Source: Succinispira mobilis DSM 6222 (lineage in GTDB: Bacteria > Bacillota > Negativicutes > Acidaminococcales > Succinispiraceae). From it: DNA of 64,000 nucleotides. The stretch is from contig NZ_KB913028.1 of the NCBI RefSeq assembly GCF_000384135.1, positions 430,351 to 494,350 of the forward strand, read 5' to 3'. A program made the position numbers and the translations under genes. Shown here one piece after another: positions 1 to 64,000 of the stretch (positions within the stretch are counted from its first letter, which is position 1; every line of letters starts with the position of its first letter). Below the pieces are notes generated by a model. The model saw only the letters and a list, made by a program, of their open reading frames with translations. It did not search any database and was not told where the DNA came from.

Positions 1-117
1 GTCTTAAATAAATATCAAGAAGAAGCCGAAATAATTTTCGATAAAAATCGTCTTAAGGCTAAGGAATTTACATGGGATATCCAAGCAATTAAAATTGAAG
101 AGTTTATGTTTGAATAA
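1..117 (+). CDS. C-terminal fragment of a probable glycosyltransferase (5' end outside window)
   Basis: An open frame enters at base 1 and stops at TAA 115-117, giving the last 38 residues of a protein. The tail (KEFTWDIQAIKIEEFMFE) resembles the end of GT4 glycosyltransferases, where an F-x-W segment precedes the last helix. It lies 42 bp upstream of another glycosyltransferase on the same strand, with the same very AT-rich composition, so it is most simply an upstream member of the same glycan cassette. Too little is present to be sure of the family. Confidence 0.45.
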   Translation, partial: VLNKYQEEAEIIFDKNRLKAKEFTWDIQAIKIEEFMFE

Positions 118-159
118 AATCTTCAATTTAGCTATGTTGCTTAATGATGGAGAAAATAA

Positions 160-1305
160 ATGAAAAAAATACATTTGTTTCATAATATTATTTCCCCGTA
201 TAAAACATTGCTATTTAATGAACTTAATAGCTTGTTGGAGGGAGATTTAAAAGTTATATATTGTACTAATACAGCAGGTGAGCGTGAGTGGTTAGTTGAT
301 AGAGATAAGATTCAGTATGAATATGCAGTGTTAAATGAAGTAAAGTTAGAAAAGTTATCGCAAGTAAAACTTAGTATACAAGTTTTTAAATATCTGTGCC
401 AACATAGACCAAAGACAATAGTTGTCGGCGGTTACGATCTCTTGGCATTTTGGTTAATTTGGTTGTGGAGACTAGTCCACAATGTGAAATTTGTGGTTAT
501 CATGGAGTCGCAAGAACAGGATCATCAGCGTAATGCCGTTAAAGAGGTTGTTAAAAAAATATTTTTTTCAGTTTGTGATTTAGCTATTGCCGCAGGAGAA
601 AAACATCGACAATATCTTTGTAAATTAGGGCTAGCAGACACTAAAATAGTGGTTATGAAAGGTGTTGGCGGTGTTGAAAAAACGTTGTATGATAAATATT
701 TACAAAAATATCATAACGAGGCAAGCAAAGAAGAATTGTATAGTAAATTAAACATTCCCAAGCGGAAATATTTTATTTATGTGGGGAGATTTTCGCCTGA
801 AAAAAATATTAGAATGTTTTTGCAAGCATATGCAGAGACAGTGAAAGAATTAGGAATTGAAGAACAATGGGGTATAATTTTAGTTGGTAGTGGTAAACAA
901 GAAACAGAACTGCGAAGTTTGATAAATGCTTTTAGGCTAAAAAATATTATTATGCCAGGATTTGTGCAACAGGAATTTTTGCCACAATACTATTTGGTTA
1001 GTAAAGTTTTTGTGTTGCCGAGTTTATCGGAAACGTGGGGACTAGTAGTAGACGAAGCTATTTCTTTAGGTTTACCGGTGTTGATATCAGAGAGATGTGG
1101 TAGTGTGCCTGACATTGTGCAACCAGGATTCAATGGGCTTACTTTTAACCCGGATAATTTATCTGAATTAAAACACCGAATAAGTTTAATTGTTAGAGAT
1201 AAAATAGACTTAGAGTTATTCGCGCAAAGGTCTTTGGCGATATCACGAGCTAATAGCCCTTTGAAATCGGCGGAAATAATTGCAAGAGGGCTAGGTAAGT
1301 TATAG
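160..1305 (+). CDS. Glycosyltransferase family 4 protein
   Basis: The 381-residue protein has the GT-B fold layout of GT4 enzymes, which transfer a sugar from a nucleotide donor to a growing surface glycan at the cytoplasmic face. The C-terminal donor-binding half is clear: FIYVGRFSPEKN near residue 205, LVGSGKQ near 245, and an E-x7-E motif in SETWGLVVDEAISLGLP near 290, followed by a GSVPDIV segment. The N-terminal half shows acceptor-domain features (HNIISPYK at the start) but is not diagnostic. The stop codon shares one base with the GTG start of the next gene, which implies translational coupling. Donor and acceptor sugars cannot be told from sequence. Confidence 0.9.
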   Translation: MKKIHLFHNIISPYKTLLFNELNSLLEGDLKVIYCTNTAGEREWLVDRDKIQYEYAVLNEVKLEKLSQVKLSIQVFKYLCQHRPKTIVVGGYDLLAFWLIWLWRLVHNVKFVVIMESQEQDHQRNAVKEVVKKIFFSVCDLAIAAGEKHRQYLCKLGLADTKIVVMKGVGGVEKTLYDKYLQKYHNEASKEELYSKLNIPKRKYFIYVGRFSPEKNIRMFLQAYAETVKELGIEEQWGIILVGSGKQETELRSLINAFRLKNIIMPGFVQQEFLPQYYLVSKVFVLPSLSETWGLVVDEAISLGLPVLISERCGSVPDIVQPGFNGLTFNPDNLSELKHRISLIVRDKIDLELFAQRSLAISRANSPLKSAEIIARGLGKL

Positions 1306-2258
1306 TGAATATTAGAATTGATAAAATTGATCTAGTAAAAACGATTGGGATTCTGGCTGTTGTTTTAGGGCATATTGGTAATCCTTATTCAAAATATATA
1401 TATTCTTGGCATATGCCGTTATTTTTCTTTATAGCAGGCTATTTATTGAAAAATAATTATCAAAACTGTTTTTCAGTTATAGCAAATTATGCTAAAAAAT
1501 ATTTTAGGATATTTGTGCTAGCCAATATCGCAGGGATTCTTTTGGCGAGTTTACGTAATTATTTTTTAGCAAGAGAAATGCTAACTTGGCAAGAAATGCT
1601 AGTTGATACATTTTTATATGCCAATAGCGCTCCGATTGCTCACTATGGCTTTGTACTCTGGTTTTTACCAGCATTATTTTGGGCAAAAAGTTTTTTTGTT
1701 TGGGGATCTAACTCTAGGAATAGCTGGGTAGCTTACATTTTATTGTTGGTTATAGCGAGCTTATATAAATTCGAGTTTCATAATTACTTAGGGATACGTG
1801 CTGGTTTAGATGCAAGTTTGTATGTTTTTCTAGGATATTTGTATAAGCAAGTTGAAAATAATATCGTTCTGGTTCGCGGATTAAGTATCGTTGCCTTATT
1901 AGCGATTTTAAACTTGCCTATTCCGGATACCAATATTCAAATGGGTTTATATGACAATAAAATAATTAGTATAGTTTATGCTTTATTAAATATAGTAATT
2001 ATTTTTAATTTAGTGGAAATTATTGATAGATTGCTACGAGGACGTTTTCCGATTTTGAGTTATTTAGGTAAGCATTCCTTGCAAATTATGATTTTACATG
2101 TTTATACAAATAATATTGCTCATATTATTGTAGAGAAGGTCTTAAAACAAAATTATTGGCAAGTAAAATTGTTAATATCAGTTTTACTGAGTGGATTGTT
2201 GCTTGAAGGCTATTATTTTATAAAAGGTAGAATTAGATATAAGGCTGGGATTATATGA
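1305..2258 (+). CDS. Membrane acyltransferase, acyltransferase-3 family (OafA/WecH-like)
   Basis: This 317-residue protein is almost entirely hydrophobic, with about nine or ten membrane segments, and starts with the family hallmark DLVKTIGILAVVLGHIGN, in which the histidine is the likely catalytic residue. The following IYSWHMPLFFFIAGYLL also matches the family. Such proteins transfer acetyl or other acyl groups onto sugars of polysaccharide or O-antigen at the membrane. The GTG start at 1305 overlaps the previous stop by one base and the stop overlaps the next ATG (ATGA at 2255). It sits between glycosyltransferases, so it probably O-acylates the glycan they build. Confidence 0.85.
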   Translation: MNIRIDKIDLVKTIGILAVVLGHIGNPYSKYIYSWHMPLFFFIAGYLLKNNYQNCFSVIANYAKKYFRIFVLANIAGILLASLRNYFLAREMLTWQEMLVDTFLYANSAPIAHYGFVLWFLPALFWAKSFFVWGSNSRNSWVAYILLLVIASLYKFEFHNYLGIRAGLDASLYVFLGYLYKQVENNIVLVRGLSIVALLAILNLPIPDTNIQMGLYDNKIISIVYALLNIVIIFNLVEIIDRLLRGRFPILSYLGKHSLQIMILHVYTNNIAHIIVEKVLKQNYWQVKLLISVLLSGLLLEGYYFIKGRIRYKAGII

Positions 2259-3340
2259 AGAACATTGTTATTTCCGGAGTGAATATAGTAGCGGGAGGAA
2301 TGCTGTCTGTTTTCAAGGATTGTTTGCTAGAAGCCACTAAATATTTAGATCTTTATAAAATCACGGTATTTGTACATCGCAAAGAATTATTTGCAGAATT
2401 TGACCAGCGCTTTGAATTTATAGAATGTCCTAAGGCTAAAACTTCTTGGTTTTGGCGTTGTTATTATGAATATCGCTGGTTTAAAAAATACTCTCAAGAC
2501 AAAGATATTTATTTCTGGTTATCCTTACATGATATGTCCCCTTTAGTTAAAACGGATTTTCAAGCAGTATATTGTCATAATTCTGCGCCTTTCTATAAAA
2601 TGCCTTATAAAGACTATTTTATTGATTTTAAGGTAACATTATTTACCTTGTTTTATAAGTTTTTATATAGAATTAATATATATAGCAATCGCTATATAAT
2701 TGTGCAACAAGAGTGGATGCGGCATAAATTTCAAGAGCTTTTTAAATTAAACAATATTATAGTTGCGCATCCTTGTCGAGAGCTGATTTTAGTTGAGCAA
2801 GTTGATTCAGAGTTAGCTAATAATACCTTTATTTATCCGACATTACCTAGTGTATACAAGAATATTGAAGTTATTTGCGAGGCAATACAGTGTTTAAAAG
2901 ATATAGATATAAAGGTATTAATAACAATTGATGGTACGGAAAATGCTTATGCCAAGAAAATAGTTACTAAATATGGACACAATCCTAAACTAAGATTTAT
3001 TGGTTTGCAACCACGGAGTAAAATTTTTGAATATTATAGCCAGGTTACAGGGATGATTTTTCCGTCTAAATTAGAAACATGGGGTATGCCGTTATCAGAG
3101 TTTGCCAGTACGGAAAAACCAATAATTGCAGTTGACAAAGAATATGCACGCGAGACTTTATCAGGGTATGAGCGAGTACAATTTTTCCCGGAAAATGACT
3201 ATATAAAGTTGGCGTCAATATTAAAAGAATTGGTAATTGACAAAACCTTTGCAACAGAAATAGCGATGGTAAAAAACGAAGAACCTTTTGCTAAAAACTG
3301 GCGTGAGTTATTTGAAATATTATTGCGAGATGTTAGGTAG
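2255..3340 (+). CDS. Glycosyltransferase family 1/4-like protein
   Basis: This is a 361-residue GT-B type protein. The donor-binding half carries IYPTLPSVYKNIEVICEA near residue 190, LRFIGLQPRSKIFEYY near 245 and the acidic motif in LETWGMPLSEFASTEKPII near 275, which replaces the canonical E-x7-E. A YCHNSAPFYKMP segment near 110 is typical of bacterial cell-surface glycosyltransferases. The ATG overlaps the stop of the acyltransferase in ATGA. The composition is as AT-rich as its neighbours. Its exact sugar specificity is unknown. Confidence 0.85.
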   Translation: MKNIVISGVNIVAGGMLSVFKDCLLEATKYLDLYKITVFVHRKELFAEFDQRFEFIECPKAKTSWFWRCYYEYRWFKKYSQDKDIYFWLSLHDMSPLVKTDFQAVYCHNSAPFYKMPYKDYFIDFKVTLFTLFYKFLYRINIYSNRYIIVQQEWMRHKFQELFKLNNIIVAHPCRELILVEQVDSELANNTFIYPTLPSVYKNIEVICEAIQCLKDIDIKVLITIDGTENAYAKKIVTKYGHNPKLRFIGLQPRSKIFEYYSQVTGMIFPSKLETWGMPLSEFASTEKPIIAVDKEYARETLSGYERVQFFPENDYIKLASILKELVIDKTFATEIAMVKNEEPFAKNWRELFEILLRDVR

Positions 3341-3350
3341 GAGAGTTAAT

Positions 3351-4523
3351 TTGAAAAAATTATTGGTGTTTTCACAGTTTTTTTATCCAGATCAAACTGG
3401 AACGGGGAAGGTTTTGGCTGAATTATTTTCATATTTAGCAAGGAAAGGCTTTGCGGTAACGGCTTTAAGCAGTCGCCAAATTCATAATGATAGTAAAAAT
3501 ACAATTTTAGCAGCGCATGAAGTTTGGGAAAAAGTAGAAATTCATAGGGTTTTTAAAAATTTTAAAGACAAAAACAAAGCTTTAGGACGTATTTTTAATT
3601 ATCTGATGTTTTTTATGCAAGCATGTTTTTACACTTTACAAACAGGGTTGCATAAAAATAAAGATATTTTAATTAGTGTGTCTAATCCGCCAATTATGCC
3701 ATTGTTGCCAGCAATATTAAAAGGTAAGCGGAAGTTTATCTATTTAATACATGACCTATATCCAGACATAGCAATTAAGATGGGCGCAACAAGACCTAAC
3801 AGCCTTATGGCTAAAGTTATATTGGTAGTAAATAATTTTGTTTTTCTTAAAGCCGATAAAATAATTGTTTTAGGTCGTGATATGAAACAATATTTAATTG
3901 ATAATTATTTGGTAAACGCCGATAAAATAGTTGTGTTTACTAACTGGGCTGAAAAAGTTAACTGTCCAAGTTGTTCTCCAGGAAATGAGTTTCAACTAAT
4001 ATATTCTGGAAATATGGGGAAGTTTCACAGCTTAGAGATGTTGTTGGATTTGGCTGTTTCCATGGTTGATATCAATATTTGCTTTATAGGCGCTGGCGCA
4101 CAACGAGATTCCTTACAAGCAAAAGCCGAAAAATTAGCATTAACAAATGTTGAATTTTCGCCCTTTTTAGAACAAGAGCAATACTTACGGAAAATGCAAC
4201 AGGCAAGTGCTTTTGTAGTTTCTTTGGAAAAAAATTTGACTGGACTAGCAGTTCCTAGTAAATTTTACACATATTTATCATTAGGTAAGCCAATTATTTG
4301 TATAAGTGAGCCTGAAAGCGAAATGGCACAGATAATAGTCGAGGCAGATTGTGGTTTTGTTGTGGCACATGGAGATTTAGTAGCATTGGAAAGAGCAGTT
4401 GCAAAACTTTTGGACAAAAAAACTCAATTGCAAATGGCGGAGAATGCTAAAAAAGTGTTTACTGAAAAATATGAAAAAACTTTAGTGGTTGCTCAATATG
4501 AAAAGTTATTAGAAAGTTTATAG
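3351..4523 (+). CDS. Glycosyltransferase family 4 protein (WbuB/WcaI-like)
   Basis: I chose the TTG at 3351 because AGGAG at 3339-3343 sits 7 bases before it. An ATG 63 bases upstream would overlap the previous gene and adds an unconserved leader. The resulting 390-residue protein opens with LVFSQFFYPDQTGTGKVLAE, typical of the WbuB/WcaI group, whose N-terminal domain binds the acceptor. The donor half shows IYSGNMGKFHSLEM, FIGAGAQRDSL and AVPSKFYTYLSLGKPIICI. WbuB relatives transfer N-acetylfucosamine or other sugars to lipid-linked oligosaccharide; which applies here is unknown. It is the last gene of the cassette and is followed by a terminator. Confidence 0.85.
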   Translation: MKKLLVFSQFFYPDQTGTGKVLAELFSYLARKGFAVTALSSRQIHNDSKNTILAAHEVWEKVEIHRVFKNFKDKNKALGRIFNYLMFFMQACFYTLQTGLHKNKDILISVSNPPIMPLLPAILKGKRKFIYLIHDLYPDIAIKMGATRPNSLMAKVILVVNNFVFLKADKIIVLGRDMKQYLIDNYLVNADKIVVFTNWAEKVNCPSCSPGNEFQLIYSGNMGKFHSLEMLLDLAVSMVDINICFIGAGAQRDSLQAKAEKLALTNVEFSPFLEQEQYLRKMQQASAFVVSLEKNLTGLAVPSKFYTYLSLGKPIICISEPESEMAQIIVEADCGFVVAHGDLVALERAVAKLLDKKTQLQMAENAKKVFTEKYEKTLVVAQYEKLLESL

Positions 4524-4552
4524 CCTCAGCTATGTCTGGGGTTATTTCTTTT
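4524..4552 (+). terminator. Intrinsic terminator closing the glycan cassette
   Basis: CCTCAG at 4524-4529 pairs with CTGGGG at 4536-4541 (one G-T pair) around a 6-base loop, followed by a T-rich run TTATTTCTTTT. It starts one base after the stop codon of the last glycosyltransferase. Confidence 0.6.
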
Positions 4553-4595
4553 GCCCAATTTGCCGAAATCTAGCTGTTAACAAATTACAGATTAT

Positions 4596-4603
4596 GGTAA
4601 AAT
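4596..4603 (+). promoter_or_regulatory. Possible extended -10 promoter for the sulfatase-like gene
   Basis: The sequence TGG-TAAAAT at 4596-4603 is an extended -10 element. The -35 region (TGTTAA near 4575) is poor. It lies 86 bp before the next start codon, after the cassette terminator, so a promoter is expected here. Confidence 0.4.
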
Positions 4604-4688
4604 GTATGGGAATGTATACATTGCATTTAGGGCAGGTATTTGGGGCAAGATGCAGTTAATTTTAACGGTTAGGTGGTAGTCTTAACAA

Positions 4689-6719
4689 ATGAAAAAAATG
4701 CAAAAACAGCCAAAAAAATGGCTATATTTAGGGTTTGCGGTTTTGTTATTGTGCGAAATTGTCTGGGCTTATTATTTTTATTTGCCGATTGTGCCCTTTC
4801 CCGAGAACGAATTCTGGTTTAAGGTTGTGAACGTGGGCTTGCGGGATTTATTATTGCTCGGGAGCGTACGCTTTTTGTATAGTAACCGCAAACGTATTCC
4901 CGACCGTTTAGTTCGTTATTTTCCTGTGGTGGTTGCTGGTGGGGGTTATTTATTAAGTGCTGCCCATATAATCCATATGATCGAGTTAGACTTGGGATTT
5001 TTAACGTTTATTGCGCTGTTAACAGGGTTGATAAATAATATTTTCTTGCTGCTACTAGTGAGTATTTGTTATCATCACTGGCAAAGTCGCACTTGGCAAA
5101 TAACTTATTTTCTCACTTATTTATTTACCGTATTTGCCTTGTTAATTGATAGTCTGTATTTTGCCAATACCTCGACACATGTACAAAGTGTGTTTTTTGA
5201 TAATATAAATATTTATTCTTTAGAAGGGGTATATTCTAGTTTAAAACTTGGTCAATTATTGCTTGTCGCTGCCTTAGTTTTGCTGGTTTTTCCCTTGTTT
5301 CGCCTGCCCAAGCTTACTAAAATTAAACCGAACTTTACCTATTCGTTATTTGCGGTAGTTGCTTTTTTCTTGGTGTTTAATTTGCTTAATAAAAGTATTT
5401 CTTTTGTTAGCTATAAGCTACTAGATCAGGTGCAAGGCTTGGGTTTAGAAGTAGAACTAGAACAAACGCGCCAAGAGTATCGCGATATGGTCAGTACTCC
5501 AGTTAATATTAATTTAGTAGCAAAAGGTTTATTTAAAACGGATAAGGTGCTAAAAGTTGGTAATGGCACTGCAAAACGTAAGTTGAGTGAACAAGATTTA
5601 CAGCAATTAGCAGGGTTATATATTTACCCTGATGAGACACCACGTCCAGCGACAGTAGCCAAGTATAAGCGGGTAGTGCTGCTGGTAATGGAGTCTGTGC
5701 ATCGCGATTATTTCCATTTTTACAATAAAAAAATTCCTGCCGAGGCTACACCGTTTATTGATGAGTTGTTAGCTAACTATCCGCGCTTGGATAATTATTA
5801 TTCTAGTGCGATTCCCACGACTCAAGGGTTAAATGCTACTTTTCGTTCGCAATATATTTATGACGCCGATGTTCCTGGCAAAGCGCGGCCTACGATATAT
5901 CGCCAGTTAAATGCGGCGGGCTATCGCAATATTTTTTTAAATGCTTCTAGTAAATATTATGCGAATGAGTTGCGTGAATATCCAGAACAATTTGGCATGA
6001 ATGAATATTATTCCCGGGAATATTTAGAGACCAGAGGTTATAAAGGTGCTTCAGGTTGGGGTTTTCATAATGATGTGATGTATCAAGAAGGTTTAGAGTT
6101 TTTACGCCAGGCTAAGCAAGAGGATGGCAAGTTGTTTTTAGTAGTGAAAACTTTAGATATGCACCAGCCTTACCCCTATTATGGAGAAACCTATGAAAAT
6201 CTACCGCCCGCAGTACGCGATAGCAAGTATGCAACTGTGCGGGGCATGCATTGGGTAGATAGTTGCGTACGGAACTTTATAACTACTGCAAGGCAAGAAG
6301 GCTTATTAGATGAACAAACTTTAGTGGTGCTGACTAGTGACCATAATCCGCATTCAGGCGGAGAGTATAAAGAATTAGTTGATAAAAATAACTCGCAAAG
6401 TATTGCGCCTATTCCTTTGCTGTTTATCAGCAAGAATTTAACGCCGTTAGATAGTTTAGCGAGCAATATGTATGCTGGTCAGGTTGATTTGGCGCCGACT
6501 TTATTATATTTGTTAGGGGTTACCCCAAGTGCTAGTTATGTCGGGCGGGATTTATTGCAACGTGACGCTTATGAATCCTTTGCTTTGGGCTATTTTGGTG
6601 GCAAAGCCTACTATTTCTCAGAGGAAAAGAATTTTAATATTAAGCTAGATAATCCGTATCCCAATAATTTACAAGAAGATGCGCTGGCAAATTATTTGAT
6701 GTATGAGTATGCCAAATAA
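4689..6719 (+). CDS. Membrane-anchored sulfatase-family (LtaS-like) phosphotransferase
   Basis: The 676-residue protein begins with about five membrane helices (residues 10-250), then a linker, then an alkaline-phosphatase-fold domain (about 320-665) facing outward. Visible catalytic features are the metal-binding Glu in LLVMESVHRDY, the threonine nucleophile region SSAIPTTQGLNA, the TLDMHQPYPYY histidine and VVLTSDHNPH with the Asp-His metal ligands. LtaS and phosphoethanolamine transferases share this layout and move a phospho-alcohol head group from phospholipid onto a polymer or lipid. The length fits LtaS (about 650). It has its own leader after the cassette terminator and is followed 19 bp later by phosphomannomutase. 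The substrate (glycerol phosphate, ethanolamine phosphate or other) is not determinable. Confidence 0.85.
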   Translation: MKKMQKQPKKWLYLGFAVLLLCEIVWAYYFYLPIVPFPENEFWFKVVNVGLRDLLLLGSVRFLYSNRKRIPDRLVRYFPVVVAGGGYLLSAAHIIHMIELDLGFLTFIALLTGLINNIFLLLLVSICYHHWQSRTWQITYFLTYLFTVFALLIDSLYFANTSTHVQSVFFDNINIYSLEGVYSSLKLGQLLLVAALVLLVFPLFRLPKLTKIKPNFTYSLFAVVAFFLVFNLLNKSISFVSYKLLDQVQGLGLEVELEQTRQEYRDMVSTPVNINLVAKGLFKTDKVLKVGNGTAKRKLSEQDLQQLAGLYIYPDETPRPATVAKYKRVVLLVMESVHRDYFHFYNKKIPAEATPFIDELLANYPRLDNYYSSAIPTTQGLNATFRSQYIYDADVPGKARPTIYRQLNAAGYRNIFLNASSKYYANELREYPEQFGMNEYYSREYLETRGYKGASGWGFHNDVMYQEGLEFLRQAKQEDGKLFLVVKTLDMHQPYPYYGETYENLPPAVRDSKYATVRGMHWVDSCVRNFITTARQEGLLDEQTLVVLTSDHNPHSGGEYKELVDKNNSQSIAPIPLLFISKNLTPLDSLASNMYAGQVDLAPTLLYLLGVTPSASYVGRDLLQRDAYESFALGYFGGKAYYFSEEKNFNIKLDNPYPNNLQEDALANYLMYEYAK

Positions 6720-6738
6720 AGGAAAGTAAGGTGATTTT

Positions 6739-8094
6739 ATGTTAACAACAACAGCTTTTAAGGCCTATGATATTCGGGGGCGTGTGCCGAGTGAAATTAA
6801 TGAACAATTAGCCTATACTTTAGGACGGGTTTTTGTGGACAAATATGCGGCACAAACCGTAGTTGTCGGGCGGGATATACGCGAATCTAGCGCTAGCCTA
6901 TGTACAGCCTTAACTAAAGGCTTGCGGGCCGCTGGAGCGAAAGTTTTGGATATTGGCTTATGTGGTACGGAGATGGTTTATTTTGCGACTACGCATCTTC
7001 AAGCTTGTGGGGGCATTATGGTTACAGCTAGTCATAACCCGCAAGATTATAACGGCATGAAGCTGGTGCGCGCTGGGGCGGTGCCGATTTCGGGTGATAC
7101 GGGCTTACAAGATTTAGCAAAGTTGGTCGTAGAATTTCAAGAAGATGGGGAAGATAAACAAGGTGAATATGCGACGGTAGATATTATGCCTGCTTATCGC
7201 GCCAAAATTCTTAGCTTTGTAGATACACAGGCTTTGAAACCTTTGAAAATTGTTGTAAATGCAGGTAATGGTTGTGCGGGACCAGTCTTTGATCAAATAG
7301 CGGCAACTTTACCGTTTGAAGTAGTTAGAATTAATCATCAACCAGATGGCAGTTTCCCAAATGGCATTCCCAATCCGATGTTAGTAGAAAATCAAGGAGT
7401 AACGGCACGCGCAGTTGTCGAACATCAGGCGGACTTAGGTATTGCCTGGGATGGCGATTTTGACCGCTGCTTCTTATTTGCCGCGGATGGGGAATTTATT
7501 GAGGGTTATTACTTGGTAGGGTTTTTAGCGGAAGTATTTTTGCAGCGTCAACCTGGGGCAAAAATTATGTATGATCCCCGCTTGACTTGGAATACATTAG
7601 AGATTGTAGAAAAACTTCAAGGACAACCAGTTATTTCTAAAGGCGGGCATGCTTTTATGAAAGAAACTATGCGTCGTGAAGAAGTGTTATATGGGGGCGA
7701 GATGTCGGCGCATCACTATTTTAAAGATTTTACTTATGCGGATAGTGGGATGATTCCTTGGCTATTAGTTTTAGAATATATGAGCCAAACCGGCCGCAGT
7801 TTAAAAAGTTTGGTGGCAGAGCGGATGGCTAAATTCCCTTGTAGCGGGGAAATTAATCGGCGGGTAGCGGATGCAAGTACAGTGCTGGCCGAGTTACAAG
7901 CTAAATATGATCCAGATAAACAAGGCTTATACATTGATGGGATTGCCGTGGATTTTCCGAAATGGCGCTTTAATGTACGCGTTTCGAATACCGAGCCAGT
8001 AATTCGCTTGAATTTAGAGACGCGGGGCGATCGACAATTGCTAGCTGAAAAAACAGCGGAAGTTTTAGCCCTTATTGGTGGCGACGAGGCCTAA
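6739..8094 (+). CDS. manB: Phosphomannomutase/phosphoglucomutase
   Basis: This 451-residue protein is an alpha-D-phosphohexomutase. It interconverts hexose 6-phosphate and hexose 1-phosphate, feeding GDP-mannose or UDP-glucose synthesis. The four expected sites are present: the phosphoserine loop TASHNPQDYNGMK (Ser98), the metal loop DGDFDRC near 235, the sugar-selecting loop GGEMSAHHYF near 320 and the phosphate-binding RVSNTEPVIRLN near 415. The start AFKAYDIRGRVP is typical of the ManB/AlgC branch. The neighbour ManC uses mannose 1-phosphate, which favours the mannose role, although many such enzymes are bifunctional. Confidence 0.93.
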   Translation: MLTTTAFKAYDIRGRVPSEINEQLAYTLGRVFVDKYAAQTVVVGRDIRESSASLCTALTKGLRAAGAKVLDIGLCGTEMVYFATTHLQACGGIMVTASHNPQDYNGMKLVRAGAVPISGDTGLQDLAKLVVEFQEDGEDKQGEYATVDIMPAYRAKILSFVDTQALKPLKIVVNAGNGCAGPVFDQIAATLPFEVVRINHQPDGSFPNGIPNPMLVENQGVTARAVVEHQADLGIAWDGDFDRCFLFAADGEFIEGYYLVGFLAEVFLQRQPGAKIMYDPRLTWNTLEIVEKLQGQPVISKGGHAFMKETMRREEVLYGGEMSAHHYFKDFTYADSGMIPWLLVLEYMSQTGRSLKSLVAERMAKFPCSGEINRRVADASTVLAELQAKYDPDKQGLYIDGIAVDFPKWRFNVRVSNTEPVIRLNLETRGDRQLLAEKTAEVLALIGGDEA

Positions 8095-8306
8095 ATTTGT
8101 AAGTTAAGGCAATTAAGCTTGGAATGATGTTGGCTGGCAGCTAGTTATTTTAGTTAGCGCAGAACTAGTCAGCGTCTGTGCGGAATTGTGTTACTTAGGC
8201 CAGCTAATGTTTACAGTTAAGTTGTCGCAGGTAACTAATTTTGCAGGTAACTATTAGGATAATATTCAGTAAAGAGCAAATTTACTCAAGCGAAAAGAGG
8301 TTGGTT

Positions 8307-9689
8307 ATGAAGGTTATTATTTTAGCAGGTGGCGGCGGAACACGTCTATTTCCTTTATCTAGAGGTAACTACCCCAAACAATTTTTAAAAGCATTTGGCG
8401 ACACTTCGTTGTTAGTGCAAAGTATTTTACGCTTTACGAACACTTTGCCCCAAACTGATATAGTGGTGGTTACAGGTGAACGTTATGCCGAACAAGTACG
8501 GGGGGAGTTAATTGCTAATAAGCTGGAACAAGTGCATATTTTGCTTGAACCTGAAGCCCGCAATACTGCGCCGGCGATTTTATTGGCGGCAAAATTTTGT
8601 GAGAGTCAATTGAATTGTACACCGCAAGAAGTTTTGTTTATTTCGACATCTGATCATCTAATTCGGCCACAAAACTTGTTTGAAGCGAGTTTGCAAGAAG
8701 CTTGCGATTTAGCTGCGGGTAATAAAATCGTAACTTTTGGTATCAAGCCAGATAAACCAGAAACTGGTTATGGTTATATTCAAGCCGGTGCTAGTTATCA
8801 AAATGCTTATCAAGTACAGTCTTTTAAAGAAAAACCAGAATTGGCGGTGGCCGAGGCCTATTTACAAGCGGGAAACTATTTTTGGAATTCCGGGATGTTT
8901 GCTTTTAATATTGCGACTTTTTATCAAGAGTTACAACAACATATGCCCGCTTTATATCAACAAAGTCAGTTAAGCTTAGCGGAATTGTTAGGCGCTTTTG
9001 CGCAGGCTCCGAATATTTCTTTGGATTATGCGGTGGCGGAAAAATCTGCGCAGGTTGTAATGTTGCCCCTTACTTGTAGTTGGAGTGATATTGGCTGTTG
9101 GGATGCGATGTATGAAGTTTCCGAGAAAGATGCAACTGGCAATGTAGTACAGGGTGACTGCACTTTGGTGGAGTGCACTAATAGTATGCTCATGAGCAAA
9201 AACCGTTTGATTGCGGGTGTCGGTTTAGAAGATATTTTGGTGGTGGAAACTGACGATGTTATTTTGGTGGCGCGTAAAGGTGAGTCACAAAAAGTTAAGC
9301 AAGTGGTGGATCGGTTAAAGCTCGCTAAACGTAAAGAAGCCGATGAGCCAACTACTGTATATCGCCCTTGGGGTAGCTATACAGTGCTTAATAATGGCGC
9401 GGGCTACAAAATGAAGAAAATTGTGGTTAATCCAGGCGCGAAACTTAGCCTGCAATTACATTATCATCGTAGTGAGCATTGGATTGTTACAGCTGGTACT
9501 GGCTTGGTAACAATTGGCGAGAAAGTTTGTTTGTTAGAAACTAATCAAAGTGTGTTTGTACCGATTGGGGCCAAACATCGTTTGGAAAATCCTGGGAAAT
9601 TGCCGCTAGAAATTATTGAAGTCCAAAGTGGTGATTATTTAGAGGAAGATGATATTGTGCGTTTTGATGATATTTATCAGCGTGTCTAG
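8307..9689 (+). CDS. manC: Mannose-1-phosphate guanylyltransferase / mannose-6-phosphate isomerase
   Basis: ManC makes GDP-mannose from mannose 1-phosphate and GTP. The ATG at 8307 is preceded by AGAGG and begins the conserved MKVIILAGGGGTRLFPLSR; an upstream in-frame ATG at 8241 only adds an unconserved leader. The nucleotidyltransferase domain (about 1-345) carries the GGGGTRL signature, ISTSDHLI and YGYIQAG. The C-terminal cupin domain (about 350-460), with PWGSYTVL and LSLQLHYHRSEHW, belongs to the type II phosphomannose isomerase module. The 460-residue length matches bifunctional ManC. It follows manB by about 210 bp and is closed by a terminator. Confidence 0.95.
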   Translation: MKVIILAGGGGTRLFPLSRGNYPKQFLKAFGDTSLLVQSILRFTNTLPQTDIVVVTGERYAEQVRGELIANKLEQVHILLEPEARNTAPAILLAAKFCESQLNCTPQEVLFISTSDHLIRPQNLFEASLQEACDLAAGNKIVTFGIKPDKPETGYGYIQAGASYQNAYQVQSFKEKPELAVAEAYLQAGNYFWNSGMFAFNIATFYQELQQHMPALYQQSQLSLAELLGAFAQAPNISLDYAVAEKSAQVVMLPLTCSWSDIGCWDAMYEVSEKDATGNVVQGDCTLVECTNSMLMSKNRLIAGVGLEDILVVETDDVILVARKGESQKVKQVVDRLKLAKRKEADEPTTVYRPWGSYTVLNNGAGYKMKKIVVNPGAKLSLQLHYHRSEHWIVTAGTGLVTIGEKVCLLETNQSVFVPIGAKHRLENPGKLPLEIIEVQSGDYLEEDDIVRFDDIYQRV

Positions 9690-9706
9690 GTGTATAGAAG
9701 ATAGTG

Positions 9707-9737
9707 GCGGCTGCGAATTTATTCGGAGTCGCTTTTT
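9707..9737 (+). terminator. Intrinsic terminator after manC
   Basis: An 11-bp stem with one mismatch (GCGGCTGCGAA at 9707-9717 with TTCGGAGTCGC at 9722-9732) and a 4-base loop is followed directly by TTTTT. Confidence 0.85.
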
Positions 9738-10052
9738 GCATTGAAGAAAACCATGTGCTAGGCATCTGGTTTGGGAAAGTTTAAAGCTATACAAAAATTC
9801 TCTATTACGGTTGTTTATCAGAAAGACTGCTGCAAACTGTCTTGGTATTTACAAAAACTGCAGAGGCGCATAAGTTGTGTAATAATAACAAATATTTTTT
9901 AGAAACTAACAAATAGCAAACTTGAAATTAATAACGCAACAAGTTTTAAATGCTCGTTAGTTAAGTTTGCGCTGTGTTTTAGTAGCAGATTATGATAAAT
10001 GGGCTTTCTAAAAGTATCGAAAATTAGTTTGGCTAGGAAAAAAAATCTGAAA
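9738..10052. other. Intergenic stretch between manC and galU
   Basis: About 315 bases without a plausible gene. A long-range 8-bp complement (GCAAACTT near 9918 and AAGTTTGC near 9963) is the only pairing noticed and is probably chance. The galU promoter lies just downstream. Confidence 0.5.
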
Positions 10053-10053
10053 C

Positions 10054-10062
10054 TGGTATAAT
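10054..10062 (+). promoter_or_regulatory. Extended -10 promoter of galU
   Basis: TGG-TATAAT with a consensus -10 at 10057-10062 and the TG of an extended -10. There is no good -35 at 17 bases; TTGGCT at 10029 is 22 bases away. The start codon follows 31 bases later. Confidence 0.55.
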
Positions 10063-10093
10063 TATATTAAAATAAGCGTTTATGAGGTGGCAA

Positions 10094-10969
10094 ATGAATA
10101 AAGTAAGAAAAGCGATAATTCCAGCGGCGGGCTTAGGTACAAGGTTTTTACCAGCAACTAAGGCGCAACCGAAGGAAATGTTGCCGATTGTAGATAAACC
10201 AACTATCCAATATATTATTGAAGAAGCCGTAGCTTCGGGCATTGAAGAAATTCTTATTATTACGGGGCGCAGTAAACGGGCTATTGAAGATCATTTTGAT
10301 CGGTCGATTGAACTGGAGTTTACCCTGGAAAAACAAGGTAAAGAAGACTTATTAAAATTAGTTCAAGAGACTTCTAATATTCCGATTCATTATATTCGCC
10401 AAAAAGAAGCCAAAGGCTTAGGCCATGCGGTGCTATGTGCTAAACAATTTGTCGGTAATGAACCGTTTGCGGTACTGTTAGGTGATGATGTCGTAGATGC
10501 AACGGTTCCTTGTTTAAAACAACTAATGGATGTTTATGAACAATATGGTAAAAGTGTGCTAGGGGTGCAAAATGTGCCGCCGGATAAGGTGTCTAGTTAT
10601 GGGATTGTTAGCCCCGGGGCGCAAGAAAACGCTGCGGTGTGGCGGGTGCAAGGGTTAGTAGAAAAACCAGCCCAACAAGTAGCTCCCTCGACTTTAGCAA
10701 TTTTAGGGCGTTATATTATTAATCCAGAGATTTTTGCTTTGTTAGAAGAAACGCAACCAGGTAGTGGGGGCGAAATCCAACTTACCGATGCCTTGGCTAA
10801 ATTGGCGGAATTACAAGAGATGTATGCTTATAATTTTTTTGGCCGCCGTTATGATGTGGGTGATAAACAGGGATTTTTAGAGGCTACGGTAGAGTTTGCT
10901 TTGAAACGTCCCGAGCTAAAAGATAAGTTTTTAGCTTATTTGCGGGAATTATTGCCGAAGTATCAATAA
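10094..10969 (+). CDS. galU: UTP--glucose-1-phosphate uridylyltransferase
   Basis: GalU makes UDP-glucose from glucose 1-phosphate and UTP. I chose ATG 10094 because GAGGTGG ends just before it; the ATG at 10082 has no ribosome binding site. The 291-residue protein carries KAIIPAAGLGTRFLPATKA at the N-terminus, PKEMLPIVDKP next to it, and VEKP near residue 195, all diagnostic of GalU. The family's usual length is 285-300. galE follows 187 bp later, and together they supply UDP-glucose and UDP-galactose for the surface glycans encoded upstream. Confidence 0.95.
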   Translation: MNKVRKAIIPAAGLGTRFLPATKAQPKEMLPIVDKPTIQYIIEEAVASGIEEILIITGRSKRAIEDHFDRSIELEFTLEKQGKEDLLKLVQETSNIPIHYIRQKEAKGLGHAVLCAKQFVGNEPFAVLLGDDVVDATVPCLKQLMDVYEQYGKSVLGVQNVPPDKVSSYGIVSPGAQENAAVWRVQGLVEKPAQQVAPSTLAILGRYIINPEIFALLEETQPGSGGEIQLTDALAKLAELQEMYAYNFFGRRYDVGDKQGFLEATVEFALKRPELKDKFLAYLRELLPKYQ

Positions 10970-11088
10970 GTTACAGGCCACGGTTGCTGTTTGGGGCTAA
11001 TTAAAAAGCGGCTTGGGTTATTAAAGAAAAACTAAAAGAGCCTGAAAAATTGCTAGTGGCGCTTAGAAAAGGGGCAATTGTGCCATTG

Positions 11089-11110
11089 TATTTGCTTACT
11101 TAAGCAAATA
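11089..11110. repeat. Perfect 10-bp inverted repeat upstream of galE
   Basis: TATTTGCTTA at 11089-11098 and TAAGCAAATA at 11101-11110 are exact reverse complements with a 2-base centre. It lies 47 bp before the galE start. The short centre suits a dimeric regulator site better than a hairpin; no T-run follows. Confidence 0.6.
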
Positions 11111-11156
11111 GATTGGAGCTTTTCCAGGAAATAATAAAGTTGTTGGGAGCGAGAAG

Positions 11157-12122
11157 ATGAACGTATTAGTGGTAGGTGGCGCGGGCTATATTGGCGCACA
11201 TACGGTGCAAGCTTTACGAGAGCGCGGCCATAAGGTTTTTGTATATGATAATTTAAGTACGGGTAATTTAGAAGCGGTGCCTGAGGATATACATTTTTTT
11301 GAGGGCGATATTCGTGATGGTGATTTTTTGCGCCATATTTTTGCCGAATATTTAATTGATGCGGTAGTACATTTTGCCGCGTGTTCTTTAGTCGGAGAAA
11401 GTATGCAGGATCCAGCAAAGTACTATAATAATAATGTTGTGGGCACGTTAAGCCTGCTAAATGCCATGAAAGGTGCGGGTGTAGAGTATTTGCTGTTCTC
11501 CTCTACCGCAGCAGTGTACGGTGAACCAACGAGTTTGCCAATCACCGAGACGGCGCTTTGTCAGCCTACTAATGTTTATGGACGGACTAAATTGGCCATT
11601 GAGTGGAGCCTAGCAGATTACGCTCAAGCCTATAATTTAAAATATACGGCACTGCGCTATTTTAATGCGGCTGGAGCTAGTTTAGATGCTAGTATCGGTG
11701 AGGCGCATCCTGTGGAAACGCATTTAATTCCGCTGATTTTGCAAGCGGTCACAAAACATAAAGCCCTACAAGTTTTTGGCGATGATTATCCAACTCCTGA
11801 TGGTACTTGTATTCGGGACTATATCCATGTGCTGGATTTAGCTACAGCCCATGTTTTAGCTTTAGAAAAGATGGTGCAAACGCAGCAATCGGCTGTCTAT
11901 AATTTGGGGACGGAGACGGGATTTAGTGTCTTAGAAATTATAAAAATGGTTGAACAAGTTACAGGGCTAGTAGTTCCCTATACAATTAGCCCCCGCCGTG
12001 CTGGCGATCCAGCGCGCTTGGTGGCTAGTGTGAATAAAGCTAAGCAACAATTAGGTTGGCAATTGCAGCATAGTGATTTACAGCAGATTATTAGTTCAGC
12101 TTGGCAATGGCATTGTAAATAG
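11157..12122 (+). CDS. galE: UDP-glucose 4-epimerase
   Basis: GalE interconverts UDP-glucose and UDP-galactose with bound NAD. The 321-residue protein has the short-chain dehydrogenase Rossmann start VLVVGGAGYIGAHTV, the catalytic SST and YGRTK (Tyr-x-x-x-Lys) triad near residues 118-145, and FNAAGASLDASIGE near 165, which is typical of GalE. The length is close to the usual 325-340. It is preceded by a GGGAGCGAGAAG ribosome binding region and followed by pgi after 19 bp, so the two are likely co-transcribed. Confidence 0.95.
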   Translation: MNVLVVGGAGYIGAHTVQALRERGHKVFVYDNLSTGNLEAVPEDIHFFEGDIRDGDFLRHIFAEYLIDAVVHFAACSLVGESMQDPAKYYNNNVVGTLSLLNAMKGAGVEYLLFSSTAAVYGEPTSLPITETALCQPTNVYGRTKLAIEWSLADYAQAYNLKYTALRYFNAAGASLDASIGEAHPVETHLIPLILQAVTKHKALQVFGDDYPTPDGTCIRDYIHVLDLATAHVLALEKMVQTQQSAVYNLGTETGFSVLEIIKMVEQVTGLVVPYTISPRRAGDPARLVASVNKAKQQLGWQLQHSDLQQIISSAWQWHCK

Positions 12123-12141
12123 CGGTTGTGGAGGGATATTT

Positions 12142-13557
12142 ATGCAACGAATTTTGACTTTAGCTTCGGGTTTTAGTGTTGATTATACCAATATGTTTGG
12201 GGCAGAACGATTGCAAGAGAGCGATTTCGCTGAATATCAGCAACAACTGTTAGCAGCGCATCAAGCGGTGCAAGAACTTACAGTGACAGGAAATTCCACT
12301 TATGGACAACAGGTTTTATTTACCCAGATGCCGGAAGTTAAGTTTGGGAAAATAAATACTCCCGCTAGTATAGCCAAATTGCAAGCTTATGCGCAAAATA
12401 TGCAAAATCGAGTGCAAGCTGTAGTTTCCTTAGGGGTAGGGGGGTCCTACTTAGGGGGGCGCGTTATTTTTGAAAGCCTAGTGGATGAATATTGGAATGG
12501 CTTATCGGCAAGAGAACGTTTTGGTCGACCCAAACTTTATTTTGCCGGCAATAGTTTATCAGCAACGGCTTTGCAAAGTTTATTACGGGAATTATTACGC
12601 CAAGCTCAAGCTTATGTACTTAAATATAAAAAACGCTATACTCTAACTTTGTTAGTAACCTCTAAATCGGGGACGACTTTAGAATGCATTACTGGTTTTA
12701 TGAATTTATATACTACCTTTGCTGATTATGCCGATGTCCTTAATTTAGAAGTTGCAGTCCTAACTCAGACTGATGCTCAAGCGCCCAATCCACTCGAAGA
12801 ACTAGCTCAGGTATGGGGTTGGGAAGTATTTCGGGTGCCAACTGGTATTGGCGGGCGGTTCTGTGTATTTACAGATCCAGGGTTGTTAATTGGGGCAATT
12901 TTAGGTTTGGATATTAATAGTTTTTTACAAGGGGCATGTGATATGGCTTTAGCTTGCCAAAATGCAGATATTTGGGCAAATCCTGCTTGGTTAAATGCCG
13001 CTTTGAAGTATTTAGCTGCTCAAAAAAATGGCAAATTTATTGAGGTTTTTATGCCTTACAGTCCTAACTTAAAAGCTTTAGGGGAATGGTATGTTCAGCT
13101 TTTAGCCGAGTCTTTAGGTAAAAAGCGTGCGGATGGAACAGCTTATAGTCGGACGCCAGTTGTAGCTATTGGTAGCACGGACATGCATGCTCAAACTCAA
13201 GAACATCAAGAAGGGTTAGCGAATAAATTGGTGCAATTTATTCAAATCACGCATGAGAGTATAGAAGTGCGAGTACCTGAGGTGTTCATGCAACAGGAGT
13301 TTTTTGCTAGATATGCAGGCCTAAGTTTAAATAATTTAAATAAACAAGCATTACAGGCGAATGCTCAAGCTTTAGCTAGTGCCAATCGTCCTAGTTTAAC
13401 AATTAACTTGCCAGTTTTAGATATGTACTATCTAGGTAATTTGATGTATTTTTATATGTTAAGTATTGCTTATGAGGCAGAATTAGCTGGCGTTAATGCT
13501 TTTGATCAACCAGGCGTAGAGGTCTATAAACAGTATTTGCGCGCTCATGGCGGCTGA
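12142..13557 (+). CDS. pgi: Glucose-6-phosphate isomerase
   Basis: Pgi interconverts glucose 6-phosphate and fructose 6-phosphate. ATG 12142, behind GGAGGG at 12130-12134, is preferred over the upstream in-frame ATG at 12073, which lies inside galE. The 471-residue protein shows the SIS domains with SLGVGGSYLGG, LLVTSKSGTTLE and QLLAESLGKK (the conserved Glu), and the loop GSTDMHAQTQEHQEG, which matches bacterial Pgi of the Firmicutes type. It closes the sugar-nucleotide group by linking it to glycolysis. Confidence 0.93.
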   Translation: MQRILTLASGFSVDYTNMFGAERLQESDFAEYQQQLLAAHQAVQELTVTGNSTYGQQVLFTQMPEVKFGKINTPASIAKLQAYAQNMQNRVQAVVSLGVGGSYLGGRVIFESLVDEYWNGLSARERFGRPKLYFAGNSLSATALQSLLRELLRQAQAYVLKYKKRYTLTLLVTSKSGTTLECITGFMNLYTTFADYADVLNLEVAVLTQTDAQAPNPLEELAQVWGWEVFRVPTGIGGRFCVFTDPGLLIGAILGLDINSFLQGACDMALACQNADIWANPAWLNAALKYLAAQKNGKFIEVFMPYSPNLKALGEWYVQLLAESLGKKRADGTAYSRTPVVAIGSTDMHAQTQEHQEGLANKLVQFIQITHESIEVRVPEVFMQQEFFARYAGLSLNNLNKQALQANAQALASANRPSLTINLPVLDMYYLGNLMYFYMLSIAYEAELAGVNAFDQPGVEVYKQYLRAHGG

Positions 13558-13620
13558 GAGCTAAGGTGTCATAACTGTGACTTAGGCAGTAGGTATACAT
13601 TATATATGGAGAATGATATT

Positions 13621-13648
13621 TTGCAAATAAAATAACTAATGGTATAAT
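13621..13648 (+). promoter_or_regulatory. Sigma-A promoter of the NarL-type response regulator gene
   Basis: TTGCAA (13621-13626), a 16-base spacer ending in TGG, and a consensus TATAAT (13643-13648) form an extended -10 promoter about 100 bp before the gene. Confidence 0.75.
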
Positions 13649-13750
13649 AGTCGTAGGTATGAGTTTTGTCTTGCAAGGAAGCAGGTGAAAAACTCGCAAT
13701 AGGAAAATTTGGACTTATTAATGCTGTTGTTTGCAAGGAGGCAGAAGAAA

Positions 13751-14422
13751 GTGGTTAAGATTTTAATTGCTGATGACCATAAGATCTTACGGGAAGGTAT
13801 CAAAAATGTTTTAGAAATGGAAAGCGACTTTGAGGTTGTTGGGGAAGCTGGCAATGGTGAAGAAGCTTTGCGTTTTGTTAAAGAGCATAAACCAGATATT
13901 GTGTTAGTAGATATTAATATGCCGAAAATTAATGGCATTGAATTGGTGCGTAGAATTTCTGAGGGCGGTTATAATACGCGCTGTATAGTTTTAACTATTC
14001 ATGATGATGAAGGTTATGTTTTAGAAGTGATGCAAGCAGGTGCGGCAGGTTATCTTTTAAAAGATGTAGAACCGTCGATTTTGGTGATGGCAATTAATAA
14101 TGTTATGCAAGGTGAAACTTTCTTTCATCCAACTTTAGCTAAGAAAATCATTAATGAAGCGATGCGGGTCGGACCAACAACTACTGAGGAAAAGAAAAAG
14201 GGCAAACGGAGTAAGAAGATTAAACTTACGCCTCGTGAACTAGAAGTTATGCAGCTTATTGGTAAAGGATTAAGAAATTGTGAAATTGCAGATACTTTGT
14301 TTTTAAGCGAAAAAACAGTTAAAAATCATCTGACTAATATCTTTAGAAAATTAGGCGTTAACGATCGAACTCAAGCCTTATTATACTCGATAAAAAATCA
14401 TTATGTTATTTTGCAAAAATAG
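13751..14422 (+). CDS. NarL/FixJ-family response regulator (DegU-like)
   Basis: The 223-residue protein is a two-component response regulator. The receiver domain (1-120) has the acidic pair in IADDH, the phospho-acceptor Asp in VLVDINMPKINGIE and the lysine in LLKDV. The LuxR-type DNA-binding domain (about 160-223) has LTPRELEVMQLIGKG and SEKTVKNHLTNIFRKL. I chose GTG 13751 because AGGAGG at 13736-13741 precedes it; a TTG at 13709 would add an unconserved leader. A linker of about 20 residues rich in Lys and Glu joins the domains. No histidine kinase is adjacent, so its partner is elsewhere or it is an orphan. A terminator follows. Confidence 0.88.
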   Translation: MVKILIADDHKILREGIKNVLEMESDFEVVGEAGNGEEALRFVKEHKPDIVLVDINMPKINGIELVRRISEGGYNTRCIVLTIHDDEGYVLEVMQAGAAGYLLKDVEPSILVMAINNVMQGETFFHPTLAKKIINEAMRVGPTTTEEKKKGKRSKKIKLTPRELEVMQLIGKGLRNCEIADTLFLSEKTVKNHLTNIFRKLGVNDRTQALLYSIKNHYVILQK

Positions 14423-14435
14423 TAATTAATAAGAA

Positions 14436-14484
14436 AAAGGTTGTAAGTCGGAGAAATATTCTCGAACTTGCAACCTTTGTTTTA
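14436..14484 (+). terminator. Intrinsic terminator after the response regulator
   Basis: AAAGGTTGTAAGT (14436-14448) pairs with ACTTGCAACCTTT (14466-14478), with a second inner stem, then GTTTTAT. The A-run on the 5' side means it may also work on the other strand. Confidence 0.85.
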
Positions 14485-14540
14485 TATAAAAAATATGCTG
14501 TGCTATGCAAAAAGTTTTCGCACAACACAGCATATTTTAC
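14482..14540 (-). terminator. Intrinsic terminator of the minus-strand binding-protein gene
   Basis: Perfect 13-bp stem (14490-14502 with 14526-14538). Read on the minus strand it is followed by TTTTTTATATAAA. It lies 28 bp past the stop of the convergent gene. Confidence 0.85.
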
Positions 14541-14567
14541 AGAGTTGTTTTATTAGTTATTGGGAAG

Positions 14568-15347
14568 TTATTTAATTTGTTTGCCAAACCATTTTTCGTA
14601 AATTTTATCATATTCGCCATTTTTCTTAAGTTCTGCTAAAGCGGCATTTAATTTCTTTTGCACTTCAGTGTTCTTTTTATCAAGGGCGATACCGTAGTCT
14701 TCAGCTTCTAGAATTGAACCGACGATTTTCAATTCTTTATTGTTGGCAGTTTTAATATAATATTGGTTTACTGGTAAATCATTAATTGCGGCATCTACAC
14801 CACCATTTTTTAATTCCATATAGACATCGGAAACATTGTTAAATTCACGCACATTAGCATTAGCAATTTTCTTTGCTGCCATTGCGGAAGAAGTACCGAT
14901 TTGTACAGCTATTTTTTTACCTTCTAGATCTTTAAGATTGTTAATGGCTGTATTGCTAGTTTTAGTAATGATTGATAAACCAGATTTGTAGTATGGGTCA
15001 GTAAATAATACTTTTTCAGCCCGTTCTTTAGTGATCGTCATGCCAGAGATGGCAACATCAATATTGCCCGCCATAAGTGCAGGTAATAGACCATCAAAAG
15101 CTAAACTGGTAACTTTTGCTTCGTAACCAGCTTGTTTAGCTAAGGCTTTGATTAAATCCATGTCGAAACCAGCATAATCTTTAGTTTTTTCATCTTGGAA
15201 TTCAAATGGGGCAAAATCAGGGTTAGTACCGATTTTTAGAACTTTAACGGCGGCTTTGCCGTCGGCAGCTTTTTTCTCGCCACCACCACAGCCGACAACA
15301 GCTAGGGCTAGCATGAGTAAGCTAATAATTAAAATTAGTTTTTTCAT
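14568..15347 (-). CDS. Amino-acid ABC transporter substrate-binding lipoprotein
   Basis: This 259-residue protein is a periplasmic-type binding protein (SBP_bac_3 family), which captures polar amino acids outside the cell for an ABC importer. A lipoprotein signal is visible: KKLILIISLLMLALA then VVGC, where Cys is lipidated. The mature part opens with LKIGTNPDFAPFEFQD and contains GFDMDLIKALA, GNIDVAISGMTITKERAEK and DPYYKSG, all family hallmarks. The ATG at 15347 has AAGGAG upstream at 11 bases; a GTG four codons earlier overlaps that site. No permease or ATPase gene adjoins, so it is an orphan component with its own promoter and terminator. The exact amino acid is unknown. Confidence 0.9.
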   Translation of the reverse strand: MKKLILIISLLMLALAVVGCGGGEKKAADGKAAVKVLKIGTNPDFAPFEFQDEKTKDYAGFDMDLIKALAKQAGYEAKVTSLAFDGLLPALMAGNIDVAISGMTITKERAEKVLFTDPYYKSGLSIITKTSNTAINNLKDLEGKKIAVQIGTSSAMAAKKIANANVREFNNVSDVYMELKNGGVDAAINDLPVNQYYIKTANNKELKIVGSILEAEDYGIALDKKNTEVQKKLNAALAELKKNGEYDKIYEKWFGKQIK

Positions 15348-15388
15348 AATAAGATTCACTCCTTGTTTATAGTCTTTTAATGAAGCTT

Positions 15389-15417
15389 ATTATATTACAA
15401 GCAGAATAATAATGCAA
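15389..15417 (-). promoter_or_regulatory. Sigma-A promoter of the binding-protein gene
   Basis: On the minus strand, TTGCAT (15417-15412), a 17-base spacer and consensus TATAAT (15394-15389), about 40 bases before the start codon. Confidence 0.8.
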
Positions 15418-15419
15418 GA

Positions 15420-15745
15420 GAAATTTTTAAAAATACAATATAAAAATTAGCGAGATATTACTAAGAAAATAAAAAACACTCTAGAAATAAAGAAAGTAGT
15501 CTTGTTTCAGTAAAATAAGGTGTTGGAAATGATTGTTAATGGAAGTGCAAAGCGATTTGGAAACATTATTTGGCTAGTTGGGTTTGATGCAAAATATGTA
15601 TATTAATACCGAAAACTTTAGGGACACTAAGTGCTTTTTATAAATACGGGGTTTTAATAGTTCAGCGCGCTAATAATTAAGGGTAGTTTTGGTTATTAAG
15701 TGGACTCTATGGCTAAGGAAAAATTGCTGAGGCACGCGCTGCTAC
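15420..15745. other. Divergent intergenic stretch without a recognisable gene
   Basis: About 325 bases. A 25-codon ATG ORF at 15530-15607 (start MIVNGSAKRFGN) lacks a convincing ribosome binding site and I do not recognise it. Nothing else was seen. Confidence 0.4.
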
Positions 15746-15774
15746 TTGTATATTTGGGCTGGATATAGTAAAAT
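15746..15774 (+). promoter_or_regulatory. Sigma-A promoter of the ABC-F gene
   Basis: TTGTAT (15746-15751), 17-base spacer, TAAAAT (15769-15774), 38 bp before the start codon. Confidence 0.7.
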
Positions 15775-15811
15775 ATCTAACTAGTTTGAAAGAAGTTGTA
15801 GTGGAGGAAGT

Positions 15812-17725
15812 ATGCAGTTAAGAGTAGAAAATTTAGCTAAGAGTTTTGGGGTTCAAGAAATTTTCAAAGATGTAAGTTTTTTTATAGATAAAGGCGACAA
15901 GGTCGGATTAATTGGGGCAAATGGCATGGGCAAAAGCACCTTAGTTAAGTGCTTGTTGGGAGAGCTGGAGCCTGACGCTGGTCAAATTAGCTTTACGAGT
16001 GGGCTGACTGTAGGTTATGTAGAACAAGCCGCGCAATGTCCCACAGGCAACCTATGGCAAGTGTTACTTACCGCACAAGAGCGAATTTTGTTTTTGCGGA
16101 CTGAAATGGCTCGTTTGGAGGAGCAGGTGGCTAAAAGTCCGCCAACAGAGCAACCGGAATATATTCAGGCTTATGAGCGGGCTGTGCATGAGTACGAACA
16201 TTTAGCCGGCTATGAGTATGAGAGCTTGGTAAAAAAAGTAGCTTATGGCTTAGGCTTTAGTGATGTTGACTTTACCAAAGAGGTGGAAGAATTTTCGGGG
16301 GGACAAAAGACACGGATTAATTTGGCTTTAGCTTTAATTCGTCAACCGGAATTGTTGATTTTAGATGAACCCACCAATCATCTGGATATTCAGATGATTG
16401 AATGGTTGGAAGAATATTTGCGGGCGTATAATGGGGGATTACTTTTAATTTCCCACGATCGATATTTTTTGGATAAGGTCACCACTAAAATTATGTTGCT
16501 GCAAAATACGAAATTACAAACTTACCGAGGTAATTTTAGTGCTTATAGTCAACAATATGAATTGCAGTTACTTAGTCAACAGGCGGCGTATGCCAAACAA
16601 CAGGAACATATTCAAGAGACGGAAGAATATATTCGTCGCTATAAAGCGGGGATAAAATGTAAGCAAGCTCGGGGTCGTCAATCTCAGTTAAATCGTTTAG
16701 TGCGGGTAGAAAAACCTGATAATCTTAAAAATATTAAATTGCAATTACCGGCGGCGGCGATGTGTGCCGAGCGAGTTTTGCTATTGGAAAATGTTAGTAT
16801 TGGCTATGATGCGCCATTATTAGAAAAAGTTGAGCTGTTATTACGGCGGGGCGAAAAAGTGGCCCTTATTGGTGCTAATGGTGCTGGAAAAACAACTTTG
16901 CTTAAGAGCATTATGGGGGAACTAGCAGTTTTGCAGGGGCGAATTAGCTTAGGCAACCGGGTGCAAGTGGCTTATTTTTCGCAAGAACATGAAGATTTAA
17001 ATTTAACTAATAGTTTGTTAGAAGAGTTAATGCAGATGGGTGTAAGTACCGAGGGGGAGGCGCGGAATTATTTAGCGAGTATTTTATTTACGGGTGATGA
17101 TGTTTATAAATCAATTGCCACCTTATCAGGTGGTGAGCGGGCTCGCTTGGTTTTATTAAAATTGATGTTACAAGGCGCTAATTTTTTAGTGCTAGATGAG
17201 CCGACAAATCATTTAGATGTATTAGCTAGACAAGTTTTGGAAGAAACCTTGCGGACTTTTGATGGGAGTATGTTGGTAGTCAGCCATGACCGCTATTTTC
17301 TTGATGAGATGGTTGAAAGAATTTGGGAAATTGAAAACGGCAAATTGCAAGACTATCAAGGCAATTATTCCGCCTACAAAGAACAAAAACAAAAAAATAT
17401 TGAGCAACAGACTAGCACTAAATCAGTTGCACCCCAAACTTCAAAGGAGTTAGTTTACACTGACGAAAATTTAGCTAAAAAGAATAAAGGTCCCGTGAAA
17501 AGAAGCAAAAGTCCTTATGAATTGGAAAAAAGACTGGAGAAAGTCGAGTTAAGTATTCGCGAACAAGAAGCTTTATTGATGGTTTTGGAACTAAAAATGG
17601 CCTTGCCAGAGAATCACATTGATTTAGAACAGAGTTTGCAACTGGCAACTGAACACGAAAACATAAAAACGCTCTTAGCACAATTGCTCGCAGAATGGGA
17701 AGATATAATGTTACAGTTAGAGTAA
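15812..17725 (+). CDS. ABC-F family ATPase (ribosome-associated)
   Basis: The 637-residue protein has two ABC ATPase domains and no membrane segment, the layout of ABC-F proteins that act on the ribosome in translation or antibiotic protection. Domain 1 has Walker A GANGMGKST near residue 37, signature FSGGQKTR near 160 and Walker B LLILDEPTNHLD. A linker (about 235-315) with charged helices precedes domain 2, with GANGAGKTT, LSGGERAR and VLDEPTNHLD. The C-terminal about 90 residues form a Lys/Glu-rich coiled coil as in Uup/YdiF. Which subfamily it belongs to cannot be settled by eye. It is preceded by GGAGG and its own promoter. Confidence 0.9.
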   Translation: MQLRVENLAKSFGVQEIFKDVSFFIDKGDKVGLIGANGMGKSTLVKCLLGELEPDAGQISFTSGLTVGYVEQAAQCPTGNLWQVLLTAQERILFLRTEMARLEEQVAKSPPTEQPEYIQAYERAVHEYEHLAGYEYESLVKKVAYGLGFSDVDFTKEVEEFSGGQKTRINLALALIRQPELLILDEPTNHLDIQMIEWLEEYLRAYNGGLLLISHDRYFLDKVTTKIMLLQNTKLQTYRGNFSAYSQQYELQLLSQQAAYAKQQEHIQETEEYIRRYKAGIKCKQARGRQSQLNRLVRVEKPDNLKNIKLQLPAAAMCAERVLLLENVSIGYDAPLLEKVELLLRRGEKVALIGANGAGKTTLLKSIMGELAVLQGRISLGNRVQVAYFSQEHEDLNLTNSLLEELMQMGVSTEGEARNYLASILFTGDDVYKSIATLSGGERARLVLLKLMLQGANFLVLDEPTNHLDVLARQVLEETLRTFDGSMLVVSHDRYFLDEMVERIWEIENGKLQDYQGNYSAYKEQKQKNIEQQTSTKSVAPQTSKELVYTDENLAKKNKGPVKRSKSPYELEKRLEKVELSIREQEALLMVLELKMALPENHIDLEQSLQLATEHENIKTLLAQLLAEWEDIMLQLE

Positions 17726-17742
17726 ATTTTTCAGTGAATTAA

Positions 17743-17771
17743 TTGCGGTACAAGAGCAGATATGCTATAAT
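17743..17771 (+). promoter_or_regulatory. Sigma-A promoter upstream of the YjfB-type gene
   Basis: TTGCGG (17743-17748), 17-base spacer, consensus TATAAT (17766-17771). It is the distal one of two tandem promoters. Confidence 0.65.
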
Positions 17772-17797
17772 AAATCCTGTATACAAGATTAGTCTAT

Positions 17798-17824
17798 TAA
17801 AGAAATTTACAAATCAGTCGATAT
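17798..17824 (+). promoter_or_regulatory. Sigma-D (sigma-28) flagellar-type promoter
   Basis: TAAA at 17798-17801, a 15-base spacer, and GTCGATAT at 17817-17824. The Bacillus sigma-D consensus is TAAA-N15-GCCGATAT, so there is one mismatch. It lies about 85 bp before a gene whose family is linked to motility, which supports the call. Confidence 0.7.
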
Positions 17825-17908
17825 ATTTAATGGTAGAATAAAATCAGCGATTTATTTAATTGCTCGAGAGCAGTTAGGTATTTTGGCAGTAAAGTGAGGT
17901 GCATAAAC

Positions 17909-18106
17909 ATGGATTTGGCAAGTGTAGCTATGGGAACTAGCATTATACAAACAGCTGGAGCTGTGGATGTTGCCTTGACCAGAAAGGCAATGGATTTTAA
18001 TGCGCAACAGGCCGCTGGGGTTGTGGAGCTAATGCAAGATAGCCGTAGTGCCATGGAGCAAAGTGTACGGCCACATATTGGAAGTAGTATTGATATACAA
18101 GCTTAG
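17909..18106 (+). CDS. Small YjfB-family putative motility protein
   Basis: This 65-residue protein starts at ATG 17909 behind GTGAGGTG; an ATG 15 bases upstream lacks a ribosome binding site. It resembles the YjfB family (Putative motility protein), about 60 residues long, with an N-terminal MDLASVAMG helix and a second helix containing AMDFNAQQAAGVVELM. The family's biochemical role is not established; members are linked to motility by regulation. The sigma-D type promoter just upstream agrees with this. No flagellar genes lie in the window. A strong terminator follows, so it is a single-gene unit. Confidence 0.75.
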   Translation: MDLASVAMGTSIIQTAGAVDVALTRKAMDFNAQQAAGVVELMQDSRSAMEQSVRPHIGSSIDIQA

Positions 18107-18160
18107 ATAAGTGGGTACAGGGTAAATATTCTAAAGACTATTTCAAACAGGTTTTGGCAA

Positions 18161-18225
18161 AAAAACACATGTGAACAATACTTGGTTGTGGGTTAGCCTG
18201 CGACCAAGTTGTTCATGTGTTTTTG
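18161..18225 (+). terminator. Long hairpin terminator after the YjfB-type gene
   Basis: AAAAACACATGTGAACAA (18161-18178) pairs with TTGTTCATGTGTTTTT (18209-18224) with a 2-base bulge. An inner stem CTTGGTTG/CGACCAAG caps it. It ends in TTTTT. Confidence 0.8.
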
Positions 18226-18294
18226 CAGATTTTGCGAAAAACAGCTTTGCGATGGTCTTTATTTATTTTTAGAGAAAATTTAAGGGGTGAAGAA

Positions 18295-19266
18295 ATGAAA
18301 AGAATTTTGCTTTTATTTTTAGCAGTAAGTATGTTGTTAATGACAGGTTGTGCGAGTAAACAGAGTACGCCAGCGACTAAAAAAGTGCAAGTGGCGGTAA
18401 GTATCTATCCTTTAGCTGAATTTGTTAGAGCTGTAGGCGGGGAAAAAGTTCAAGTGAATACTTTGGTTCCGGCAGGAGTTGAGGCTCATAGCTACGAATT
18501 AAGTGCTACGGATATGAAAACAATTACTCAAGCACAAGTGTTTGTATATAATGGCGGTGGTATGGAGAGTTGGGCAGATAAGGTTGAGCAAAGTCTTAAA
18601 GATAAACCTGTGAAAATTTTACAAGCGGGTAAAGGGTTGTTTGTGAAATTAGATGAGGAACATCAACATGATGAACACAAAGATGAACATAAACACGAAG
18701 AGCATAAGCATGAAACTGGTCATGTACATGACCATGGCGGCTTTGATCCTCATGTTTGGTTAGATCCAGTTTTAGCTAGTAAACAAGTAGCAGCGATTTC
18801 TGAAACTTTACAAGCTGCAGATCCAACGAACAGAGAGTATTATCAAAAAAATGCCGCTGCTTACCAAGCGGAATTAAATAAATTAGACCAAGAATTTAAA
18901 GCAATGCGGGCTCAAGCCAAACAAGATGCTTTTGTGACAACACATAGTGCTTTTGGTTCACTGGCTAAACGTTATGATTTACACCAAATTGCAATTATGG
19001 GCATTACACCTAATGTAGAACCAACGCCGCAGGCTTTGGCAAATTTAATTAATCTAGTTAAAAAAGAGCAAATAAAATATATTTTCTTTGAAGAACTAGT
19101 AAGTCCTAAAGTTGCGCAAACAATCGCGGCTGAAGCTGGGGTTAAAACTTTGGTATTAAATCCTGTGGAAGGCCTAACTAAAACACAGCAAGAGAAAAAA
19201 GTAACATATTTAGAATTAATGCGTCAAAATATTGCTAATTTAAAAATTGCTTTGGAGAATAAATAA
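18295..19266 (+). CDS. znuA: Zinc ABC transporter substrate-binding lipoprotein
   Basis: ZnuA binds zinc (or manganese) outside the cytoplasmic membrane and hands it to ZnuB. The 323-residue protein has a lipoprotein signal MKRILLLFLAVSMLLMTGCAS, the metal-site histidine in PAGVEAHSYELS, FDPHVWLDP, VTTHSAFGSLAKRYDL and a C-terminal FFEELVSPKVAQTIA. Between residues about 120 and 150 lies a His/Asp/Glu-rich loop with more than ten histidines, the mark of zinc-type rather than manganese-type proteins. ATG 18295 has AAGGGGTGAAG upstream; a longer in-frame start is inside the terminator. It heads the znuA-znuC-znuB unit. I did not find a clear Zur box. Confidence 0.92.
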   Translation: MKRILLLFLAVSMLLMTGCASKQSTPATKKVQVAVSIYPLAEFVRAVGGEKVQVNTLVPAGVEAHSYELSATDMKTITQAQVFVYNGGGMESWADKVEQSLKDKPVKILQAGKGLFVKLDEEHQHDEHKDEHKHEEHKHETGHVHDHGGFDPHVWLDPVLASKQVAAISETLQAADPTNREYYQKNAAAYQAELNKLDQEFKAMRAQAKQDAFVTTHSAFGSLAKRYDLHQIAIMGITPNVEPTPQALANLINLVKKEQIKYIFFEELVSPKVAQTIAAEAGVKTLVLNPVEGLTKTQQEKKVTYLELMRQNIANLKIALENK

Positions 19267-19268
19267 TT

Positions 19269-19997
19269 ATGGGCGTTATCAACTTACAAAAAGTTGGTTT
19301 TACTTATGGTGAACAGTGGTTATTTAAAGATATAAGTGTTCAAATTACGGAAGGTGATTTTGTAGCGGTAATTGGGCCCAACGGTGCGGGAAAATCAACT
19401 TTATTACGCTTGATTGCCAATATTTATCCGCCTACAGCAGGGCACGTGTATTTATTTGGTCAACCGATAACTATGTTTAAAGATTGGCAAAAAATTGGTT
19501 ATGTACCTCAAAATCCTGCACGGCAACAAAAAAGTTTTCCAATTACGGTGCGCGAAGTAATTGCCTTGGGTTGCTTGCGCGCTAATAGTCTATGGTCCGC
19601 CTTAACCAAAACGGACAAGCAAGCGATTGATGCTGTATTGACTGAATTTGACTTGCAAACTTTAGCCGAACGACGTATTGGGGATTTGTCAGGTGGACAA
19701 CAACAGAAGGTTTTTTTGGCCAAGGCTTTAGTGAAAAAACCGCAACTATTATTGTTAGATGAACCCGCTACGGGAATTGATAGCCAGACGAAGGTCGAAC
19801 TATATGAACGCTTGGCGATTTTGAATAAAGCTGGTTGTACGGTTGTGATGATTTCGCATGATTTAGAACTTACAGCGCGAGTGGCTAGTTCTGCCTTATG
19901 TGTAGATCGCGGCGTATGCTTTTATGGAAAGGCGCAAGCTGTATTGAAACACCAAAATAAAAAACATACCGATTATTATCAGGGACAGGTGCAATAA
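19269..19997 (+). CDS. znuC: Zinc ABC transporter ATP-binding protein
   Basis: This 242-residue ABC ATPase powers zinc import. Walker A is GPNGAGKS at residues 36-43, then the Q-loop in GYVPQNPA, the signature LSGGQQQKV near 140, Walker B LLLLDEPATGID and the switch His in MISHDLE. It starts 2 bp after znuA and its stop shares a base with the znuB ATG, so the three subunits are translationally linked. The sequence is closest to ZnuC/MntB-type ATPases; the His-rich ZnuA next door favours zinc. Confidence 0.92.
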   Translation: MGVINLQKVGFTYGEQWLFKDISVQITEGDFVAVIGPNGAGKSTLLRLIANIYPPTAGHVYLFGQPITMFKDWQKIGYVPQNPARQQKSFPITVREVIALGCLRANSLWSALTKTDKQAIDAVLTEFDLQTLAERRIGDLSGGQQQKVFLAKALVKKPQLLLLDEPATGIDSQTKVELYERLAILNKAGCTVVMISHDLELTARVASSALCVDRGVCFYGKAQAVLKHQNKKHTDYYQGQVQ

Positions 19998-20902
19998 TGG
20001 AGATACTGAGTTTTGATTTTATGCAACGAGCTTTATTGGCAGGCTTGATTGTCGCGATAAGTTGTCCGTTGATTGGCGTTTTTCTAGTTGTGAGACGACA
20101 ATCAATGATCGGTGATGGTTTAGGGCATATTGCTTTTGCGGGTGTTGTAGCTGGTTGGATTTTGGGCTATAAGCCTGTGGCTAGTGCCGCTTTATTTACG
20201 ACCTTAGGCGCTTTAGCGATTGAACGGGTACGCTCTTTAAAAGCTGAGTTTTCGGAAATGATTTTGGCAATATTTTTCTATGCGGGGATGGGTATTGCGG
20301 TAGTCTTATCCAGCTTACCGCAAGCTGGGGGCTTTAATCTTAGTAGTTTTTTATTTGGCAGTATTATGACCGTAAGTAGTGAAGATTTATATTGGGTTGC
20401 GGGATTGGGGCTGTTAAATTTATTGTTTGTTTTGCTAATGTACCGACCGTTGGTATATGTGTCTTTTGATGAAAGTTCAGCCCGGGTAAGTGGGATGCCG
20501 GTAAATAGATTAAATTTACTTTTGAGCATTCTTACAGCACTGAATGTGGCTATTGCGATGAGAGTGGTGGGCATTCTCTTGGTCTCGGCTTTACTGGTTA
20601 TTCCCGTTGCTTGTGCCTTGCAAATTGCTCGGAGTTTTAGTCGCACAATGCTTTGGGCGACAGTGTACTCTTTGTTAGGGGTACTTTTAGGTCTAACAGC
20701 TTCTTATTATTGGGATTTAGCGCCGGGGGGAATGATTGTACTCTTGTTAGTTGCAGCTTTCTTTATTACGACTTTGTGCGCCAATGTTTTTCAAAAAAAT
20801 ACGCTGCTTTTACAGAGCGGGAGCGCAGAATGTGCTTGTGGCTTTCATCATGTAGAGTGTGACGGTGATTGTAGCAAAGCAGAATGTGAGGATAAACCAT
20901 GA
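19997..20902 (+). CDS. znuB: Zinc ABC transporter permease with Cys-rich C-terminal tail
   Basis: This is a 301-residue ABC-3 family permease with about eight or nine membrane helices and the segment GDGLGHIAFAGVVAGW near residue 38, which is diagnostic of metal-type permeases. It forms the channel for zinc with ZnuC. The last 26 residues are unusual for the family: they hold five cysteines (279, 281, 288, 292, 297) and two histidines (284, 285), with no membrane segment. This tail may bind metal in the cytoplasm; that is inference. The gene overlaps znuC by one base and the next gene by four (ATGA). Confidence 0.9.
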   Translation: MEILSFDFMQRALLAGLIVAISCPLIGVFLVVRRQSMIGDGLGHIAFAGVVAGWILGYKPVASAALFTTLGALAIERVRSLKAEFSEMILAIFFYAGMGIAVVLSSLPQAGGFNLSSFLFGSIMTVSSEDLYWVAGLGLLNLLFVLLMYRPLVYVSFDESSARVSGMPVNRLNLLLSILTALNVAIAMRVVGILLVSALLVIPVACALQIARSFSRTMLWATVYSLLGVLLGLTASYYWDLAPGGMIVLLLVAAFFITTLCANVFQKNTLLLQSGSAECACGFHHVECDGDCSKAECEDKP

Positions 20903-21717
20903 TTGTAGATTTACATATACATACGGATGCTTCTGATGGTTGTGATAACCCTGTGACTCTAATTCGGAAAGCGCAGGCCAAAGGTATCGGATTGTTGGCA
21001 GTTAGTGATCATGACAGTATTGATAATGTAGCGGCAGTACAAAGCTTAGCTAAACAAGCTAATATTGAAGTTATTAGCGGTGTGGAAATTTGTTCTAGTG
21101 TGCATAAAGAAAGTTTTCATATCTTGGCTTATAATTTTGATTTGCAAAATAAGGGGCTACAAGAGTTGCTGCAATATAATCAGCAATTGCTTAGCACTAA
21201 AGATCAAGAAACAATTGAAATTTTAAAAAAACTGGGTTGGGCAGTGGATTTAGCCGAATATCAAGCTTACGAACGGCCGCGCAATTTAGGTGGCTGGAAA
21301 ACCTTGAATTATTTGCAGGCCAAGGGGTTGTGCACTGGTGTAAGCGATTTTTTTGAACGGATTTTTACCGCTCAAAATGGTTTGAGCTTTCCAACCTTTT
21401 TAAGTCCGAGCGAAGTGATTGCAGTAATTCACCAAGCGGGCGGTGCTGCTGTTTTAGCCCATGCTGGCAGTAGTTTTCATGGACAGGGTTTGCAACGTGC
21501 CTTGGATATTTTTGCGACTCAAAAGCTAGATGGTTTTGAGTGTTATCATCCGGAACATAGCTTGCGCGATACCCAACTATTGGTGGAACATTGTCAGCGG
21601 GAAAACCTCTTAATTACTGCGGGCTCGGATTATCACGGTGATTTTGTGCCCACTAGGCACTTGGCACAACCGGAAGTAGGACTAGAAGTCTTGAACTTAG
21701 TTGGATTGCGTGATTGA
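20899..21717 (+). CDS. PHP domain phosphoesterase (TrpH/YciV-like)
   Basis: The 272-residue protein has the PHP metal centre: DLHIHTDASDG at residues 4-14, LAVSDHDSID near 33, SGVEICSS near 60, VLAHAG near 190 and AGSDYHGD near 240. E. coli YciV and relatives hydrolyse 3',5'-nucleoside bisphosphates or short RNA ends with three metals. The start ATG overlaps the znuB stop in ATGA, so it is coupled to zinc import. A metal-dependent enzyme next to a metal importer is reasonable, but the substrate is not shown here. Confidence 0.85.
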   Translation: MIVDLHIHTDASDGCDNPVTLIRKAQAKGIGLLAVSDHDSIDNVAAVQSLAKQANIEVISGVEICSSVHKESFHILAYNFDLQNKGLQELLQYNQQLLSTKDQETIEILKKLGWAVDLAEYQAYERPRNLGGWKTLNYLQAKGLCTGVSDFFERIFTAQNGLSFPTFLSPSEVIAVIHQAGGAAVLAHAGSSFHGQGLQRALDIFATQKLDGFECYHPEHSLRDTQLLVEHCQRENLLITAGSDYHGDFVPTRHLAQPEVGLEVLNLVGLRD

Positions 21718-21734
21718 ACAAAGGAGGGATACTG

Positions 21735-23279
21735 ATGTGCTGGCGGGGTTTGATTTTAGCTTTATTATTAATTTGTGTGAACATTTCTGAGGTTCAAGCT
21801 AGTAAACTATTATATATTCCCATGGATACTCGTCCTGTTTGTCTAGATTATACACTAACTAGTTTACAGGCTGCGGGCGTGCAAGTTGCTTATCCCGACA
21901 GAGAGTTTTTGGCGGACAATAAACAAGATGCACAAGTGGATAAACTATTTAGCTGGTTAGAAAGAGAATTACCAGTGGCTGATGCAGTAGTTTTGTCCAC
22001 AGATAGTTTGATTTATGGTGGTTTGGTAGGCTCACGCACCCATGAATTGCCCTTAACAATTTTACAGGCGCGTTTGCAACGTTTATTGGATTTATTAGAT
22101 AAGTATCAAGTGCCAGTTTATGCTTATAGTACAATTATGCGTACACCGCGAGCTAGTTCAGGGCGGGTAGAACCAGCTTATTATGCTCAGTATGGGGCAC
22201 AAATTTTTCGCTATACACAGTTGCAAGATAAGCAGGAATTGGAAAAGTTAAGTCCCAAAGAGTGGCAAGAATATCAGCTTTTGCAACAACAACTGCCACA
22301 GGCTGTTTTGACTGATTGGCAAACGAGACGCGATAAAAATTTAATTATTAACCAAAGGCTCCTAGAGGCAGTGCAAGCGGGTAAGTTTACCTATTTTATT
22401 TTAGGGAAAGATGATACGGCTGTATATTCGGCTTCGCACCGAGAAGCTCGGATTTTGGGGCTACAAACCGAAAATCTTTTGCCTAATGTCTATGGTAATT
22501 TTGTCGGTGCGGATCAGTTAGGCTTAGTTTTAGCAGTAAGAGCGGTTAGTAGCTGGCAACAGCAGTTGCCATTTATTTATGTGGATTATAATCAAGGTGT
22601 TGCGGGTAAAACTATTCCCAGTTATGAAGATATGCCTTTAGAACAAACTGTAAAAGCTCATATTTGGGCGGCTGGAGCTTTTGAGACTAAGAGTTTAGCT
22701 CGGGCGGACTTGGTTTTGGCTTTAAATACGCCAGCAGATGGGGTCACTTTAGAGGCCTCAAATCCAGTGAACAGTGTAGACAAACTTCAGACAAAAGCAG
22801 AGTTTTTACAAATCTTAGAAGTATTTCAAGTTATTAAAAAACCAGTGGCTCTAGCGGATGTAGCTTATGGTAATGGAGCAGATAATGCTTTAGTGGCAGG
22901 TTTGTTTCAAAAAGATTTAGCTTGGAATTTAGCTGCTTATGCTGGTTGGAATACCGCTAGCAATAGTCTGGGTTATGCCTTAGGACAAGGAATTTTAAGT
23001 CCGCAAATTTCTAGGGAGGCACGCGAAAAACTGTTAGCCGTGCGTTATCTAGATGAATGGGCGTATCAGGCTAATGTACGCCAACAAGTTTATCAACAGT
23101 TAGTATGGCCAGAACAATTAAATGGTCAAGCTTTAGGATTGCAAACAGCAAAAGTTGAGGCTAAAATTGCTACAAACATGCGGGCTTTTATCAAAAATAA
23201 AATGCCAGCAAGCTACCAACAAGTGGAATACAAGTTGCCTTGGCAGCGTATGTTTGAAGTGCAAGTTAAAATAAATTAA
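21735..23279 (+). CDS. Exported DUF4127 family protein
   Basis: This is a 514-residue protein with a signal peptide (MCWRGLILALLLICVNISEVQA, cleavage after about residue 22) and the DUF4127 opening KLLYIPMDTRPVCLDY. Other recognisable segments are VLSTDSLIYGGLVGSR, FILGKDDTAVYSASHREA, and YAGWNTASNSLGYALGQG. The family is widespread in Firmicutes and its activity is not established. ATG 21735 follows AAAGGAGGG; an upstream TTG at 21714 would overlap the PHP gene. It lies in the same run as the PHP gene and brnQ. Confidence 0.85.
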   Translation: MCWRGLILALLLICVNISEVQASKLLYIPMDTRPVCLDYTLTSLQAAGVQVAYPDREFLADNKQDAQVDKLFSWLERELPVADAVVLSTDSLIYGGLVGSRTHELPLTILQARLQRLLDLLDKYQVPVYAYSTIMRTPRASSGRVEPAYYAQYGAQIFRYTQLQDKQELEKLSPKEWQEYQLLQQQLPQAVLTDWQTRRDKNLIINQRLLEAVQAGKFTYFILGKDDTAVYSASHREARILGLQTENLLPNVYGNFVGADQLGLVLAVRAVSSWQQQLPFIYVDYNQGVAGKTIPSYEDMPLEQTVKAHIWAAGAFETKSLARADLVLALNTPADGVTLEASNPVNSVDKLQTKAEFLQILEVFQVIKKPVALADVAYGNGADNALVAGLFQKDLAWNLAAYAGWNTASNSLGYALGQGILSPQISREAREKLLAVRYLDEWAYQANVRQQVYQQLVWPEQLNGQALGLQTAKVEAKIATNMRAFIKNKMPASYQQVEYKLPWQRMFEVQVKIN

Positions 23280-23303
23280 AAAAATTAGAGTGAGGTAGAT
23301 TAT

Positions 23304-24644
23304 TTGAAAGCAAGTTATTCTGATGTTGTCGCTTTTGGGTTAGCCTTGTTTTCCTTATTTTTCGGAGCAGGCAACTTTATTTTTCCCCCTTTGTTGGGTC
23401 AAATGGCGGGAGAACATTTAGGTATTGCCTTAATTGGCTTTGTAGTTACGGCCGTAGGCATGCCGTTATTAGGGGTGTTAGTAGTTTCGCTGATTGGTAG
23501 TCCAGACCCCCAAACCTTACCGAGTCGAGTTAACAAACGCTTTGCGTTAATCATGATGACCTTAATTAATTTAACGATAGGTCCGGGTTTTGCTATTCCA
23601 CGCACGGGTGCAGTTGCCTTTGATGCTGGTATCAAGCCTTTTATCACTAATCCAGACTGGGTGACAGCGGGATTGTTAATTTATTCGCTCTTATTTTTTG
23701 GGGCAAGTTATTATATTGCCCTTAATCAACAAAGTATTACAGAGCGTGTTGGTAAAATACTAACACCAGGATTGTTAATTTCTTTAGCATTGTTGGTCGT
23801 AAATGCCTTTTTGCAACCTGCTGGCAAGTTGCAACCAGCTTTAGGAAATTATCAAACAATGCCTTTAAGTGAGGGCTTTAAAGCAGGTTATTTAACGATG
23901 GACACGCTGGCTTCGATTGTTTTTGGAGTTTTGATGTTGAATATTATTCGCAGTAAAGGGATAACCTCTAGAAGAGAAACACTAAGATTTGGTCTAGGGG
24001 CTAGTTTTATTGCGGCAAGCTGTTTAATGTTAATCTATGTTTCTTTAGCTTATTTAGGTGCGACTAGCTTAGAAGTAGCTGGTAAAGCGGAAAACGGTGG
24101 CATGATTTTAGCTTGGGCTGCCAATTACTATTTCGGGACTTTGGGTAATGTAATTTTGGCCATATCTTTTACCCTAGCTTGTCTGACAACTAGTATTGGT
24201 TTAATGTGTTCTAGTGCTACTTTTTTCACGACTATTTTCCCGAAAATGATGTACGAAAAGTGTGTATTGTGGATAGCAGTTTTTGCTTGTTTGGTAGCTA
24301 ATGTGGGTTTAACGAAACTAATTGCGATATCTATTCCGGTGTTAGTATTATTATATCCAGTGGTAATTGTCTTAATCGCTTTGGCTTTTGTACATAATTT
24401 TGTTAATTTAGCCCCCAAAGTATATCAACTTTCGGTAGGCGTAACCGTAATTATGGGTTTAATAGAAGCTGTTAACGCACTGGAGCTTAATATTAGCTTT
24501 ATAAATAGTTTTTTAGCTAAGATTTTACCGCTATATAATCAGGGGTTTGGTTGGGTAGTTCCCGCAATTATTGCGGCGATAATTGGTTACTTTATTGCGG
24601 CGGATAATGGCAGCGGGATGGAAGAAAATACCTTCAGTTTATAA
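23304..24644 (+). CDS. brnQ: Branched-chain amino acid transport system II carrier (BrnQ)
   Basis: The 446-residue membrane protein belongs to the LIVCS family of Na+- or H+-coupled leucine, isoleucine and valine carriers. The N-terminus LFSLFFGAGNFIFPP and TIGPGFAIPRTGAVAFD near residue 95 are family signatures. About twelve hydrophobic segments are visible. It begins with TTG at 23304 behind GAGGTAG. A strong bidirectional terminator follows and separates it from the convergent symporter gene. Confidence 0.92.
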   Translation: MKASYSDVVAFGLALFSLFFGAGNFIFPPLLGQMAGEHLGIALIGFVVTAVGMPLLGVLVVSLIGSPDPQTLPSRVNKRFALIMMTLINLTIGPGFAIPRTGAVAFDAGIKPFITNPDWVTAGLLIYSLLFFGASYYIALNQQSITERVGKILTPGLLISLALLVVNAFLQPAGKLQPALGNYQTMPLSEGFKAGYLTMDTLASIVFGVLMLNIIRSKGITSRRETLRFGLGASFIAASCLMLIYVSLAYLGATSLEVAGKAENGGMILAWAANYYFGTLGNVILAISFTLACLTTSIGLMCSSATFFTTIFPKMMYEKCVLWIAVFACLVANVGLTKLIAISIPVLVLLYPVVIVLIALAFVHNFVNLAPKVYQLSVGVTVIMGLIEAVNALELNISFINSFLAKILPLYNQGFGWVVPAIIAAIIGYFIAADNGSGMEENTFSL

Positions 24645-24656
24645 AAAATTAAAAAT

Positions 24657-24699
24657 AAAAGGGTGTAACGACTTGAATTTCAAGGCGTTACACCCTTTT
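24657..24699. terminator. Bidirectional terminator between convergent genes
   Basis: A perfect 14-bp stem (AAAAGGGTGTAACG with CGTTACACCCTTTT) flanked by A on one side and T on the other, with an inner TTGAA/TTCAA stem. It can stop both brnQ (+) and the symporter (-). Confidence 0.9.
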
Positions 24700-24740
24700 G
24701 TGCGTATGACGTTAGGCAGATGCGCCTAGGTTTTTAGAAA

Positions 24741-26168
24741 TTATTTTTTTGCTTTAGGTTTTACTTTGCTATTAGGCCAACAGTGGATACCTTTTTGTGA
24801 AGGCATAATGCTAGCATCAAAAATTGGCTCGGCAATTCCCGCGCGTTTTTGACGCACATAATCTTCTAAGGCAATATAGACATGCTTGGCTAGCATAGAG
24901 ATTGCCCCCAAATTGGTAAGCGCCATTAGAGCCATAAATAAATCGGCCATATCCCAAACTAAAGCAACTTTAGCTACGGAACCGAACATTACCATCGCTA
25001 CTACGCCGATTCTGAAGGCTGTTAGCCAAACTGGATTGGAGTGTAAAAAACCGATATTGGCTTCGCCATAGTAGTAGTTGCCAATAATTGAACTAAAGGC
25101 AAATAAACAGATTAATAGGCCTAAAGCTACTTGGGCAAAAGGACCAATATGATAAACTAGCGCTGCTTGGGCTAATTCAATTCCCGTAAGTTTAGTTGTT
25201 AAATGTTGTCCAGATAATAAAATAATAAAGGCGGAAGCAGAACAAACCATTAAGGTATCAACAAATACGCCAAAAGCTTGGATTAAACCTTGTTTAACAG
25301 GATGGGTAGCTTCAGCAGTTGCAGCTGCGTTAGGCACAGAACCCATCCCTGCTTCATTAGAAAATAGTCCTCGTTTGATACCAGTCATCACGGCGACGCC
25401 GATACCACCGCCCATAGCCGCATTGGTATTAAAGGCCGAAGAGATGATTTCCATAAATATTGCAGGAATTAAGTTGATGTTTAGTAAAGTAATAATTACA
25501 GCTAATAAAATATAGGCACCAGCCATAATAGGTACTAGCCATTCGGTAAACTTAGCAATACGGGTAATGCCCCCAAATATTATTACCCCAGTAGCTACGG
25601 CGAGAATTCCACCGATGATACTACGATCAATATTGAACGCAGCACTAAGCGCTACGGAAATAGTATTTGCTTGTACAGAATTAAAAATTAGTCCGAAACT
25701 AATACTGATTAAAACGGCAAAGGTTGCGGCAATTGCTGGTTGACCTAAAGCATTTTTAATATAATAGGCAGGACCACCACGAAAACCACCTTGTTGATTG
25801 GGAACTTTATATATTTGCGCTAGGGTGCTTTCGACAAAGCCACTAGCTGAGCCGATTAAGGCAATCATCCACATCCAGAAAATTGCGCCGGGACCACCGC
25901 TGACAATTGCAATTGCAATTCCGGCAATATTGCCGACCCCTACGCGGGAAGCCGTACTGATACAAAAAGCTTGAAAAGAAGAAATTCCTTGTTCAGCTTT
26001 TTGTCCGACTCCTTCATGTAAGAGCCGAAACATTTCGGGAAACATTCTTATTTGCACAAATTTGGTTTGTAAGGTGAAGAGAATTCCTAACCCTACTAGC
26101 AAGACGATTAAAACATAAGACCAAAGAATATCATTGGCAAAACTTACAAAAGTTTCAAGAACAGACAT
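24741..26168 (-). CDS. Sodium:alanine symporter family protein (AGCS)
   Basis: The 475-residue protein has about eleven membrane helices and the AGCS signatures FCISTASRVGVGNIAGIA near 67, GPGAIFWMWMIALIGSASGF near 92 and SNEAGMGSVPNAAATAEA near 270. The family imports alanine or glycine with Na+. The start ATG on the minus strand is preceded by TAGGAGGT. It stands alone between terminators. The actual substrate could be another small amino acid. Confidence 0.92.
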   Translation of the reverse strand: MSVLETFVSFANDILWSYVLIVLLVGLGILFTLQTKFVQIRMFPEMFRLLHEGVGQKAEQGISSFQAFCISTASRVGVGNIAGIAIAIVSGGPGAIFWMWMIALIGSASGFVESTLAQIYKVPNQQGGFRGGPAYYIKNALGQPAIAATFAVLISISFGLIFNSVQANTISVALSAAFNIDRSIIGGILAVATGVIIFGGITRIAKFTEWLVPIMAGAYILLAVIITLLNINLIPAIFMEIISSAFNTNAAMGGGIGVAVMTGIKRGLFSNEAGMGSVPNAAATAEATHPVKQGLIQAFGVFVDTLMVCSASAFIILLSGQHLTTKLTGIELAQAALVYHIGPFAQVALGLLICLFAFSSIIGNYYYGEANIGFLHSNPVWLTAFRIGVVAMVMFGSVAKVALVWDMADLFMALMALTNLGAISMLAKHVYIALEDYVRQKRAGIAEPIFDASIMPSQKGIHCWPNSKVKPKAKK

Positions 26169-26201
26169 GAAATACCTCCTAAAATTTTAAATTCAGCTTA
26201 A

Positions 26202-26230
26202 ATTTTACCATAAAATATTGATTTTGCCTA
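26202..26230 (-). promoter_or_regulatory. Possible promoter of the AGCS symporter gene
   Basis: On the minus strand, TAGGCA, 17 bases ending in TGG, then TAAAAT at 26207-26202. The -35 is weak and the extended -10 is good. Confidence 0.45.
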
Positions 26231-26349
26231 TTCATGCGGGCTATATTTTACAAAGACCTGCTGACTAGATTAAGCTACTGTTTACACTGTAAAGCAAGCG
26301 TTTTGGGAGAAGAGTTTTTAGATTTTGTTGTTTGATGCAGTTGCTTATA

Positions 26350-26384
26350 AACAAAAACAGCCTCTGGTATTTTGAGAGGCTGTT
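26350..26384 (-). terminator. Intrinsic terminator of the GGDEF-EAL gene
   Basis: A perfect 10-bp stem (AACAGCCTCT and AGAGGCTGTT) with a 9-base loop. On the minus strand it is followed by TTTGTTTAT. Confidence 0.85.
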
Positions 26385-26410
26385 CAGGAATACATTTTCA
26401 GTTTAGATTT

Positions 26411-28777
26411 TTAGCTTTGATTTGTCTGGTGTAATTGTTTTGCCAAATCAGAGAGCGAAAGCGGTTTGCTAGAATAACAACCCTGAATTTGGCTACAACC
26501 GAGTTCGCGGAGCGCCGCCACTTGCGTTGGTGTTTCTACACATTTAGCAATGGTGATAACTCCGAGTTCTTGGCAAAGTTTAATGATTGCGCGCACTACA
26601 CGATAGTGATAATTACTTTCGGGTAATTGTGCAACCAATTCATGGGAAATTTTAAGCATATTAATCGGATATTCTTCGAGGTAGGCTAAAGTAGTGTAAC
26701 CTAAACCAAAATCACTTAGAGCCACATTTACCCCTAAATCCCGCAATTGTTTTCGCTTTTGCAGGTTGAGGATTTTGGCTTCGGGATCTTGGGCTTCCGA
26801 GATCTCTAAAGTTAACCAATGTGGTTTAAGGTTATAATTTTGCAGGTAATGTTTGATTCTTTCGGGAAAGTCATTGCAGGAGAATTCTTTGGCCGAAATA
26901 TGAGCGCAAACACTGAGATCCTGGGCGTAAGTTTCGTTAAGAAATTTAATATCTTGGCAAATTTTTTCAAATAAATAATGATTTACTTGTGTGATTAGGC
27001 CGCTTTCTTCGGCTATGGGGATGAATTCTTTGGGTTCAACTAAGCCCAGTTCAGGACTTTGCCAACGTACGAAAGCTTGAATGCCTACTAGTTTATCATC
27101 TAATAAGCGAATTTGTGGTTGATAATTAAGAAAGAGCTCTTGTTCGCTTAAGGCTTTGCACAGATTGCTTTCGATTTCTAATTTGCGGAACTCTTTTTTC
27201 AAGAGATTATCTGTAAAGAGGCTTACGCGATTTTTACCTTTGTATTTGGAATTATAAAGGGCAATGTCGGCAAAACGCACTAAATCACTGCTGTTTTGCG
27301 CATGAAGTGGGTAGATGGAAATACCAATACTAATTGTCGAGAGCACCTTATGGTTGCCAATATAAAAAGGTTTTTGAAATATATCTAAGAGTTGATTTGT
27401 TTTTTTGATAGTACTGGCAACACCACGCAAATTATTGAGAATAATTACAAATTCATCGCCGCCATAGCGTGCTAAAAAATCAGTACTATGCAAATGAGCC
27501 CGCAATTTTCTCGCTGTAGAAATCAAGAGTTTGTCGCCTATTTCATGACCATAGTGATCATTAATATACTTAAACTTGTCTAAATCAATAATTAAGAGCG
27601 CGAACATTGTTTGGGCATCGGCGTTTTGGATTAAATGTGTGAGATATTCGTTAAAGTTGCGGCGGTTAGGAATATTGGTGAGCGGATCGATGTTCGCGGC
27701 CATATGCAAATCTTTGGTGCGCGCGACAATCTTATCTTCCAAAGATAGATTGATTTCGTGGATTTCATGAACTTTTTCAAGAAGTTCGTTATTGGTAATT
27801 TGATATTTGCGATTTAGCATATCTAGGGATTCGTACATTTGCAAATGTTTATTAATTAGTTGACGGATAATAAACAGCGCCAGAAAAAAGAGGTTAATTA
27901 ACCAGTTTTGGTAATTAGTGATAATAATTACACCTAACAGGCACAGCAAAAGTAAATTAGTTCGGAGATTAAGGTTTGGCAGGGTTTGTTCTGGATTATA
28001 AGTTAAATTTAAACTACGATTAATTTTTACAAAACTAGCCAAGCCAATGACCATTAAACTTATCGGCCAAAAAAGATTAATTAAAGGATAATCATAGTAG
28101 ATTTCGTGCCCTTCCAAATAGATATAGATAAAATCAGTTAGAATCCAAATTACAAAACCATACAGCGCAAGTTTTTCTAAGCGGGTTTTGGAACTATCTT
28201 CGCTTTGTTGAATAAGAAATAAGGCCAAAATAATAAAAAAGTCTAAAATAGCAGAAAAAAGCAAGTATAGATAAAAATAATTAGACCAATTAAAATTGGG
28301 CATTAGAGGTTTAACTAAAAAAGTTAAAGTTGGATAGGCTAAAAATGTACCTAACAAGAGCGAATCGAACAGCAAACGAAACTTTTCCCACTTTTCTGAA
28401 TTCTGAGCCAAAATAAAAAAGGCGGCAACGGTCATAAACAAAGTTGATAACAGATAAAAAATATGACTAAGATGGTCTTGAGGAACGGTTAGCGATTGAG
28501 CGCTATAAATGTAAGTAACCCATAACAAATCGGCTAACCAATAGGTCGCCGCGGCCAAAAAGAGCACTAATTGATAAAATTTAGCTTCCGTGGTACTTTG
28601 CCAATTTTTATAAAACAATAACATAGCAAAGCTAGAGCCTGCTAGCGAAAAAAGATTATTGGTGTCAATTGCACCTAAATGAAAAAAATTGGGCGCGGTA
28701 ATGTCAAAGAGCAGATACACACATAAATACAATAGTGGAACCAGAAAAATCAAACGAATTCGAACTTGCGCTAGCAT
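26411..28777 (-). CDS. Membrane GGDEF-EAL protein with a degenerate EAL domain
   Basis: This is a 788-residue protein. Residues 1-310 form about ten membrane helices, then comes a coiled coil (315-360), a GGDEF domain (about 360-520) with intact GGDEF at 439-443 and DLDKFKYINDHYG, and a C-terminal EAL domain (about 535-780). GGDEF domains make cyclic di-GMP. The EAL domain normally hydrolyses it, but here the EAL motif reads QAF (567-569), the metal Asn is His626, the DDFG motif is SDFG (688-691) and the KID motif is KIS (709-711). I infer a diguanylate cyclase whose EAL part is at most a binding or regulatory domain. No RxxD inhibitory site precedes GGDEF (HSTD). The start ATG has AAAGGAGGA. 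Confidence 0.9.
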   Translation of the reverse strand: MLAQVRIRLIFLVPLLYLCVYLLFDITAPNFFHLGAIDTNNLFSLAGSSFAMLLFYKNWQSTTEAKFYQLVLFLAAATYWLADLLWVTYIYSAQSLTVPQDHLSHIFYLLSTLFMTVAAFFILAQNSEKWEKFRLLFDSLLLGTFLAYPTLTFLVKPLMPNFNWSNYFYLYLLFSAILDFFIILALFLIQQSEDSSKTRLEKLALYGFVIWILTDFIYIYLEGHEIYYDYPLINLFWPISLMVIGLASFVKINRSLNLTYNPEQTLPNLNLRTNLLLLCLLGVIIITNYQNWLINLFFLALFIIRQLINKHLQMYESLDMLNRKYQITNNELLEKVHEIHEINLSLEDKIVARTKDLHMAANIDPLTNIPNRRNFNEYLTHLIQNADAQTMFALLIIDLDKFKYINDHYGHEIGDKLLISTARKLRAHLHSTDFLARYGGDEFVIILNNLRGVASTIKKTNQLLDIFQKPFYIGNHKVLSTISIGISIYPLHAQNSSDLVRFADIALYNSKYKGKNRVSLFTDNLLKKEFRKLEIESNLCKALSEQELFLNYQPQIRLLDDKLVGIQAFVRWQSPELGLVEPKEFIPIAEESGLITQVNHYLFEKICQDIKFLNETYAQDLSVCAHISAKEFSCNDFPERIKHYLQNYNLKPHWLTLEISEAQDPEAKILNLQKRKQLRDLGVNVALSDFGLGYTTLAYLEEYPINMLKISHELVAQLPESNYHYRVVRAIIKLCQELGVITIAKCVETPTQVAALRELGCSQIQGCYSSKPLSLSDLAKQLHQTNQS

Positions 28778-28823
28778 AAAAATTCCTCCTTTCGAGCAAT
28801 TAATAATGCAGTTACTTTAGTAC

Positions 28824-28853
28824 ATTCTACCGCAAAGTAAAGTGGCTTAACAA
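28824..28853 (-). promoter_or_regulatory. Probable promoter of the GGDEF-EAL gene
   Basis: On the minus strand, TTGTTA (28853-28848), an 18-base spacer and TAGAAT (28829-28824), about 50 bases before the start codon. Confidence 0.5.
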
Positions 28854-28921
28854 GTCCTACTTTAGCTGTATTTTCAAGATTATTTTGCATATTAGTTATG
28901 GATTTTATTTAGTAAAGGAAA

Positions 28922-28950
28922 TTGAATTTTGATTAGGCATTTGTTATAAT
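28922..28950 (+). promoter_or_regulatory. Sigma-A promoter of the flavodiiron gene
   Basis: TTGAAT (28922-28927), a 17-base spacer, TATAAT (28945-28950) with TG-T in front as an extended -10. Confidence 0.8.
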
Positions 28951-29007
28951 GAAAATATCGAAAAGAATAATGTATACCAAAAATTTAAAGAAGAGGTGGT
29001 ATGGCGG

Positions 29008-30195
29008 ATGAATAAACAAGAATTGGCTAAAGGCGTATATTTTGTGGGAGCTATGGATTGGAATATGCGTGATTTTCATGGTTACACAACACCACGAGGT
29101 GTAACTTATAATTCTTATTTAATTGTTGATGAGAAAATATGTTTAGTAGATTTAGTTAAGTCGCCTTTTGCCAACGAATTATTAGAGCGCATTAGTGCTA
29201 TTGTAGATCCAGCAGCGATTGATTATGTCGTAATAAACCATGTAGAACCAGATCATGCAAGTGCGTTGCCGCAAATTGCGCAAGTAGCCAAAAAAGCGAA
29301 ATTTTTGATTACGGATAAGGGGCAACAAGAAGCAGAAAAACTTTATGGAACTACAGTTGATTATCAGATTGTTAAGACGGGTGACACAATTAGCTTAGGG
29401 GCGAACAGTTTAACTTTCGTACCATTGCCAATGCTTCATTGGCCAGATTCAATGGTATGTTATTGTCCAGAGCAAGGAATTTTATTTTCTAATGATGCTT
29501 TTGGGCAACATATTTGTACCAGCAAGCATTTAGATTATGAAGTTAATTTAAACGATGTGCTCTATGAGGCGGAAAAATATTTTGCCAATATCTTAATGCC
29601 TTATGCTCGTTTAATTCCTAATGCGCTTAAAACTCTGAGCAGCTTACAGATTAACTATATAATGCCAAGTCATGGGATTATTTGGCATAAACATATTCCG
29701 GAAATTATGGCGAAATATGCTGCTTGGGGTGCTTTGGAAAAAGAAGCACGGGTAGTTATTTTATATGATACGATGTGGGGAGCTACGGAATGTATGGCTC
29801 GAGCTATTTTGGAAGGGGTCGCTAGGGCAGGTGTAGAGGCTAATTTTTATCGAATAAGCTTAAGTGAGGAAAGCCATGTAGTAAGTGATGTTTTAGGTGC
29901 TGGGGGAGTATTGGTAGGTTCACCTACGCTTAATTATGGCATGATGCCGACTACAGCTTCGCTGTTGTATTATTTGAAGGGGCTAAAACCAACTGGTAAG
30001 TTAGCGGCGGCTTTTGGTGCTTATGGTTGGAGTGGTGGTTCGCAAAAAGAGATGGAAGAATTGCTGACTAAAGCAGGTATGCAAGTACAACCAGGCATGA
30101 CAGTAGCTTGGAAGGGGAACGCAGAAGAATTGGCGGCATGTGAACAATTTGGTTATGAGTTTGCCCTGAAAGTACAAGAAACTTTTGGTAAATAA
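29008..30195 (+). CDS. fprA: Flavodiiron protein, FprA type
   Basis: Flavodiiron proteins reduce O2 to water or NO to N2O in anaerobes. The 395-residue protein has the metallo-beta-lactamase diiron domain (1-250), with HVEPDHASALPQ (His-x-Glu-x-Asp-His), the ligand His in PMLHWPDSMV, Asp in LFSNDAFGQH and His in MPSHGIIW. The flavodoxin domain follows (about 250-395), with YDTMWGATECMA for FMN phosphate. There is no rubredoxin domain, so electrons come from a separate partner not seen here. I chose ATG 29008 over GTG 28996 because AAGAGG lies at 28991-28996. It is a single-gene unit with its own promoter and terminator. Confidence 0.93.
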   Translation: MNKQELAKGVYFVGAMDWNMRDFHGYTTPRGVTYNSYLIVDEKICLVDLVKSPFANELLERISAIVDPAAIDYVVINHVEPDHASALPQIAQVAKKAKFLITDKGQQEAEKLYGTTVDYQIVKTGDTISLGANSLTFVPLPMLHWPDSMVCYCPEQGILFSNDAFGQHICTSKHLDYEVNLNDVLYEAEKYFANILMPYARLIPNALKTLSSLQINYIMPSHGIIWHKHIPEIMAKYAAWGALEKEARVVILYDTMWGATECMARAILEGVARAGVEANFYRISLSEESHVVSDVLGAGGVLVGSPTLNYGMMPTTASLLYYLKGLKPTGKLAAAFGAYGWSGGSQKEMEELLTKAGMQVQPGMTVAWKGNAEELAACEQFGYEFALKVQETFGK

Positions 30196-30223
30196 TTTTA
30201 TCAGGGTTTAAAATTTAAATCTA

Positions 30224-30269
30224 AGAAGGTTTAGCAACATGGATAGTGGGGCTAAACCTTCTTTTTTTT
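30224..30269 (+). terminator. Intrinsic terminator after fprA
   Basis: A perfect stem AAGAAGGTTTAGC (30223-30235) with GCTAAACCTTCTT (30251-30263), then a run of T. Confidence 0.9.
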
Positions 30270-30337
30270 ATATGGCCTTTAAGGCGGTTAGGTAGAAAGT
30301 CGTGTTTTCTGGAGTGGACAAAAAATAATAGTTTTTC

Positions 30338-30366
30338 TTGGTGACAGACAATGTTTGTGATATGCT
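30338..30366 (+). promoter_or_regulatory. Possible sigma-A promoter of the PocR-LuxR gene
   Basis: TTGGTG (30338-30343), a 17-base spacer, TATGCT (30361-30366). It lies 95 bp before the GTG start. Confidence 0.5.
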
Positions 30367-30460
30367 AAGAGTAAATAATTATTAAGTAATAAATTATTAG
30401 GGGAAATATTTTAATATAAGCTTTGGAAACGGCAGAGATGAAACTTTAGGAGGATTCAAA

Positions 30461-31189
30461 GTGGGACAAGAAGAATTGACTAGAAAATGGGTAAAATTTA
30501 TGGGCAAAGATAAGCTCCAATCCTTGCAGGACGCTTTAGCGGCGGCTGTAGATATGAGTGTTTGTCTGTTAGATTTGCAAGGACGAGCCCTTACCGTGCG
30601 TTCCAAACCATTATTGTTATGTCACCAAGTGCGCAAGAGTAAGCGAGAATTATGTAAAAAGGAATTTTTAGTGGCTTTAGAAAAATGTAAAACGGAGCTA
30701 GCACCTTGTATTCACGAATGTTATTTTGGTCTGAAATATTTTTTGTATCCAGTGTTAAGTAATGGAAAACTAGTTGCGATTGTGCATTGTGGCGGTTATT
30801 ATGAGGGGAAAAATATTTTACCAGAACGGCTAGCGGCAAAATTTGCGGTGCCAGTTTTGCAGAATGAGCAAGTTGAGAAAATCTATCAATTGCTCTTACA
30901 GATTTTAAATATTATGGATTTTGATGTGGATATAGCTACTTGGCAAAATGATACAGATACGCCAGAAACACCAGCTAAGGCGGATACTTATGCTTTGGAA
31001 TTTTTCGAAGGCAAATTAAGTAAACGGGAATGTGATGTGGCGATGCTAGTTTGTGAGGGGATTAGCAATAAATTGATTGCTGAACGGCTTTATATCAGCG
31101 AAAAAACTGTGAAAACGCATATTAGCAACATTCTTAATAAATTAGACGTTAAAGATCGGATGCAAATTATGATGTTGGCGAGAAAGTAG
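30461..31189 (+). CDS. PocR sensory domain / LuxR-type transcription regulator
   Basis: The 242-residue protein has an N-terminal PocR-like ligand domain (about 12-150) and a C-terminal LuxR helix-turn-helix (about 183-242; LSKRECDVAMLVCEG, SEKTVKTHISNILNKL). The PocR part shows its usual cysteine-rich features: Cys54, Cys65, Cys76 and the CIHEC pair at 83 and 87, then YPVLSNGKLVAIVHCGG. PocR domains sense small organic molecules such as propanediol or one-carbon compounds, and are often seen near anaerobic catabolic genes. The GTG start has AGGAGG upstream. The histidine kinase gene begins 6 bp after its stop. A role in switching on the downstream decarboxylase is inference. Confidence 0.85.
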   Translation: MGQEELTRKWVKFMGKDKLQSLQDALAAAVDMSVCLLDLQGRALTVRSKPLLLCHQVRKSKRELCKKEFLVALEKCKTELAPCIHECYFGLKYFLYPVLSNGKLVAIVHCGGYYEGKNILPERLAAKFAVPVLQNEQVEKIYQLLLQILNIMDFDVDIATWQNDTDTPETPAKADTYALEFFEGKLSKRECDVAMLVCEGISNKLIAERLYISEKTVKTHISNILNKLDVKDRMQIMMLARK

Positions 31190-31195
31190 GCAAAT

Positions 31196-33166
31196 ATGCA
31201 AAAGCAAATGACAATAAAGAAGCAGCTGTTAATTTTTGCCGTAATTATGGTTATTTTGCCAATGATGGTGCTGTATGTAACCGCCCATGTTTTTGTGGTC
31301 GATCAGATTCGTGAAAGTCAAAAAAATTATTTGAGTATTGCGATGAAAGTTGCGCGTTCGGAAATGCATAAGCGTGAGTACGAGATGCTGAAAGTGGTGA
31401 ACTTTTTGGGTAAATCCTCGCAAATTGCCAAAGAAGTACAAAAACCACAAAGTGCTTATATTGAAAAAATGATTGACAATTTACAAGAATCTTGTCAATA
31501 TTTGGATTTTATAGTCGTGGTGGATGAGGATTTGCGTGTAGTTGCCCAATCTAGTGAAGATATTCAGGCTAAGAGCCAGTGGGATTTAAATGGGCTAATT
31601 GCGATCGCGATGCAACGCAAAGCGGGAATTTGTTCGGAAGAAGTTACCGATATTGCGGATGTGTTTGTGCCGCAATCTGCTAGCTATAAAAAATTTGTTG
31701 TTAGTAGTTCCAAAGCTAAAACTGAACAATTAATGACTAAAATGGGTGTAGGTGTGGCAATTTCGCCGATTTTTTCAGAAGCGGGAGCGGTTTTAGGGGC
31801 GATAATTGTGGGAGATATTGTAAATAACGATGATTATTTTCCTAATCAATATAGTGCGATGGTAAATAATTCTTTTTTAGCTTTTTCGATTGATGGAATT
31901 CGGGTAACCTCTAATATCAGTACTGGTTTGGGAAGTAATTATGTAGGCACAAAAATGCCAGTAGATATCGCCGATTGGCAGGGGAAATATCATTTTGGTA
32001 AAGTTAAAATGGGGAACGAACAGCATATTTTTTTAGACGAAGAAGTAAAAAATTATCGTGGAGAAGTTGTTTCAGTAATTGGCGTGGGGATTCCCGAACA
32101 GGCTTTTTCGGGAATAGTTACTAATAATTATGTGCATGTAGCCATAGTGGCGATATTTTGTTTGGCGATTTTATTGTTTTTGGCGCGGATTTTTGCTCAG
32201 AGTATAACGAAACCGATAGTTTATACAACGGATTTGGCTAAACAGATCGCCGAAGGCAAACGGGATTTAGAAATTTGTACCGAGCAAGAAGGAATTGGGC
32301 GCGAAAATATGATTTTGCTAAGTACTTTTCGGTATTTGTTAGAGCAAATAAAACGCAAAGAAGCAGATATTGATAATTACATTGCCCAATTACATGAATT
32401 AAATGGGGAATTGGAAAATAAAATTGCCAGTCGGACAGTAGCCTTAGAAGATGCCTTGCAACAATTGTTGAAAGCTGATAGAGTGAAAAATGAGTTTTTG
32501 GCGAATATGGGACATGAGTTGCGGACGCCATTAAGTGTGATTATTTCTTCGGTGGATTTGTTGGGACAAGAGTTTGTCGGTGAATTAAATGATAAGCAAA
32601 AAAAATACGCCAACAATATTTTGCAAAGTGCGACTAATTTGTTGCAGTTGATTAATGACATTTTAGATTTATCTAAAATTAATGCTGGAAAAATGAATAT
32701 TTCTTATAGTCAATTTTATCTATGTAGCTTGGCCAATCAGGTTATAGACGAGTTGCGAAGTTTAACGCGGGGCAAAGAAGTGGAAATCAAGCTTAGTTGT
32801 GAACCGGATGATTTTTTGATTTGGGCCGATGTGATTAAAGTAAAACAGATTTTTTATAATCTCGTGTCTAATGCGATAAAATTTACTGATGCGGGAGAAG
32901 TAACAGTGACTATTTCTTTGAAAGGTGATATTTGTGAGGTGGTAGTGCGGGATACTGGTATTGGGATTGCTCCGAGCAATTATGAAAAAGTATTCCAAGA
33001 ATTTGTGCAAGTGGATAATTCTTACCAACGCAAATATGAAGGTACAGGCTTAGGCTTACCACTTACTAAGAAATTGGTCGAAATGCATGGGGGGCATATT
33101 TTCTTGAAAAGCAAATTACATAAAGGTACAGAAGTATTATTTACTTTGCCGATAAAGGAACGCTGA
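31196..33166 (+). CDS. Cache-type sensor histidine kinase
   Basis: This is a 656-residue membrane kinase. TM1 is at about 11-31, an extracytoplasmic sensor of about 280 residues follows (31-312, Cache-like; FIVVVDEDLRVVAQSS is typical), TM2 at about 313-332, a HAMP-like linker, a coiled coil (385-430), the dimerisation helix with phospho-acceptor His440 in NMGHELRTPLS, and an HATPase domain with N box NLVSNAIKF (555-563), G1 DTGIG and G2 GTGLGL. It lies 40 bp upstream of a response regulator gene, so they are a likely pair. The ligand is unknown. The neighbours suggest an aromatic acid or related metabolite, which is inference. Confidence 0.9.
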   Translation: MQKQMTIKKQLLIFAVIMVILPMMVLYVTAHVFVVDQIRESQKNYLSIAMKVARSEMHKREYEMLKVVNFLGKSSQIAKEVQKPQSAYIEKMIDNLQESCQYLDFIVVVDEDLRVVAQSSEDIQAKSQWDLNGLIAIAMQRKAGICSEEVTDIADVFVPQSASYKKFVVSSSKAKTEQLMTKMGVGVAISPIFSEAGAVLGAIIVGDIVNNDDYFPNQYSAMVNNSFLAFSIDGIRVTSNISTGLGSNYVGTKMPVDIADWQGKYHFGKVKMGNEQHIFLDEEVKNYRGEVVSVIGVGIPEQAFSGIVTNNYVHVAIVAIFCLAILLFLARIFAQSITKPIVYTTDLAKQIAEGKRDLEICTEQEGIGRENMILLSTFRYLLEQIKRKEADIDNYIAQLHELNGELENKIASRTVALEDALQQLLKADRVKNEFLANMGHELRTPLSVIISSVDLLGQEFVGELNDKQKKYANNILQSATNLLQLINDILDLSKINAGKMNISYSQFYLCSLANQVIDELRSLTRGKEVEIKLSCEPDDFLIWADVIKVKQIFYNLVSNAIKFTDAGEVTVTISLKGDICEVVVRDTGIGIAPSNYEKVFQEFVQVDNSYQRKYEGTGLGLPLTKKLVEMHGGHIFLKSKLHKGTEVLFTLPIKER

Positions 33167-33206
33167 AATTTAGAGCGTTAACAAAAGAAAACTAGGGGGA
33201 TTTTTA

Positions 33207-34109
33207 GTGGTGAAAGTATTGGTTGTTGATGATAATATGCAAAATAGCGATTTACTAAAAGATGTGCTAGAAACCTGGGGTTATAAAGTAGCAATTGCTA
33301 CGCAAGGTTTGGAAGTAATGCCCTTGGCTTTGGAATTTCAACCAGATTTAATTTTATTAGATATTATGCTCCCTGGCATGAGTGGTTTTGAAGTTTGTAT
33401 GGAGTTGCGTAAGACTGAAGCTACTAGCTTGTTGCCAGTTATCTTATGTTCGGCTTTAAATGCAGTTGAAGATCGCATTCATGGGTATCGGGTAGGAGCG
33501 GATAATTATCTGACGAAGCCGATTAATTACAATGAACTTAAGCAGTTATTGGCTTCGTTGTTAGCACGTAAAGTTAAGGTTGATAATATGGAGATGCAGA
33601 ATAAAAATGCCCAGCTAGTTTTGGAATTGGCTGGTTATCAGGCCCCACAACTTAGACAGCAAAATCAAGATTTACAGAGTTTATGTAGTAAAGTATTGGC
33701 ACGCAATAGTTTGGCTAAAATTGAGGAAAGTCGGGTGTTATTAGCGGCACAGTTGCTCGGGGTGTCTGAGGTACTCGCGGGAACTCAACTGGATAAATAT
33801 GCTTGGTTGGAAAACTGGAAATGTGCTAGTTGGTTAAAACCACTGCTTAAAGCAGCAGAGTTAGCTGAAACAGAAGTTAGTAGTGCTCTTTTGCAGGAGT
33901 TACAGCATTTGAAATTATTTCGGGAATGGCAAATTTTATTTATTGCCTGCGTGTGCTCGGAGCAATTACGTCAAGAAAGAATTCCAGCTCGGATGTTAAT
34001 CGATGTGTTGGGCAAACAATTCTTGAATATAGGTTGTGAACAAACTACACTGGATATGTTTAATAAGGTTTTCTTGGGTGAAGACCTACTGCTCAGTATT
34101 GGGGTGTAG
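33207..34109 (+). CDS. Response regulator with an unidentified alpha-helical output domain
   Basis: The first 120 residues form a receiver domain: acidic pair in VVDDN, phospho-acceptor Asp52 in LILLDIMLPGMSG, and the Lys in YLTKPINYNELKQLL. The remaining 180 residues are helical, with no visible helix-turn-helix. The last part (IPARMLIDVLGKQFLNIG, TTLDMFNKVFL) faintly recalls the end of HD-GYP domains, but the HD and GYP motifs are absent. It follows the histidine kinase by 40 bp. GTG 33207 and GTG 33210 are both possible starts behind AGGGGGA. A terminator ends the three-gene regulatory unit. Confidence 0.82.
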   Translation: MVKVLVVDDNMQNSDLLKDVLETWGYKVAIATQGLEVMPLALEFQPDLILLDIMLPGMSGFEVCMELRKTEATSLLPVILCSALNAVEDRIHGYRVGADNYLTKPINYNELKQLLASLLARKVKVDNMEMQNKNAQLVLELAGYQAPQLRQQNQDLQSLCSKVLARNSLAKIEESRVLLAAQLLGVSEVLAGTQLDKYAWLENWKCASWLKPLLKAAELAETEVSSALLQELQHLKLFREWQILFIACVCSEQLRQERIPARMLIDVLGKQFLNIGCEQTTLDMFNKVFLGEDLLLSIGV

Positions 34110-34128
34110 AAACTAAGCCTTTAGCAGG

Positions 34129-34165
34129 AAAAGTACTACTTTAGAAGTAGTACTTTTTTTCTTTT
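34129..34165 (+). terminator. Intrinsic terminator after the regulatory unit
   Basis: A perfect 13-bp stem AAAAGTACTACTT / AAGTAGTACTTTT with a 3-base loop, then TTTC and TTTT. It separates the regulators from hpdA. Confidence 0.92.
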
Positions 34166-34260
34166 GGTTAAATTTTACTACGCAGGGTTCATGTGAAAAA
34201 CTCATAATTAAGATAAAATCAAGGCAAAATATAAATATCAGCAGAGGAGTTGAGGAAAGT

Positions 34261-35247
34261 ATGACTTTTTCATTAAGTCCGATGGGCAAACAAAATGATT
34301 TAGTTGGGGAAATTTTTGACATACAGGCTTATTCTGTACATGATGGTCCAGGATGTAGAACTTTGGTGTTTTTGAGTGGCTGTCCATTAAGATGTGAGTG
34401 GTGTGCTAATCCGGAAGGCTTAGAAAAACGTAATCGTAACTTATACCGAGTTACTAAATGTATTCATCGGACACGCAATTGTGAACGTTGTATTGCGGCT
34501 TGCCCGCATCAAGCAGTAGCATCTAATACGGATTTAGATAGTGAAATCCCGTTGTTAATTGATTGGGATAAATGCTATCAATGCACAACCTTAGAATGTA
34601 CGCAAGCCTGTTTAGAGGACGCTTTTAAAGTTTGCTCGAAAAAATACACGGTACGAGAATTATTAGCAATATTTAATCGAGATCGCCATTTTTGGGCGGG
34701 GAAAGGCGGCGTAACCTTCAGTGGTGGCGAACCAATGTATCAATATGAATTTTTGCAAGCCGTACTAAAGTCTTGTCGTGAAGTTTATATTCATACCGCC
34801 ATTGAAACTAGCGGTTTTGCTAGTCGCGAAGTATATCTAAATACAATGAATTTAATTGATTTTGCCTTTAATGATTTAAAACATATTGATTCAGCGAAAC
34901 ACCAAGAAAAAACAGGGGTATCAAATGAACAAATTTTAGGAAATATTGAGGCTTTAGCGCGAAGTAATTGGCCAGGGCGCTTAGTTTTGCGCTCACCGAT
35001 TATTGAAGATTTCAATGATACTGCAGAAAATATGCTGGGAATTGCTGAATTTATGAAACGGGTAGGCTTAGAAGAGTTTAATTTGTTGCCTTTTCATCGT
35101 CTCGGTGACTCGAAGTGGAAACAATGTGGCATGGAGTATCCTTATACGTTTTATGAGGCTACACCACCCGAAAAATTAAGAGCTTTGCAAAAAATCTTAT
35201 TAGATCAAGGCATTAAAGCTTATGTAGGCTCAAGCACTCCATTTTAA
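34261..35247 (+). CDS. hpdA: 4-Hydroxyphenylacetate decarboxylase activating enzyme
   Basis: This radical SAM enzyme installs the glycyl radical on HpdB. The 328-residue protein has the S-adenosylmethionine cluster motif CPLRCEWC (Cys41, 45, 48) after VHDGPGCRTLVFLSG. An inserted ferredoxin-like segment holds two further Cys sets: 67, 74, 77, 81 and 105, 108, 113, 117. The WAGKGGVTFSGGEPMYQ segment is typical of glycyl-radical activases. In Clostridioides the gene order is hpdB-hpdC-hpdA; here the activase comes first, 214 bp upstream of hpdB. Its ATG has GAGG 7 bases upstream. A TAAAAT at 34214-34219 could be a -10 element, without a good -35. Confidence 0.92.
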   Translation: MTFSLSPMGKQNDLVGEIFDIQAYSVHDGPGCRTLVFLSGCPLRCEWCANPEGLEKRNRNLYRVTKCIHRTRNCERCIAACPHQAVASNTDLDSEIPLLIDWDKCYQCTTLECTQACLEDAFKVCSKKYTVRELLAIFNRDRHFWAGKGGVTFSGGEPMYQYEFLQAVLKSCREVYIHTAIETSGFASREVYLNTMNLIDFAFNDLKHIDSAKHQEKTGVSNEQILGNIEALARSNWPGRLVLRSPIIEDFNDTAENMLGIAEFMKRVGLEEFNLLPFHRLGDSKWKQCGMEYPYTFYEATPPEKLRALQKILLDQGIKAYVGSSTPF

Positions 35248-35323
35248 GCCAAAATAAATCAGACTAGCTTGCAACTAAAGTATGAGTTTAAAGTTAAATT
35301 GAGAAAAATTTACTCCGTCTAGC

Positions 35324-35341
35324 CCATGTTCGCAAACATGG
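35324..35341 (+). other. Hairpin in the hpdA-hpdB intergenic leader
   Basis: CCATGTT (35324-35330) pairs with AACATGG (35335-35341) around a CGCA loop, with A-rich sequence after it and no T-run. It may be a processing or stability element separating activase from decarboxylase. A second tiny stem CTCC/GGAG lies near 35430. Confidence 0.4.
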
Positions 35342-35461
35342 AAAAACATACAATAAACTCAAACGGGGGACTGAGAGTAGTTAAGTTTTTTGTAGAAATT
35401 GTTTAATTGCTTAGAAAAACAGTATAACTCCCTAAGGAGATTAAAGGAGGTTTAAAAGTTT

Positions 35462-38176
35462 ATGGCAAGAAAGTTAGTGGACATTCTAGCAAAAGAGGGG
35501 ATTCCTTTACAACAACAAGTTGGTGGGGTTGCTCCTGATGAAATCGTGGATCGTGAGATACACAAAGAACCTACTCCTAGAGGTAAATATTTGAAAGACA
35601 TCTATTTGCAAACTCTTTCTTCAACCACTTGCGAATTTACTTATTGGTATAATCGCAAATACAAAGAAACCGAAGGGGATTTACCAGTAATTAGACGGGC
35701 AGAAGCTCTCAAAGCTGGATTTAGCAGACAATCTGTAGTTATATTCCCGAAAGAATTACTAGTTGGTGGTAAGGCGCCTTATTATCGTGGCTCTTTCCCA
35801 ATGCCTTGGTTATCAGAAGGGTTTTTCTTAGCTAAAGAAGATGAATTGTATCAAGCAGCTCTTTCAGCAGGTAAGGCAAGTGCGGATGAAGTTAGCGTAT
35901 TTGGTGCTGGGGGCGGTAACGTAACCAAAAGCTTTGGTAATGTAGTATCTATTTCTGGTAAATATGGGGTACGTAAAGATGAAGTGCCAGTAATGACCAG
36001 ATTAGCTAAAGAATGGTTTAATAAATCAGTTGATGATATTGGTCATAAATATGAACAAATGGTACCGGAATATGACATTAAAGAAAAAGTAATGCGTTCA
36101 GTAATTTGTATGTTTGACTCTGGTTATACCTTACCACAAGGCCGCGAAGTAATTAACTATTTCTTCCCACTAAACTATGGTTATGATGAACTTATTAAAA
36201 TGTGTGAAGAAGGTAAAAATGCTGTAGCCGGTCGGGCTGATGGCGATGGCGTTATTGGGATGGATAGATTATACTTCTACGAAGCTGCTCGCTTAGTATT
36301 TGAAGGTATCCAACAATGGCACTTAAACTATGTAACTGAAGCTAAACGTTTAGCCGGTATTACTAAAGATGAAAAACAAAAAGCGGAATATCTCGAAATC
36401 GCAGAAATTATGGAACATATTGCCCATAAACAACCAAGAAACTTCCGTGAAGCTTTGCAAATGATGTACCTAATTCATATTGGCGTACTTAATGAAGATG
36501 CAATTTCTGGGATGTCTCCAGGTCGGGTAGGCCAAGTATTATGGCCATGGTTTGAACAAGATATGGCTGCTGGCCGGATTACAGAAGAACAAGTTATTGA
36601 ATTGCTTGAATGTTATCGTGTAAAAATGACTTGTATCGACTGCTTTGCGTCTATGGGTGTTGTAGGTGGCGTACTTTCTTCTAATACTTTCAACAATTTA
36701 ACTATGGGTGGTTTGACTAAAGATGGTCAATCTGCTGCCAACCGCTTAGAAATGTTGATTATGGAAGCTTCGATTAGCTGTCAAACAACTAATCCAACTT
36801 TATCAGTAATGTATGATGAAAAAACTCCAGAAGAATTTATGATGAAAGCTATGGAATGCGAAAAAGCGGGCTTAGGGATGCCGGCCTTCATGAATAATCG
36901 CGGAGGTATGGAATTTTTGTTACAACAATATGGTCCAGAAGGAATGACAGTAGAAGAAGCAAGAGCAATTGCAATCGGTGGCTGTCTAGAAACTTCGCCA
37001 TGTTGCTGGAAAGAATTGACTTTAAACGGCAAAAAATACTGGATTCCTGGCGGCGCTGGTCAACCAACTTCTGTAGGCGTACACTTTATTGCTAATCCAA
37101 AAGTATTGGAAATGGTATTAACTAATGGTTATGACCACCGTACTGGCTTACAAATTTTACCAGCTCATAACAAAAAATTTGCAACATTTGAAGATCTTAA
37201 TGATCAATTTAAAGAATACTATGCAATTGTTATTGACTGTCTAGCAACTACCAATAACATTCAACATGATATTTGGCGCAAACAAAATATGGGTATTTTC
37301 AACTCCTCTTTGAAACCAGATTGTTTGGCTAAAGGACAACATATAGGCAACCTTGGCTATCGTTATAATGGGACTTTCAACGTAGAATCATGCGGTACGG
37401 CAAATCAAATTAATGCTCTAGCAGCCATTAAACACTTGGTATATGACACTAAAAAATATACTTTAGAGCAAATGATTGATGCAATCCAAAACAACTTTGG
37501 CTTTAAAACAGCCGCAGAAGTTGGTAGCTTCTCCTTGGCAGCCCAAGAAAAACGCGATAATGATAAAGGTGAATATGACCAAATCCATGCAGACTGCTTA
37601 AGAGCACCTAAACATGGTAATAATATCGAAATGGTTGATGAAATTTTGAAAGATTATGAAGCTTGGTTCTGTCAAGTTTGCCGTAACTATGAATCCTTAT
37701 ACGGTAAACCAATGTATGCTTGCCAAATTTCAGTATCTACGCATGGAGCACAAGGGGCTGTAACCTTAGCGGGTGCTGACGGTCGTCTCTATGGCACAAC
37801 CTTTGCTGATGGCTCAATGTCGGCTTACCCAGGTACAGACCTCCATGGTGCTTATGCGTTGTTTGAATCAGCTTGCTGTTGGGATCACAGTCAATCACAA
37901 AACTCACAAATGAACTTAAAATTACATCCAAATGCAGTAGCAGGGATTGAAGGTTCACGTAAATTGCTTGACTTGACTCGTTCTTATATGCGTCGTGGTG
38001 GTTACCACATCCAATATAATATCGTTGACTCCAAAGTATTGAAAGAAGCACAAGCAGATCCAGGTTCATACCGTGACTTGTTAGTACGGGTAGCTGGGTT
38101 CACTCAATACTGGGTAGAAATTGGTAAACCAATCCAAGATGAAATTATCTCTAGAACAGAGTATGAAGGGGTGTAA
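35462..38176 (+). CDS. hpdB: 4-Hydroxyphenylacetate decarboxylase, large (glycyl radical) subunit
   Basis: HpdB decarboxylates 4-hydroxyphenylacetate to p-cresol in tyrosine fermentation. The 904-residue length matches the Clostridium enzyme (about 900). The thiyl-radical cysteine is Cys508 in GGCLETS, the glycyl radical is Gly879 in RVAGFTQYW, and Glu510 follows the cysteine. From memory, the Clostridium active-site residues Ser344, Phe405, Cys503, Glu505, His536 and Glu637 all map here with a constant offset of five: Ser349, Phe410, Cys508, Glu510, His541 and Glu642. This pattern and the small subunit next door argue against the indoleacetate or phenylacetate decarboxylases. AGGAGG lies at 35445-35450. 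Confidence 0.95.
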
Positions 38177-38182
38177 GCGAAG

Positions 38183-38452
38183 ATGATGAACGAAAAATAT
38201 AATCACTTAGACTGTGTGAATTTCACACCAATAGATGTAGCTAAAGGTTTTTGCAATGCACATCATGCGCAAATTATGTTAATTGATAGTGATACTTGCC
38301 CAATGTTTGAAGCTAAACAAAAATGCAAATTTTGCTCTAACTTAGCAGATATTGATGAAAAAGGCATGGGTACTTGCCAAGGTTATGCGAAAAAGGATTG
38401 GGCTTATGCAGAAATGGCAGCGCCATTTTGTGAAAAATTCTCTAAAAAATAG
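38183..38452 (+). CDS. hpdC: 4-Hydroxyphenylacetate decarboxylase, small iron-sulfur subunit
   Basis: This is an 89-residue protein that pairs with HpdB and is thought to stabilise and tune the glycyl radical complex. It has the two cluster sets expected of the family: His8, Cys11, Cys24, Cys39 for the first [4Fe-4S] cluster and Cys48, Cys51, Cys65, Cys83 for the second. The spacing matches Clostridium HpdC as I recall it. It starts 6 bp after hpdB, with ATG-ATG giving two possible starts. A strong terminator follows. This subunit is what sets the 4-hydroxyphenylacetate enzyme apart from other aryl-acetate decarboxylases. Confidence 0.95.
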   Translation: MMNEKYNHLDCVNFTPIDVAKGFCNAHHAQIMLIDSDTCPMFEAKQKCKFCSNLADIDEKGMGTCQGYAKKDWAYAEMAAPFCEKFSKK

Positions 38453-38463
38453 CATTTAACAAT

Positions 38464-38497
38464 AAAAAAGCGGGTGTATTTATGCACCTGCTTTTTT
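38464..38497 (+). terminator. Intrinsic terminator after hpdC
   Basis: AAAAAAGCGGGTG pairs with CACCTGCTTTTTT (one G-T pair) around a short loop; the T-run is part of the stem. Confidence 0.9.
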
Positions 38498-38650
38498 AAA
38501 AAGCAAATTATGGGAAAAAACTAATTATTTGCACTAGATAGGAGCGCTTCAGAGTTGAATTGTGCGAATATGGTTTTTAACTAAAAACTACAGGCATAAA
38601 GGTAAGTATTTGGATTTTCAAGAATTTTAAATATATAGAGGTGAAATGTA

Positions 38651-39964
38651 ATGGATGAGAAAAAAGCCAAGAGCATGTCTTATTCCGTAATTGCTGCCGC
38701 ATGGCTCGCAGTATTTTGCTTGTTTGGCTATCGAGCTACGTTTGCAATTTTATCAGGGCCGATGTCGAAAACTATGGGTTGGACAGGGGCTGAAGTATCT
38801 TTAGGCTACTCCTTGATGATGACTGTGTATGCAATTACCGCTTTTTTCAGTGGCATGATCTTAGATAAATGGGGTACGAAGCCGGTATATGCAATAGCTT
38901 CGGTATTTTGCATGTTGGGCTTTTATTTAACCGCCCGTGTAGATAATTTAATGATGTATTATGCTTGCTATGCAATTTTTGCTGGTATTGGTACAGGGAT
39001 GTTGTGGGTATCTTCGACTATTTCTGTAAGAAAATGGTTTGTGGGTAGTTATTATGCCAAAATGTGGGGTATTGCGTTTGCCGGTGCACCAATGGCACAA
39101 GTTCTTTTGAGCTTAGGCGTAAAACCAATGTTGGTGCAAAATGCCGCGCAATGGCGTGATGCCATGAATTATTTGGGCTGGCTATCTTTAGTAGCGCTAT
39201 TAGTAGCGGCAATGTTGGCTAAGAAAAATCCAGAGCAATATGGAATTCAAGCTTTTGGTAGTCCGCCAGCAGGAGCAGGTGGTGCCGCAGCACCGAAAGA
39301 ATATGTTTGGAATATTAGTCAGGCTTTTGGTACTTTCCCAATTTGGGCAGCAATTATCGCCTTTTTAACTAGTATGGTTGCCGAGTTCTTGATTTGGACA
39401 CAAGTTGTACGCTATTGGACAATGGACTTAAAAATGTCTTTGGATTTAGCAACTAATTTGTATGTAGTAATTGGGATTGCCGGAATTTTCACTATGCCAC
39501 TTATGGGCGTAATTTCCGATAAATTAGTTGGCAAGTTGCAAAATGAGGTAAAAGCTCGGAAAACGATGTTGATTTTTGCGCCACTTGTAGGTGTGGCGGC
39601 TTGTGTTTTGTTGTTAACCATGGGACCTTCTTCGGTAGTATTAGGGGGCGTGATTTGTATTTTATTTGCCACTTACTGGGCGATTGAACCAGGGGGCGTA
39701 GTTGGTTATACTGGGGCAATTTATGGTCGGGTAAGTTTAGGTAAAATTTGGGGTTTGGCGACTTTAATTGTTATGGGAATTGGGCCAGCTCTAGGTAGTT
39801 TTATGGGTGGTTATTTGGCAGATAGCACTGGTAACTTTTCTGCTTCAATTAAATTTGCGATGGTAGCTTTTGCAATTTCAGCGGTAGTAGCTTTTCTAAT
39901 GCCGCTAACTGTTAAAGTTCCCGAAGAAAAACCTGTAGAAGTTGGGCAAGCTCAACTTAGATAA
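38651..39964 (+). CDS. MFS transporter, probable aromatic acid transporter of the hpd locus
   Basis: The 437-residue protein has twelve membrane segments and a central loop near 200-220 rich in Gly and Ala. LDKWGTKPVYAIASVF near residue 75 is the MFS loop 2-3 motif. It resembles the OFA/monocarboxylate branch. It lies 198 bp after hpdC behind a terminator, with GAGGTG as ribosome binding site. MFS genes also lie next to related aryl-acetate decarboxylases, so uptake of 4-hydroxyphenylacetate is the likely role. That is inference from position. Confidence 0.82.
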   Translation: MDEKKAKSMSYSVIAAAWLAVFCLFGYRATFAILSGPMSKTMGWTGAEVSLGYSLMMTVYAITAFFSGMILDKWGTKPVYAIASVFCMLGFYLTARVDNLMMYYACYAIFAGIGTGMLWVSSTISVRKWFVGSYYAKMWGIAFAGAPMAQVLLSLGVKPMLVQNAAQWRDAMNYLGWLSLVALLVAAMLAKKNPEQYGIQAFGSPPAGAGGAAAPKEYVWNISQAFGTFPIWAAIIAFLTSMVAEFLIWTQVVRYWTMDLKMSLDLATNLYVVIGIAGIFTMPLMGVISDKLVGKLQNEVKARKTMLIFAPLVGVAACVLLLTMGPSSVVLGGVICILFATYWAIEPGGVVGYTGAIYGRVSLGKIWGLATLIVMGIGPALGSFMGGYLADSTGNFSASIKFAMVAFAISAVVAFLMPLTVKVPEEKPVEVGQAQLR

Positions 39965-40020
39965 AATGAGCATAAAGTAGAGTACAGTTAGACTGATAAA
40001 TGCAGTTAGTAGATTAAATG

Positions 40021-40035
40021 AAATACTGAGTATTT
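40021..40035. repeat. 7-bp inverted repeat with 1-base centre
   Basis: AAATACT-G-AGTATTT at 40021-40035, just upstream of the structured RNA candidate. It may be a regulator site; no other support. Confidence 0.35.
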
Positions 40036-40039
40036 ATAG

Positions 40040-40123
40040 TGCGTAGCTAAAAATATAAATCTGTAAGCGTGTTTTTCGCTGCTCTTGTTTGCAAAAGAGA
40101 ACTAGGGGCTACGCAGCAGATTT
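40040..40123 (+). ncRNA. Candidate H-type pseudoknot RNA
   Basis: Two long complements interleave: TGCGTAGC (40040-40047) with GCTACGCA (40108-40115), and AAATCTG (40057-40063) with CAGATTT (40117-40123). Between them are two small hairpins, AGCG/CGCT (40066-40080) and CTCTT/AAGAG (40082-40099). The order a-b-a'-b' is a pseudoknot, with the 3' halves nearly touching. I do not recognise a known riboswitch or ribozyme. It is followed 44 bases later by a short ORF. No promoter was identified. Confidence 0.4.
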
Positions 40124-40166
40124 TGTAGACCGATATAAGTAAGGCGGAAACTAAGGAGATAGACTA

Positions 40167-40229
40167 ATGGATATTTTGACTTTGACTTATAAAGTGCTTG
40201 AAGTTCTAGATGGTTTATATAGCTATTGA
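40167..40229 (+). CDS. Possible 20-residue small protein or leader peptide
   Basis: ATG 40167 opens a 20-codon frame (MDILTLTYKVLEVLDGLYSY) ending at TGA 40227-40229. The ribosome binding site AAGGAG lies 7 bases upstream, as good as that of real genes here. It follows the pseudoknot candidate. No function is recognised. It could also be a chance ORF. Confidence 0.35.
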   Translation: MDILTLTYKVLEVLDGLYSY

Positions 40230-40315
40230 CTGGTTTTTGCCTAGGAATTTTTAAAACCACAAGTTTGGAGAACACGACTCTAGAACTTAATATTTAGGAT
40301 AAGATAATTTAAAAA

Positions 40316-40352
40316 GCTAAGTGTTAAACTGGTTAGCTTAACACTTAGCTCC
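40316..40352 (-). terminator. Intrinsic terminator of the HesB-like gene
   Basis: A perfect 13-bp stem, AGCTAAGTGTTAA and TTAACACTTAGCT. On the minus strand it is followed by TTTTTAAATT. It is 47 bp past the stop of the minus-strand gene. Confidence 0.8.
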
Positions 40353-40398
40353 TAAAAATTTAGTTTGGCTATGTTAGATGGTTAGGGTGGTGATTAGA

Positions 40399-40734
40399 TT
40401 AACGTTTGTTATTTACTAAAATCTTTTTTAAAACCAAGCCGGTGAATAAAAAGCCGGATTCGAAGGCAATAAGACCCTCGTTAGCGTCGGCATATTTATA
40501 AACCGATTCGTGCACGTACAGACAAACATCACCATTTTGTTGACAGTCGAATTCTTCGAGGTTTTCCGTAGGTGCTCCGAGTTCAGCATCGGCGGTGAGG
40601 TTGATTTTGACAGTTCCTGCTCCTTGGTGGATGTGGGTGTTAATATAGAGCCGAGCGGCACCTTTGCCCCGCGCGGCAATGTATTTACGAGCCTTGTCAG
40701 TTATGCTAAAAGAAAAGTTTCTTTCGAGTAACAT
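40399..40734 (-). CDS. HesB/IscA-like fold protein lacking the cluster cysteines
   Basis: This 111-residue protein begins with FSITDKARKYIAARG and continues with INLTADAELG, NGDVCLYVHESVYKYAD and IAFESGFLFTGLVLKK, a segment order that matches A-type iron-sulfur carriers (HesB/IscA). The three cysteines that bind the cluster in IscA are not present; the only two cysteines are in DCQQNGDVC and do not occupy those places. The function is unknown. ATG 40734 has GAGGAG upstream; a start seven codons earlier overlaps that site. It is a single-gene unit with promoter and terminator. Confidence 0.55.
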   Translation of the reverse strand: MLLERNFSFSITDKARKYIAARGKGAARLYINTHIHQGAGTVKINLTADAELGAPTENLEEFDCQQNGDVCLYVHESVYKYADANEGLIAFESGFLFTGLVLKKILVNNKR

Positions 40735-40775
40735 GGGAACATCTCCTCTCATCATCTTAATAAGTTGTTGAGAAA

Positions 40776-40804
40776 ATTATAACATAAACAAGAAAACAAC
40801 ACAA
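40776..40804 (-). promoter_or_regulatory. Sigma-A promoter of the HesB-like gene
   Basis: On the minus strand, TTGTGT (40804-40799), a 17-base spacer ending in TG-T, consensus TATAAT (40781-40776). Confidence 0.75.
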
Positions 40805-40860
40805 ATTTTTATTATAACATATTTGTGAAAAAATAAAAAGAAGAAAGTGGGGAGCCTATC

Positions 40861-41538
40861 TTGGGAAAACAAATAAAAATTTTGCTGATTGCAGATAGCT
40901 ATGCTTTACCACGTTTAGCGGTAAAATCCGCGCAGGTAGAATTGAAATATTTACAAACTTATCCCGAACAGTTGCGCCGCAATTTACATAACAACCTAAA
41001 CACAGATATTGTTCTACTAACCTTGGCGGAACACGCTCAAGTTACAACTTGTTTGCAAGTTGATATGCCGATGCAAGTGCGGTTTTTAGAACCTGATTAT
41101 ATTGTTATTCAATTAGGCTTGGCAGATTTGTGGCCGGCTACAGTTAAGAGGGGGGCGCCACGATATCCTTTTTTACAAGGCTGTGATCCATGGGTAAATT
41201 TAGCGGAATATCGTGCCAATATCAAAAATTTTGTCGCGTATTGTCGCCGAGAAAATTCTGCTGTACAAGTGATTTTAATAAATATTCCGTGGGTGTCGGA
41301 AAATCAGTATTGGCGTAATCCAGAGGCTTATGAGCGTACACAAACCTATAATAATTGTTTACAAGAACTGTCTGAACAACTAAAAACAATTTTATTAGAT
41401 TGGTATAATCTTAGCAAACAGTTGGGAGAACAGATTTTGGGTAGCGATGGGCTGCATCTTAATGTAGTTGGTAGCAGCTTGCTAGGTTCTGAGTTAGCAA
41501 ATAAAATTATACAGCAAGTAGGTGAGAGTGATGGATGA
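40861..41538 (+). CDS. SGNH-family hydrolase
   Basis: The 225-residue protein shows SGNH hydrolase blocks: IADSYALPRL with the likely Ser nucleophile near residue 12, IQLGLADLWP near 85 where the usual GxND Asn is Ala, and SDGLHLNVVG near 195 with the Asp-x-x-His dyad. There is no signal peptide, so it is probably cytoplasmic. The enzyme may be a deacylase or esterase on a glycan or small molecule. It starts at TTG behind GGGGAG. The next gene starts inside its last codons, so it is coupled to the DUF4125 genes. Confidence 0.75.
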   Translation: MGKQIKILLIADSYALPRLAVKSAQVELKYLQTYPEQLRRNLHNNLNTDIVLLTLAEHAQVTTCLQVDMPMQVRFLEPDYIVIQLGLADLWPATVKRGAPRYPFLQGCDPWVNLAEYRANIKNFVAYCRRENSAVQVILINIPWVSENQYWRNPEAYERTQTYNNCLQELSEQLKTILLDWYNLSKQLGEQILGSDGLHLNVVGSSLLGSELANKIIQQVGESDG

Positions 41539-42094
41539 GCGGGAAACACTAATTAAGGCGATAGTTGTCTTGGAAGAGGAAATGTTTGTGCAAGTAAATG
41601 CCGCTAAACAAGAACCGGCCTGGTGCCAGCAGGCATTGGCGACATTTAGGTGTATGCGCAATATGAGCCACAGTGTTTTAAGTGCGGAAACCTTACGTTC
41701 CTATTTGCAAGATTTACAGCGTGCCAAACTGGAAGGCCGAAATTTGATTTTAGAGAAATATGCGCGGATGGATAATCTTTGGCCACAAGTGACTCCACAT
41801 CAGTATTTAGATTTTATTGCGGTTACCGAAAATACTTGGTTACAAGATTTGAAAGCGGAATTTCCTAATTTGTTGGGACAACAGGATCGTTTTTTGAACT
41901 ATGCGATAAGTGAGTGGTCAACCTATTCCGCGCAAACTTTGGAGTTGTATTATCAAGATTTGTTAATGGCTCAATTAGCCGGGATAAATTTAGTTAAAAA
42001 GCGTTATGAAAATTTATATAAGAGATTAGGTTTTGCAAATTTGAAAGAAGTGGAAAAATTAGCTAAGAAAAAACTCGCAATTCTAGAAGTTTAG
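41531..42094 (+). CDS. DUF4125 family protein (copy 1)
   Basis: This 187-residue protein matches DUF4125 in its opening LIKAIVVLEEEMF, then LRSYLQDLQRAKLEGRNLILEKYARM. A second, weaker repeat of the same pattern follows: TLELYYQDLLMAQLAGINLVKKRYENL near residue 140. The family is predicted helical, of unknown function. ATG 41531 overlaps the SGNH stop. Copy 2 follows after 51 bp. I have no functional clue beyond the pairing with an SGNH hydrolase. Confidence 0.75.
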   Translation: MDERETLIKAIVVLEEEMFVQVNAAKQEPAWCQQALATFRCMRNMSHSVLSAETLRSYLQDLQRAKLEGRNLILEKYARMDNLWPQVTPHQYLDFIAVTENTWLQDLKAEFPNLLGQQDRFLNYAISEWSTYSAQTLELYYQDLLMAQLAGINLVKKRYENLYKRLGFANLKEVEKLAKKKLAILEV

Positions 42095-42145
42095 AAGGTG
42101 AATGATAAGAATTTGCTCAAAAAAATAAAAATATGGAGGGTGGAT

Positions 42146-42682
42146 ATGAATAAAAAAGATCTTTTAACCGAAATAGTAGCAAAAGAAACGAAACTATTAC
42201 AGGCTTTGCATACGGCAGAACCAGTACCAGCCAACACCTTGCCAGCGTTTAAAAGAATGCGTCAGATGACTTATGTTGTGCTTAGTGAGCAAACTTTACA
42301 GAGTTGGCTAAATGATTTGCAAATAGCCGAACGTTATGGGCGCAATCCGCTAATGGAAAAATATGCTTTGATTGCTGGGCAGATAGCACCACTTAAAGAA
42401 AATCCCTTGATTGGGAAAATTGTAGAACAAGAAATGCAATGGATGGATGCTTTGAGTAAAAATTACCCGAAATTAATTAAGCGCGAAGCTCAAACAGTAG
42501 AGCTTTTCGAAAAATATGCACAGTCGGAGTTGCAAAGTTGGTCCGATGCCTCTATTGAACTTTATTGGCAGGATGTGCAGTGTGGGGCTGCAAAACAAGA
42601 AAATTTTGCGCAACTGCGCTATGAATGGTTAGCAAAAAGTTTAGGCAAGAGCTGTTTACAAGAGCTGGAAGACAGTCTCTAA
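42146..42682 (+). CDS. DUF4125 family protein (copy 2)
   Basis: A 178-residue paralogue of the preceding gene, with LLTEIVAKETKLLQAL, LQSWLNDLQIAERYGRNPLMEKYA and SIELYWQDVQCG at matching places. ATG 42146 has GGAGGGTGG upstream; an earlier in-frame ATG at 42098 has none. A tandem duplication is the simple explanation, with clear divergence since. A strong terminator follows, so SGNH plus the two DUF4125 genes form one unit. Confidence 0.75.
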   Translation: MNKKDLLTEIVAKETKLLQALHTAEPVPANTLPAFKRMRQMTYVVLSEQTLQSWLNDLQIAERYGRNPLMEKYALIAGQIAPLKENPLIGKIVEQEMQWMDALSKNYPKLIKREAQTVELFEKYAQSELQSWSDASIELYWQDVQCGAAKQENFAQLRYEWLAKSLGKSCLQELEDSL

Positions 42683-42714
42683 CCTTTACATATATTATTT
42701 TCTCCTCTTTTTTT

Positions 42715-42756
42715 AGTAAGCTTGCTTAGAATTATTCTGAGCAAGCTTACTTTTTT
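42715..42756 (+). terminator. Intrinsic terminator after the DUF4125 pair
   Basis: AGTAAGCTTGCT (42715-42726) with AGCAAGCTTACT (42740-42751), an inner stem, then TTTTTT. Confidence 0.9.
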
Positions 42757-42984
42757 ATAGATATATTTTGTAGGTATGCCTTCTACAAATAAACTGATTT
42801 TTTCTAACTACTAAACTGAAAATATTAGGTTGAAATTAAGATGAAATAGTAATATTTACCTGCTTTTGATAATTAAGAGGTCGTTAATTCGATTTTGTTG
42901 TGAGATACTAGCTTGAAAATGGTTAAGGAGAATAAAAGGTTATTTAGAAAAATTGTAAATTTTTTGTGTCGTGGCGTTTTTTAC
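42757..42984. other. Intergenic stretch upstream of the ctsR promoter
   Basis: About 230 bases without a gene. A 7-bp inverted repeat TTTGTAG / CTACAAA occurs near 42768-42790. Nothing else recognised. Confidence 0.4.
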
Positions 42985-43013
42985 TTGTGAAAAGTCAAAA
43001 AGTCAAATATAAT
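42985..43013 (+). promoter_or_regulatory. Sigma-A promoter of the ctsR operon
   Basis: TTGTGA (42985-42990), a 17-base spacer, consensus TATAAT (43008-43013). The GTCAAA repeats lie inside the spacer. Confidence 0.85.
42993..43007 (+). promoter_or_regulatory. CtsR-like operator (direct GTCAAA repeats)
   Basis: AGTCAAA at 42993-42999 and again at 43001-43007, spaced 8 bases start to start. The known CtsR box is GGTCAAA-N3-GGTCAAA with a 10-base period, so this is a compact variant. It sits between -35 and -10, as expected for repression of the operon by CtsR. Confidence 0.6.
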
Positions 43014-43043
43014 ATAAGCAGCGAACTGATAGGAGGGGTGAAG

Positions 43044-43472
43044 TTGGGGAGAAAAATAGCTGATATTATTGAAGAGTTTATTTTATGTCAGTTAGCGGCT
43101 GCCGAACACGAAGATATTTTGCTAAGTCGTAATCAGTTAGCACAACAGTTAAAATGCGCACCATCGCAGATCAGTTATGTATTGCAAAGTCGCTTTACGG
43201 CGGCTAAAGGTTTTTGTTTGCAATCTAGACGGGGTTCGGGTGGCTTTGTGAAAATTTCACGGCAAAATAGTGAATTAGCCGAAGACTTGCAGCTGGAACA
43301 AGAAGCTTTGAAAAAGATATTACAGGAGTTGTTAGTTGCCGAAGAATTAAGCGAATGTCAAATACACGTGTTGCGGGCACTACAAGACCTATTAAAGCAA
43401 GAAACATGTAGTAAGGCACAGTTAGATTGGGTAAAAGGAGCTCTTGTGCATATAGTAAAATTATCGGGGTGA
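43044..43472 (+). CDS. ctsR: CtsR heat-shock transcriptional repressor
   Basis: CtsR represses clp genes until stress. The 142-residue protein opens with KIADIIEEFILCQL, has the winged helix part LSRNQLAQQLKCAPSQISYV and the DNA-contacting wing SRRGSGGFVKI, which is the RRGGGG motif of the family. I chose TTG 43044 because AGGAGGGG ends about 7 bases before it and the protein then matches the family start; longer GTG starts overlap the ribosome site. It heads ctsR-mcsA-mcsB-clpC-radA. The promoter overlaps a CtsR-like operator, which fits autoregulation. Confidence 0.9.
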   Translation: MGRKIADIIEEFILCQLAAAEHEDILLSRNQLAQQLKCAPSQISYVLQSRFTAAKGFCLQSRRGSGGFVKISRQNSELAEDLQLEQEALKKILQELLVAEELSECQIHVLRALQDLLKQETCSKAQLDWVKGALVHIVKLSG

Positions 43473-43477
43473 TAAAA

Positions 43478-44035
43478 ATGAAAGATTTGAGAAATATGTT
43501 ATGCAGTAAATGTCATAAAAATCCAGCTGAAGTTTTTATGACTAGTATTGTCAATAATAAAAAAATAGAAGAAATTTTGTGCTTGGAATGCGCGCTGAAA
43601 AAAGAAGAAGTATCGCAAATGTTAAAACAAGATAGTCAATTTCAGCAGTTTGTTGATCAGGCACTACAAATAAGAAAACAAGTTGCACCAAGGGAGGTGG
43701 CCAAAATAGAAACACAAACTAAAGAATATAAGTTAGAGGTTATGGAAGATTGCCCAGTTTGCGGCACCGGTTTAGAAAAAGTCTTAGAAAGCGCGAGTGT
43801 TGGTTGTGGCCATTGCTATCAGATTTTTGCGGCAGATATTGAAAAAATGTTACCAGAAAATATTTTTGCTAACTATATGGGAAAAATTCCTAAACGGTCA
43901 CGCGCAGAAGATAACATAGAACGAAAACTATTGATTTTAGAGAAGAAACTTGAAGAAAGCATTAAAAAAGAAGAATATGAGAAAGCCGGGGTACTGAAGG
44001 CTGAGATTAAAAGCTTGCAACAGGCGCAACAATAA
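43478..44035 (+). CDS. mcsA: McsA zinc-finger adaptor (activator of McsB)
   Basis: This is a 185-residue protein with two zinc fingers: MLCSKCHKNPAEVFM with CLEC near 8-40, and CPVCGTGLEK with CGHCYQIF near 92-120. A UVR-type helix pair ends it (IEEKLLILEKKLEES and KAEIKSLQQA region near 150-185). In Bacillus, McsA binds and activates McsB and modulates CtsR. ATG 43478 has GGGGTGAT upstream. The gene follows ctsR by 5 bp. Because McsB here lacks catalytic residues, McsA may act only as an adaptor to ClpC or CtsR. Confidence 0.9.
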   Translation: MKDLRNMLCSKCHKNPAEVFMTSIVNNKKIEEILCLECALKKEEVSQMLKQDSQFQQFVDQALQIRKQVAPREVAKIETQTKEYKLEVMEDCPVCGTGLEKVLESASVGCGHCYQIFAADIEKMLPENIFANYMGKIPKRSRAEDNIERKLLILEKKLEESIKKEEYEKAGVLKAEIKSLQQAQQ

Positions 44036-44065
44036 CAGTACGGCTGAAAGTAAACGAGGTAAAAT

Positions 44066-45109
44066 ATGAAAAAAAGAGAAATACAAAAAATACCTGCATG
44101 GTTGGCGGGAGTTAGTTCCGAAAATCAAGAAGTGGTGTTGTCTAGTAGTTTAAAGTTAGTAAGAAATATTAAAAACCTACCCTTGCCTTATACTGCCAAC
44201 AGAGAGCAAATGTTAGAAGTCAAAGAACGTTTAAGCGTGGCTTTAGACGTTTTGCAGACGCAAGGCTATACGGCTTGGGAAATGGATGAGCTAACGGAAT
44301 TAGAAAAAGATGTGCTTTATGAAAAACATTGTTGGTCGCCAGAATTGACTGTGGCGACAGATGTTATGTCTTTATATACTAGCTCAGAGTTTAATAGCAA
44401 TATCTTGCTGAATTATAAAGATCATATTCGAATTCGCAATTTTGCCGTAGGTCTGAAATTACAAGAGCTTTATCCGCAAATTAGTTTATTAGATGATTTA
44501 TTGGAAGAACAAGTCGAATATGCTTTTAGCAATAAATATGGCTATCTAACCAAAAGAATAGCTGATGTGGGCACGGGTTTGACGGCCAGCGTAGTTTTGC
44601 ATTTGCCTGCTTTAGTGGGGATGGAAAAAATTGAAAAAATAGTTAAGGGACTGGGTAAATTAGGTTTAGAACTGACTAGGCTATATAAAGACGATCACAA
44701 ACATGCCTTAGGCAATTTATATGTATTACGTAATTTACCGAACTTCACGGAAAATGAACAAGAAATTATCAATAAAGTTACGGGAATTGCCAAAGATTTT
44801 GTCCGCCGGGAAAAACAAATGCGCAATGTTTTGTATTCTAAAGCCAATAATATCGTGGAAAATTATGTTTGGCGAGCGATTGGTTTATTGAAGTATGCAC
44901 GCAGACTTAGTGCGGCAGAAATGTTAAGCTTACTAAGCTATGTGGGGATTGGGATAGATTTAAAGATTGTTACTAGTGTTGAGTGGTTAACCTTGAAAAA
45001 ATTGATGGTACAAGCTCGCGACGGGCATATCCAAGCACAATATGGCAGTAAAATTAATATAGATGAATTACGCGCGACATTAGTGCGTGACGTATTTAAG
45101 GAGGTGTAG
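44066..45109 (+). CDS. mcsB: McsB-type protein, catalytically degenerate arginine kinase
   Basis: The 347-residue protein is McsB by order and by segments such as YGYLTKR, VGTGLTASVVLHLPALV and the C-terminal SYVGIGIDLKIV. McsB normally phosphorylates arginine to mark proteins for ClpCP. The phosphagen-kinase site is broken: SSRxR reads SSSLK (Arg to Ser28 and Lys30), NEEDH reads NYKDH (catalytic Glu to Lys118), the CPTN motif is RIAD (Cys to Arg164), GLRAS is GLTAS (Arg to Thr173), and the loop around 204-213 lacks the usual Arg and Glu. His120 and Arg122 remain. The RDxxRA pArg motif reads IDELRA (332-337). A pseudokinase role is inferred. The frame is intact. Confidence 0.88.
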   Translation: MKKREIQKIPAWLAGVSSENQEVVLSSSLKLVRNIKNLPLPYTANREQMLEVKERLSVALDVLQTQGYTAWEMDELTELEKDVLYEKHCWSPELTVATDVMSLYTSSEFNSNILLNYKDHIRIRNFAVGLKLQELYPQISLLDDLLEEQVEYAFSNKYGYLTKRIADVGTGLTASVVLHLPALVGMEKIEKIVKGLGKLGLELTRLYKDDHKHALGNLYVLRNLPNFTENEQEIINKVTGIAKDFVRREKQMRNVLYSKANNIVENYVWRAIGLLKYARRLSAAEMLSLLSYVGIGIDLKIVTSVEWLTLKKLMVQARDGHIQAQYGSKINIDELRATLVRDVFKEV

Positions 45110-45113
45110 TTAA

Positions 45114-47534
45114 TTGTATACTAGACTTACGCCAGAGGCGGAAAGAATTTTAAAAATTGCGGAACAAGAATGTGCACGCTTTAAGCATTCACACGTGGAA
45201 GTGGAACATTTGTTTTTGGCAATGTTACTGGATGAAGAAAATATCGTAAAGAAAATTTTACGAGACTTAAAAATAGATATTGCGGAATTAAAGGAAAGTA
45301 TCTTAAGTGTTATTCGCGAAGGTAGTAAAGGCGGTAAGGTAACTTTTGGCAATAAAATCAATGATGTATTTATGATTGCAGCTCAAGAAGCAATTAAGCA
45401 GCAAGAAAAATCAGTAGATGTAATTCATTTGTTTATTGCAATATTATTAGAGGGTAATAATATTGTAGTGGAAATTTTAGATGATTTTGATGTTACCTTA
45501 GAGAGTGTGGAAAAATTTGGCGAACAGTTTTTAGAAAATAATCCTTTAGAAGACTTCTTGCAAGCTTATGATTATAAAGCTGACTTTCTAGAACGCTTAG
45601 GTGATTTTGGGCGTAATTTAAATAAATTGGCCCAAGCCGGGAAAATTGACCCGTTAATTGGTCGCGAGAACGAACTAGAACGAGTAATCCAAATTTTATG
45701 TCGCCGGACTAAAAACAATCCGATTCTTTTGGGTGAACCAGGCGTGGGAAAAACGGCTATTGTGGAGGGGTTGGCGCAACGCATTGTGGCTAAAGATGTC
45801 CCGGAATTTTTGTTGGATAAGGTAATTGTTTCCTTGGAAATTGGTTCTTTGGTTGCTGGGACAAAGTACCGTGGTGAGTTTGAAGAACGCTTAAAACATA
45901 TTATTGAGGGCGTTCAAGAAGCTGGAAATATAATTGTGTTTATTGATGAAGTTCATAGCTTAATAGGCGCTGGTGGTTCGGAAGGCTCGGTAGACGCTGC
46001 TAATATTTTGAAACCTGCTTTAGCTAGGGGGGAATTTCAAGTAGTGGGAGCAACCACCTTAGACGAATATAAACGCTATATTGAGCGGGATGTAGCTTTA
46101 GAGCGCAGGTTTCAACCAGTGCAGATTACCGCGCCGACTGTCGAAGAAGGTATGAAGATTTTGCAGGGCTTGAAAGAGCGCTATGAAAAATATCATAATG
46201 TGCAGATTACAGCTCAAGCAATTGAAAGTGCTGTACAGCTATCAGAACGCTATTTGACCGAACGCAGTTTGCCAGATAAGGCGATTGATTTGTTAGATGA
46301 GGCTTGTGCACGAGCCAAAATTAAAAGTTGTTTGCCAAGTCCTAAAGTCAAAGCTTTACATAGCAAGATTGAGAGTAAACAACAGGAAAAAGAGCGGGCT
46401 GTTAAAGCTGAGGATTTTGCACAAGCTGCGAAATTACGGGATGAGGTTTTGGCCTTGCAAGAAAAGTTAGAAAAAGAACAAGGCTTGCAACATAAAGATA
46501 ATCGCAAGAATTCTAAGGTAGACGCGGAATTGATTGCCAATGTTTTGTCGGCTTGGACTAAAATACCAGTTACGCGTTTAACGCAAGGTGAAAGTGAACG
46601 TCTGTTAAACTTAGAAGCGCGGTTGCATGAACGAGTTATCAGTCAAAATGAAGCAGTGCAGGCGGTGTCTAAAGCGATAAGACGGGCGCGGGCAGGAATT
46701 AAAGATCCTAAACGTCCGATCGGCTCATTCTTGTTTTTGGGACCAACTGGAGTCGGGAAAACTGAGTTAGCACGTGCTTTAGCAGAGGTACTGTTTGCCA
46801 ATGAAAATAGCATTGTGCGTTTTGATATGTCGGAATATATGGAGAAACATACAGTTTCTCGTTTGTTGGGAGCACCTCCTGGCTATGTAGGCTATGCAGA
46901 TGGCGGTCAGTTAACTGAGGCTATTCGACGCAAACCCTATTCAATAGTTTTATTTGATGAAATTGAAAAAGCACATACTGATGTATTTAATGTCTTATTG
47001 CAAGTTTTGGAAGATGGTCGGTTGACAGATAGTCGAGGTCGGATTGTTGATTTTAAAAATACGGTAATAATTATGACTAGTAACATTGGGGCTAATCATT
47101 TTAAAAGTTCCGAGGGACGGCGCTTGGGTTTTGCTACGGAAAGTTCGCAACAAGCGGCAAGTAATGTGAAAAAATTAGTGTTAGAAGATGTACGGAAACT
47201 TTTTAGACCAGAGTTTTTAAATCGGATTGATGATATTATTGTCTTTGATTCGTTGCAGGATACAGATTTGATTAATATTGTGAAAACGATGATTAAACAG
47301 TTGCAGACGAGATTACTTGAAAAAGAGATTAAGTTAGAGTTGACGGATGCTGCTTATCAAGAAATTATTAAAAATGGCAAAGATTTAAAATATGGAGCTA
47401 GGCCGTTGCGTCGCGCTATTCAGCGTTTATTAGAAGATGAATTGAGTGATAAATTATTAAAAGGTGAATTGCAGAGTAAAAAAACCTTACAGGTTGATTG
47501 CCAAGAAGGCAAGCTGTCTTTTGCCCAAGTATAA
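45114..47534 (+). CDS. clpC: ATP-dependent Clp protease ATP-binding subunit ClpC
   Basis: ClpC is the AAA+ unfoldase that feeds ClpP. The 806-residue protein has an N-domain (1-140) of two repeats, D1 with Walker A GEPGVGKT near 208 and IVFIDEVHSLIGAGG, a middle UVR region near 415-455, and D2 with GPTGVGKTE near 545 and FDEIEKAH. It starts at TTG 45114 behind AAGGAGGTG. In the N-domain the first EH motif (Glu31-His32) is present but the second reads Ile104-His105 instead of Glu-His. In Bacillus ClpC those two glutamates (32 and 106) bind phospho-arginine. The length is usual. Confidence 0.95.
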   Translation: MYTRLTPEAERILKIAEQECARFKHSHVEVEHLFLAMLLDEENIVKKILRDLKIDIAELKESILSVIREGSKGGKVTFGNKINDVFMIAAQEAIKQQEKSVDVIHLFIAILLEGNNIVVEILDDFDVTLESVEKFGEQFLENNPLEDFLQAYDYKADFLERLGDFGRNLNKLAQAGKIDPLIGRENELERVIQILCRRTKNNPILLGEPGVGKTAIVEGLAQRIVAKDVPEFLLDKVIVSLEIGSLVAGTKYRGEFEERLKHIIEGVQEAGNIIVFIDEVHSLIGAGGSEGSVDAANILKPALARGEFQVVGATTLDEYKRYIERDVALERRFQPVQITAPTVEEGMKILQGLKERYEKYHNVQITAQAIESAVQLSERYLTERSLPDKAIDLLDEACARAKIKSCLPSPKVKALHSKIESKQQEKERAVKAEDFAQAAKLRDEVLALQEKLEKEQGLQHKDNRKNSKVDAELIANVLSAWTKIPVTRLTQGESERLLNLEARLHERVISQNEAVQAVSKAIRRARAGIKDPKRPIGSFLFLGPTGVGKTELARALAEVLFANENSIVRFDMSEYMEKHTVSRLLGAPPGYVGYADGGQLTEAIRRKPYSIVLFDEIEKAHTDVFNVLLQVLEDGRLTDSRGRIVDFKNTVIIMTSNIGANHFKSSEGRRLGFATESSQQAASNVKKLVLEDVRKLFRPEFLNRIDDIIVFDSLQDTDLINIVKTMIKQLQTRLLEKEIKLELTDAAYQEIIKNGKDLKYGARPLRRAIQRLLEDELSDKLLKGELQSKKTLQVDCQEGKLSFAQV

Positions 47535-47587
47535 AAGTAGAGACAGGGGCAGGATGGTTTGCGTAGGGCAAAAGGCTAGGGGGAAAT

Positions 47588-48952
47588 ATGGCAAAGATAA
47601 AAACAAAATTTGTGTGTCAAAACTGTGGCTATAATACGAGCAAATGGCAGGGGAAATGTCCTGAATGTCAAACCTGGGATAGTTTAGTAGAAGAGCTTGA
47701 GCAAGCGAGTAAGGTAACCACTGGTTACCTTACTGCTAATGCGGCAAAACCGAGAAAATTGATTGAAGTTCAAGTTGGGAGCGTGGAACGTTTGCCTACG
47801 GGGATTGCTGAATTTGATCGGGTGCTAGGTGGTGGAATTGTACCTGGCAGTTTGGTGCTTTTGGGGGGCGATCCTGGAGTTGGTAAATCTACGCTAGTTT
47901 TAGATGCCGGGATAAAATTTAGTATGGCTGGGCAAAGAGTTTTTTATGTTTCTGGGGAAGAATCGGAAATGCAAACGAAGATGCGGGCGCGCCGAATTGG
48001 GGAAGCGGGCTCGGAGTTGTTTATTATGACGGAAACGCTATTGAGTAATATTTTGTTGCAAGCCGAACAATTGCAACCCCAGATATTAGTAATTGATTCT
48101 ATTCAGACAATGTATAATGAAGAAATTGCTTCATCGGTAGGCAGTGTGGGACAGTTAAGAGAGTGTACGGCAAAACTCTTGAAATTTGCTAAAACTAGTG
48201 GGATTGCGGTGCTGATTATTGGACATGTAACTAAAGAAGGCAATATTGCTGGCCCGAAATTGTTGGAGCATATGGTAGATGTAGTTTTGCACTTTGAAGG
48301 GGAACGTTCTTATTCTTTTCGGGTACTTAGAGCCTTGAAAAACCGTTTTGGCACAACGGATGAGGCAGGAATTTTTGCGATGACTGAACAAGGCTTGCAG
48401 GAAGTTCCTAATCCTGCGGCGCTGTTTCTACAAGAACGCAAACAAGCGGTGGCTGGGGCGGTAGTAACAGCTTGTTTAGAAGGTAACCGACCATTATTGG
48501 TAGAGTTCCAAGCGTTAGTAGCGCAAACTCCTTTTGGAATGCCCAGGCGTACGGCAGTAGGTTTTGATTATAATCGAGTGAATATGCTGTTGGCAATTTT
48601 AGATAAGCGCCAAGGAATTGATATGGGGATGCAAGATGCCTACATCAATGTTGTGGGTGGTTTGAAAATTACGGAAACCGCGGCGGATTTAGCGGTTATA
48701 GCGGCATTGGTATCTAGTTTTAAAAATATTGAGATTGAACAAGATGTATTAGTTTTAGGCGAAGTGGGGCTGACGGGAGAGGTACGGCGGGTACCGCATT
48801 TGGCTAAACGACTTAAAGAAGCACAGGCTGTGGGTTTTAAAAAATTTATAGTTCCAGCCGCAAATTTATCAGAAATAGGTAAAATGTCGGGAGTATTTGC
48901 TGTAGATAACCTAGAAGAGGCTTTACGGAAAATTTTTCCACGAAACCGTTAG
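47588..48952 (+). CDS. radA: DNA repair protein RadA
   Basis: RadA promotes branch migration in recombinational repair. The 454-residue protein has a C4 zinc finger (CQNCGYNTSKWQGKCPEC, 9-26), a RecA-like ATPase with Walker A GGDPGVGKST near 98 and Walker B QILVIDSIQTMY, the KNRFG motif near 252 and a C-terminal Lon-protease-like domain (about 280-454) with VGGLKITETAADLA. It is the last gene of the heat-shock operon. A perfect 12-bp inverted repeat (47708-47734) falls in the linker between zinc finger and ATPase. Confidence 0.95.
   Translation: MAKIKTKFVCQNCGYNTSKWQGKCPECQTWDSLVEELEQASKVTTGYLTANAAKPRKLIEVQVGSVERLPTGIAEFDRVLGGGIVPGSLVLLGGDPGVGKSTLVLDAGIKFSMAGQRVFYVSGEESEMQTKMRARRIGEAGSELFIMTETLLSNILLQAEQLQPQILVIDSIQTMYNEEIASSVGSVGQLRECTAKLLKFAKTSGIAVLIIGHVTKEGNIAGPKLLEHMVDVVLHFEGERSYSFRVLRALKNRFGTTDEAGIFAMTEQGLQEVPNPAALFLQERKQAVAGAVVTACLEGNRPLLVEFQALVAQTPFGMPRRTAVGFDYNRVNMLLAILDKRQGIDMGMQDAYINVVGGLKITETAADLAVIAALVSSFKNIEIEQDVLVLGEVGLTGEVRRVPHLAKRLKEAQAVGFKKFIVPAANLSEIGKMSGVFAVDNLEEALRKIFPRNR
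47708..47734. repeat. Perfect 12-bp hairpin inside radA
   Basis: AGTAAGGTAACC and GGTTACCTTACT are exact complements with a 3-base loop, within codons for the linker after the zinc finger. No insertion element is attached. Confidence 0.85.
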
Positions 48953-48957
48953 AGTAT

Positions 48958-48986
48958 TTGACAAGCTAGTAATGGCATGGTATAAT
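48958..48986 (+). promoter_or_regulatory. Consensus sigma-A promoter of carD
   Basis: TTGACA (48958-48963), a 17-base spacer ending in TGG, and TATAAT (48981-48986). Both hexamers are perfect and the -10 is extended. It begins 6 bases after the radA stop. Confidence 0.95.
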
Positions 48987-49060
48987 ACAAAATTTGACAG
49001 AATGCTCGGGTATGCTAATATTAAGCTAGTCAATTATTTTTACAAGGGGGTAACAACACA

Positions 49061-49543
49061 ATGTTTGATATAGGAGATAAGGTTGTTTATCCTATGCATG
49101 GTGCTGGGGTTATAACTAGTGTAGAAAATAAACATGTGAACAATAAAGATAGTAAGTATCTAATTGTACAAATGGTCGTAGGTAGCATGATCATTATGAT
49201 TCCCGAGACAAACGTTGAACATGTAGGTTTGCGTGAAATAATTAGTAAAGATAAATTGCGAGTTATTGAAGAGATTTTACAAAATAAAGAGCTGACTAAA
49301 GAGCCGATGGTAAATTGGAATAAACGCTCTAATTTGTACATTGAACAGATTAAGTCTGGAGATATTTATCAAGTGGCTACGGTGGTGAATATTCTTATTC
49401 AAAAAGAACGACATAAGAAAATATCAACGGGTGAAAGACGGATTTTAAACACCGGCAGACAGATTTTGCTAAGTGAATTATCCTTGGTCTGCAAACGTGA
49501 CTATCATGATATGCAGGAATGGTTAGATAAAATTTCTAGTTAG
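49061..49543 (+). CDS. carD: CarD family transcriptional regulator
   Basis: CarD-type proteins bind RNA polymerase beta subunit and stabilise open complexes, mostly at rRNA promoters. The 160-residue protein has the N-terminal RNAP-interaction domain, FDIGDKVVYPMHGAGVI, and a C-terminal helical domain with ERRILNTGRQILLSELSLV. AGGGGG lies upstream. It has the strongest promoter of the window, so it is probably highly expressed. It sits between radA and the PIN-TRAM gene as in many Firmicutes. Confidence 0.93.
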   Translation: MFDIGDKVVYPMHGAGVITSVENKHVNNKDSKYLIVQMVVGSMIIMIPETNVEHVGLREIISKDKLRVIEEILQNKELTKEPMVNWNKRSNLYIEQIKSGDIYQVATVVNILIQKERHKKISTGERRILNTGRQILLSELSLVCKRDYHDMQEWLDKISS

Positions 49544-49556
49544 TTATCAACTATAT

Positions 49557-49600
49557 AAAACTCCCCCTACAGATAAGAGGTGGGAGTTTTAGTGGTTTTT
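49557..49600 (+). terminator. Intrinsic terminator after carD
   Basis: AAAACTCCCCCT pairs with AGGTGGGAGTTTT with one bulge, then AGTGGTTTTTTT. Confidence 0.8.
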
Positions 49601-49627
49601 TTAGATACATAAAAAGGAGGGTTGTCT

Positions 49628-50776
49628 ATGTTAGAGAAAGTATTAAGATTTACGGTTATTGGTTTGTTCTCCGTAGTGGGCTTTGTAATTTTTGCAAATT
49701 ACTTAACACCCCTAATAATGCCCCTAATAGATTTGGAATTCTTACATATTGGCGTGTTTGGTTTTACAATTTTAAACTTACTATCGATGTTAGGTGGCGG
49801 CATTTTATTTGGACTTATAGGCTATATATTAGCACCAATTGGCATAGCTCGAATTATCCATTATACAGAGGCTAGTACTGCGGTATTAGCAAAAGTACCT
49901 ACCGTAGATATTTTGTTGGCATCTTTAGGGATGTTTATTGGCTTATTGTTGGCTAATTTAATCGGAGAACCAGTGTCACGTGTACCGATTGTTGGACGAT
50001 ATTTGCCCCTGTTTGTTAGTATTATTTTGGGGATAACTGGTTTAAAAGTGGCTCTACGCAAGAAAAATGATGTACTAGAAATATTGCCTGCTTTGTTGCC
50101 TAAAGGTGGTTTTAAGGATAAGTTAATCCAAAGTTTAGGTATTAATAAGGCGACTAACCCCAAAGAACTATGCGCGCAAGGGTTTTGTATGTACAAAATT
50201 TTAGACACTAGTGTGATTATTGATGGACGGATTGCCGATATTTGTAAAACTGGTTTTGTCGAAGGGATTATTGTAGTACCGAAATTTGTGTTAGAAGAGT
50301 TACAGAAAATAGCAGATTCTTCAGATGCGTTAAAAAGAAATCGTGGGCGTCGCGGTTTAGATATCCTTAATGAAATGCAAAAGGATAAAGCTTTCCAAAT
50401 TCATGTGGAAGACACAGATTTTGATGATTTAACGGAAGTTGATGCTAAGTTAGTGAGGTTAGCTCAGGTAATGGGTGGGGCCGTGGTAACTAATGATTTT
50501 AATTTGAATAAAGTAGCAGAATTACAAGGTGTAAGAGTTTTGAATATTAATTTATTGGCTAATATGGTTAAGCCATTGGTTTTGCCAGGTGAGGAAATGC
50601 GTGTTCATGTGTCCAAAGAGGGTAAAGAACCAGGACAAGGCGTAGCTTATCTGGAAGATGGGACCATGATTGTCATTGAAGGTGCAAGACGCTTTTTAGG
50701 TGAGGATCTTGTAGTAATTGTAACTACAGCTTTACAAACTGCGGCTGGTCGGATGATATTTGCCAAACTAAAATAA
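49628..50776 (+). CDS. PIN/TRAM domain membrane protein (YacL-like)
   Basis: The 382-residue protein has four membrane helices (about 8-150), then a PIN nuclease-like domain with [15 protein letters not shown] near 192, the acidic [12 protein letters not shown] near 290, and a C-terminal TRAM domain (about 315-375, [13 protein letters not shown]). PIN domains cut RNA; a ribosome- or RNA-related role is likely but not proven for YacL. ATG 49628 has AAGGAGG. It lies 20 bp upstream of ispDF. Confidence 0.9.
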
Positions 50777-50795
50777 GTGTAAGGAGCGAGAAAAT

Positions 50796-51980
50796 ATGAG
50801 ACTAGCAGTAGTTATACCAGCAGCAGGTTCAAGTGCCCGGATGCAAGCCGGTATGAACAAAGTTTTTATTGAAATTGCTGGTAAACCTATTTTAATCCAT
50901 ACTTTAGAAAATATAGCTAAATGTGAGTATGTGGGCACCGTATTTGTGGTAGTGGGAGCACAAGATGTTGAACCTACCAAAGAGTTATTGCAAAAATATC
51001 AAGACACTTTTCCCGAGATCGCCTGGCAAGTTTTAGCTGGTGGCAGCGAGCGCCAGTACTCAGTATTTAGTGCACTTAAACTTCTGAAACCTAATATTAC
51101 GCATGTAGCAGTGCATGATGGGGCTCGTCCTTTTATTACCAAAGAGATATTTTCTCAATGTATAGCAGTAGCGCAGGTAACTAATGCAGCGATTGTAGCG
51201 GTGCCGTGCAAGGATACTATTAAACGCGTCCAAGAGCAGTTTGTGGACAGCACTTTGGAACGTAACGGGTTGTATGCGGCCCAAACCCCGCAAGTATTTA
51301 CTAAGGAATTGTTATTACAAGCTTATGAGCAAGCTAAAAAAGATGGCTTTCTGGGTACGGATGATGCTAGCTTAGTAGAGCGATTAGGGGTGCGAGTGGC
51401 TGTAGTTAATGGAGAATCTCGTAATTTTAAGATTACAACCCCAGATGATTTGATTGTTGCGCAAGCTTTTATGCAAGAAAAATCAGCGCAAACTATTTGT
51501 CCGGTGGCTCGTGTGGGGCAAGGTTATGATGTGCATGCCTTAGTTCCAGGGCGAGAGTTGATTTTAGGGGGAGTTAAAATTCCTTATGAATTTGGTTTAG
51601 CGGGACATTCTGATGCTGATGTTTTGTTGCATGCTATCAAAGATGCGATACTGGGAGCGTGTGCTCTCGGTGATATCGGGGATCACTTTCCAGATACGAG
51701 TGAGCAATATAAGGATGTATCCAGTTTATATTTATTAAAATGTGTGCACAAAATCATTAGTCAAGCTGGATATCAAGTTTGCAATGTGGATGCGCTAGTA
51801 ATGGCGGAACAACCTAAATTAGCACCTTATAAACAAATGATGCGCGCTAATATTGCCCAAGCGTTGCAGATTGACATTGACTTTGTAAATATTAAAGCTA
51901 CAACGACCGAAAAATTGGGGTTTGTTGGGCGACGTGAAGGGATGGCAGCGCAAGCAGTTGCGACTGTGTTGAAAAAATAA
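50796..51980 (+). CDS. ispDF: Bifunctional IspD/IspF of the MEP isoprenoid pathway
   Basis: This 394-residue fusion carries out two steps of isoprenoid precursor synthesis. The IspD domain (1-225) is a cytidylyltransferase with [15 protein letters not shown] and [10 protein letters not shown]. The IspF domain (about 235-394) makes methylerythritol cyclodiphosphate; [19 protein letters not shown], the metal site [11 protein letters not shown] and DIGDHFPDT are visible. The two are separate genes in most Firmicutes and fused in several lineages. GGAGCGAG is the ribosome site. Confidence 0.95.
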
Positions 51981-52009
51981 TTTAGTGGATTTTTAGGAGG
52001 ATTTTAGTA

Positions 52010-53467
52010 ATGGAAAAAATGCGTGTACGTTTTGCCCCTAGTCCAACAGGACCATTTCATATTGGTGGAGCGCGTTCAGCACTCTTTAATTGGTTGTTGG
52101 CCAAAAAAACTGGTGGCGATTTTGTGTTACGAATTGAAGATACAGATCGAGAACGCTCTAGCCAAGAGTCGGAAGATAATATCAAAGCGGCTTTAAAATG
52201 GTTGGGCATGGACTGGAATGAAGGGATTGATGTAGGCGGTGCTTATGGCCCTTACAAACAAACTGAACGCTTAGAAACTTATCGACAATATGCGCAACAA
52301 TTAGTTGCGGCAGGCAAAGCTTATTATTGCTATTGTAGTGATGAGGAATTAGAGGCGCAACGCCAAGCGTTTACTGATAAGGGGGAAACTCCACGTTATG
52401 CGGGCGTTTGCAGCAATCTAACACCAGAGCAACAAGCAGAGTTAGCGGCTCAAGGTCGTAAACCAACGATTCGCTTTAAGGTGCCAGCTAATCAAGATAT
52501 CGTGATTGCCGACTTAGTACGTGGCAATGTTGTCTTTGAGTCTAATGGTATTGGTGATTTTGTAATTGTGAAATCCGATGGAATTCCTACCTATAATTTT
52601 GCGGTAGTTATCGATGATGCGTTAATGAAAATTACGCATGTAATTCGCGCTGAAGAACACCTATCTAATACGCCACGCCAAGTGTTAATATATCAAGCAT
52701 TACAATTACCTTTGCCAGTTTTTGGGCATATTTCTTTAATCTTAGGCAAAGATCGTACAAAAATGAGCAAACGTCACGGGGCGACTTCGGTAGATCAATA
52801 TCGTCAATTGGGCTATTTGCCACAAGCTTTGGTGAATTTCTTAGCGCTGTTAGGCTGGGCTCCAAGTGGCGAGCAAGAGTTGTTTAGTACAGCAGAATTG
52901 ATTCAAGAATTTTCGATGGAACATGTTGCCAAAAATCCTGCTGTTTTTGATGTAGATAAATTAAATTGGATTAACCAACAGTATATTCGGGCTTTAAATC
53001 CGGAGGAATATTGTACTTGGAGTATGCCTTATGTAATAGCTGCGGGCTATGCAACGGAACAAGAAAGTCCAGAACGTTTAGCCTGGCTTAAAAAAGTAAT
53101 TTTGATGTCACAAGAATATATAACTTATCTTAGCCAAGTGCCAGAACAAATTTCTATGTACTTTACGGATGAATTTGAATTTGAAAATGCCGAAGCACAA
53201 GCTGTGTTGCAAGAAGATACAGCGACGGCGGTGATAGAATTATTTTTAGAAAAACTACAAGCTGCGGAAACTTTGGAAGCGGCGGCGGTACAACAAGCTT
53301 TAAAAGCCACGGTAAAAGAAACTAAATTAGGCGGTAAAAAAGTATATATGCCAATTCGTGTGGCTTTAACAGGCAATATGCATGGGCCTGATTTAACCCA
53401 AATTATCCCTTTATTTGGCTTGAACAGAACAATTGAGCGCATAAATGGTAGCATGAAAAAAATATAA
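52010..53467 (+). CDS. gltX: Glutamate--tRNA ligase
   Basis: GltX charges tRNA-Glu. The 485-residue class I synthetase has the HIGH-type motif FAPSPTGPFHIGGARSAL at the N-terminus, the zinc site region YCYCSDEE near 104-112, KMSKRHG near 249 and a helical anticodon domain at the C-terminus. AGGAGG precedes the start. cysS follows by 18 bp, the usual Firmicutes order. Confidence 0.96.
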   Translation: MEKMRVRFAPSPTGPFHIGGARSALFNWLLAKKTGGDFVLRIEDTDRERSSQESEDNIKAALKWLGMDWNEGIDVGGAYGPYKQTERLETYRQYAQQLVAAGKAYYCYCSDEELEAQRQAFTDKGETPRYAGVCSNLTPEQQAELAAQGRKPTIRFKVPANQDIVIADLVRGNVVFESNGIGDFVIVKSDGIPTYNFAVVIDDALMKITHVIRAEEHLSNTPRQVLIYQALQLPLPVFGHISLILGKDRTKMSKRHGATSVDQYRQLGYLPQALVNFLALLGWAPSGEQELFSTAELIQEFSMEHVAKNPAVFDVDKLNWINQQYIRALNPEEYCTWSMPYVIAAGYATEQESPERLAWLKKVILMSQEYITYLSQVPEQISMYFTDEFEFENAEAQAVLQEDTATAVIELFLEKLQAAETLEAAAVQQALKATVKETKLGGKKVYMPIRVALTGNMHGPDLTQIIPLFGLNRTIERINGSMKKI

Positions 53468-53485
53468 GCTTTCGGAGGTGCTTTG

Positions 53486-54925
53486 ATGGCGTTAAAAGTA
53501 TATAATACCTTGAGTAAACAAAAAGAAGTTTTTGAGAGTGTTCAACCAGGCAAGGTAAATATGTATGTTTGTGGAGTTACTCCTTATAATCATCCGCATA
53601 TTGGTAATGCTCGCCCCTTTGTTACTTGGGATGTATTTCGCAGATATTTAGAATTTTTGGGCTATGATGTTACGCACGTACAAAATTTTACCGATGTTGA
53701 TGATAAAATAATTAATAAAGCTAATGAACAAAAAAGTAGCTGGGATAAAGTATCGGGTGAATATATTCAAGCTTATTTTGAAGTTATGGATAAATTAAAT
53801 GTAAAACGGGCTCATGTTTATCCTAAGGTATCTACGCATATGCAAGAAATAATTGCTATGGTAGCTACCTTAATCGAAAAAGGTTTTGCCTATGAACTTG
53901 AGGGTGATGTATATTTTAAGGTAGAAGCTTTTGCGGATTATGGTAAACTTAGTGGTCGCAGCTTAGAAGATATGCAAGCGGGAGCGCGGGTTGATGTTGA
54001 TACGCGCAAACAAAACCCGATGGATTTTGCGCTGTGGAAAAGTGCTAAGCCTGGCGAACCATCTTGGTCTAGCCCTTGGGGAGCTGGTCGACCTGGTTGG
54101 CATATTGAATGTTCCGCAATGTCCACAAAATATTTTGGTGGTAGCTTTGATTTTCATGGCGGGGGTAGTGATTTGATTTTCCCACATCATGAAAATGAGA
54201 TTGCACAATCCGAGGCTTGTACCGGTTGTGTGCCGTTTGTGAAATATTGGTTACATAACGGTTTTATAACAGTAAATGAAGAAAAAATGTCTAAGTCCTT
54301 AGGTAATTTCTTTTTAGTGCTTGATATTTTGCAACATTACCGTCCGGAAGTAGTGCGTTTCTTTATTTTGTCTACGCATTATCGTAGCCCGCTAGATTTT
54401 AGTGATGCCCGCTTGACAGAAAGCACTAAAAGTTTAGAACGGTTGGAAATCGCGCAAGGCAATTTGCTGGAGTTACAAACTTTAACTGGAGATTTCTTAA
54501 GCACTGAGGCACTGACTTATGAAAAAATTACCGCGGAATTGCGCCGTGAATTTTTAGCGGCCATGGATGATGATTTTAATACGGCTTTGGCAATTAGCCA
54601 TTTGTTTGCTTTAGCGCGAGAAATTAATAAATACAAGCAAGAAGTTGAGAATGGGAAGCCGGTTGATGGTAAAGTGGTAGATCTATTGGCTAAAACTTGG
54701 CAACTCATGACAAGTATTATTGGGGTGTTAGAACACAACACTACGACTGTAGCCACTGAAGAACAAGATGCTTTAGGTAAATTAGTAGAAAAAATGATTG
54801 CTTGCCGGGCTCAAGCAAAATTAGAGAAAAACTATGCACAGGCAGATGCTATTCGTGATACCTTGCAGGCCGCAGGCGTTATTTTGGAAGATACTCGTCA
54901 AGGAGTACGGTGGAAAAAAGCGTGA
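53486..54925 (+). CDS. cysS: Cysteine--tRNA ligase
   Basis: CysS charges tRNA-Cys. The 479-residue enzyme has VCGVTPYNHPHIGNARPFV near 25, the zinc ligands Cys28, WHIECSAMS and HHENEIAQSEAC, and KMSKSLGNF near 268. ATG 53486 follows GGAGGTGC; a TTG one codon earlier is less likely. Its stop overlaps the GTG start of mrnC by 16 bases. Confidence 0.96.
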   Translation: MALKVYNTLSKQKEVFESVQPGKVNMYVCGVTPYNHPHIGNARPFVTWDVFRRYLEFLGYDVTHVQNFTDVDDKIINKANEQKSSWDKVSGEYIQAYFEVMDKLNVKRAHVYPKVSTHMQEIIAMVATLIEKGFAYELEGDVYFKVEAFADYGKLSGRSLEDMQAGARVDVDTRKQNPMDFALWKSAKPGEPSWSSPWGAGRPGWHIECSAMSTKYFGGSFDFHGGGSDLIFPHHENEIAQSEACTGCVPFVKYWLHNGFITVNEEKMSKSLGNFFLVLDILQHYRPEVVRFFILSTHYRSPLDFSDARLTESTKSLERLEIAQGNLLELQTLTGDFLSTEALTYEKITAELRREFLAAMDDDFNTALAISHLFALAREINKYKQEVENGKPVDGKVVDLLAKTWQLMTSIIGVLEHNTTTVATEEQDALGKLVEKMIACRAQAKLEKNYAQADAIRDTLQAAGVILEDTRQGVRWKKA

Positions 54926-55407
54926 AATTCGAACAATATAAAACTTTAAAACAGCAACTACTTACAACTATGGATTTACCACAAGTGGCTGCAGAACAAC
55001 AAATTGCGACGATGCATCCTTTAGTGTTGGCGTATATTGGTGATGCTGTTTTTGCGTTGTATGTAAGGTTGCGGTTACTCGAAAGAGAAAAAAACAAGGT
55101 ACGGGTTTTGCATGACGTAGGTGCTAAGATGGTTTCGGCCGTAATGCAATCACATGCTTTTGATAAACTCGCAGAAACGCTTACGGAGACCGAACAGGCT
55201 ATAGCTAGAAGGGGTCGCAATGCCAAATCTACTGTGCCTAAAAGCGCCTCAGTGCGTGAGTATCGCCAAAGTACAGCGTTGGAAGCATTGTTTGGCTACT
55301 TGTTTTTGCAAGCTGAGTATGAACGCTTAGACGAATTATTTGCACAAGTGTTTAGCGCAATTGCTGAAAAAATGGTTGCCGACGAACAAGAAAAAAATAA
55401 GAAATAA
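54910..55407 (+). CDS. mrnC: Mini-ribonuclease III
   Basis: MrnC matures 23S rRNA ends without a double-stranded RNA-binding domain. The 165-residue protein has the RNase III core with HPLVLAYIGDAVFALYVR near 36 and STALEALFGYLFL near 122, holding the acidic metal site. The GTG start lies within cysS, so it depends on translational coupling. It is closed by a terminator. Confidence 0.92.
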   Translation: MEKSVKFEQYKTLKQQLLTTMDLPQVAAEQQIATMHPLVLAYIGDAVFALYVRLRLLEREKNKVRVLHDVGAKMVSAVMQSHAFDKLAETLTETEQAIARRGRNAKSTVPKSASVREYRQSTALEALFGYLFLQAEYERLDELFAQVFSAIAEKMVADEQEKNKK

Positions 55408-55418
55408 GAAATAAGAAG

Positions 55419-55463
55419 AATACTCGTTGTATATGCACGGCATTATAGAACGAGTATTTTTTT
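55419..55463 (+). terminator. Intrinsic terminator after mrnC
   Basis: AATACTCGTT pairs with AACGAGTATT, then TTTTTT. Confidence 0.85.
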
Positions 55464-55479
55464 AGGAAACGGTAGCTGT

Positions 55480-55507
55480 TTGCAGAATTGTGCGGCTGTT
55501 ATATAAT
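55480..55507 (+). promoter_or_regulatory. Sigma-A promoter of thyX
   Basis: TTGCAG (55480-55485), a 16-base spacer, consensus TATAAT (55502-55507), 49 bp before the start codon. Confidence 0.75.
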
Positions 55508-55555
55508 AGATAGCGGTGATTGTGTTTTACGATAATACCTAACGGAGGTAAATTC

Positions 55556-56887
55556 ATGAAAATAGAAAACTTTGAGGCAACTGGTTTAGAAAAACTAGCT
55601 AAATGGTTGCAAGCTAATAACATCAACAGCTTAAGTGAGCCTGATTTAAGAGAACTACTGAAAACAGTTAATATATCTTTTGTAATGGAAGAATTGAATC
55701 GTTTGCAAAGTACTTTGGTTTGCGAGTTGAAAGACTCCTATGTACAGCAAAGCCAGCGTTATGTTACCGTGACAGACCAAGGCTACGTATTGCCACAGTT
55801 AGAAGCAACAGATCGCCTTAATGCGGAAAATTTAATTAAAAGAACTTTGGCTTTATATCAACAGATGTCACAAATGAAACAGGGAGAATTTAAAGGACGC
55901 CCTAAACTAGAGAATTATGAATATGGTATTCCAATTGAAGATGCACGATATATTTTGCCCTTGGCGGTAAAAACTAATGTTTGTGTAGCTTTGGCTGGCG
56001 ATAAATTGATAGATTTCGTGAATTTACTAAATAAACCTGATTATCGGTTAATTTTTGCGGATTTGTTAGGGCAATTACTCAAGCTTTTGCCCTCTAGTAT
56101 TGCGGAATTAGTGCAGCAACATTATCAACAAGTTGATAATAATTTAGTGGGCCAATATTATGCGGCTTATTTGCAGTTGCTTAGCCCAGAAAACAATTTA
56201 ATATTGTTGGAGACCTTTTCTGATCTTGATATGAAGGTTGGTTTTGGAGCTTTAACTAGTACAATGCAACAGCCACCGAGTGCAGCTATTACTAGATGGG
56301 GTGCGGAAGCTCCGCAGAAAGCTCAAGGTGTAGTTGAGCGAGTTTTAAGTTATGGTCATGATAGCATTGCTGAACAAGCGCGAGTTACTGTAGGAATGAT
56401 GTGTAGCTTGGTTACTTACCATCAGCAACTACGACACCGTTTAACTGCGAATTATCGGGAACCGTTAGAAAGTTTAGTAACAGATTTACAACGCGCCGTA
56501 AAAATACCGTCAACAATTGCAACTTCGCCTTTTGCCGAGGAATTTTTGCAATTAGTGGCCGAAATAAAAACTTTTAGAGCTCAGCTTCTGCAAAAATATG
56601 ATAAGGCAACGGCACTGTTTTTCTTGCTTAATTGTGAACAACTGAAAATAGTGATGTCTACCAACGCACGGGCGGATATTTCAATGTTGGCGGATCGAAC
56701 TTGTCGGAATGCGCAGTGGGAAATTAGAGAATTGGCTATAAAAAAATTAATTTGTTTGCGGAAACTGTCGCCAGTTTTGTACGAAAAAGCTTTGCCTAGT
56801 TGTGTTTGGGGAAAATGTCGTGAAGGTAAGCTAACTTGTGGGCAGCAACTTCAGGTTAGGGAACAATTTAGTAAATTATTAGACTGA
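55556..56887 (+). CDS. thyX: FAD-dependent thymidylate synthase, two-module form
   Basis: ThyX makes dTMP using FAD. At 443 residues it is about twice the usual ThyX (200-250) and has two ThyX-like halves. The first (about 50-170) keeps SQRYV (66-70) and IEDARYILPLAVKTN but its RHR place reads CEL. The second (about 240-405) keeps YGHDSIAEQARVTVG, QLRHRL (Arg293-His294-Arg295) and NAQWEIREL, but lacks the Ser-x-Arg-Tyr part (ANYREP). The halves thus carry complementary parts of the RHRxxSxNExSxRY motif. Whether it is active in this form is inference. ATG 55556 has GGAGG upstream. Confidence 0.85.
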   Translation: MKIENFEATGLEKLAKWLQANNINSLSEPDLRELLKTVNISFVMEELNRLQSTLVCELKDSYVQQSQRYVTVTDQGYVLPQLEATDRLNAENLIKRTLALYQQMSQMKQGEFKGRPKLENYEYGIPIEDARYILPLAVKTNVCVALAGDKLIDFVNLLNKPDYRLIFADLLGQLLKLLPSSIAELVQQHYQQVDNNLVGQYYAAYLQLLSPENNLILLETFSDLDMKVGFGALTSTMQQPPSAAITRWGAEAPQKAQGVVERVLSYGHDSIAEQARVTVGMMCSLVTYHQQLRHRLTANYREPLESLVTDLQRAVKIPSTIATSPFAEEFLQLVAEIKTFRAQLLQKYDKATALFFLLNCEQLKIVMSTNARADISMLADRTCRNAQWEIRELAIKKLICLRKLSPVLYEKALPSCVWGKCREGKLTCGQQLQVREQFSKLLD

Positions 56888-56915
56888 TAAATTTTACAAA
56901 TAGGGAAGTGAAAAG

Positions 56916-57659
56916 ATGAGTGAGTTTTTGGCTGGTCGTAACGCCGTATTAGAAGCTTTAAAAAGCGAACGTAGCATTAATAAATTGTTTGTCCAACAAG
57001 GGCAAAGTACTGGGAGTATTCGAGAACTGATTGCTTTAGCGCGGGATAAAAAAGTAATGATTGAAGAAGTGAGTGCTAGTAAACTCAATGCTTTAGTGAA
57101 AGATGTCAAACATCAAGGGGTAGTAGCGACAGTTGCGCCAGTAAATTATGCAGAGTTAGAAGATGTTTTAGCGTTAGCGAAAGCGAAAAACCAAGCGCCG
57201 TTTTTGATTTTGCTAGATGAGTTACAAGATCCCCAAAATGTTGGGGCGATTTTACGGACAGCCAATATTGCGGGTGCGCATGGGGTATTAATTACTAAAC
57301 GGCGGAGTTGTCCTTTGACAGGCACAGTGGCTAAAATTTCCGCTGGGGCAATTGAGCATACACCAGTGGTACAGATTGGCAATGTGGCTCAAACTTTAGA
57401 GCAATTGCAAAAACAGGGTTTGTGGGTAGTTGGCGCTGATATGGATGGAGCAGCAGATTATTTTGCTAGTGATCTTACGGGCCCGATTGTTCTGGTTATT
57501 GGGGGCGAAGGTAAAGGGTTAGGTCGGTTAGTTAAAGAAAAATGTGATATCTTAGTGAAAATTCCAATGTTCGGTCAAATTACTTCTTTAAATGCCTCGG
57601 TAGCTTGCGGAATTTTGGCCTTTGATATTGTTCGACAACGCCTTTTGGCTAATAAGTAG
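56916..57659 (+). CDS. rlmB: 23S rRNA (guanosine-2'-O-)-methyltransferase RlmB
   Basis: The 247-residue SpoU-family methyltransferase has the L30e-like N-domain (LAGRNAVLEALKS) and the knotted SPOUT domain with LLDELQDPQNVGAILRTAN near 97, GGEGKGLGRLVKEKCD near 195 and the end motif SLNASVACGILAFDIVRQR. It methylates G2251 in E. coli numbering. It lies 6 bp upstream of the NYN gene. Confidence 0.93.
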   Translation: MSEFLAGRNAVLEALKSERSINKLFVQQGQSTGSIRELIALARDKKVMIEEVSASKLNALVKDVKHQGVVATVAPVNYAELEDVLALAKAKNQAPFLILLDELQDPQNVGAILRTANIAGAHGVLITKRRSCPLTGTVAKISAGAIEHTPVVQIGNVAQTLEQLQKQGLWVVGADMDGAADYFASDLTGPIVLVIGGEGKGLGRLVKEKCDILVKIPMFGQITSLNASVACGILAFDIVRQRLLANK

Positions 57660-57665
57660 GGTGTA

Positions 57666-58196
57666 ATGTTAGGAGCGGAGTACTTGTTTATTGATGGTTA
57701 TAACGTCATCAATAGCTGGAAACAATTACAAGAGTTGCAAATTAAAAGCTTAGAGCATGCGCGGGAAAAATTAATTACAATGATGGCGAGTTATGTTTCG
57801 TTTAAGGGTTTTAAATCGACTATAGTTTTTGATGGTCAAGGGATAGTGTTACCTGGAGTAGCGCCAGTGCAAAAAATAAGTCAACAGCTACAAGTTGCAT
57901 TTACGCAAGATGGTTTAACAGCGGATTCCTATATTGAAAAAGAGGTCTATGAGCTTTTGAAGTTGAAAAAAGTTGTGTTTGTAGTAACCAATGATTGGGC
58001 GGAGCAACAGAATATTTTAGGAAGTGGTGCTTTTCGATTTTCCGTGCGAGAACTTAAAGAAGATTATGCGCGCGCTCAACTAGATATTAAACAACGAGCG
58101 TCTGGTAAACATGGTTTAGCGCGGAATGAACTAGCGGGACGGATTAACAGTGGTGTACTTGCGAAACTAGAACAAATGCGTCGTGATAAGAACTAG
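57666..58196 (+). CDS. NYN domain protein (YacP-like)
   Basis: This 176-residue protein has the NYN nuclease core: EYLFIDGYNVINSW near the start, TIVFDG near 56, and FVVTNDWAEQQ near 100. YacP-type proteins are predicted ribonucleases, called Rae1 in Bacillus where it cleaves mRNA on the ribosome. It is between rlmB and sigH as in other Firmicutes. The ATG lies 6 bp after rlmB with a weak ribosome site. Confidence 0.85.
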   Translation: MLGAEYLFIDGYNVINSWKQLQELQIKSLEHAREKLITMMASYVSFKGFKSTIVFDGQGIVLPGVAPVQKISQQLQVAFTQDGLTADSYIEKEVYELLKLKKVVFVVTNDWAEQQNILGSGAFRFSVRELKEDYARAQLDIKQRASGKHGLARNELAGRINSGVLAKLEQMRRDKN

Positions 58197-58206
58197 GAAA
58201 TAAGAC

Positions 58207-58235
58207 TTGTAATAACTAAGGCGCTATTATATAAT
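58207..58235 (+). promoter_or_regulatory. Sigma-A promoter of sigH
   Basis: TTGTAA (58207-58212), a 17-base spacer, consensus TATAAT (58230-58235), 46 bp before the start. Confidence 0.8.
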
Positions 58236-58280
58236 CTAGTAACAAGATAAAGAATGTCGGGTTTGGTTGGAGGCGATCTA

Positions 58281-58994
58281 ATGCAAAATGAATTTCAACG
58301 AGAAAGTTTTGCTAGCTTTGAAGATATGACAGACGAGGAAATTGTCTTAGATGCAAGGCTAAATGATAATATAATTGCCCAAGAGTACCTACTGAGCAAA
58401 TATAAAAATTTTGTGCGGGCTAAAGCACGAAGTTATTTTTTAATTGGTGCAGAAAAAGAAGATATTGTGCAAGAAGGCATGATTGGTTTATATAAAGCAA
58501 TTCGAGATTTTAAAAGCGAAAAGCTATCTTCTTTTCGGGCTTTTGCGGAACTTTGTGTAACGCGTCAGATAATTACAGCGGTTAAAACGGCGACTCGTCA
58601 AAAACATATTCCGTTAAATTCATATATTTCTCTGAATAAGCCAATCTATGAAGAAGAATCAGATCGGACTTTGATGGACGTGGTAACAAATACACGCGAA
58701 TCAGATCCAGAGGAAATTTTAATTAATCAGGAAGATTTTTTAGATATCGAAGATAAGATGAATCAGGTTTTGAGTGATTTAGAGTGGCAAGTATTAATTA
58801 GTTATTTAGATGGCAAATCGTATCAAGAAATCTCTTTGGAGCTTAATCGACATGCAAAATCGATTGATAATGCTTTGCAACGTGTGAAAAAGAAAATTGA
58901 GAAATTTGTAGTTGGACAAGATAGTGCGAATAAATTAGATTTGCATGGTGCTTGTAAGGGTATTGTAGGTATGAAGAAAAAAGCTAGCGGTTAA
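58281..58994 (+). CDS. sigH: RNA polymerase sigma factor SigH
   Basis: This 237-residue sigma-70 factor of the SigH type has region 2 (YKNFVRAKARSYFLIGAEKE, DIVQEGMIGLYKAIRDF) and region 4 near 170-220 (DLEWQVLISYLDGKSYQEIS, KSIDNALQRVKKKI). SigH drives post-exponential genes in Bacillus. ATG 58281 has GGAGG; an earlier ATG at 58254 has no ribosome site. The C-terminal 20 residues (LDLHGACKGIVGMKKKAS) extend beyond region 4. A terminator follows. Confidence 0.92.
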   Translation: MQNEFQRESFASFEDMTDEEIVLDARLNDNIIAQEYLLSKYKNFVRAKARSYFLIGAEKEDIVQEGMIGLYKAIRDFKSEKLSSFRAFAELCVTRQIITAVKTATRQKHIPLNSYISLNKPIYEEESDRTLMDVVTNTRESDPEEILINQEDFLDIEDKMNQVLSDLEWQVLISYLDGKSYQEISLELNRHAKSIDNALQRVKKKIEKFVVGQDSANKLDLHGACKGIVGMKKKASG

Positions 58995-59005
58995 AAAAAT
59001 AATAG

Positions 59006-59047
59006 AAATGCGAAGATGGCAAATTTGGCTGTTTTCGCATTTTTTTT
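59006..59047 (+). terminator. Intrinsic terminator after sigH
   Basis: AAATGCGAA pairs with TTCGCATTT across an 18-base loop with a small inner stem, then a long T-run. Confidence 0.85.
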
Positions 59048-59081
59048 GTTGCAGCCTATAGGTTTGAAAAATAAGTTATAA

Positions 59082-59240
59082 TCAGTTAGACAGTCCCGCG
59101 AAAGAGAAGAACGAATTTCTGAGAAATATATTCAAAAAATAAAAAAAGAAATGTTGGGTCCGCTAGAGTATGGTTTGGATATTTTTGGAGGAAAGTGGAA
59201 GTCGCGGTTTTGCTTAAGCCTGCAGACACATCTTTGGTGA
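59082..59240 (+). pseudogene. Remnant of an HxlR-family transcription regulator
   Basis: In one frame, ATG 59151 opens MLGPLEYGLDIFGGKWKSRF, which is a close match to the HxlR signature (CP-x-EY-x-LD-x-x-GGKWK). The frame stops at TGA 59238-59240; past it, the same frame reads NLRLNELL, like the RFNELRR element, then another stop. The frame is open upstream to 59082. I read this as a decayed gene broken by stop codons. HxlR proteins are aldehyde or redox-responsive repressors. A short functional peptide is unlikely. Confidence 0.6.
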
Positions 59241-59310
59241 AAAGCTTGTAATTTACGCTTAAATGAATTATTATAAGCAAAGTGTGTTAATATTCCCGAG
59301 ATTTATAATT

Positions 59311-59341
59311 AAACAAGGCGTTTGGTGGAAACGCCTTGTTT
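59311..59341. repeat. Perfect 13-bp hairpin, possible terminator
   Basis: AAACAAGGCGTTT and AAACGCCTTGTTT with a GGTGG loop. T-runs on both sides are short, so terminator activity is uncertain. Confidence 0.55.
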
Positions 59342-59421
59342 AAATTAAGTATATGAACTAAGTGCTTAGGTAATTAAAAATTTATTCTTGCTTTTTGGTT
59401 TAAACAAAGGTGACTATTTAT

Positions 59422-59465
59422 AACTGGATTAAGCGGTTTTATTGCTTAATCCAGTTTGCGTTTTA
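59422..59465 (+). terminator. Perfect 13-bp hairpin, likely terminator
   Basis: AACTGGATTAAGC (59422-59434) and GCTTAATCCAGTT (59444-59456) with a 9-base loop, followed by TGCGTTTT. Confidence 0.6.
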
Positions 59466-59613
59466 GTGCAAATTATTAGCACAGCGCCTTTAGGGTGGAA
59501 AATATTTTGTAGTTAATTTTGAAAAATTAAAAGGAGTTTTAACACTATCGTCGAATTACTTAATTAAATAACTAAGGCTGTAAAGCTGAAATTTAAGTAA
59601 GGGGATGAGTGCA

Positions 59614-60081
59614 ATGGCTAATTTAAAAGAAGATTTAGTGTCATGTGTAAAACAACTATCTGGTGTAAAAGAAAAGCTTGTGATAGTAACTGGTAAACCA
59701 GGCAGTGGCAAAAGTCAAGTATTGCGTGATTTAGCAGGAACTCAGCGGTGGCGGTATGTAGATTGTCGTGATTTGGTAAGCGTACATGATTTATACGGTG
59801 TATTACCGACTGAGAAAAATGCTAAAGCTGTAGAAGCAATGCAAAGTATTTTAAATAATTATAATGCTGATGTTTTAATGTTAGACCGAATCCAAACCTT
59901 ATTTAACCCAGAATTAGGAATTGATGCTTTACAAGTAATTAAAAAAGTCAGTGAAGAAAAACCGTTGATTGTTGCTTGGCCAGGATATTATGAAAACGAA
60001 CAATTGAATTTTAAAAAGGAACATAGTAATCAAATAATAAGTTATAATGTGCAGGGAGTGCAAACATTCTCTTTGGACTAG
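59614..60081 (+). CDS. brxF: Orphan BrxF-like P-loop protein
   Basis: The 155-residue protein has Walker A GKPGSGKS (27-34), a Walker-B-like NADVLMLDRIQTLFNPEL near 90-107, and IVAWPGYYENEQLNF near 125-139. This matches the BrxF family of type 3 BREX phage-defence systems as I recall it. BrxF is normally encoded with brxC, pglZ and pglX genes; none is in the window. It could act in regulation or be a remnant or a related core protein. ATG 59614 has AAGGGG 9 bases upstream, better than ATG 59605. pfkA follows 14 bp after the stop. Confidence 0.65.
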   Translation: MANLKEDLVSCVKQLSGVKEKLVIVTGKPGSGKSQVLRDLAGTQRWRYVDCRDLVSVHDLYGVLPTEKNAKAVEAMQSILNNYNADVLMLDRIQTLFNPELGIDALQVIKKVSEEKPLIVAWPGYYENEQLNFKKEHSNQIISYNVQGVQTFSLD

Positions 60082-60095
60082 AAATGAGGGATAAA

Positions 60096-61184
60096 ATGGG
60101 AGAAAAGGAAAGTGTAGCAATTTTAACAGGAGGAGGAGATTGCCCAGGCTTAAATGCGGTGATTCGCGCAATTGTTACGAGTGCTTTGCAAGCCGGTTTA
60201 AATATTTATGGGATTCGCGATGGTTTTGGCGGCTTGATTGAGGATAAATTTAAATTGTTACAATTGGAAGATGTTGCGGATATCTTGGCTCGGGGTGGAA
60301 CAATCTTAGGAACTACTAATCGAGATAATCCTTTTCATTATGCTGTGCATACAGCTAAGGGTATTGTTTTTGAAGATCGACATCAAGTTGTTATAGAAAA
60401 TTTGCGTAAGCACAATATTAAAATGTTGTTCACGGTCGGCGGCGATGGTAGCTTGAAGATTGCCTCCGAACTAGCAAAAGTTGGGGTGCAAGTAATTGCC
60501 GTACCGAAAACCATTGATAATGATATCAGTGGTACGGAACGAACTTTTGGCTTTGATACAGCAATGAGTGTTGCGGCGGAAGCGCTAGATAGATTAAAAA
60601 CTACAGCGGATTCTCATCATAGGGTGATGGTCTTAGAAGTTATGGGCCGTTATGCAGGCTGGATTGCTTTGCATGCGGGCGTTGCCGGCGGAGCGGATTG
60701 TATTTTAATTCCGGAGATACCTTTTGAACGCGAGAAGGTTTTTGCGGCAATCGAACAACGCCGTCGAGCTGGCAAAAAATCAAGTCTGGTTATTGTAGCT
60801 GAAGGGGCAACAGAAGTAGGAGGAGAACTGACTGTAGCTCGTTTGGTGGAAGATAGTTTTGAGAAAATTCGTCTAGGCGGAGTGGGTAATAAGGTTGCGG
60901 AGATGATTGAGCAGGCCTTGAAAATTGAAAGTCGCTGTACGGTTTTAGGCTATTTGCAAAGAGGGGGAACGCCTACGCCTTATGATCGAGTTTTGGCAAC
61001 TAGATATGGGGTGGCCGCTTTTGAAGCCTATCAGCAAGGCAAAACCAATGTTTTGGTGGCTTTACGCGATGATGCCATAGTAACTGTGCCAATTGATTGT
61101 GTGGCCGATAAACCTCGGTTTGTGGATATTGAGGGTGAATTGGTACGCTTTGCGAGAAAACTAGGGATTTGCTTAGGCGATTAG
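60096..61184 (+). CDS. pfkA: 6-Phosphofructokinase
   Basis: PfkA phosphorylates fructose 6-phosphate to the 1,6-bisphosphate. The 362-residue protein has ILTGGGDCPGLNAVIRA at the start, VGGDGS near 111 and VPKTIDNDI near 134, then MGRYAGWIALHAG. The Gly in GGDGS points to ATP as donor, while Lys in PKTIDND is usual in pyrophosphate or group III enzymes. It is thus a mixed group III type. ATG 60096 follows GAGGG; an ATG four codons earlier lacks a site. A terminator follows. Confidence 0.92.
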   Translation: MGEKESVAILTGGGDCPGLNAVIRAIVTSALQAGLNIYGIRDGFGGLIEDKFKLLQLEDVADILARGGTILGTTNRDNPFHYAVHTAKGIVFEDRHQVVIENLRKHNIKMLFTVGGDGSLKIASELAKVGVQVIAVPKTIDNDISGTERTFGFDTAMSVAAEALDRLKTTADSHHRVMVLEVMGRYAGWIALHAGVAGGADCILIPEIPFEREKVFAAIEQRRRAGKKSSLVIVAEGATEVGGELTVARLVEDSFEKIRLGGVGNKVAEMIEQALKIESRCTVLGYLQRGGTPTPYDRVLATRYGVAAFEAYQQGKTNVLVALRDDAIVTVPIDCVADKPRFVDIEGELVRFARKLGICLGD

Positions 61185-61202
61185 TGTATAGTTTAAATGC
61201 TG

Positions 61203-61242
61203 AAAAGCTAATTTTAAGCTTTGCTTGAAATTAGCTTTTTTT
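61203..61242 (+). terminator. Intrinsic terminator after pfkA
   Basis: AAAAGCTAATTTTAAGC pairs with GCTTGAAATTAGCTTTT (one G-T pair) around TTT, then a T-run. Confidence 0.92.
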
Positions 61243-61276
61243 ATGTGCTAAAAATGCTGGAGTTAAGAAGCTGACG

Positions 61277-61324
61277 ATAATCTAAAACTAGAAGTTGATT
61301 GTAAAGCAACTAGTTTTAGATTAT
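61277..61324. repeat. Perfect 15-bp inverted repeat upstream of the diguanylate cyclase gene
   Basis: ATAATCTAAAACTAG (61277-61291) and CTAGTTTTAGATTAT (61310-61324) with an 18-base loop. Its right end touches the -35 element. There is no clear T-run. Confidence 0.7.
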
Positions 61325-61352
61325 TGTGGACAAATGTTCTATTTGATATAAT
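61324..61352 (+). promoter_or_regulatory. Sigma-A promoter of the PilJ-PAS-GGDEF gene
   Basis: TTGTGG (61324-61329), a 17-base spacer ending in TGA, TATAAT (61347-61352). Confidence 0.8.
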
Positions 61353-61422
61353 ATTAAGAAAATACTAAAATTAGTGGCGGACTTTGTCAGCGGAAAAATT
61401 TGTTTAAAAGGAGGGGAACACG

Positions 61423-62958
61423 GTGCGGCTAGGCAATCGAAAAATGATTGTAACAATGTTAAAACAACGCTATATTTTAGCTTTGGGCATTATTGTAATA
61501 ATGTTAATCTTAGGTGAAGTTATGTTGCAACGCGCCCTGAAATTTGAACAAGATGATTCGCGGGTGATTAATATTGCTGGACGGCAACGAATGTTGAGCC
61601 AGAAAATTAATAAAGCTGCTCTGGGGTTATACTTTAGTAGTGATAGTGCTCAGCGGGAGATGTATCATTATGAAATATATACAGCTTTGAGCTTGTGGCA
61701 ACAATCGCATCAAGGACTACAACAAGGCAATAAAAGTATGGGTTTACCAGGTGATAACAGCTCTAAAGTGCAAAAAATGTTTGCGCTTATTGAACCTAAT
61801 TATCAAATTATGGTTGAGACGGCTCAGAATATTTTAGAACTAGGTCCAGAATATAGTTTAGAAAAACATCGCCAGCTATTTGCTTATTTGCAGATTATGC
61901 AAGCGAACGAAGGTGACTTTTTGCGGGGGATGGATGCCATTGTTTTTCAATACGACCAAGAATCACGTGATAAAATTGGCGAAATAAGGTCGTTAGAATG
62001 TTTAATATTATTGGTGGCCTTGATTACCGTTTGTTTGGAATTTATCTTCATTTTCCGACCAACTTGGGAGCAGGTCGGTTTAGCTTTACGAGAGGTAGAA
62101 ATTAGTCGGAGAAATTTATTTAAAATTTTTGAAACGGCTCCAGCAGCGATGTTGTTTGTCGATATTGATGATTGTAAAATTGTTAGGTTGAACAATCTAG
62201 CGAAAAATTTACTGAAAAATGCGCTAGCGGCAAGCCAAGATATGAATTTTGCGCATACTTTAAATTTATCTCCAGAGCAATTTTCCCAGCTGTGGGAAAA
62301 GATAATTGCTGGTGAAATTTTAGAAAATGTGGAAGTTGAATTGTTGGATAAGGAACACCGTGGCAGAGTGGCCTTGCTTTCGGCTAATATAATTAGTTAT
62401 GAAGAAAAATATGGTGTACTTATAGGCTTAGTAGAGATAACGCCGCAAAAAGAAGCTGAGGAGATTTTGCGGAAATATGCCAGTATTGATGATATGACAG
62501 GCTTGATGAACAAAAGGTCGGGGCTGAATTTTTTGGAAAATGCTTTGGAAAATCGCAGTAGCGAGCCTTTGAGCGTGGCCTTTATTGATGTTGACGGTCT
62601 TAAATATGTAAATGATACTTATGGGCATGAGGAAGGCGATGCCTACATTCGTCAAATTGCGAAAGTTATTCGGGGCAATTTGGGGAGCCATGATGTGGTT
62701 TTTCGTTATGGTGGCGATGAATTTGTTTTGATTTTGGATAATTGTGCGCGAGCAATAGCTGAAGTAGTTTTACAGCGTATTGTGCAAAAACTAGAACGCT
62801 TAAATGCACAAAGTACTAAACCTTATGCTTGGCATATAAGCTATGGGATTGCTGAATATGGGGAAATTACCAATGAAGATCTTAAAAGTATTTTGGCCCG
62901 TGCTGACCAAGAAATGTATCTGCAAAAAAGACAAAGAAAACAGGCCCAGAAAAAATAA
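61423..62958 (+). CDS. Membrane diguanylate cyclase with PilJ/NarX-like sensor and PAS domain
   Basis: The 511-residue protein has TM1 (about 17-37), an extracytoplasmic PilJ/NarX-type domain (VINIAGRQRMLSQKI at 48-62), TM2 (about 192-212), a PAS domain (about 230-345) and a GGDEF domain with intact GGDEF at 430-434 and VDGLKYVNDTYGH. It should make cyclic di-GMP in response to an outside signal. The RxxD inhibitory site is missing (GSHD before GGDEF). The GTG start has AAGGAGGGG upstream. It is a single-gene unit, upstream of uppP. Confidence 0.9.
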   Translation: MRLGNRKMIVTMLKQRYILALGIIVIMLILGEVMLQRALKFEQDDSRVINIAGRQRMLSQKINKAALGLYFSSDSAQREMYHYEIYTALSLWQQSHQGLQQGNKSMGLPGDNSSKVQKMFALIEPNYQIMVETAQNILELGPEYSLEKHRQLFAYLQIMQANEGDFLRGMDAIVFQYDQESRDKIGEIRSLECLILLVALITVCLEFIFIFRPTWEQVGLALREVEISRRNLFKIFETAPAAMLFVDIDDCKIVRLNNLAKNLLKNALAASQDMNFAHTLNLSPEQFSQLWEKIIAGEILENVEVELLDKEHRGRVALLSANIISYEEKYGVLIGLVEITPQKEAEEILRKYASIDDMTGLMNKRSGLNFLENALENRSSEPLSVAFIDVDGLKYVNDTYGHEEGDAYIRQIAKVIRGNLGSHDVVFRYGGDEFVLILDNCARAIAEVVLQRIVQKLERLNAQSTKPYAWHISYGIAEYGEITNEDLKSILARADQEMYLQKRQRKQAQKK

Positions 62959-63003
62959 GTAATAGTTAATGGAGGAGTATTTAAGGAAAAATGCGGGAAG
63001 CGC

Positions 63004-63032
63004 TTGTGAATATTCGCTATCTAAAGTATAAT
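63004..63032 (+). promoter_or_regulatory. Sigma-A promoter of uppP
   Basis: TTGTGA (63004-63009), a 17-base spacer, TATAAT (63027-63032), 35 bp before the start. Confidence 0.8.
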
Positions 63033-63066
63033 TAAATAGTTGTTTTTTAAAATTGGGGGTATGAAA

Positions 63067-63873
63067 ATGAGTGACACTTTGATAGCGATAATAATCGGGA
63101 TTGTAGAAGGATTAACAGAATTTATTCCTGTGTCTTCGACGGGGCATATGATTTTGGTGGGAAACTTAATCGGCTATAATGATGAGGCGGCAAGTGTTTT
63201 TGAGGTTTTCATACAATTAGGAGCGATTTTGGCGGTAATATTTTTTTACAAAGATAAGTTTCAGCGGTTTTTTACAGCCGAGGCTTGGGATAAAAATAAT
63301 AGTTTGAGTGTTTGGCATGTAGCAGCGGGGATTGTACCGGTAATGGGAATCGGGTATTTGCTACATAAACCCATAAAAATGTATTTGTTTTCTCCGTATA
63401 CAGTAATCATTGGCTTAATTGCAGGCGGGGTAATGATGCTGTTGGCAGAGCGCTTTGGGGGAAGAAAACATACAGAAGATGTTATGCAAATTACTTTAAA
63501 GCAAGCATTTTTTGTCGGCTTATTTCAAATTTTTGCGTTATGGCCAGGTTTTTCTCGCTCGGGCTCTACGATTTCTGGAGCGCTGTTTATGGGGATTTCG
63601 CGCAAGGCAGCGGCTGATTATTCTTTTATAATTGCAGTACCGTTGATGTTTGTGGCTTGTATTTATGATTTACTAAAGAGTATGCATGCTCTTTCGGGAA
63701 ATGATTTATATATGATTAGTGTAGGGTTTGTGGTAGCGTTTTTAGTATCTTATGTAGCCATAGTTTGGTTTTTAAGATTTTTAAATAAATCCAGTTTGGC
63801 AGCCTTTGCCTACTATCGTTTTGCTTTAGCGGCTTTATCTTACTGGTATTTCACTTGCAAGTTAATAAAATAG
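63067..63873 (+). CDS. uppP: Undecaprenyl-diphosphatase
   Basis: UppP (BacA) regenerates undecaprenyl phosphate, the lipid carrier for peptidoglycan and surface glycans, from its diphosphate. The 268-residue membrane protein has GIVEGLTEFIPVSSTGH near 10-26 and the second motif PGFSRSGSTISG near 160-171, with about eight membrane helices. ATG 63067 has GGGGG 7 bases upstream; ATG 63061 is too close. It ends with a terminator. Its lipid is used by the glycan cassette genes at the other end of the window. Confidence 0.95.
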   Translation: MSDTLIAIIIGIVEGLTEFIPVSSTGHMILVGNLIGYNDEAASVFEVFIQLGAILAVIFFYKDKFQRFFTAEAWDKNNSLSVWHVAAGIVPVMGIGYLLHKPIKMYLFSPYTVIIGLIAGGVMMLLAERFGGRKHTEDVMQITLKQAFFVGLFQIFALWPGFSRSGSTISGALFMGISRKAAADYSFIIAVPLMFVACIYDLLKSMHALSGNDLYMISVGFVVAFLVSYVAIVWFLRFLNKSSLAAFAYYRFALAALSYWYFTCKLIK

Positions 63874-63883
63874 TTTTGCTAAT

Positions 63884-63933
63884 AATATGTTGTAATGTCT
63901 AGTTTTGCCACTAAGCATTACAACATATTTTCA
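63884..63933 (+). terminator. Intrinsic terminator after uppP
   Basis: A perfect 14-bp stem (AATATGTTGTAATG and CATTACAACATATT), then TTCAT. Confidence 0.8.
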
Positions 63934-64000
63934 TATAATTGCTGGTGAATAATTAGCGGTAATTATTATGATAAAAGTTGAAAAAATTCATAGGATGTGC

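What the first reader, a model, noticed from the sequence alone, without database searches (positions are those of the whole stretch)
44066..45109. McsB with an intact frame but a dismantled kinase site
Nearly all phosphagen-kinase residues are changed: both ATP-binding Arg of SSRxR (Ser28, Lys30), the catalytic Glu of NEEDH (Lys118), the Cys of CPTN (Arg164), the Arg of GLRAS (Thr173), and the loop Arg and Glu near 204-213. The fold-determining segments, gene order and length are kept. This suggests a McsB pseudokinase that still bridges CtsR, McsA and ClpC, a form of the arginine-marking system without marking. I compare with Bacillus McsB from memory.
Basis: partly seen in the sequence, partly recalled or inferred. 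Interest (0 to 1): 0.78.

Follow-up and report, generated by a model that had tools for sequence, protein, structure and literature searches.

The report
Arginine kinase turned pseudokinase, repeatedly
In this bacterium the protein that normally tags damaged proteins with phosphate on arginine has lost its working parts and the enzyme that removes the tag is gone too, yet the gene survives intact; the same happened in other related bacterial families, which suggests the protein has a second job that does not need the tag.

Summary
Window 44066-45109 is a full-length McsB homologue, the only phosphagen-kinase-type gene in the genome, in the order ctsR-mcsA-mcsB-clpC. It has lost the catalytic Cys, both Glu of NEED, and five of the seven Arg shown to be essential in B. 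subtilis McsB. At columns invariant in intact McsBs it keeps 48% in active-site motifs and 77% elsewhere (P=0.02).

The finding is larger than this gene. In 250 genomes of the class, the arginine phosphatase YwlE signature occurs in 90 of 93 genomes of families scoring as intact McsB. It occurs in 0 of 77 in the window's family and three others (f7, f35, f15), whose McsBs have lost catalytic residues (in f15 only some genera). Gene trees put these losses on separate branches. Degenerate McsBs in relatives are full length with dN/dS 0.07-0.22, so they are constrained. Some relatives later deleted mcsB; the window's sister family has McsA's first zinc finger fused to ClpC.

Best reading: a pseudokinase kept for kinase-independent work, most likely McsA-gated control of CtsR. 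'No marking' is well supported. The claim that it bridges CtsR, McsA and ClpC is inference; one relative keeps ctsR, mcsA and the pseudo-mcsB but has no clpC.

The parts
42993..43007 (+). CtsR-type operator AGTCAAAAAGTCAAA, directly upstream of TATAAT (43008-43013) of the ctsR operon
   Evidence: Same 8-bp-period box upstream of ctsR in f3, f4, f9, f14, f17, f21, f28 and others; coordinates. Role inferred from the known CtsR heptad repeat.
43044..43472 (+). ctsR, class III stress repressor; start TTG 43044 after AGGAGG (start inferred)
   Evidence: Pfam PF05848, E 2.4e-27; wing motif RRGSGGF kept
43478..44035 (+). mcsA; both four-Cys zinc fingers kept, but the kinase-activating Arg96 equivalent is Ser (SASVGC instead of GRFGC/GKxGC)
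   Evidence: NCBIfam NF053706 E 4.7e-24; alignment to 8wtb chain B; fingers
44066..45109 (+). mcsB pseudokinase, 347 aa, full length
44147..44155 (+). Ser28-Leu29-Lys30 in place of Arg29-x-Arg31 (ATP-site Arg motif SSRxR)
44414..44419 (+). Tyr117-Lys118 in place of Glu121-Glu122 (NEEDH motif)
44555..44566 (+). Arg164-Ile-Ala-Asp167 in place of Cys167-Pro-Thr-Asn
44582..44584 (+). Thr173 in place of Arg176 (GLRAS)
44675..44704 (+). lid loop Thr204-Arg-Leu-Tyr-Lys-Asp-Asp-His-Lys-His in place of RGTYGEGSE; Arg207 lost
45114..47534 (+). clpC (TTG start), divergent N-terminal domain
45423..45425 (+). Ile104 of ClpC in place of Glu106, the key residue of phospho-arginine pocket pArg1 (GTEH becomes DVIH); Glu32 equivalent (Glu31) kept
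   Evidence: role of E32/E106 from PMC12583610

Best explanation
A McsB pseudokinase. Shown: the gene encodes a full-length McsB whose ATP-phosphate Arg residues, catalytic Glu pair and catalytic Cys are gone; it is the only McsB in the genome; no YwlE-type phosphatase is present. Inferred: the cell no longer makes phospho-arginine marks through this protein. Inferred mechanism: the protein is kept for the kinase-independent branch known from B. subtilis, in which McsA holds McsB through its zinc fingers and, when McsA thiols are oxidised, McsB is released and removes CtsR from its operators, inducing the Clp genes; it may in addition present CtsR to ClpC. In a strictly anaerobic lineage this would be a redox-gated repressor switch without chemistry.
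For: Catalytic losses; Arg29, 31, 34, 125, 176, 207, 337 are each essential in B. subtilis McsB by R-to-K mutation (PMC7235348), and five of the seven are lost here. YwlE P-loop CxGNTCRS in 90 of 93 genomes of intact-McsB families and 0 of 77 in f1, f7, f15, f35; the genome's only LMW-PTP-like protein has an arsenate-reductase-type loop, CVHNSCRSQ. Frame, length and 77% of invariant non-active-site residues kept. dN/dS of degenerate McsBs in f7 0.07-0.12, f35 0.10-0.22 and f15 g52 0.10-0.14, against 0.06-0.14 for intact ones. CtsR, both McsA zinc fingers and the CtsR operator are kept. The McsA residue equivalent to Arg96, needed to stimulate the kinase, is lost in the window (Ser), 8 of 9 f35 and f15 g52. 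G120 keeps ctsR, the second McsA finger and pseudo-McsB with no ClpC. Kinase-independent removal of CtsR by McsB freed from oxidised McsA is described in PMC5506225; McsB C167S keeps part of the adaptor effect on MgsR (PMC7235348).
Against: No experiment. The window lineage is a singleton family, so selection on this exact gene could not be measured; the dN/dS values come from relatives and are least reliable where dS exceeds about 1.5. McsB was later deleted in close and distant relatives (f2; G169 and G187 of f35), so it is dispensable over time. In f35 the losses are not concentrated in the active site (49% against 50% kept). PMC5506225 also states that McsB's ClpC-adaptor activity depends on its kinase activity in B. 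subtilis.
Confidence: 0.55

Rival explanations
1. The pseudokinase is kept as a non-catalytic ClpC adaptor or scaffold: it binds substrates (CtsR, unfolded proteins) and hands them to ClpC, with the CtsR-switch role secondary.
For: mcsB sits directly upstream of clpC in the window and in every other fetched clpC-bearing locus that has mcsB. The window's ClpC has lost Glu106 of the pArg1 pocket, and E106A makes S. aureus ClpC partly active without pArg (PMC12583610), so ClpC here may no longer need pArg to be activated. ClpC, McsA and McsB have diverged together.
Against: G120 keeps pseudo-McsB without any ClpC. In f7 and f35 ClpC keeps both pArg-pocket Glu residues with pseudo-McsB, so the ClpC change is not general.
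Confidence: 0.2
2. A decay intermediate: after YwlE loss the kinase became useless or harmful and mcsB is drifting towards deletion, with little present function.
For: Relatives show the next steps: mcsB cleanly missing between mcsA and clpC in G169 and G187 of f35, mcsB absent from all 59 listed f2 genomes, and f2, the window's sister in the RadA tree (93/72), lacks it. f15 shows a gradient: no YwlE, with Cys kept in some genera and replaced by Ser, Val, Tyr or Gln in others. In f35 residue loss is not active-site specific.
Against: dN/dS 0.07-0.22 in degenerate McsBs. No stop or frameshift in any of the 26 degenerate McsBs of f1, f7 and f35. Invariant residues outside the active site are kept in the window and f7 at 77-83%.
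Confidence: 0.19
3. The protein still phosphorylates arginine, or another target, through a remodelled site.
For: Arg34, Arg125, Asp123, His124 and the EKH histidine equivalents are kept and a Cys lies at position 89.
Against: Single R-to-K changes at Arg29, Arg31, Arg176 or Arg207 abolish activity in B. subtilis; all four are lost here, with both Glu and the Cys. The lone Cys is not at the catalytic place. No YwlE-type phosphatase in the genome.
Confidence: 0.06

Closest known systems
McsB protein-arginine kinase (B. subtilis, G. stearothermophilus, S. aureus; PDB 6fh1, 6tv6, 8wtb, 8gqd)
   Same: Full-length homology over phosphotransferase and dimerisation domains, operon position, partner genes CtsR, McsA and ClpC
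   Different: Catalytic Cys, Glu pair, four active-site-motif Arg and Arg337 of the pArg-binding motif lost; below the curated family cut-offs
Kinase-independent McsB functions in B. subtilis (CtsR removal under thiol stress, PMC5506225; MgsR turnover with C167S, PMC7235348)
   Same: A non-catalytic McsB acting with McsA and CtsR is the proposed mode
   Different: There it is one mode of an active kinase; here catalysis appears to be gone altogether
Bacterial Ser/Thr pseudokinases (PMC12599244)
   Same: Kinase fold kept with catalytic residues lost and sequence constrained
   Different: Different, unrelated fold; that survey sets arginine kinases aside
ClpE-type zinc-finger ClpATPases of McsB-less Gram-positives
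   Same: The window's sister family f2 has a ctsR-clpC pair with an McsA-like zinc finger fused to the ClpC N-terminus
   Different: The f2 protein still has the double Clp_N domain; the comparison with ClpE is from memory and was not tested

Membership tests
McsB protein-arginine kinase | Homology over the whole length of McsB | tested here: met
   E 1.1e-48 to 8wtb, residues 9-342; PF00217 E 4.1e-37
McsB protein-arginine kinase | Score above the curated equivalog cut-off | tested here: not met
   NF002194 269.7 of 385; NF053707 245.8 of 500
McsB protein-arginine kinase | Catalytic Cys167 | tested here: not met
   Arg164 at that place
McsB protein-arginine kinase | Arg29, Arg31, Arg176, Arg207 of the kinase motifs | tested here: not met
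   Ser, Lys, Thr, Thr
McsB protein-arginine kinase | Glu pair of the NEEDH motif | tested here: not met
   Tyr117-Lys118
McsB protein-arginine kinase | C-terminal RDxxRA phospho-arginine motif | tested here: inconclusive
   IDELRA: Arg337 lost, Asp and RA kept; placement lies beside a gap
McsB protein-arginine kinase | Operon ctsR-mcsA-mcsB-clpC | tested here: met
McsB protein-arginine kinase | Phosphorylates protein arginine | not testable with these tools
   needs a biochemical assay
Phospho-arginine marking system | Arginine phosphatase YwlE (CxGNTCRS) in the genome | tested here: not met
Phospho-arginine marking system | Two pArg pockets in ClpC (Glu32, Glu106) | tested here: not met
   Glu32 equivalent kept, Glu106 is Ile
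Pseudokinase (catalytically dead, functionally constrained) | Catalytic residues lost while the protein is under purifying selection | tested here: inconclusive
   Loss shown for the window; selection shown only in relatives f7, f35 and f15 g52; the window lineage is a singleton

The most novel reading that the evidence does not exclude
Bacterial arginine phosphorylation has been abandoned several times in one class (f1, f7, f35, and partly f15), each time with loss of YwlE and of the McsB active site while McsB itself is kept as a selected, non-catalytic regulator of CtsR; the window's lineage shows the pseudokinase stage that preceded mcsB loss and the zinc-finger-ClpC fusion in its sister family.
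Probability: 0.4. Interest if true: 0.78.

Novelty: new variant of a known kind. Interest (0 to 1): 0.63.

Why it matters
McsB is a model for protein marking in bacteria, and its kinase and adaptor roles are hard to separate in B. subtilis. Natural McsBs without a kinase site, found in separate families together with loss of the matching phosphatase, separate the two roles by evolution and make the question testable: what does McsB do when it cannot phosphorylate? They also warn that the presence of mcsB in a genome does not imply phospho-arginine marking, and that in this class the YwlE signature is the better genomic predictor. No description of an McsB pseudokinase was found in the open-access papers searched; subscription papers and preprints were not searchable.

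Tried and rejected
Second McsB elsewhere in the genome: none. Loss of ClpC pArg pockets as a general companion of kinase loss: rejected; f7, f35 and even McsB-less f2 mostly keep the GTEH/GSEH glutamates, so Glu106 loss is particular to the window, with a Glu32 change in f15 g52. Apparent YwlE-like loops in G000, G029, G093 and G190 were chance matches outside phosphatase frames. Canonical CtsR operator with 3-bp spacer: absent from the window at the promoter; the local class uses a 2-bp spacer. A search of genome contigs found only three intact, distant McsBs, so organism names of the degenerate ones are unknown. Sequencing error or pseudogene in this assembly: unlikely, one-contig genome, open frame, ordinary codon composition, and similar losses in relatives.

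Full report
OBSERVATION. The gene at 44066-45109 is an open 347-codon frame. It aligns along almost its whole length with McsB of known structure (8wtb, E 1.1e-48) and carries PF00217, but falls far below every curated McsB cut-off. In the literature numbering of B. subtilis McsB, Arg29, Arg31, Arg34, Arg125, Arg176, Arg207 and Arg337 are each essential for kinase activity (PMC7235348). Here Arg29 is Ser, Arg31 Lys, Arg176 Thr, Arg207 Thr and Arg337 Ile (the last beside an alignment gap); Arg34 and Arg125 are kept. The Glu pair of NEEDH is Tyr-Lys and the catalytic Cys is Arg. Against 21 intact McsBs, 68 columns are at least 95% conserved; the window keeps 14 of 29 in active-site motifs and 30 of 39 elsewhere (P=0.021).

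NO REPLACEMENT. The genome (one contig, 2,085,243 bases, 98% complete) has one PF00217 gene. It has no arginine phosphatase of the YwlE type: the P-loop pattern is absent, one weaker pattern match was chance, and the one LMW-PTP-like protein has the arsenate-reductase-type loop CVHNSCRSQ.

THE STATE RECURS. In 250 genomes of the class, 170 have an McsB. Residue tables show degenerate sites in family f7 (Cys and the GLRAS Arg lost throughout, lid Arg lost in all 14 tabulated), family f35 (most positions lost), and part of f15 (Cys replaced in genera g32, g52, g77 and one g58 genome; kept in others). The YwlE P-loop CxGNTCRS is found in 90 of 93 genomes of all other McsB-bearing families and in none of 77 genomes of f1, f7, f15 and f35. 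The genomes are not independent, so the Fisher value should not be read as a probability; the family-level contrast is the evidence. One of the three exceptions, G016, has a YwlE-like protein with Ile in place of the Thr. Phylum-wide, the window's McsB is the weakest of 364.

INDEPENDENT LOSSES. A ClpC tree without its N-terminal domain puts f35 with intact, YwlE-bearing f31 (98/90), f7 in the same larger clade as intact f28 and f31, f15 elsewhere, and the window with intact f3 and f4 (100/99). A RadA tree agrees, with weaker support for f31 plus f35 (88/82), and puts the window as sister to f2 (93/72), with f4 and f3 outside. So f1, f7, f35 and f15 appear to have lost YwlE separately. The window's ClpC branch is long, so its exact place rests mainly on RadA.

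SELECTION. Degenerate McsBs are full length and uninterrupted in all 26 matched f1, f7 and f35 genomes apart from one cut by a contig end. Pairwise dN/dS is 0.07-0.12 in f7, 0.10-0.22 in f35 and 0.10-0.14 in f15 g52, against 0.06-0.14 in intact families. The window lineage is a singleton, so this could not be measured for the gene itself.

THE MODULE. RadA of the window is as similar to f3 (63%) as f3 is to f4 (63%), but McsB (34% against 51%), McsA (32% against 49%) and ClpC (53% against 64%) have diverged faster. ClpC has lost Glu106 of pocket pArg1 (DVIH for GTEH) and keeps Glu32. These two Glu are the key pArg contacts and also hold ClpC in its resting state; E106A makes ClpC partly active without pArg (PMC12583610). 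McsA keeps both zinc fingers but has Ser at the place of Arg96, needed for stimulating the kinase (PMC7235348); intact relatives have Arg or Lys there, f14 Thr, f35 mostly Leu, Met or Glu, f15 g52 Gln; f7 mostly keeps Lys. The operator AGTCAAAAAGTCAAA lies against the -10 box of the operon, as in intact relatives.

WHERE IT LEADS. In f35 genomes G169 and G187 the operon is ctsR-mcsA-clpC, without mcsB. In f2, all 59 listed genomes lack mcsB; in the six f2 loci read, ctsR is followed by a ClpC whose N-terminus carries an McsA-like C-x2-C...C-x2-C finger, then radA. In G120 (f7) clpC is missing from the operon and the genome, mcsA has lost its first finger, and the pseudo-mcsB remains.

MECHANISM. 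In B. subtilis, McsA binds McsB, activates it as kinase and stops it acting on DNA-bound CtsR; oxidised McsA lets go, and free McsB removes CtsR from DNA although it no longer acts as a kinase (PMC5506225). McsB C167S also keeps part of McsB's effect on MgsR turnover (PMC7235348). A pseudokinase could keep this branch. Kept CtsR, operator, McsA fingers, and G120 without ClpC favour the CtsR/McsA role over a pure ClpC-adaptor role. Steps shown: loss of the site, loss of YwlE, recurrence, selection in relatives. Steps inferred: absence of pArg, binding to McsA and CtsR, redox gating. Against it: the same review says the ClpC-adaptor activity of McsB depends on its kinase, and relatives have discarded mcsB.

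VERDICT. A real McsB pseudokinase, part of a wider pattern of abandoned arginine phosphorylation in this class. A new variant of a known kind. Function of the remaining protein is a well-motivated inference, not a result.

Noticed in passing
window 35462-39964: 4-hydroxyphenylacetate decarboxylase large (glycyl radical, NF033715 1720 bits) and small subunits followed by an MFS transporter: a likely p-cresol-forming cluster.
   Followed up: partly
window 41522-42682: Two adjacent paralogous DUF4125 proteins of 190 and 194 aa downstream of a GDSL-type hydrolase.
   Followed up: no
L202-L206, L209 (family f2): McsA-like zinc finger fused to the N-terminus of ClpC, with mcsA and mcsB gone, next to ctsR and radA.
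   Followed up: partly
L091 (G120): Operon ctsR, mcsA lacking its first zinc finger, pseudo-mcsB, radA; no clpC in the genome.
   Followed up: partly
L207, L208 (G169, G187): ctsR-mcsA-clpC with mcsB missing, in a family whose other members carry degenerate mcsB.
   Followed up: partly
upstream of ctsR, window 42993-43007 and L109, L111, L112, L118, L124: CtsR boxes in this class have an 8-bp period (GTCAAA-AA-GTCAAA), not the 10-bp period seen in L059 and L060; no such pair found in f7 or f35.
   Followed up: partly
L189 (G016, family f19): YwlE-like phosphatase with Ile in place of the Thr that marks arginine phosphatases (CTGNICRS) beside a high-scoring McsB.
   Followed up: no

Follow-up and report, generated by a model that had tools for sequence, protein, structure and literature searches.

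The window analysed here is a stretch of 64,000 nucleotides of the Succinispira mobilis DSM 6222 genome. Between the genes for a sigma factor and pfkA, it carries a small gene for a standalone P-loop protein of the BrxF family (Table 1). The names sigH and uppP are putative, the latter being assigned from the sequence. The brxF-like gene occurs in a single copy in this genome, which consists of one contig of 2,085,243 bases. We listed the open reading frames of positions 54000-64000. They run from cysS to uppP, the longest has 511 aa, and they include neither a pglX-type methylase nor a BrxHII helicase. For the rest of the window, the absence of BREX genes rests on the genome searches described below.

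Table 1. Features of the brxF-like gene and its surroundings (positions of the window).
Feature	Position	Strand	Remarks
sigH-type sigma factor	58254..58994	+	Pfam Sigma70_r2 and r4_2; upstream anchor of the conserved site
Strong hairpin, then T-rich sequence	59311..59341	+	RNA fold of 59095-59470
Second hairpin, 16 pairs	59422..59456	+	Terminator-like scan and fold
Standalone BrxF-family P-loop protein	59614..60081	+	155 aa ORF; NF033453 96.2 bits
Walker A GKPGSGKS	59692..59715	+	Walker A kept in 56/57 core copies
Walker B-like strand VLMLD	59872..59886	+	Asp in 57/57 core copies; next residue mostly R/N/G
AWPGYYEN segment	59974..59997	+	Core and BREX copies both conserve W and G
pfkA	60096..61184	+	Pfam PFK 356.4 bits; alternative ATG 60084
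uppP, undecaprenyl-diphosphatase	63040..63873	+	Cluster c1; downstream anchor

With a second in-frame ATG, at 59605, the brxF-like ORF would be three residues longer. We consider 59614 the better start, because AAGGGG (by eye, similar to a ribosome-binding site) lies about 9 nt upstream and most relatives have 153-155 aa. The protein presents the Walker A motif and the AWPGYYEN segment that an earlier, sequence-only reading had pointed out. The Walker B motif in the same claim is only Walker B-like. Its Asp is in place, but it precedes an Arg (MLDR) and not a Glu or Asp.

The stop codon of the brxF-like gene and the likely start of pfkA (60096) are 14 nt apart. Considering this spacing and the hairpin-bearing gap of 600 bp after sigH, both genes probably share one transcript. 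Within the gap, positions 59095-59470 fold far better than shuffled sequences (z -5.25), mainly due to the two hairpins. The first one is a possible terminator. In that case, the brxF-like gene and pfkA would form their own transcription unit. This hairpin is missing from the list of the terminator-like scan, which found 2 candidates against 2.1 expected in shuffles. The Rfam scan of the window gave no family over gathering.

We assigned the protein to its family with profile searches. NCBIfam BREX_3_BrxF (NF033453) matches it with 96.2 bits (cut-off 50, E 1.4e-27, positions 2-147 of 149), and PADLOC BrxF with 84.3 bits. The Pfam scan of the protein gave no family over cut-off. A better match to another P-loop family was not found, since the next NCBIfam families stay below 20 bits. 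The standalone copies of the class Negativicutes are here named core copies. NF033453 matches 38/38 core members. Likewise, the profile of the core (38 rows) aligns with that of the BREX copies (21 rows) in hhalign with 100% probability (E 2e-40, 159 columns). By these profiles, the window protein is a BrxF-family member and a full-length homologue of the BrxF encoded beside brxC. The NCBIfam label "BREX-3 protein BrxF" names the family correctly but not the system.

The genome-wide search for BREX partners covered BrxC- and PglZ-type families. It found no DUF6079 (BREX-3 BrxC), BrxC_BrxD or PglZ over cut-off in the genome of the window. A hidden BREX island elsewhere in this genome that uses the brxF-like gene is ruled out for these three families. 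The sole weak PglZ match (20 bits) falls in a 507-aa ORF adjoining enolase, which we take, from its sequence, to be phosphoglycerate mutase. Among the 57 core stretches, no PglX match was found, and none of BrxC, PglX, PglZ or BrxA appeared near the core copies read. The proposal of a BrxF-family protein outside any BREX system is therefore confirmed for the families searched. The word orphan, however, understates the situation. Although no BREX genes lie alongside, the standalone form is the rule in the order of the window, the Acidaminococcales.

In this order, NF033453 is over cut-off in 55/63 genomes, mostly once. Considering the good-quality genomes, the family is present in 39/41, and it covers 19/21 genera. 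DUF6079 passes its cut-off in 2/63 genomes of the order, and one of these is a partial match of 34 bits. In the Negativicutes, 122/380 genomes carry the family over cut-off. The other 258/380 have no match over cut-off, so the class can do without the brxF-like gene. Of 398 genomes sampled evenly across the phylum Bacillota, 61 are over cut-off, and the family is never over cut-off in 14 control genomes. Bacillota and these 14 controls make up the whole-genome searches.

A profile built from core copies has its strong matches in the same class families as NF033453. In a large family (f20), its matches are weak (E 6e-6 or worse), except the BREX copy of one genome (G234). No match appears among the genomes listed for family f7. 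Two members of a small-genome genus of the window's order (G042 and G040; places L226 and L227) lack the brxF-like gene. Their SigH is strongly diverged (43-44% identity), and one match has an internal stop.

We read the surroundings of 60/125 class matches and 40/68 phylum matches over cut-off, chosen by hand to span families. Four of the 68 phylum matches belong to class genomes. Of the 40 phylum places, 38 were analysed, as our own profile missed two (L166 and L167). The BrxC references for this comparison come from the three BREX places of the class. In the class, 57/60 places show no BrxC in the stretch read. The three remaining ones (L085, L088 and L095) are BREX-3 places; at L085, the neighbours of brxF are DUF6079, a DNA methylase and PglZ.

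The core gene lies downstream of sigH on the same strand in 36/57 class places. Many of these show the segment cysS-mrnC-thyX-rlmB-yacP-sigH. In 20/57, it follows a conserved gene named c12 (19 by tblastn; L115 by clustering), and one copy lies at a contig edge. Downstream of the core gene, pfkA is found in 24/57, then nudix and yetF, and uppP is found in 43/57 at more than 70% coverage. The c12 cluster has 19 members (for example, L109:7359-8705). They mostly have 390-475 aa and a signal-like start, and in families f32-f35 they immediately precede the core gene. The Pfam scan of one c12 member gave no match. In one genome (G097; L087, 164-3062), two phosphofructokinase-type genes follow the core copy in a row.

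The order sigH-brxF-pfkA is kept in 20/20 places read in the window's order, the window's own included. The conserved brxF-pfkA pair that the sequence-only reading asked about is then real, but the pfkA neighbour is not specific. We examined 14 hand-chosen genomes lacking the core gene, and the profile found nothing around their sigH. In 8/14, sigH is directly followed by pfkA, which indicates that the core gene was gained or lost alone. Of the other 6/14, one has small unassigned ORFs and then yetF-uppP, and five are rearranged. The same 8/14 weaken a functional link to pfkA as an explanation. Because related lineages lack it cleanly, the gene seems useful but dispensable.

The rest of the Bacillota presents another picture than the class. 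BrxC is found at 30/38 analysed places, with its midpoint 1.2-2.3 kb downstream, and 7/38 match no BrxC, PglX, PglZ or BrxA reference. One of these seven (L158) has a helicase-like gene directly upstream. At another place (L180), a BrxA-like match is the sole BREX match beside brxF. The mark "sigH" at L172 corresponds to a different sigma factor of 506 aa.

Several places inform about BREX-3 islands themselves. Two genomes (G088 and, in the window's order, G037) carry the core gene and, apart from it, a BREX-3 island that includes a brxF of its own. The G037 island (G037:C7:94971-105456) is the only clear case of BREX-3 that the window's order yielded. Its brxF match is partial and a TAG lies within brxC, so this island may be decaying. 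In L148 (406-1902, minus strand), the brxF frame and the end of a helicase are fused, apparently as what remains of a BREX-3 island that collapsed. In a non-negativicute genome (G498; L162, 4967-14217), a BREX-3 island brxF-brxC-pglX appears shortly after sigH, separated from it by an HTH gene and a PIN-like gene (by eye). This island arrived independently, because its brxF groups with the BREX copies.

The conservation of the nucleotide site differs between core and BREX copies. Walker A is kept in 56/57 core copies, and L087 is the only core copy read without it. Seven copies of other Bacillota that also stand alone (the second clade, described below) keep it in 7/7. Compared with them, GK[ST] is found in 12/33 BREX-embedded copies and the strict pattern in 6/33. 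Six of these 33 rows have less than 140 aa, and the chosen start may cut the P-loop; without them, GK[ST] is found in 12/27. The Asp at the Walker B position is invariant in the core (57/57 against 19/33 in BREX). An Arg four residues after the P-loop Ser is present in 57/57 core copies against 2/33 BREX copies. The residue after the Asp in the core is R (23), N (16), G (14), S (2), H (1) or D (1). A Glu after the Asp occurs in no group, and an Asp there in 1/57 core and 6/33 BREX copies. In the AWPGYYEN segment, the W is conserved in 57/57 core and 28/33 BREX copies, and the G in 56/57 (one row is cut) and 33/33.

These differences suggest that the nucleotide site is often dispensable inside BREX and constrained in the standalone branch. 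We consider this contrast the main functional clue. Nevertheless, the BREX copies of Roseomonas and Leisingera also have GKS, so the state of the P-loop is an imperfect divider of core and BREX.

We made two trees with the BrxF proteins. The full tree includes proteins of at least 130 aa (94/98 kept). The thinned tree has 60 rows, plasmid BREX copies included, with the core set reduced to 27 and L180 counted as BREX; 14 rows that were long, eroded or short were taken out, including two core copies (L087 and L102). In the 94-protein tree, 56 core copies form one clade (99/96), which largely tracks family labels. A second clade (99/96) unites the seven standalone copies from outside the core. 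The thinned tree keeps both, the core clade with 97/99 (27 rows) and the second clade with 99/97. Four long-branched BREX rows fall on the standalone side of the 94-protein tree with weak support. In the thinned tree, three plasmid BREX rows are on that side: two alphaproteobacterial ones and a Klebsiella copy, the latter long-branched and next to the core clade. A thinned tree with the core and the second clade constrained together was not rejected (p-AU 0.194). The tree is unrooted and would allow transfer between BREX and core in either direction.

The second clade resembles the core. It has no BREX match nearby, an intact Walker A, and it is one clade. On the other hand, it occupies other chromosomal places and is 30% identical to the core in the profile alignment. 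Its members are L152:4240, L153:8466, L154:8638, L155:8778, L158:8680, L164:3133 and L186:8503. A strong profile match is present in 6/8 genomes of one order.

Purifying selection on the closest core pairs is strong: the six with dS below 1 gave dN/dS values of 0.015, 0.022, 0.054, 0.054, 0.066 and 0.068. The distances among core copies correlate with those of UppP (Mantel r 0.56, 43 rows, 0/999 permutations as high), and weakly with those of SigH (r 0.18, 36 rows, 27/999 permutations as high). On the SigH tree, which has poor support and long branches, the presence of the gene needs 7 gain or loss changes, 2 of them forced by well-supported branches. Because the core copies form a single clade, one gain with several losses is the simplest reading. 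Taken together, the core copies are apparently vertically inherited. A mobile spread of the core gene was set aside. In viral contigs, no relative was found with two single-protein queries or with the BREX profile, and the 11 viral matches of the core profile lie mainly in the P-loop half. The plasmid matches are BREX-linked or generic, apart from the unannotated L212.

The structure model is weak. AlphaFold2, from a two-row alignment, gave pLDDT 66 and pTM 0.60. In the Foldseek search of this weak model, the best E was 2.8e-3, with none at or below 0.001, and BrxB of structure 9zll ranked 13th (E 0.011). Ordered by Z, the structural neighbours of the weak model are led by nucleotide kinases (best Z 6.7), above BrxB. 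By sequence, the solved relatives gave P-loop-level matches only. What this model may tell about the fold is limited to the P-loop.

Compared with known systems, type 3 BREX BrxF (NF033453) is the closest, since it shares with the window protein the full-length family, the size, the W-x-G strand and the LF segment. Unlike it, the window gene has no BrxC, PglX or PglZ adjoining and is placed in a conserved housekeeping locus; the core copies have a nearly always intact Walker A and show signs of vertical inheritance. The accessible part of PMC12839542 presents BrxF as a BREX-locus STAND protein that is inactive, and a standalone BrxF branch was not found in that part. Nor did the titles and first lines of abstracts of the open-access literature searched reveal a standalone or housekeeping branch.

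A weaker likeness leads to BrxB of type 1 BREX (PF08747; structure 9zll). PF08747 bridges to the window residues 70-135 with 20.6 bits (cut-off 26.8), and it matches 14/38 core members at E up to 0.1 (best 4.9e-4). The model shares the strand order of BrxB and BrxF as given in the accessible part of PMC12839542, where strand 4 leads into antiparallel extras before the last strand. According to the parts available of PMC12839542 and PMC13326643, BrxB is without Walker motifs and has PglZ and BrxC as partners. For these partners (PglZ and DUF6079/BrxC_BrxD), the window genome presents no match over cut-off.

The accessible part of PMC10164562 places BrxF in the DnaA/Hda/ORC-type AAA+ clade. In agreement, the Hda model weakly matches 28/38 core members (E up to 0.1); with the window copy, it reaches 15 bits against a cut-off of 194.8. 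Unlike DnaA/Hda/ORC proteins, the window protein, with 155 aa, has no room for a lid or a DNA-binding domain.

The BrxF family consists of small AAA+/STAND-like P-loop proteins. We consider it quite probable that its non-BREX, vertically inherited branch serves a partner outside BREX, as a switch or adaptor that binds nucleotide. The standalone protein would bind nucleotide via its P-loop, with the usual catalytic Walker B Glu presumably absent. Because of this missing Glu, a switch or adaptor would be the most likely function. Most likely, it would be a small adaptor that senses ATP through its P-loop and whose docking on a larger partner is gated in this way. The analogy is with BrxB of BREX-1. 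In the part of PMC13326643 that could be consulted, BrxB bridges BrxC and PglZ and is a proposed regulator of BrxC assembly. As the genome has no BrxC or PglZ match, the partner of the standalone protein would be other than these two.

How this branch originated admits more than one answer. First, an ancient BREX-3 brxF could have been captured by an early negativicute core genome and acquired a new role, an exaptation that we find as easy to believe as to doubt. BREX-3 is taxonomically broad and includes many Bacillota. DUF6079 lies beside brxF on plasmids of Alphaproteobacteria and Enterococcus, and a Klebsiella plasmid has a BrxC-like ORF (by eye). Moreover, among the Bacillota and 14 control genomes searched, standalone clades turned up in Negativicutes and a few other Bacillota only. 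A BREX island can land near sigH, as in L162, and the GKS-bearing alphaproteobacterial BREX copies branch on the standalone side (99/91). However, in the unrooted tree, the core and the second clade placed together would equally fit an older standalone lineage.

The opposite direction is clearly the less probable of the two, and we mention it tentatively. Here, the standalone form with an intact P-loop would be the older one, and BREX would have recruited BrxF (perhaps BrxB), with the P-loop later often eroded. The sequence-only reading proposed something similar, an ancestor-like core protein. Its proposal is possible: an unbroken P-loop and a clade of its own agree with it, but the unrooted tree equally allows an old capture from BREX. 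The Walker A counts of the standalone and BREX copies given above, the existence of two standalone clades and the weak BrxB bridge in 14/38 core members (the window copy being below cut-off) point the same way. Against it, the known distribution is narrow, and none of the 14 control genomes has a match over cut-off. In addition, some BREX copies are also P-loop-intact, so conservation alone gives no direction.

A bolder version is rather unlikely. It would make the core gene a surviving cellular lineage of an ORC/DnaA-clade NTPase, the source of BREX BrxF and BrxB. This lineage would still regulate a large AAA+ or a replication or cell-envelope partner in a nucleotide-dependent manner.

That the protein is a small-molecule or nucleotide kinase merely resembling BrxF is improbable. 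Its best non-BrxF structural and profile neighbours include adenylate, shikimate, gluconate and polynucleotide kinases. Nevertheless, by sequence these kinases align mostly with the P-loop half, and by structure they share no more than a common arrangement (Z below 8). The profile match with BREX BrxF, which spans the full length, exceeds them by far.

Finally, the other option of the sequence-only reading, a relic that would be the last gene left of a decayed BREX-3 island, is hardly credible: such islands do decay (the L148 helicase fusion, L180 with only a BrxA-like match) and can sit shortly after sigH (L162), but the 56 core copies are one clade at conserved places with dN/dS of 0.015-0.068 in the closest pairs, 55/63 genomes of the order are over cut-off, Walker A is better kept in the core than in BREX copies, and the L162 brxF groups with BREX and not with the core clade. 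The distribution, the selection and the motif retention all contradict a recent relic.

The nucleotide-binding switch or adaptor with a non-BREX partner is then the reading that we prefer. What seems to be new is a standalone branch of the known BrxF family that is widely conserved, keeps its P-loop intact and is apparently inherited vertically. BrxF and BrxB are among the least understood parts of BREX, and a branch free of BREX with an intact P-loop is a simple system for asking what the fold does. It also bears on the direction in which core and defence genes exchange parts. Finally, the NF033453 label does not imply BREX. With 57/60 over-cut-off places read in the class showing no BrxC, the counts of defence systems based on this single gene would be inflated across the class.
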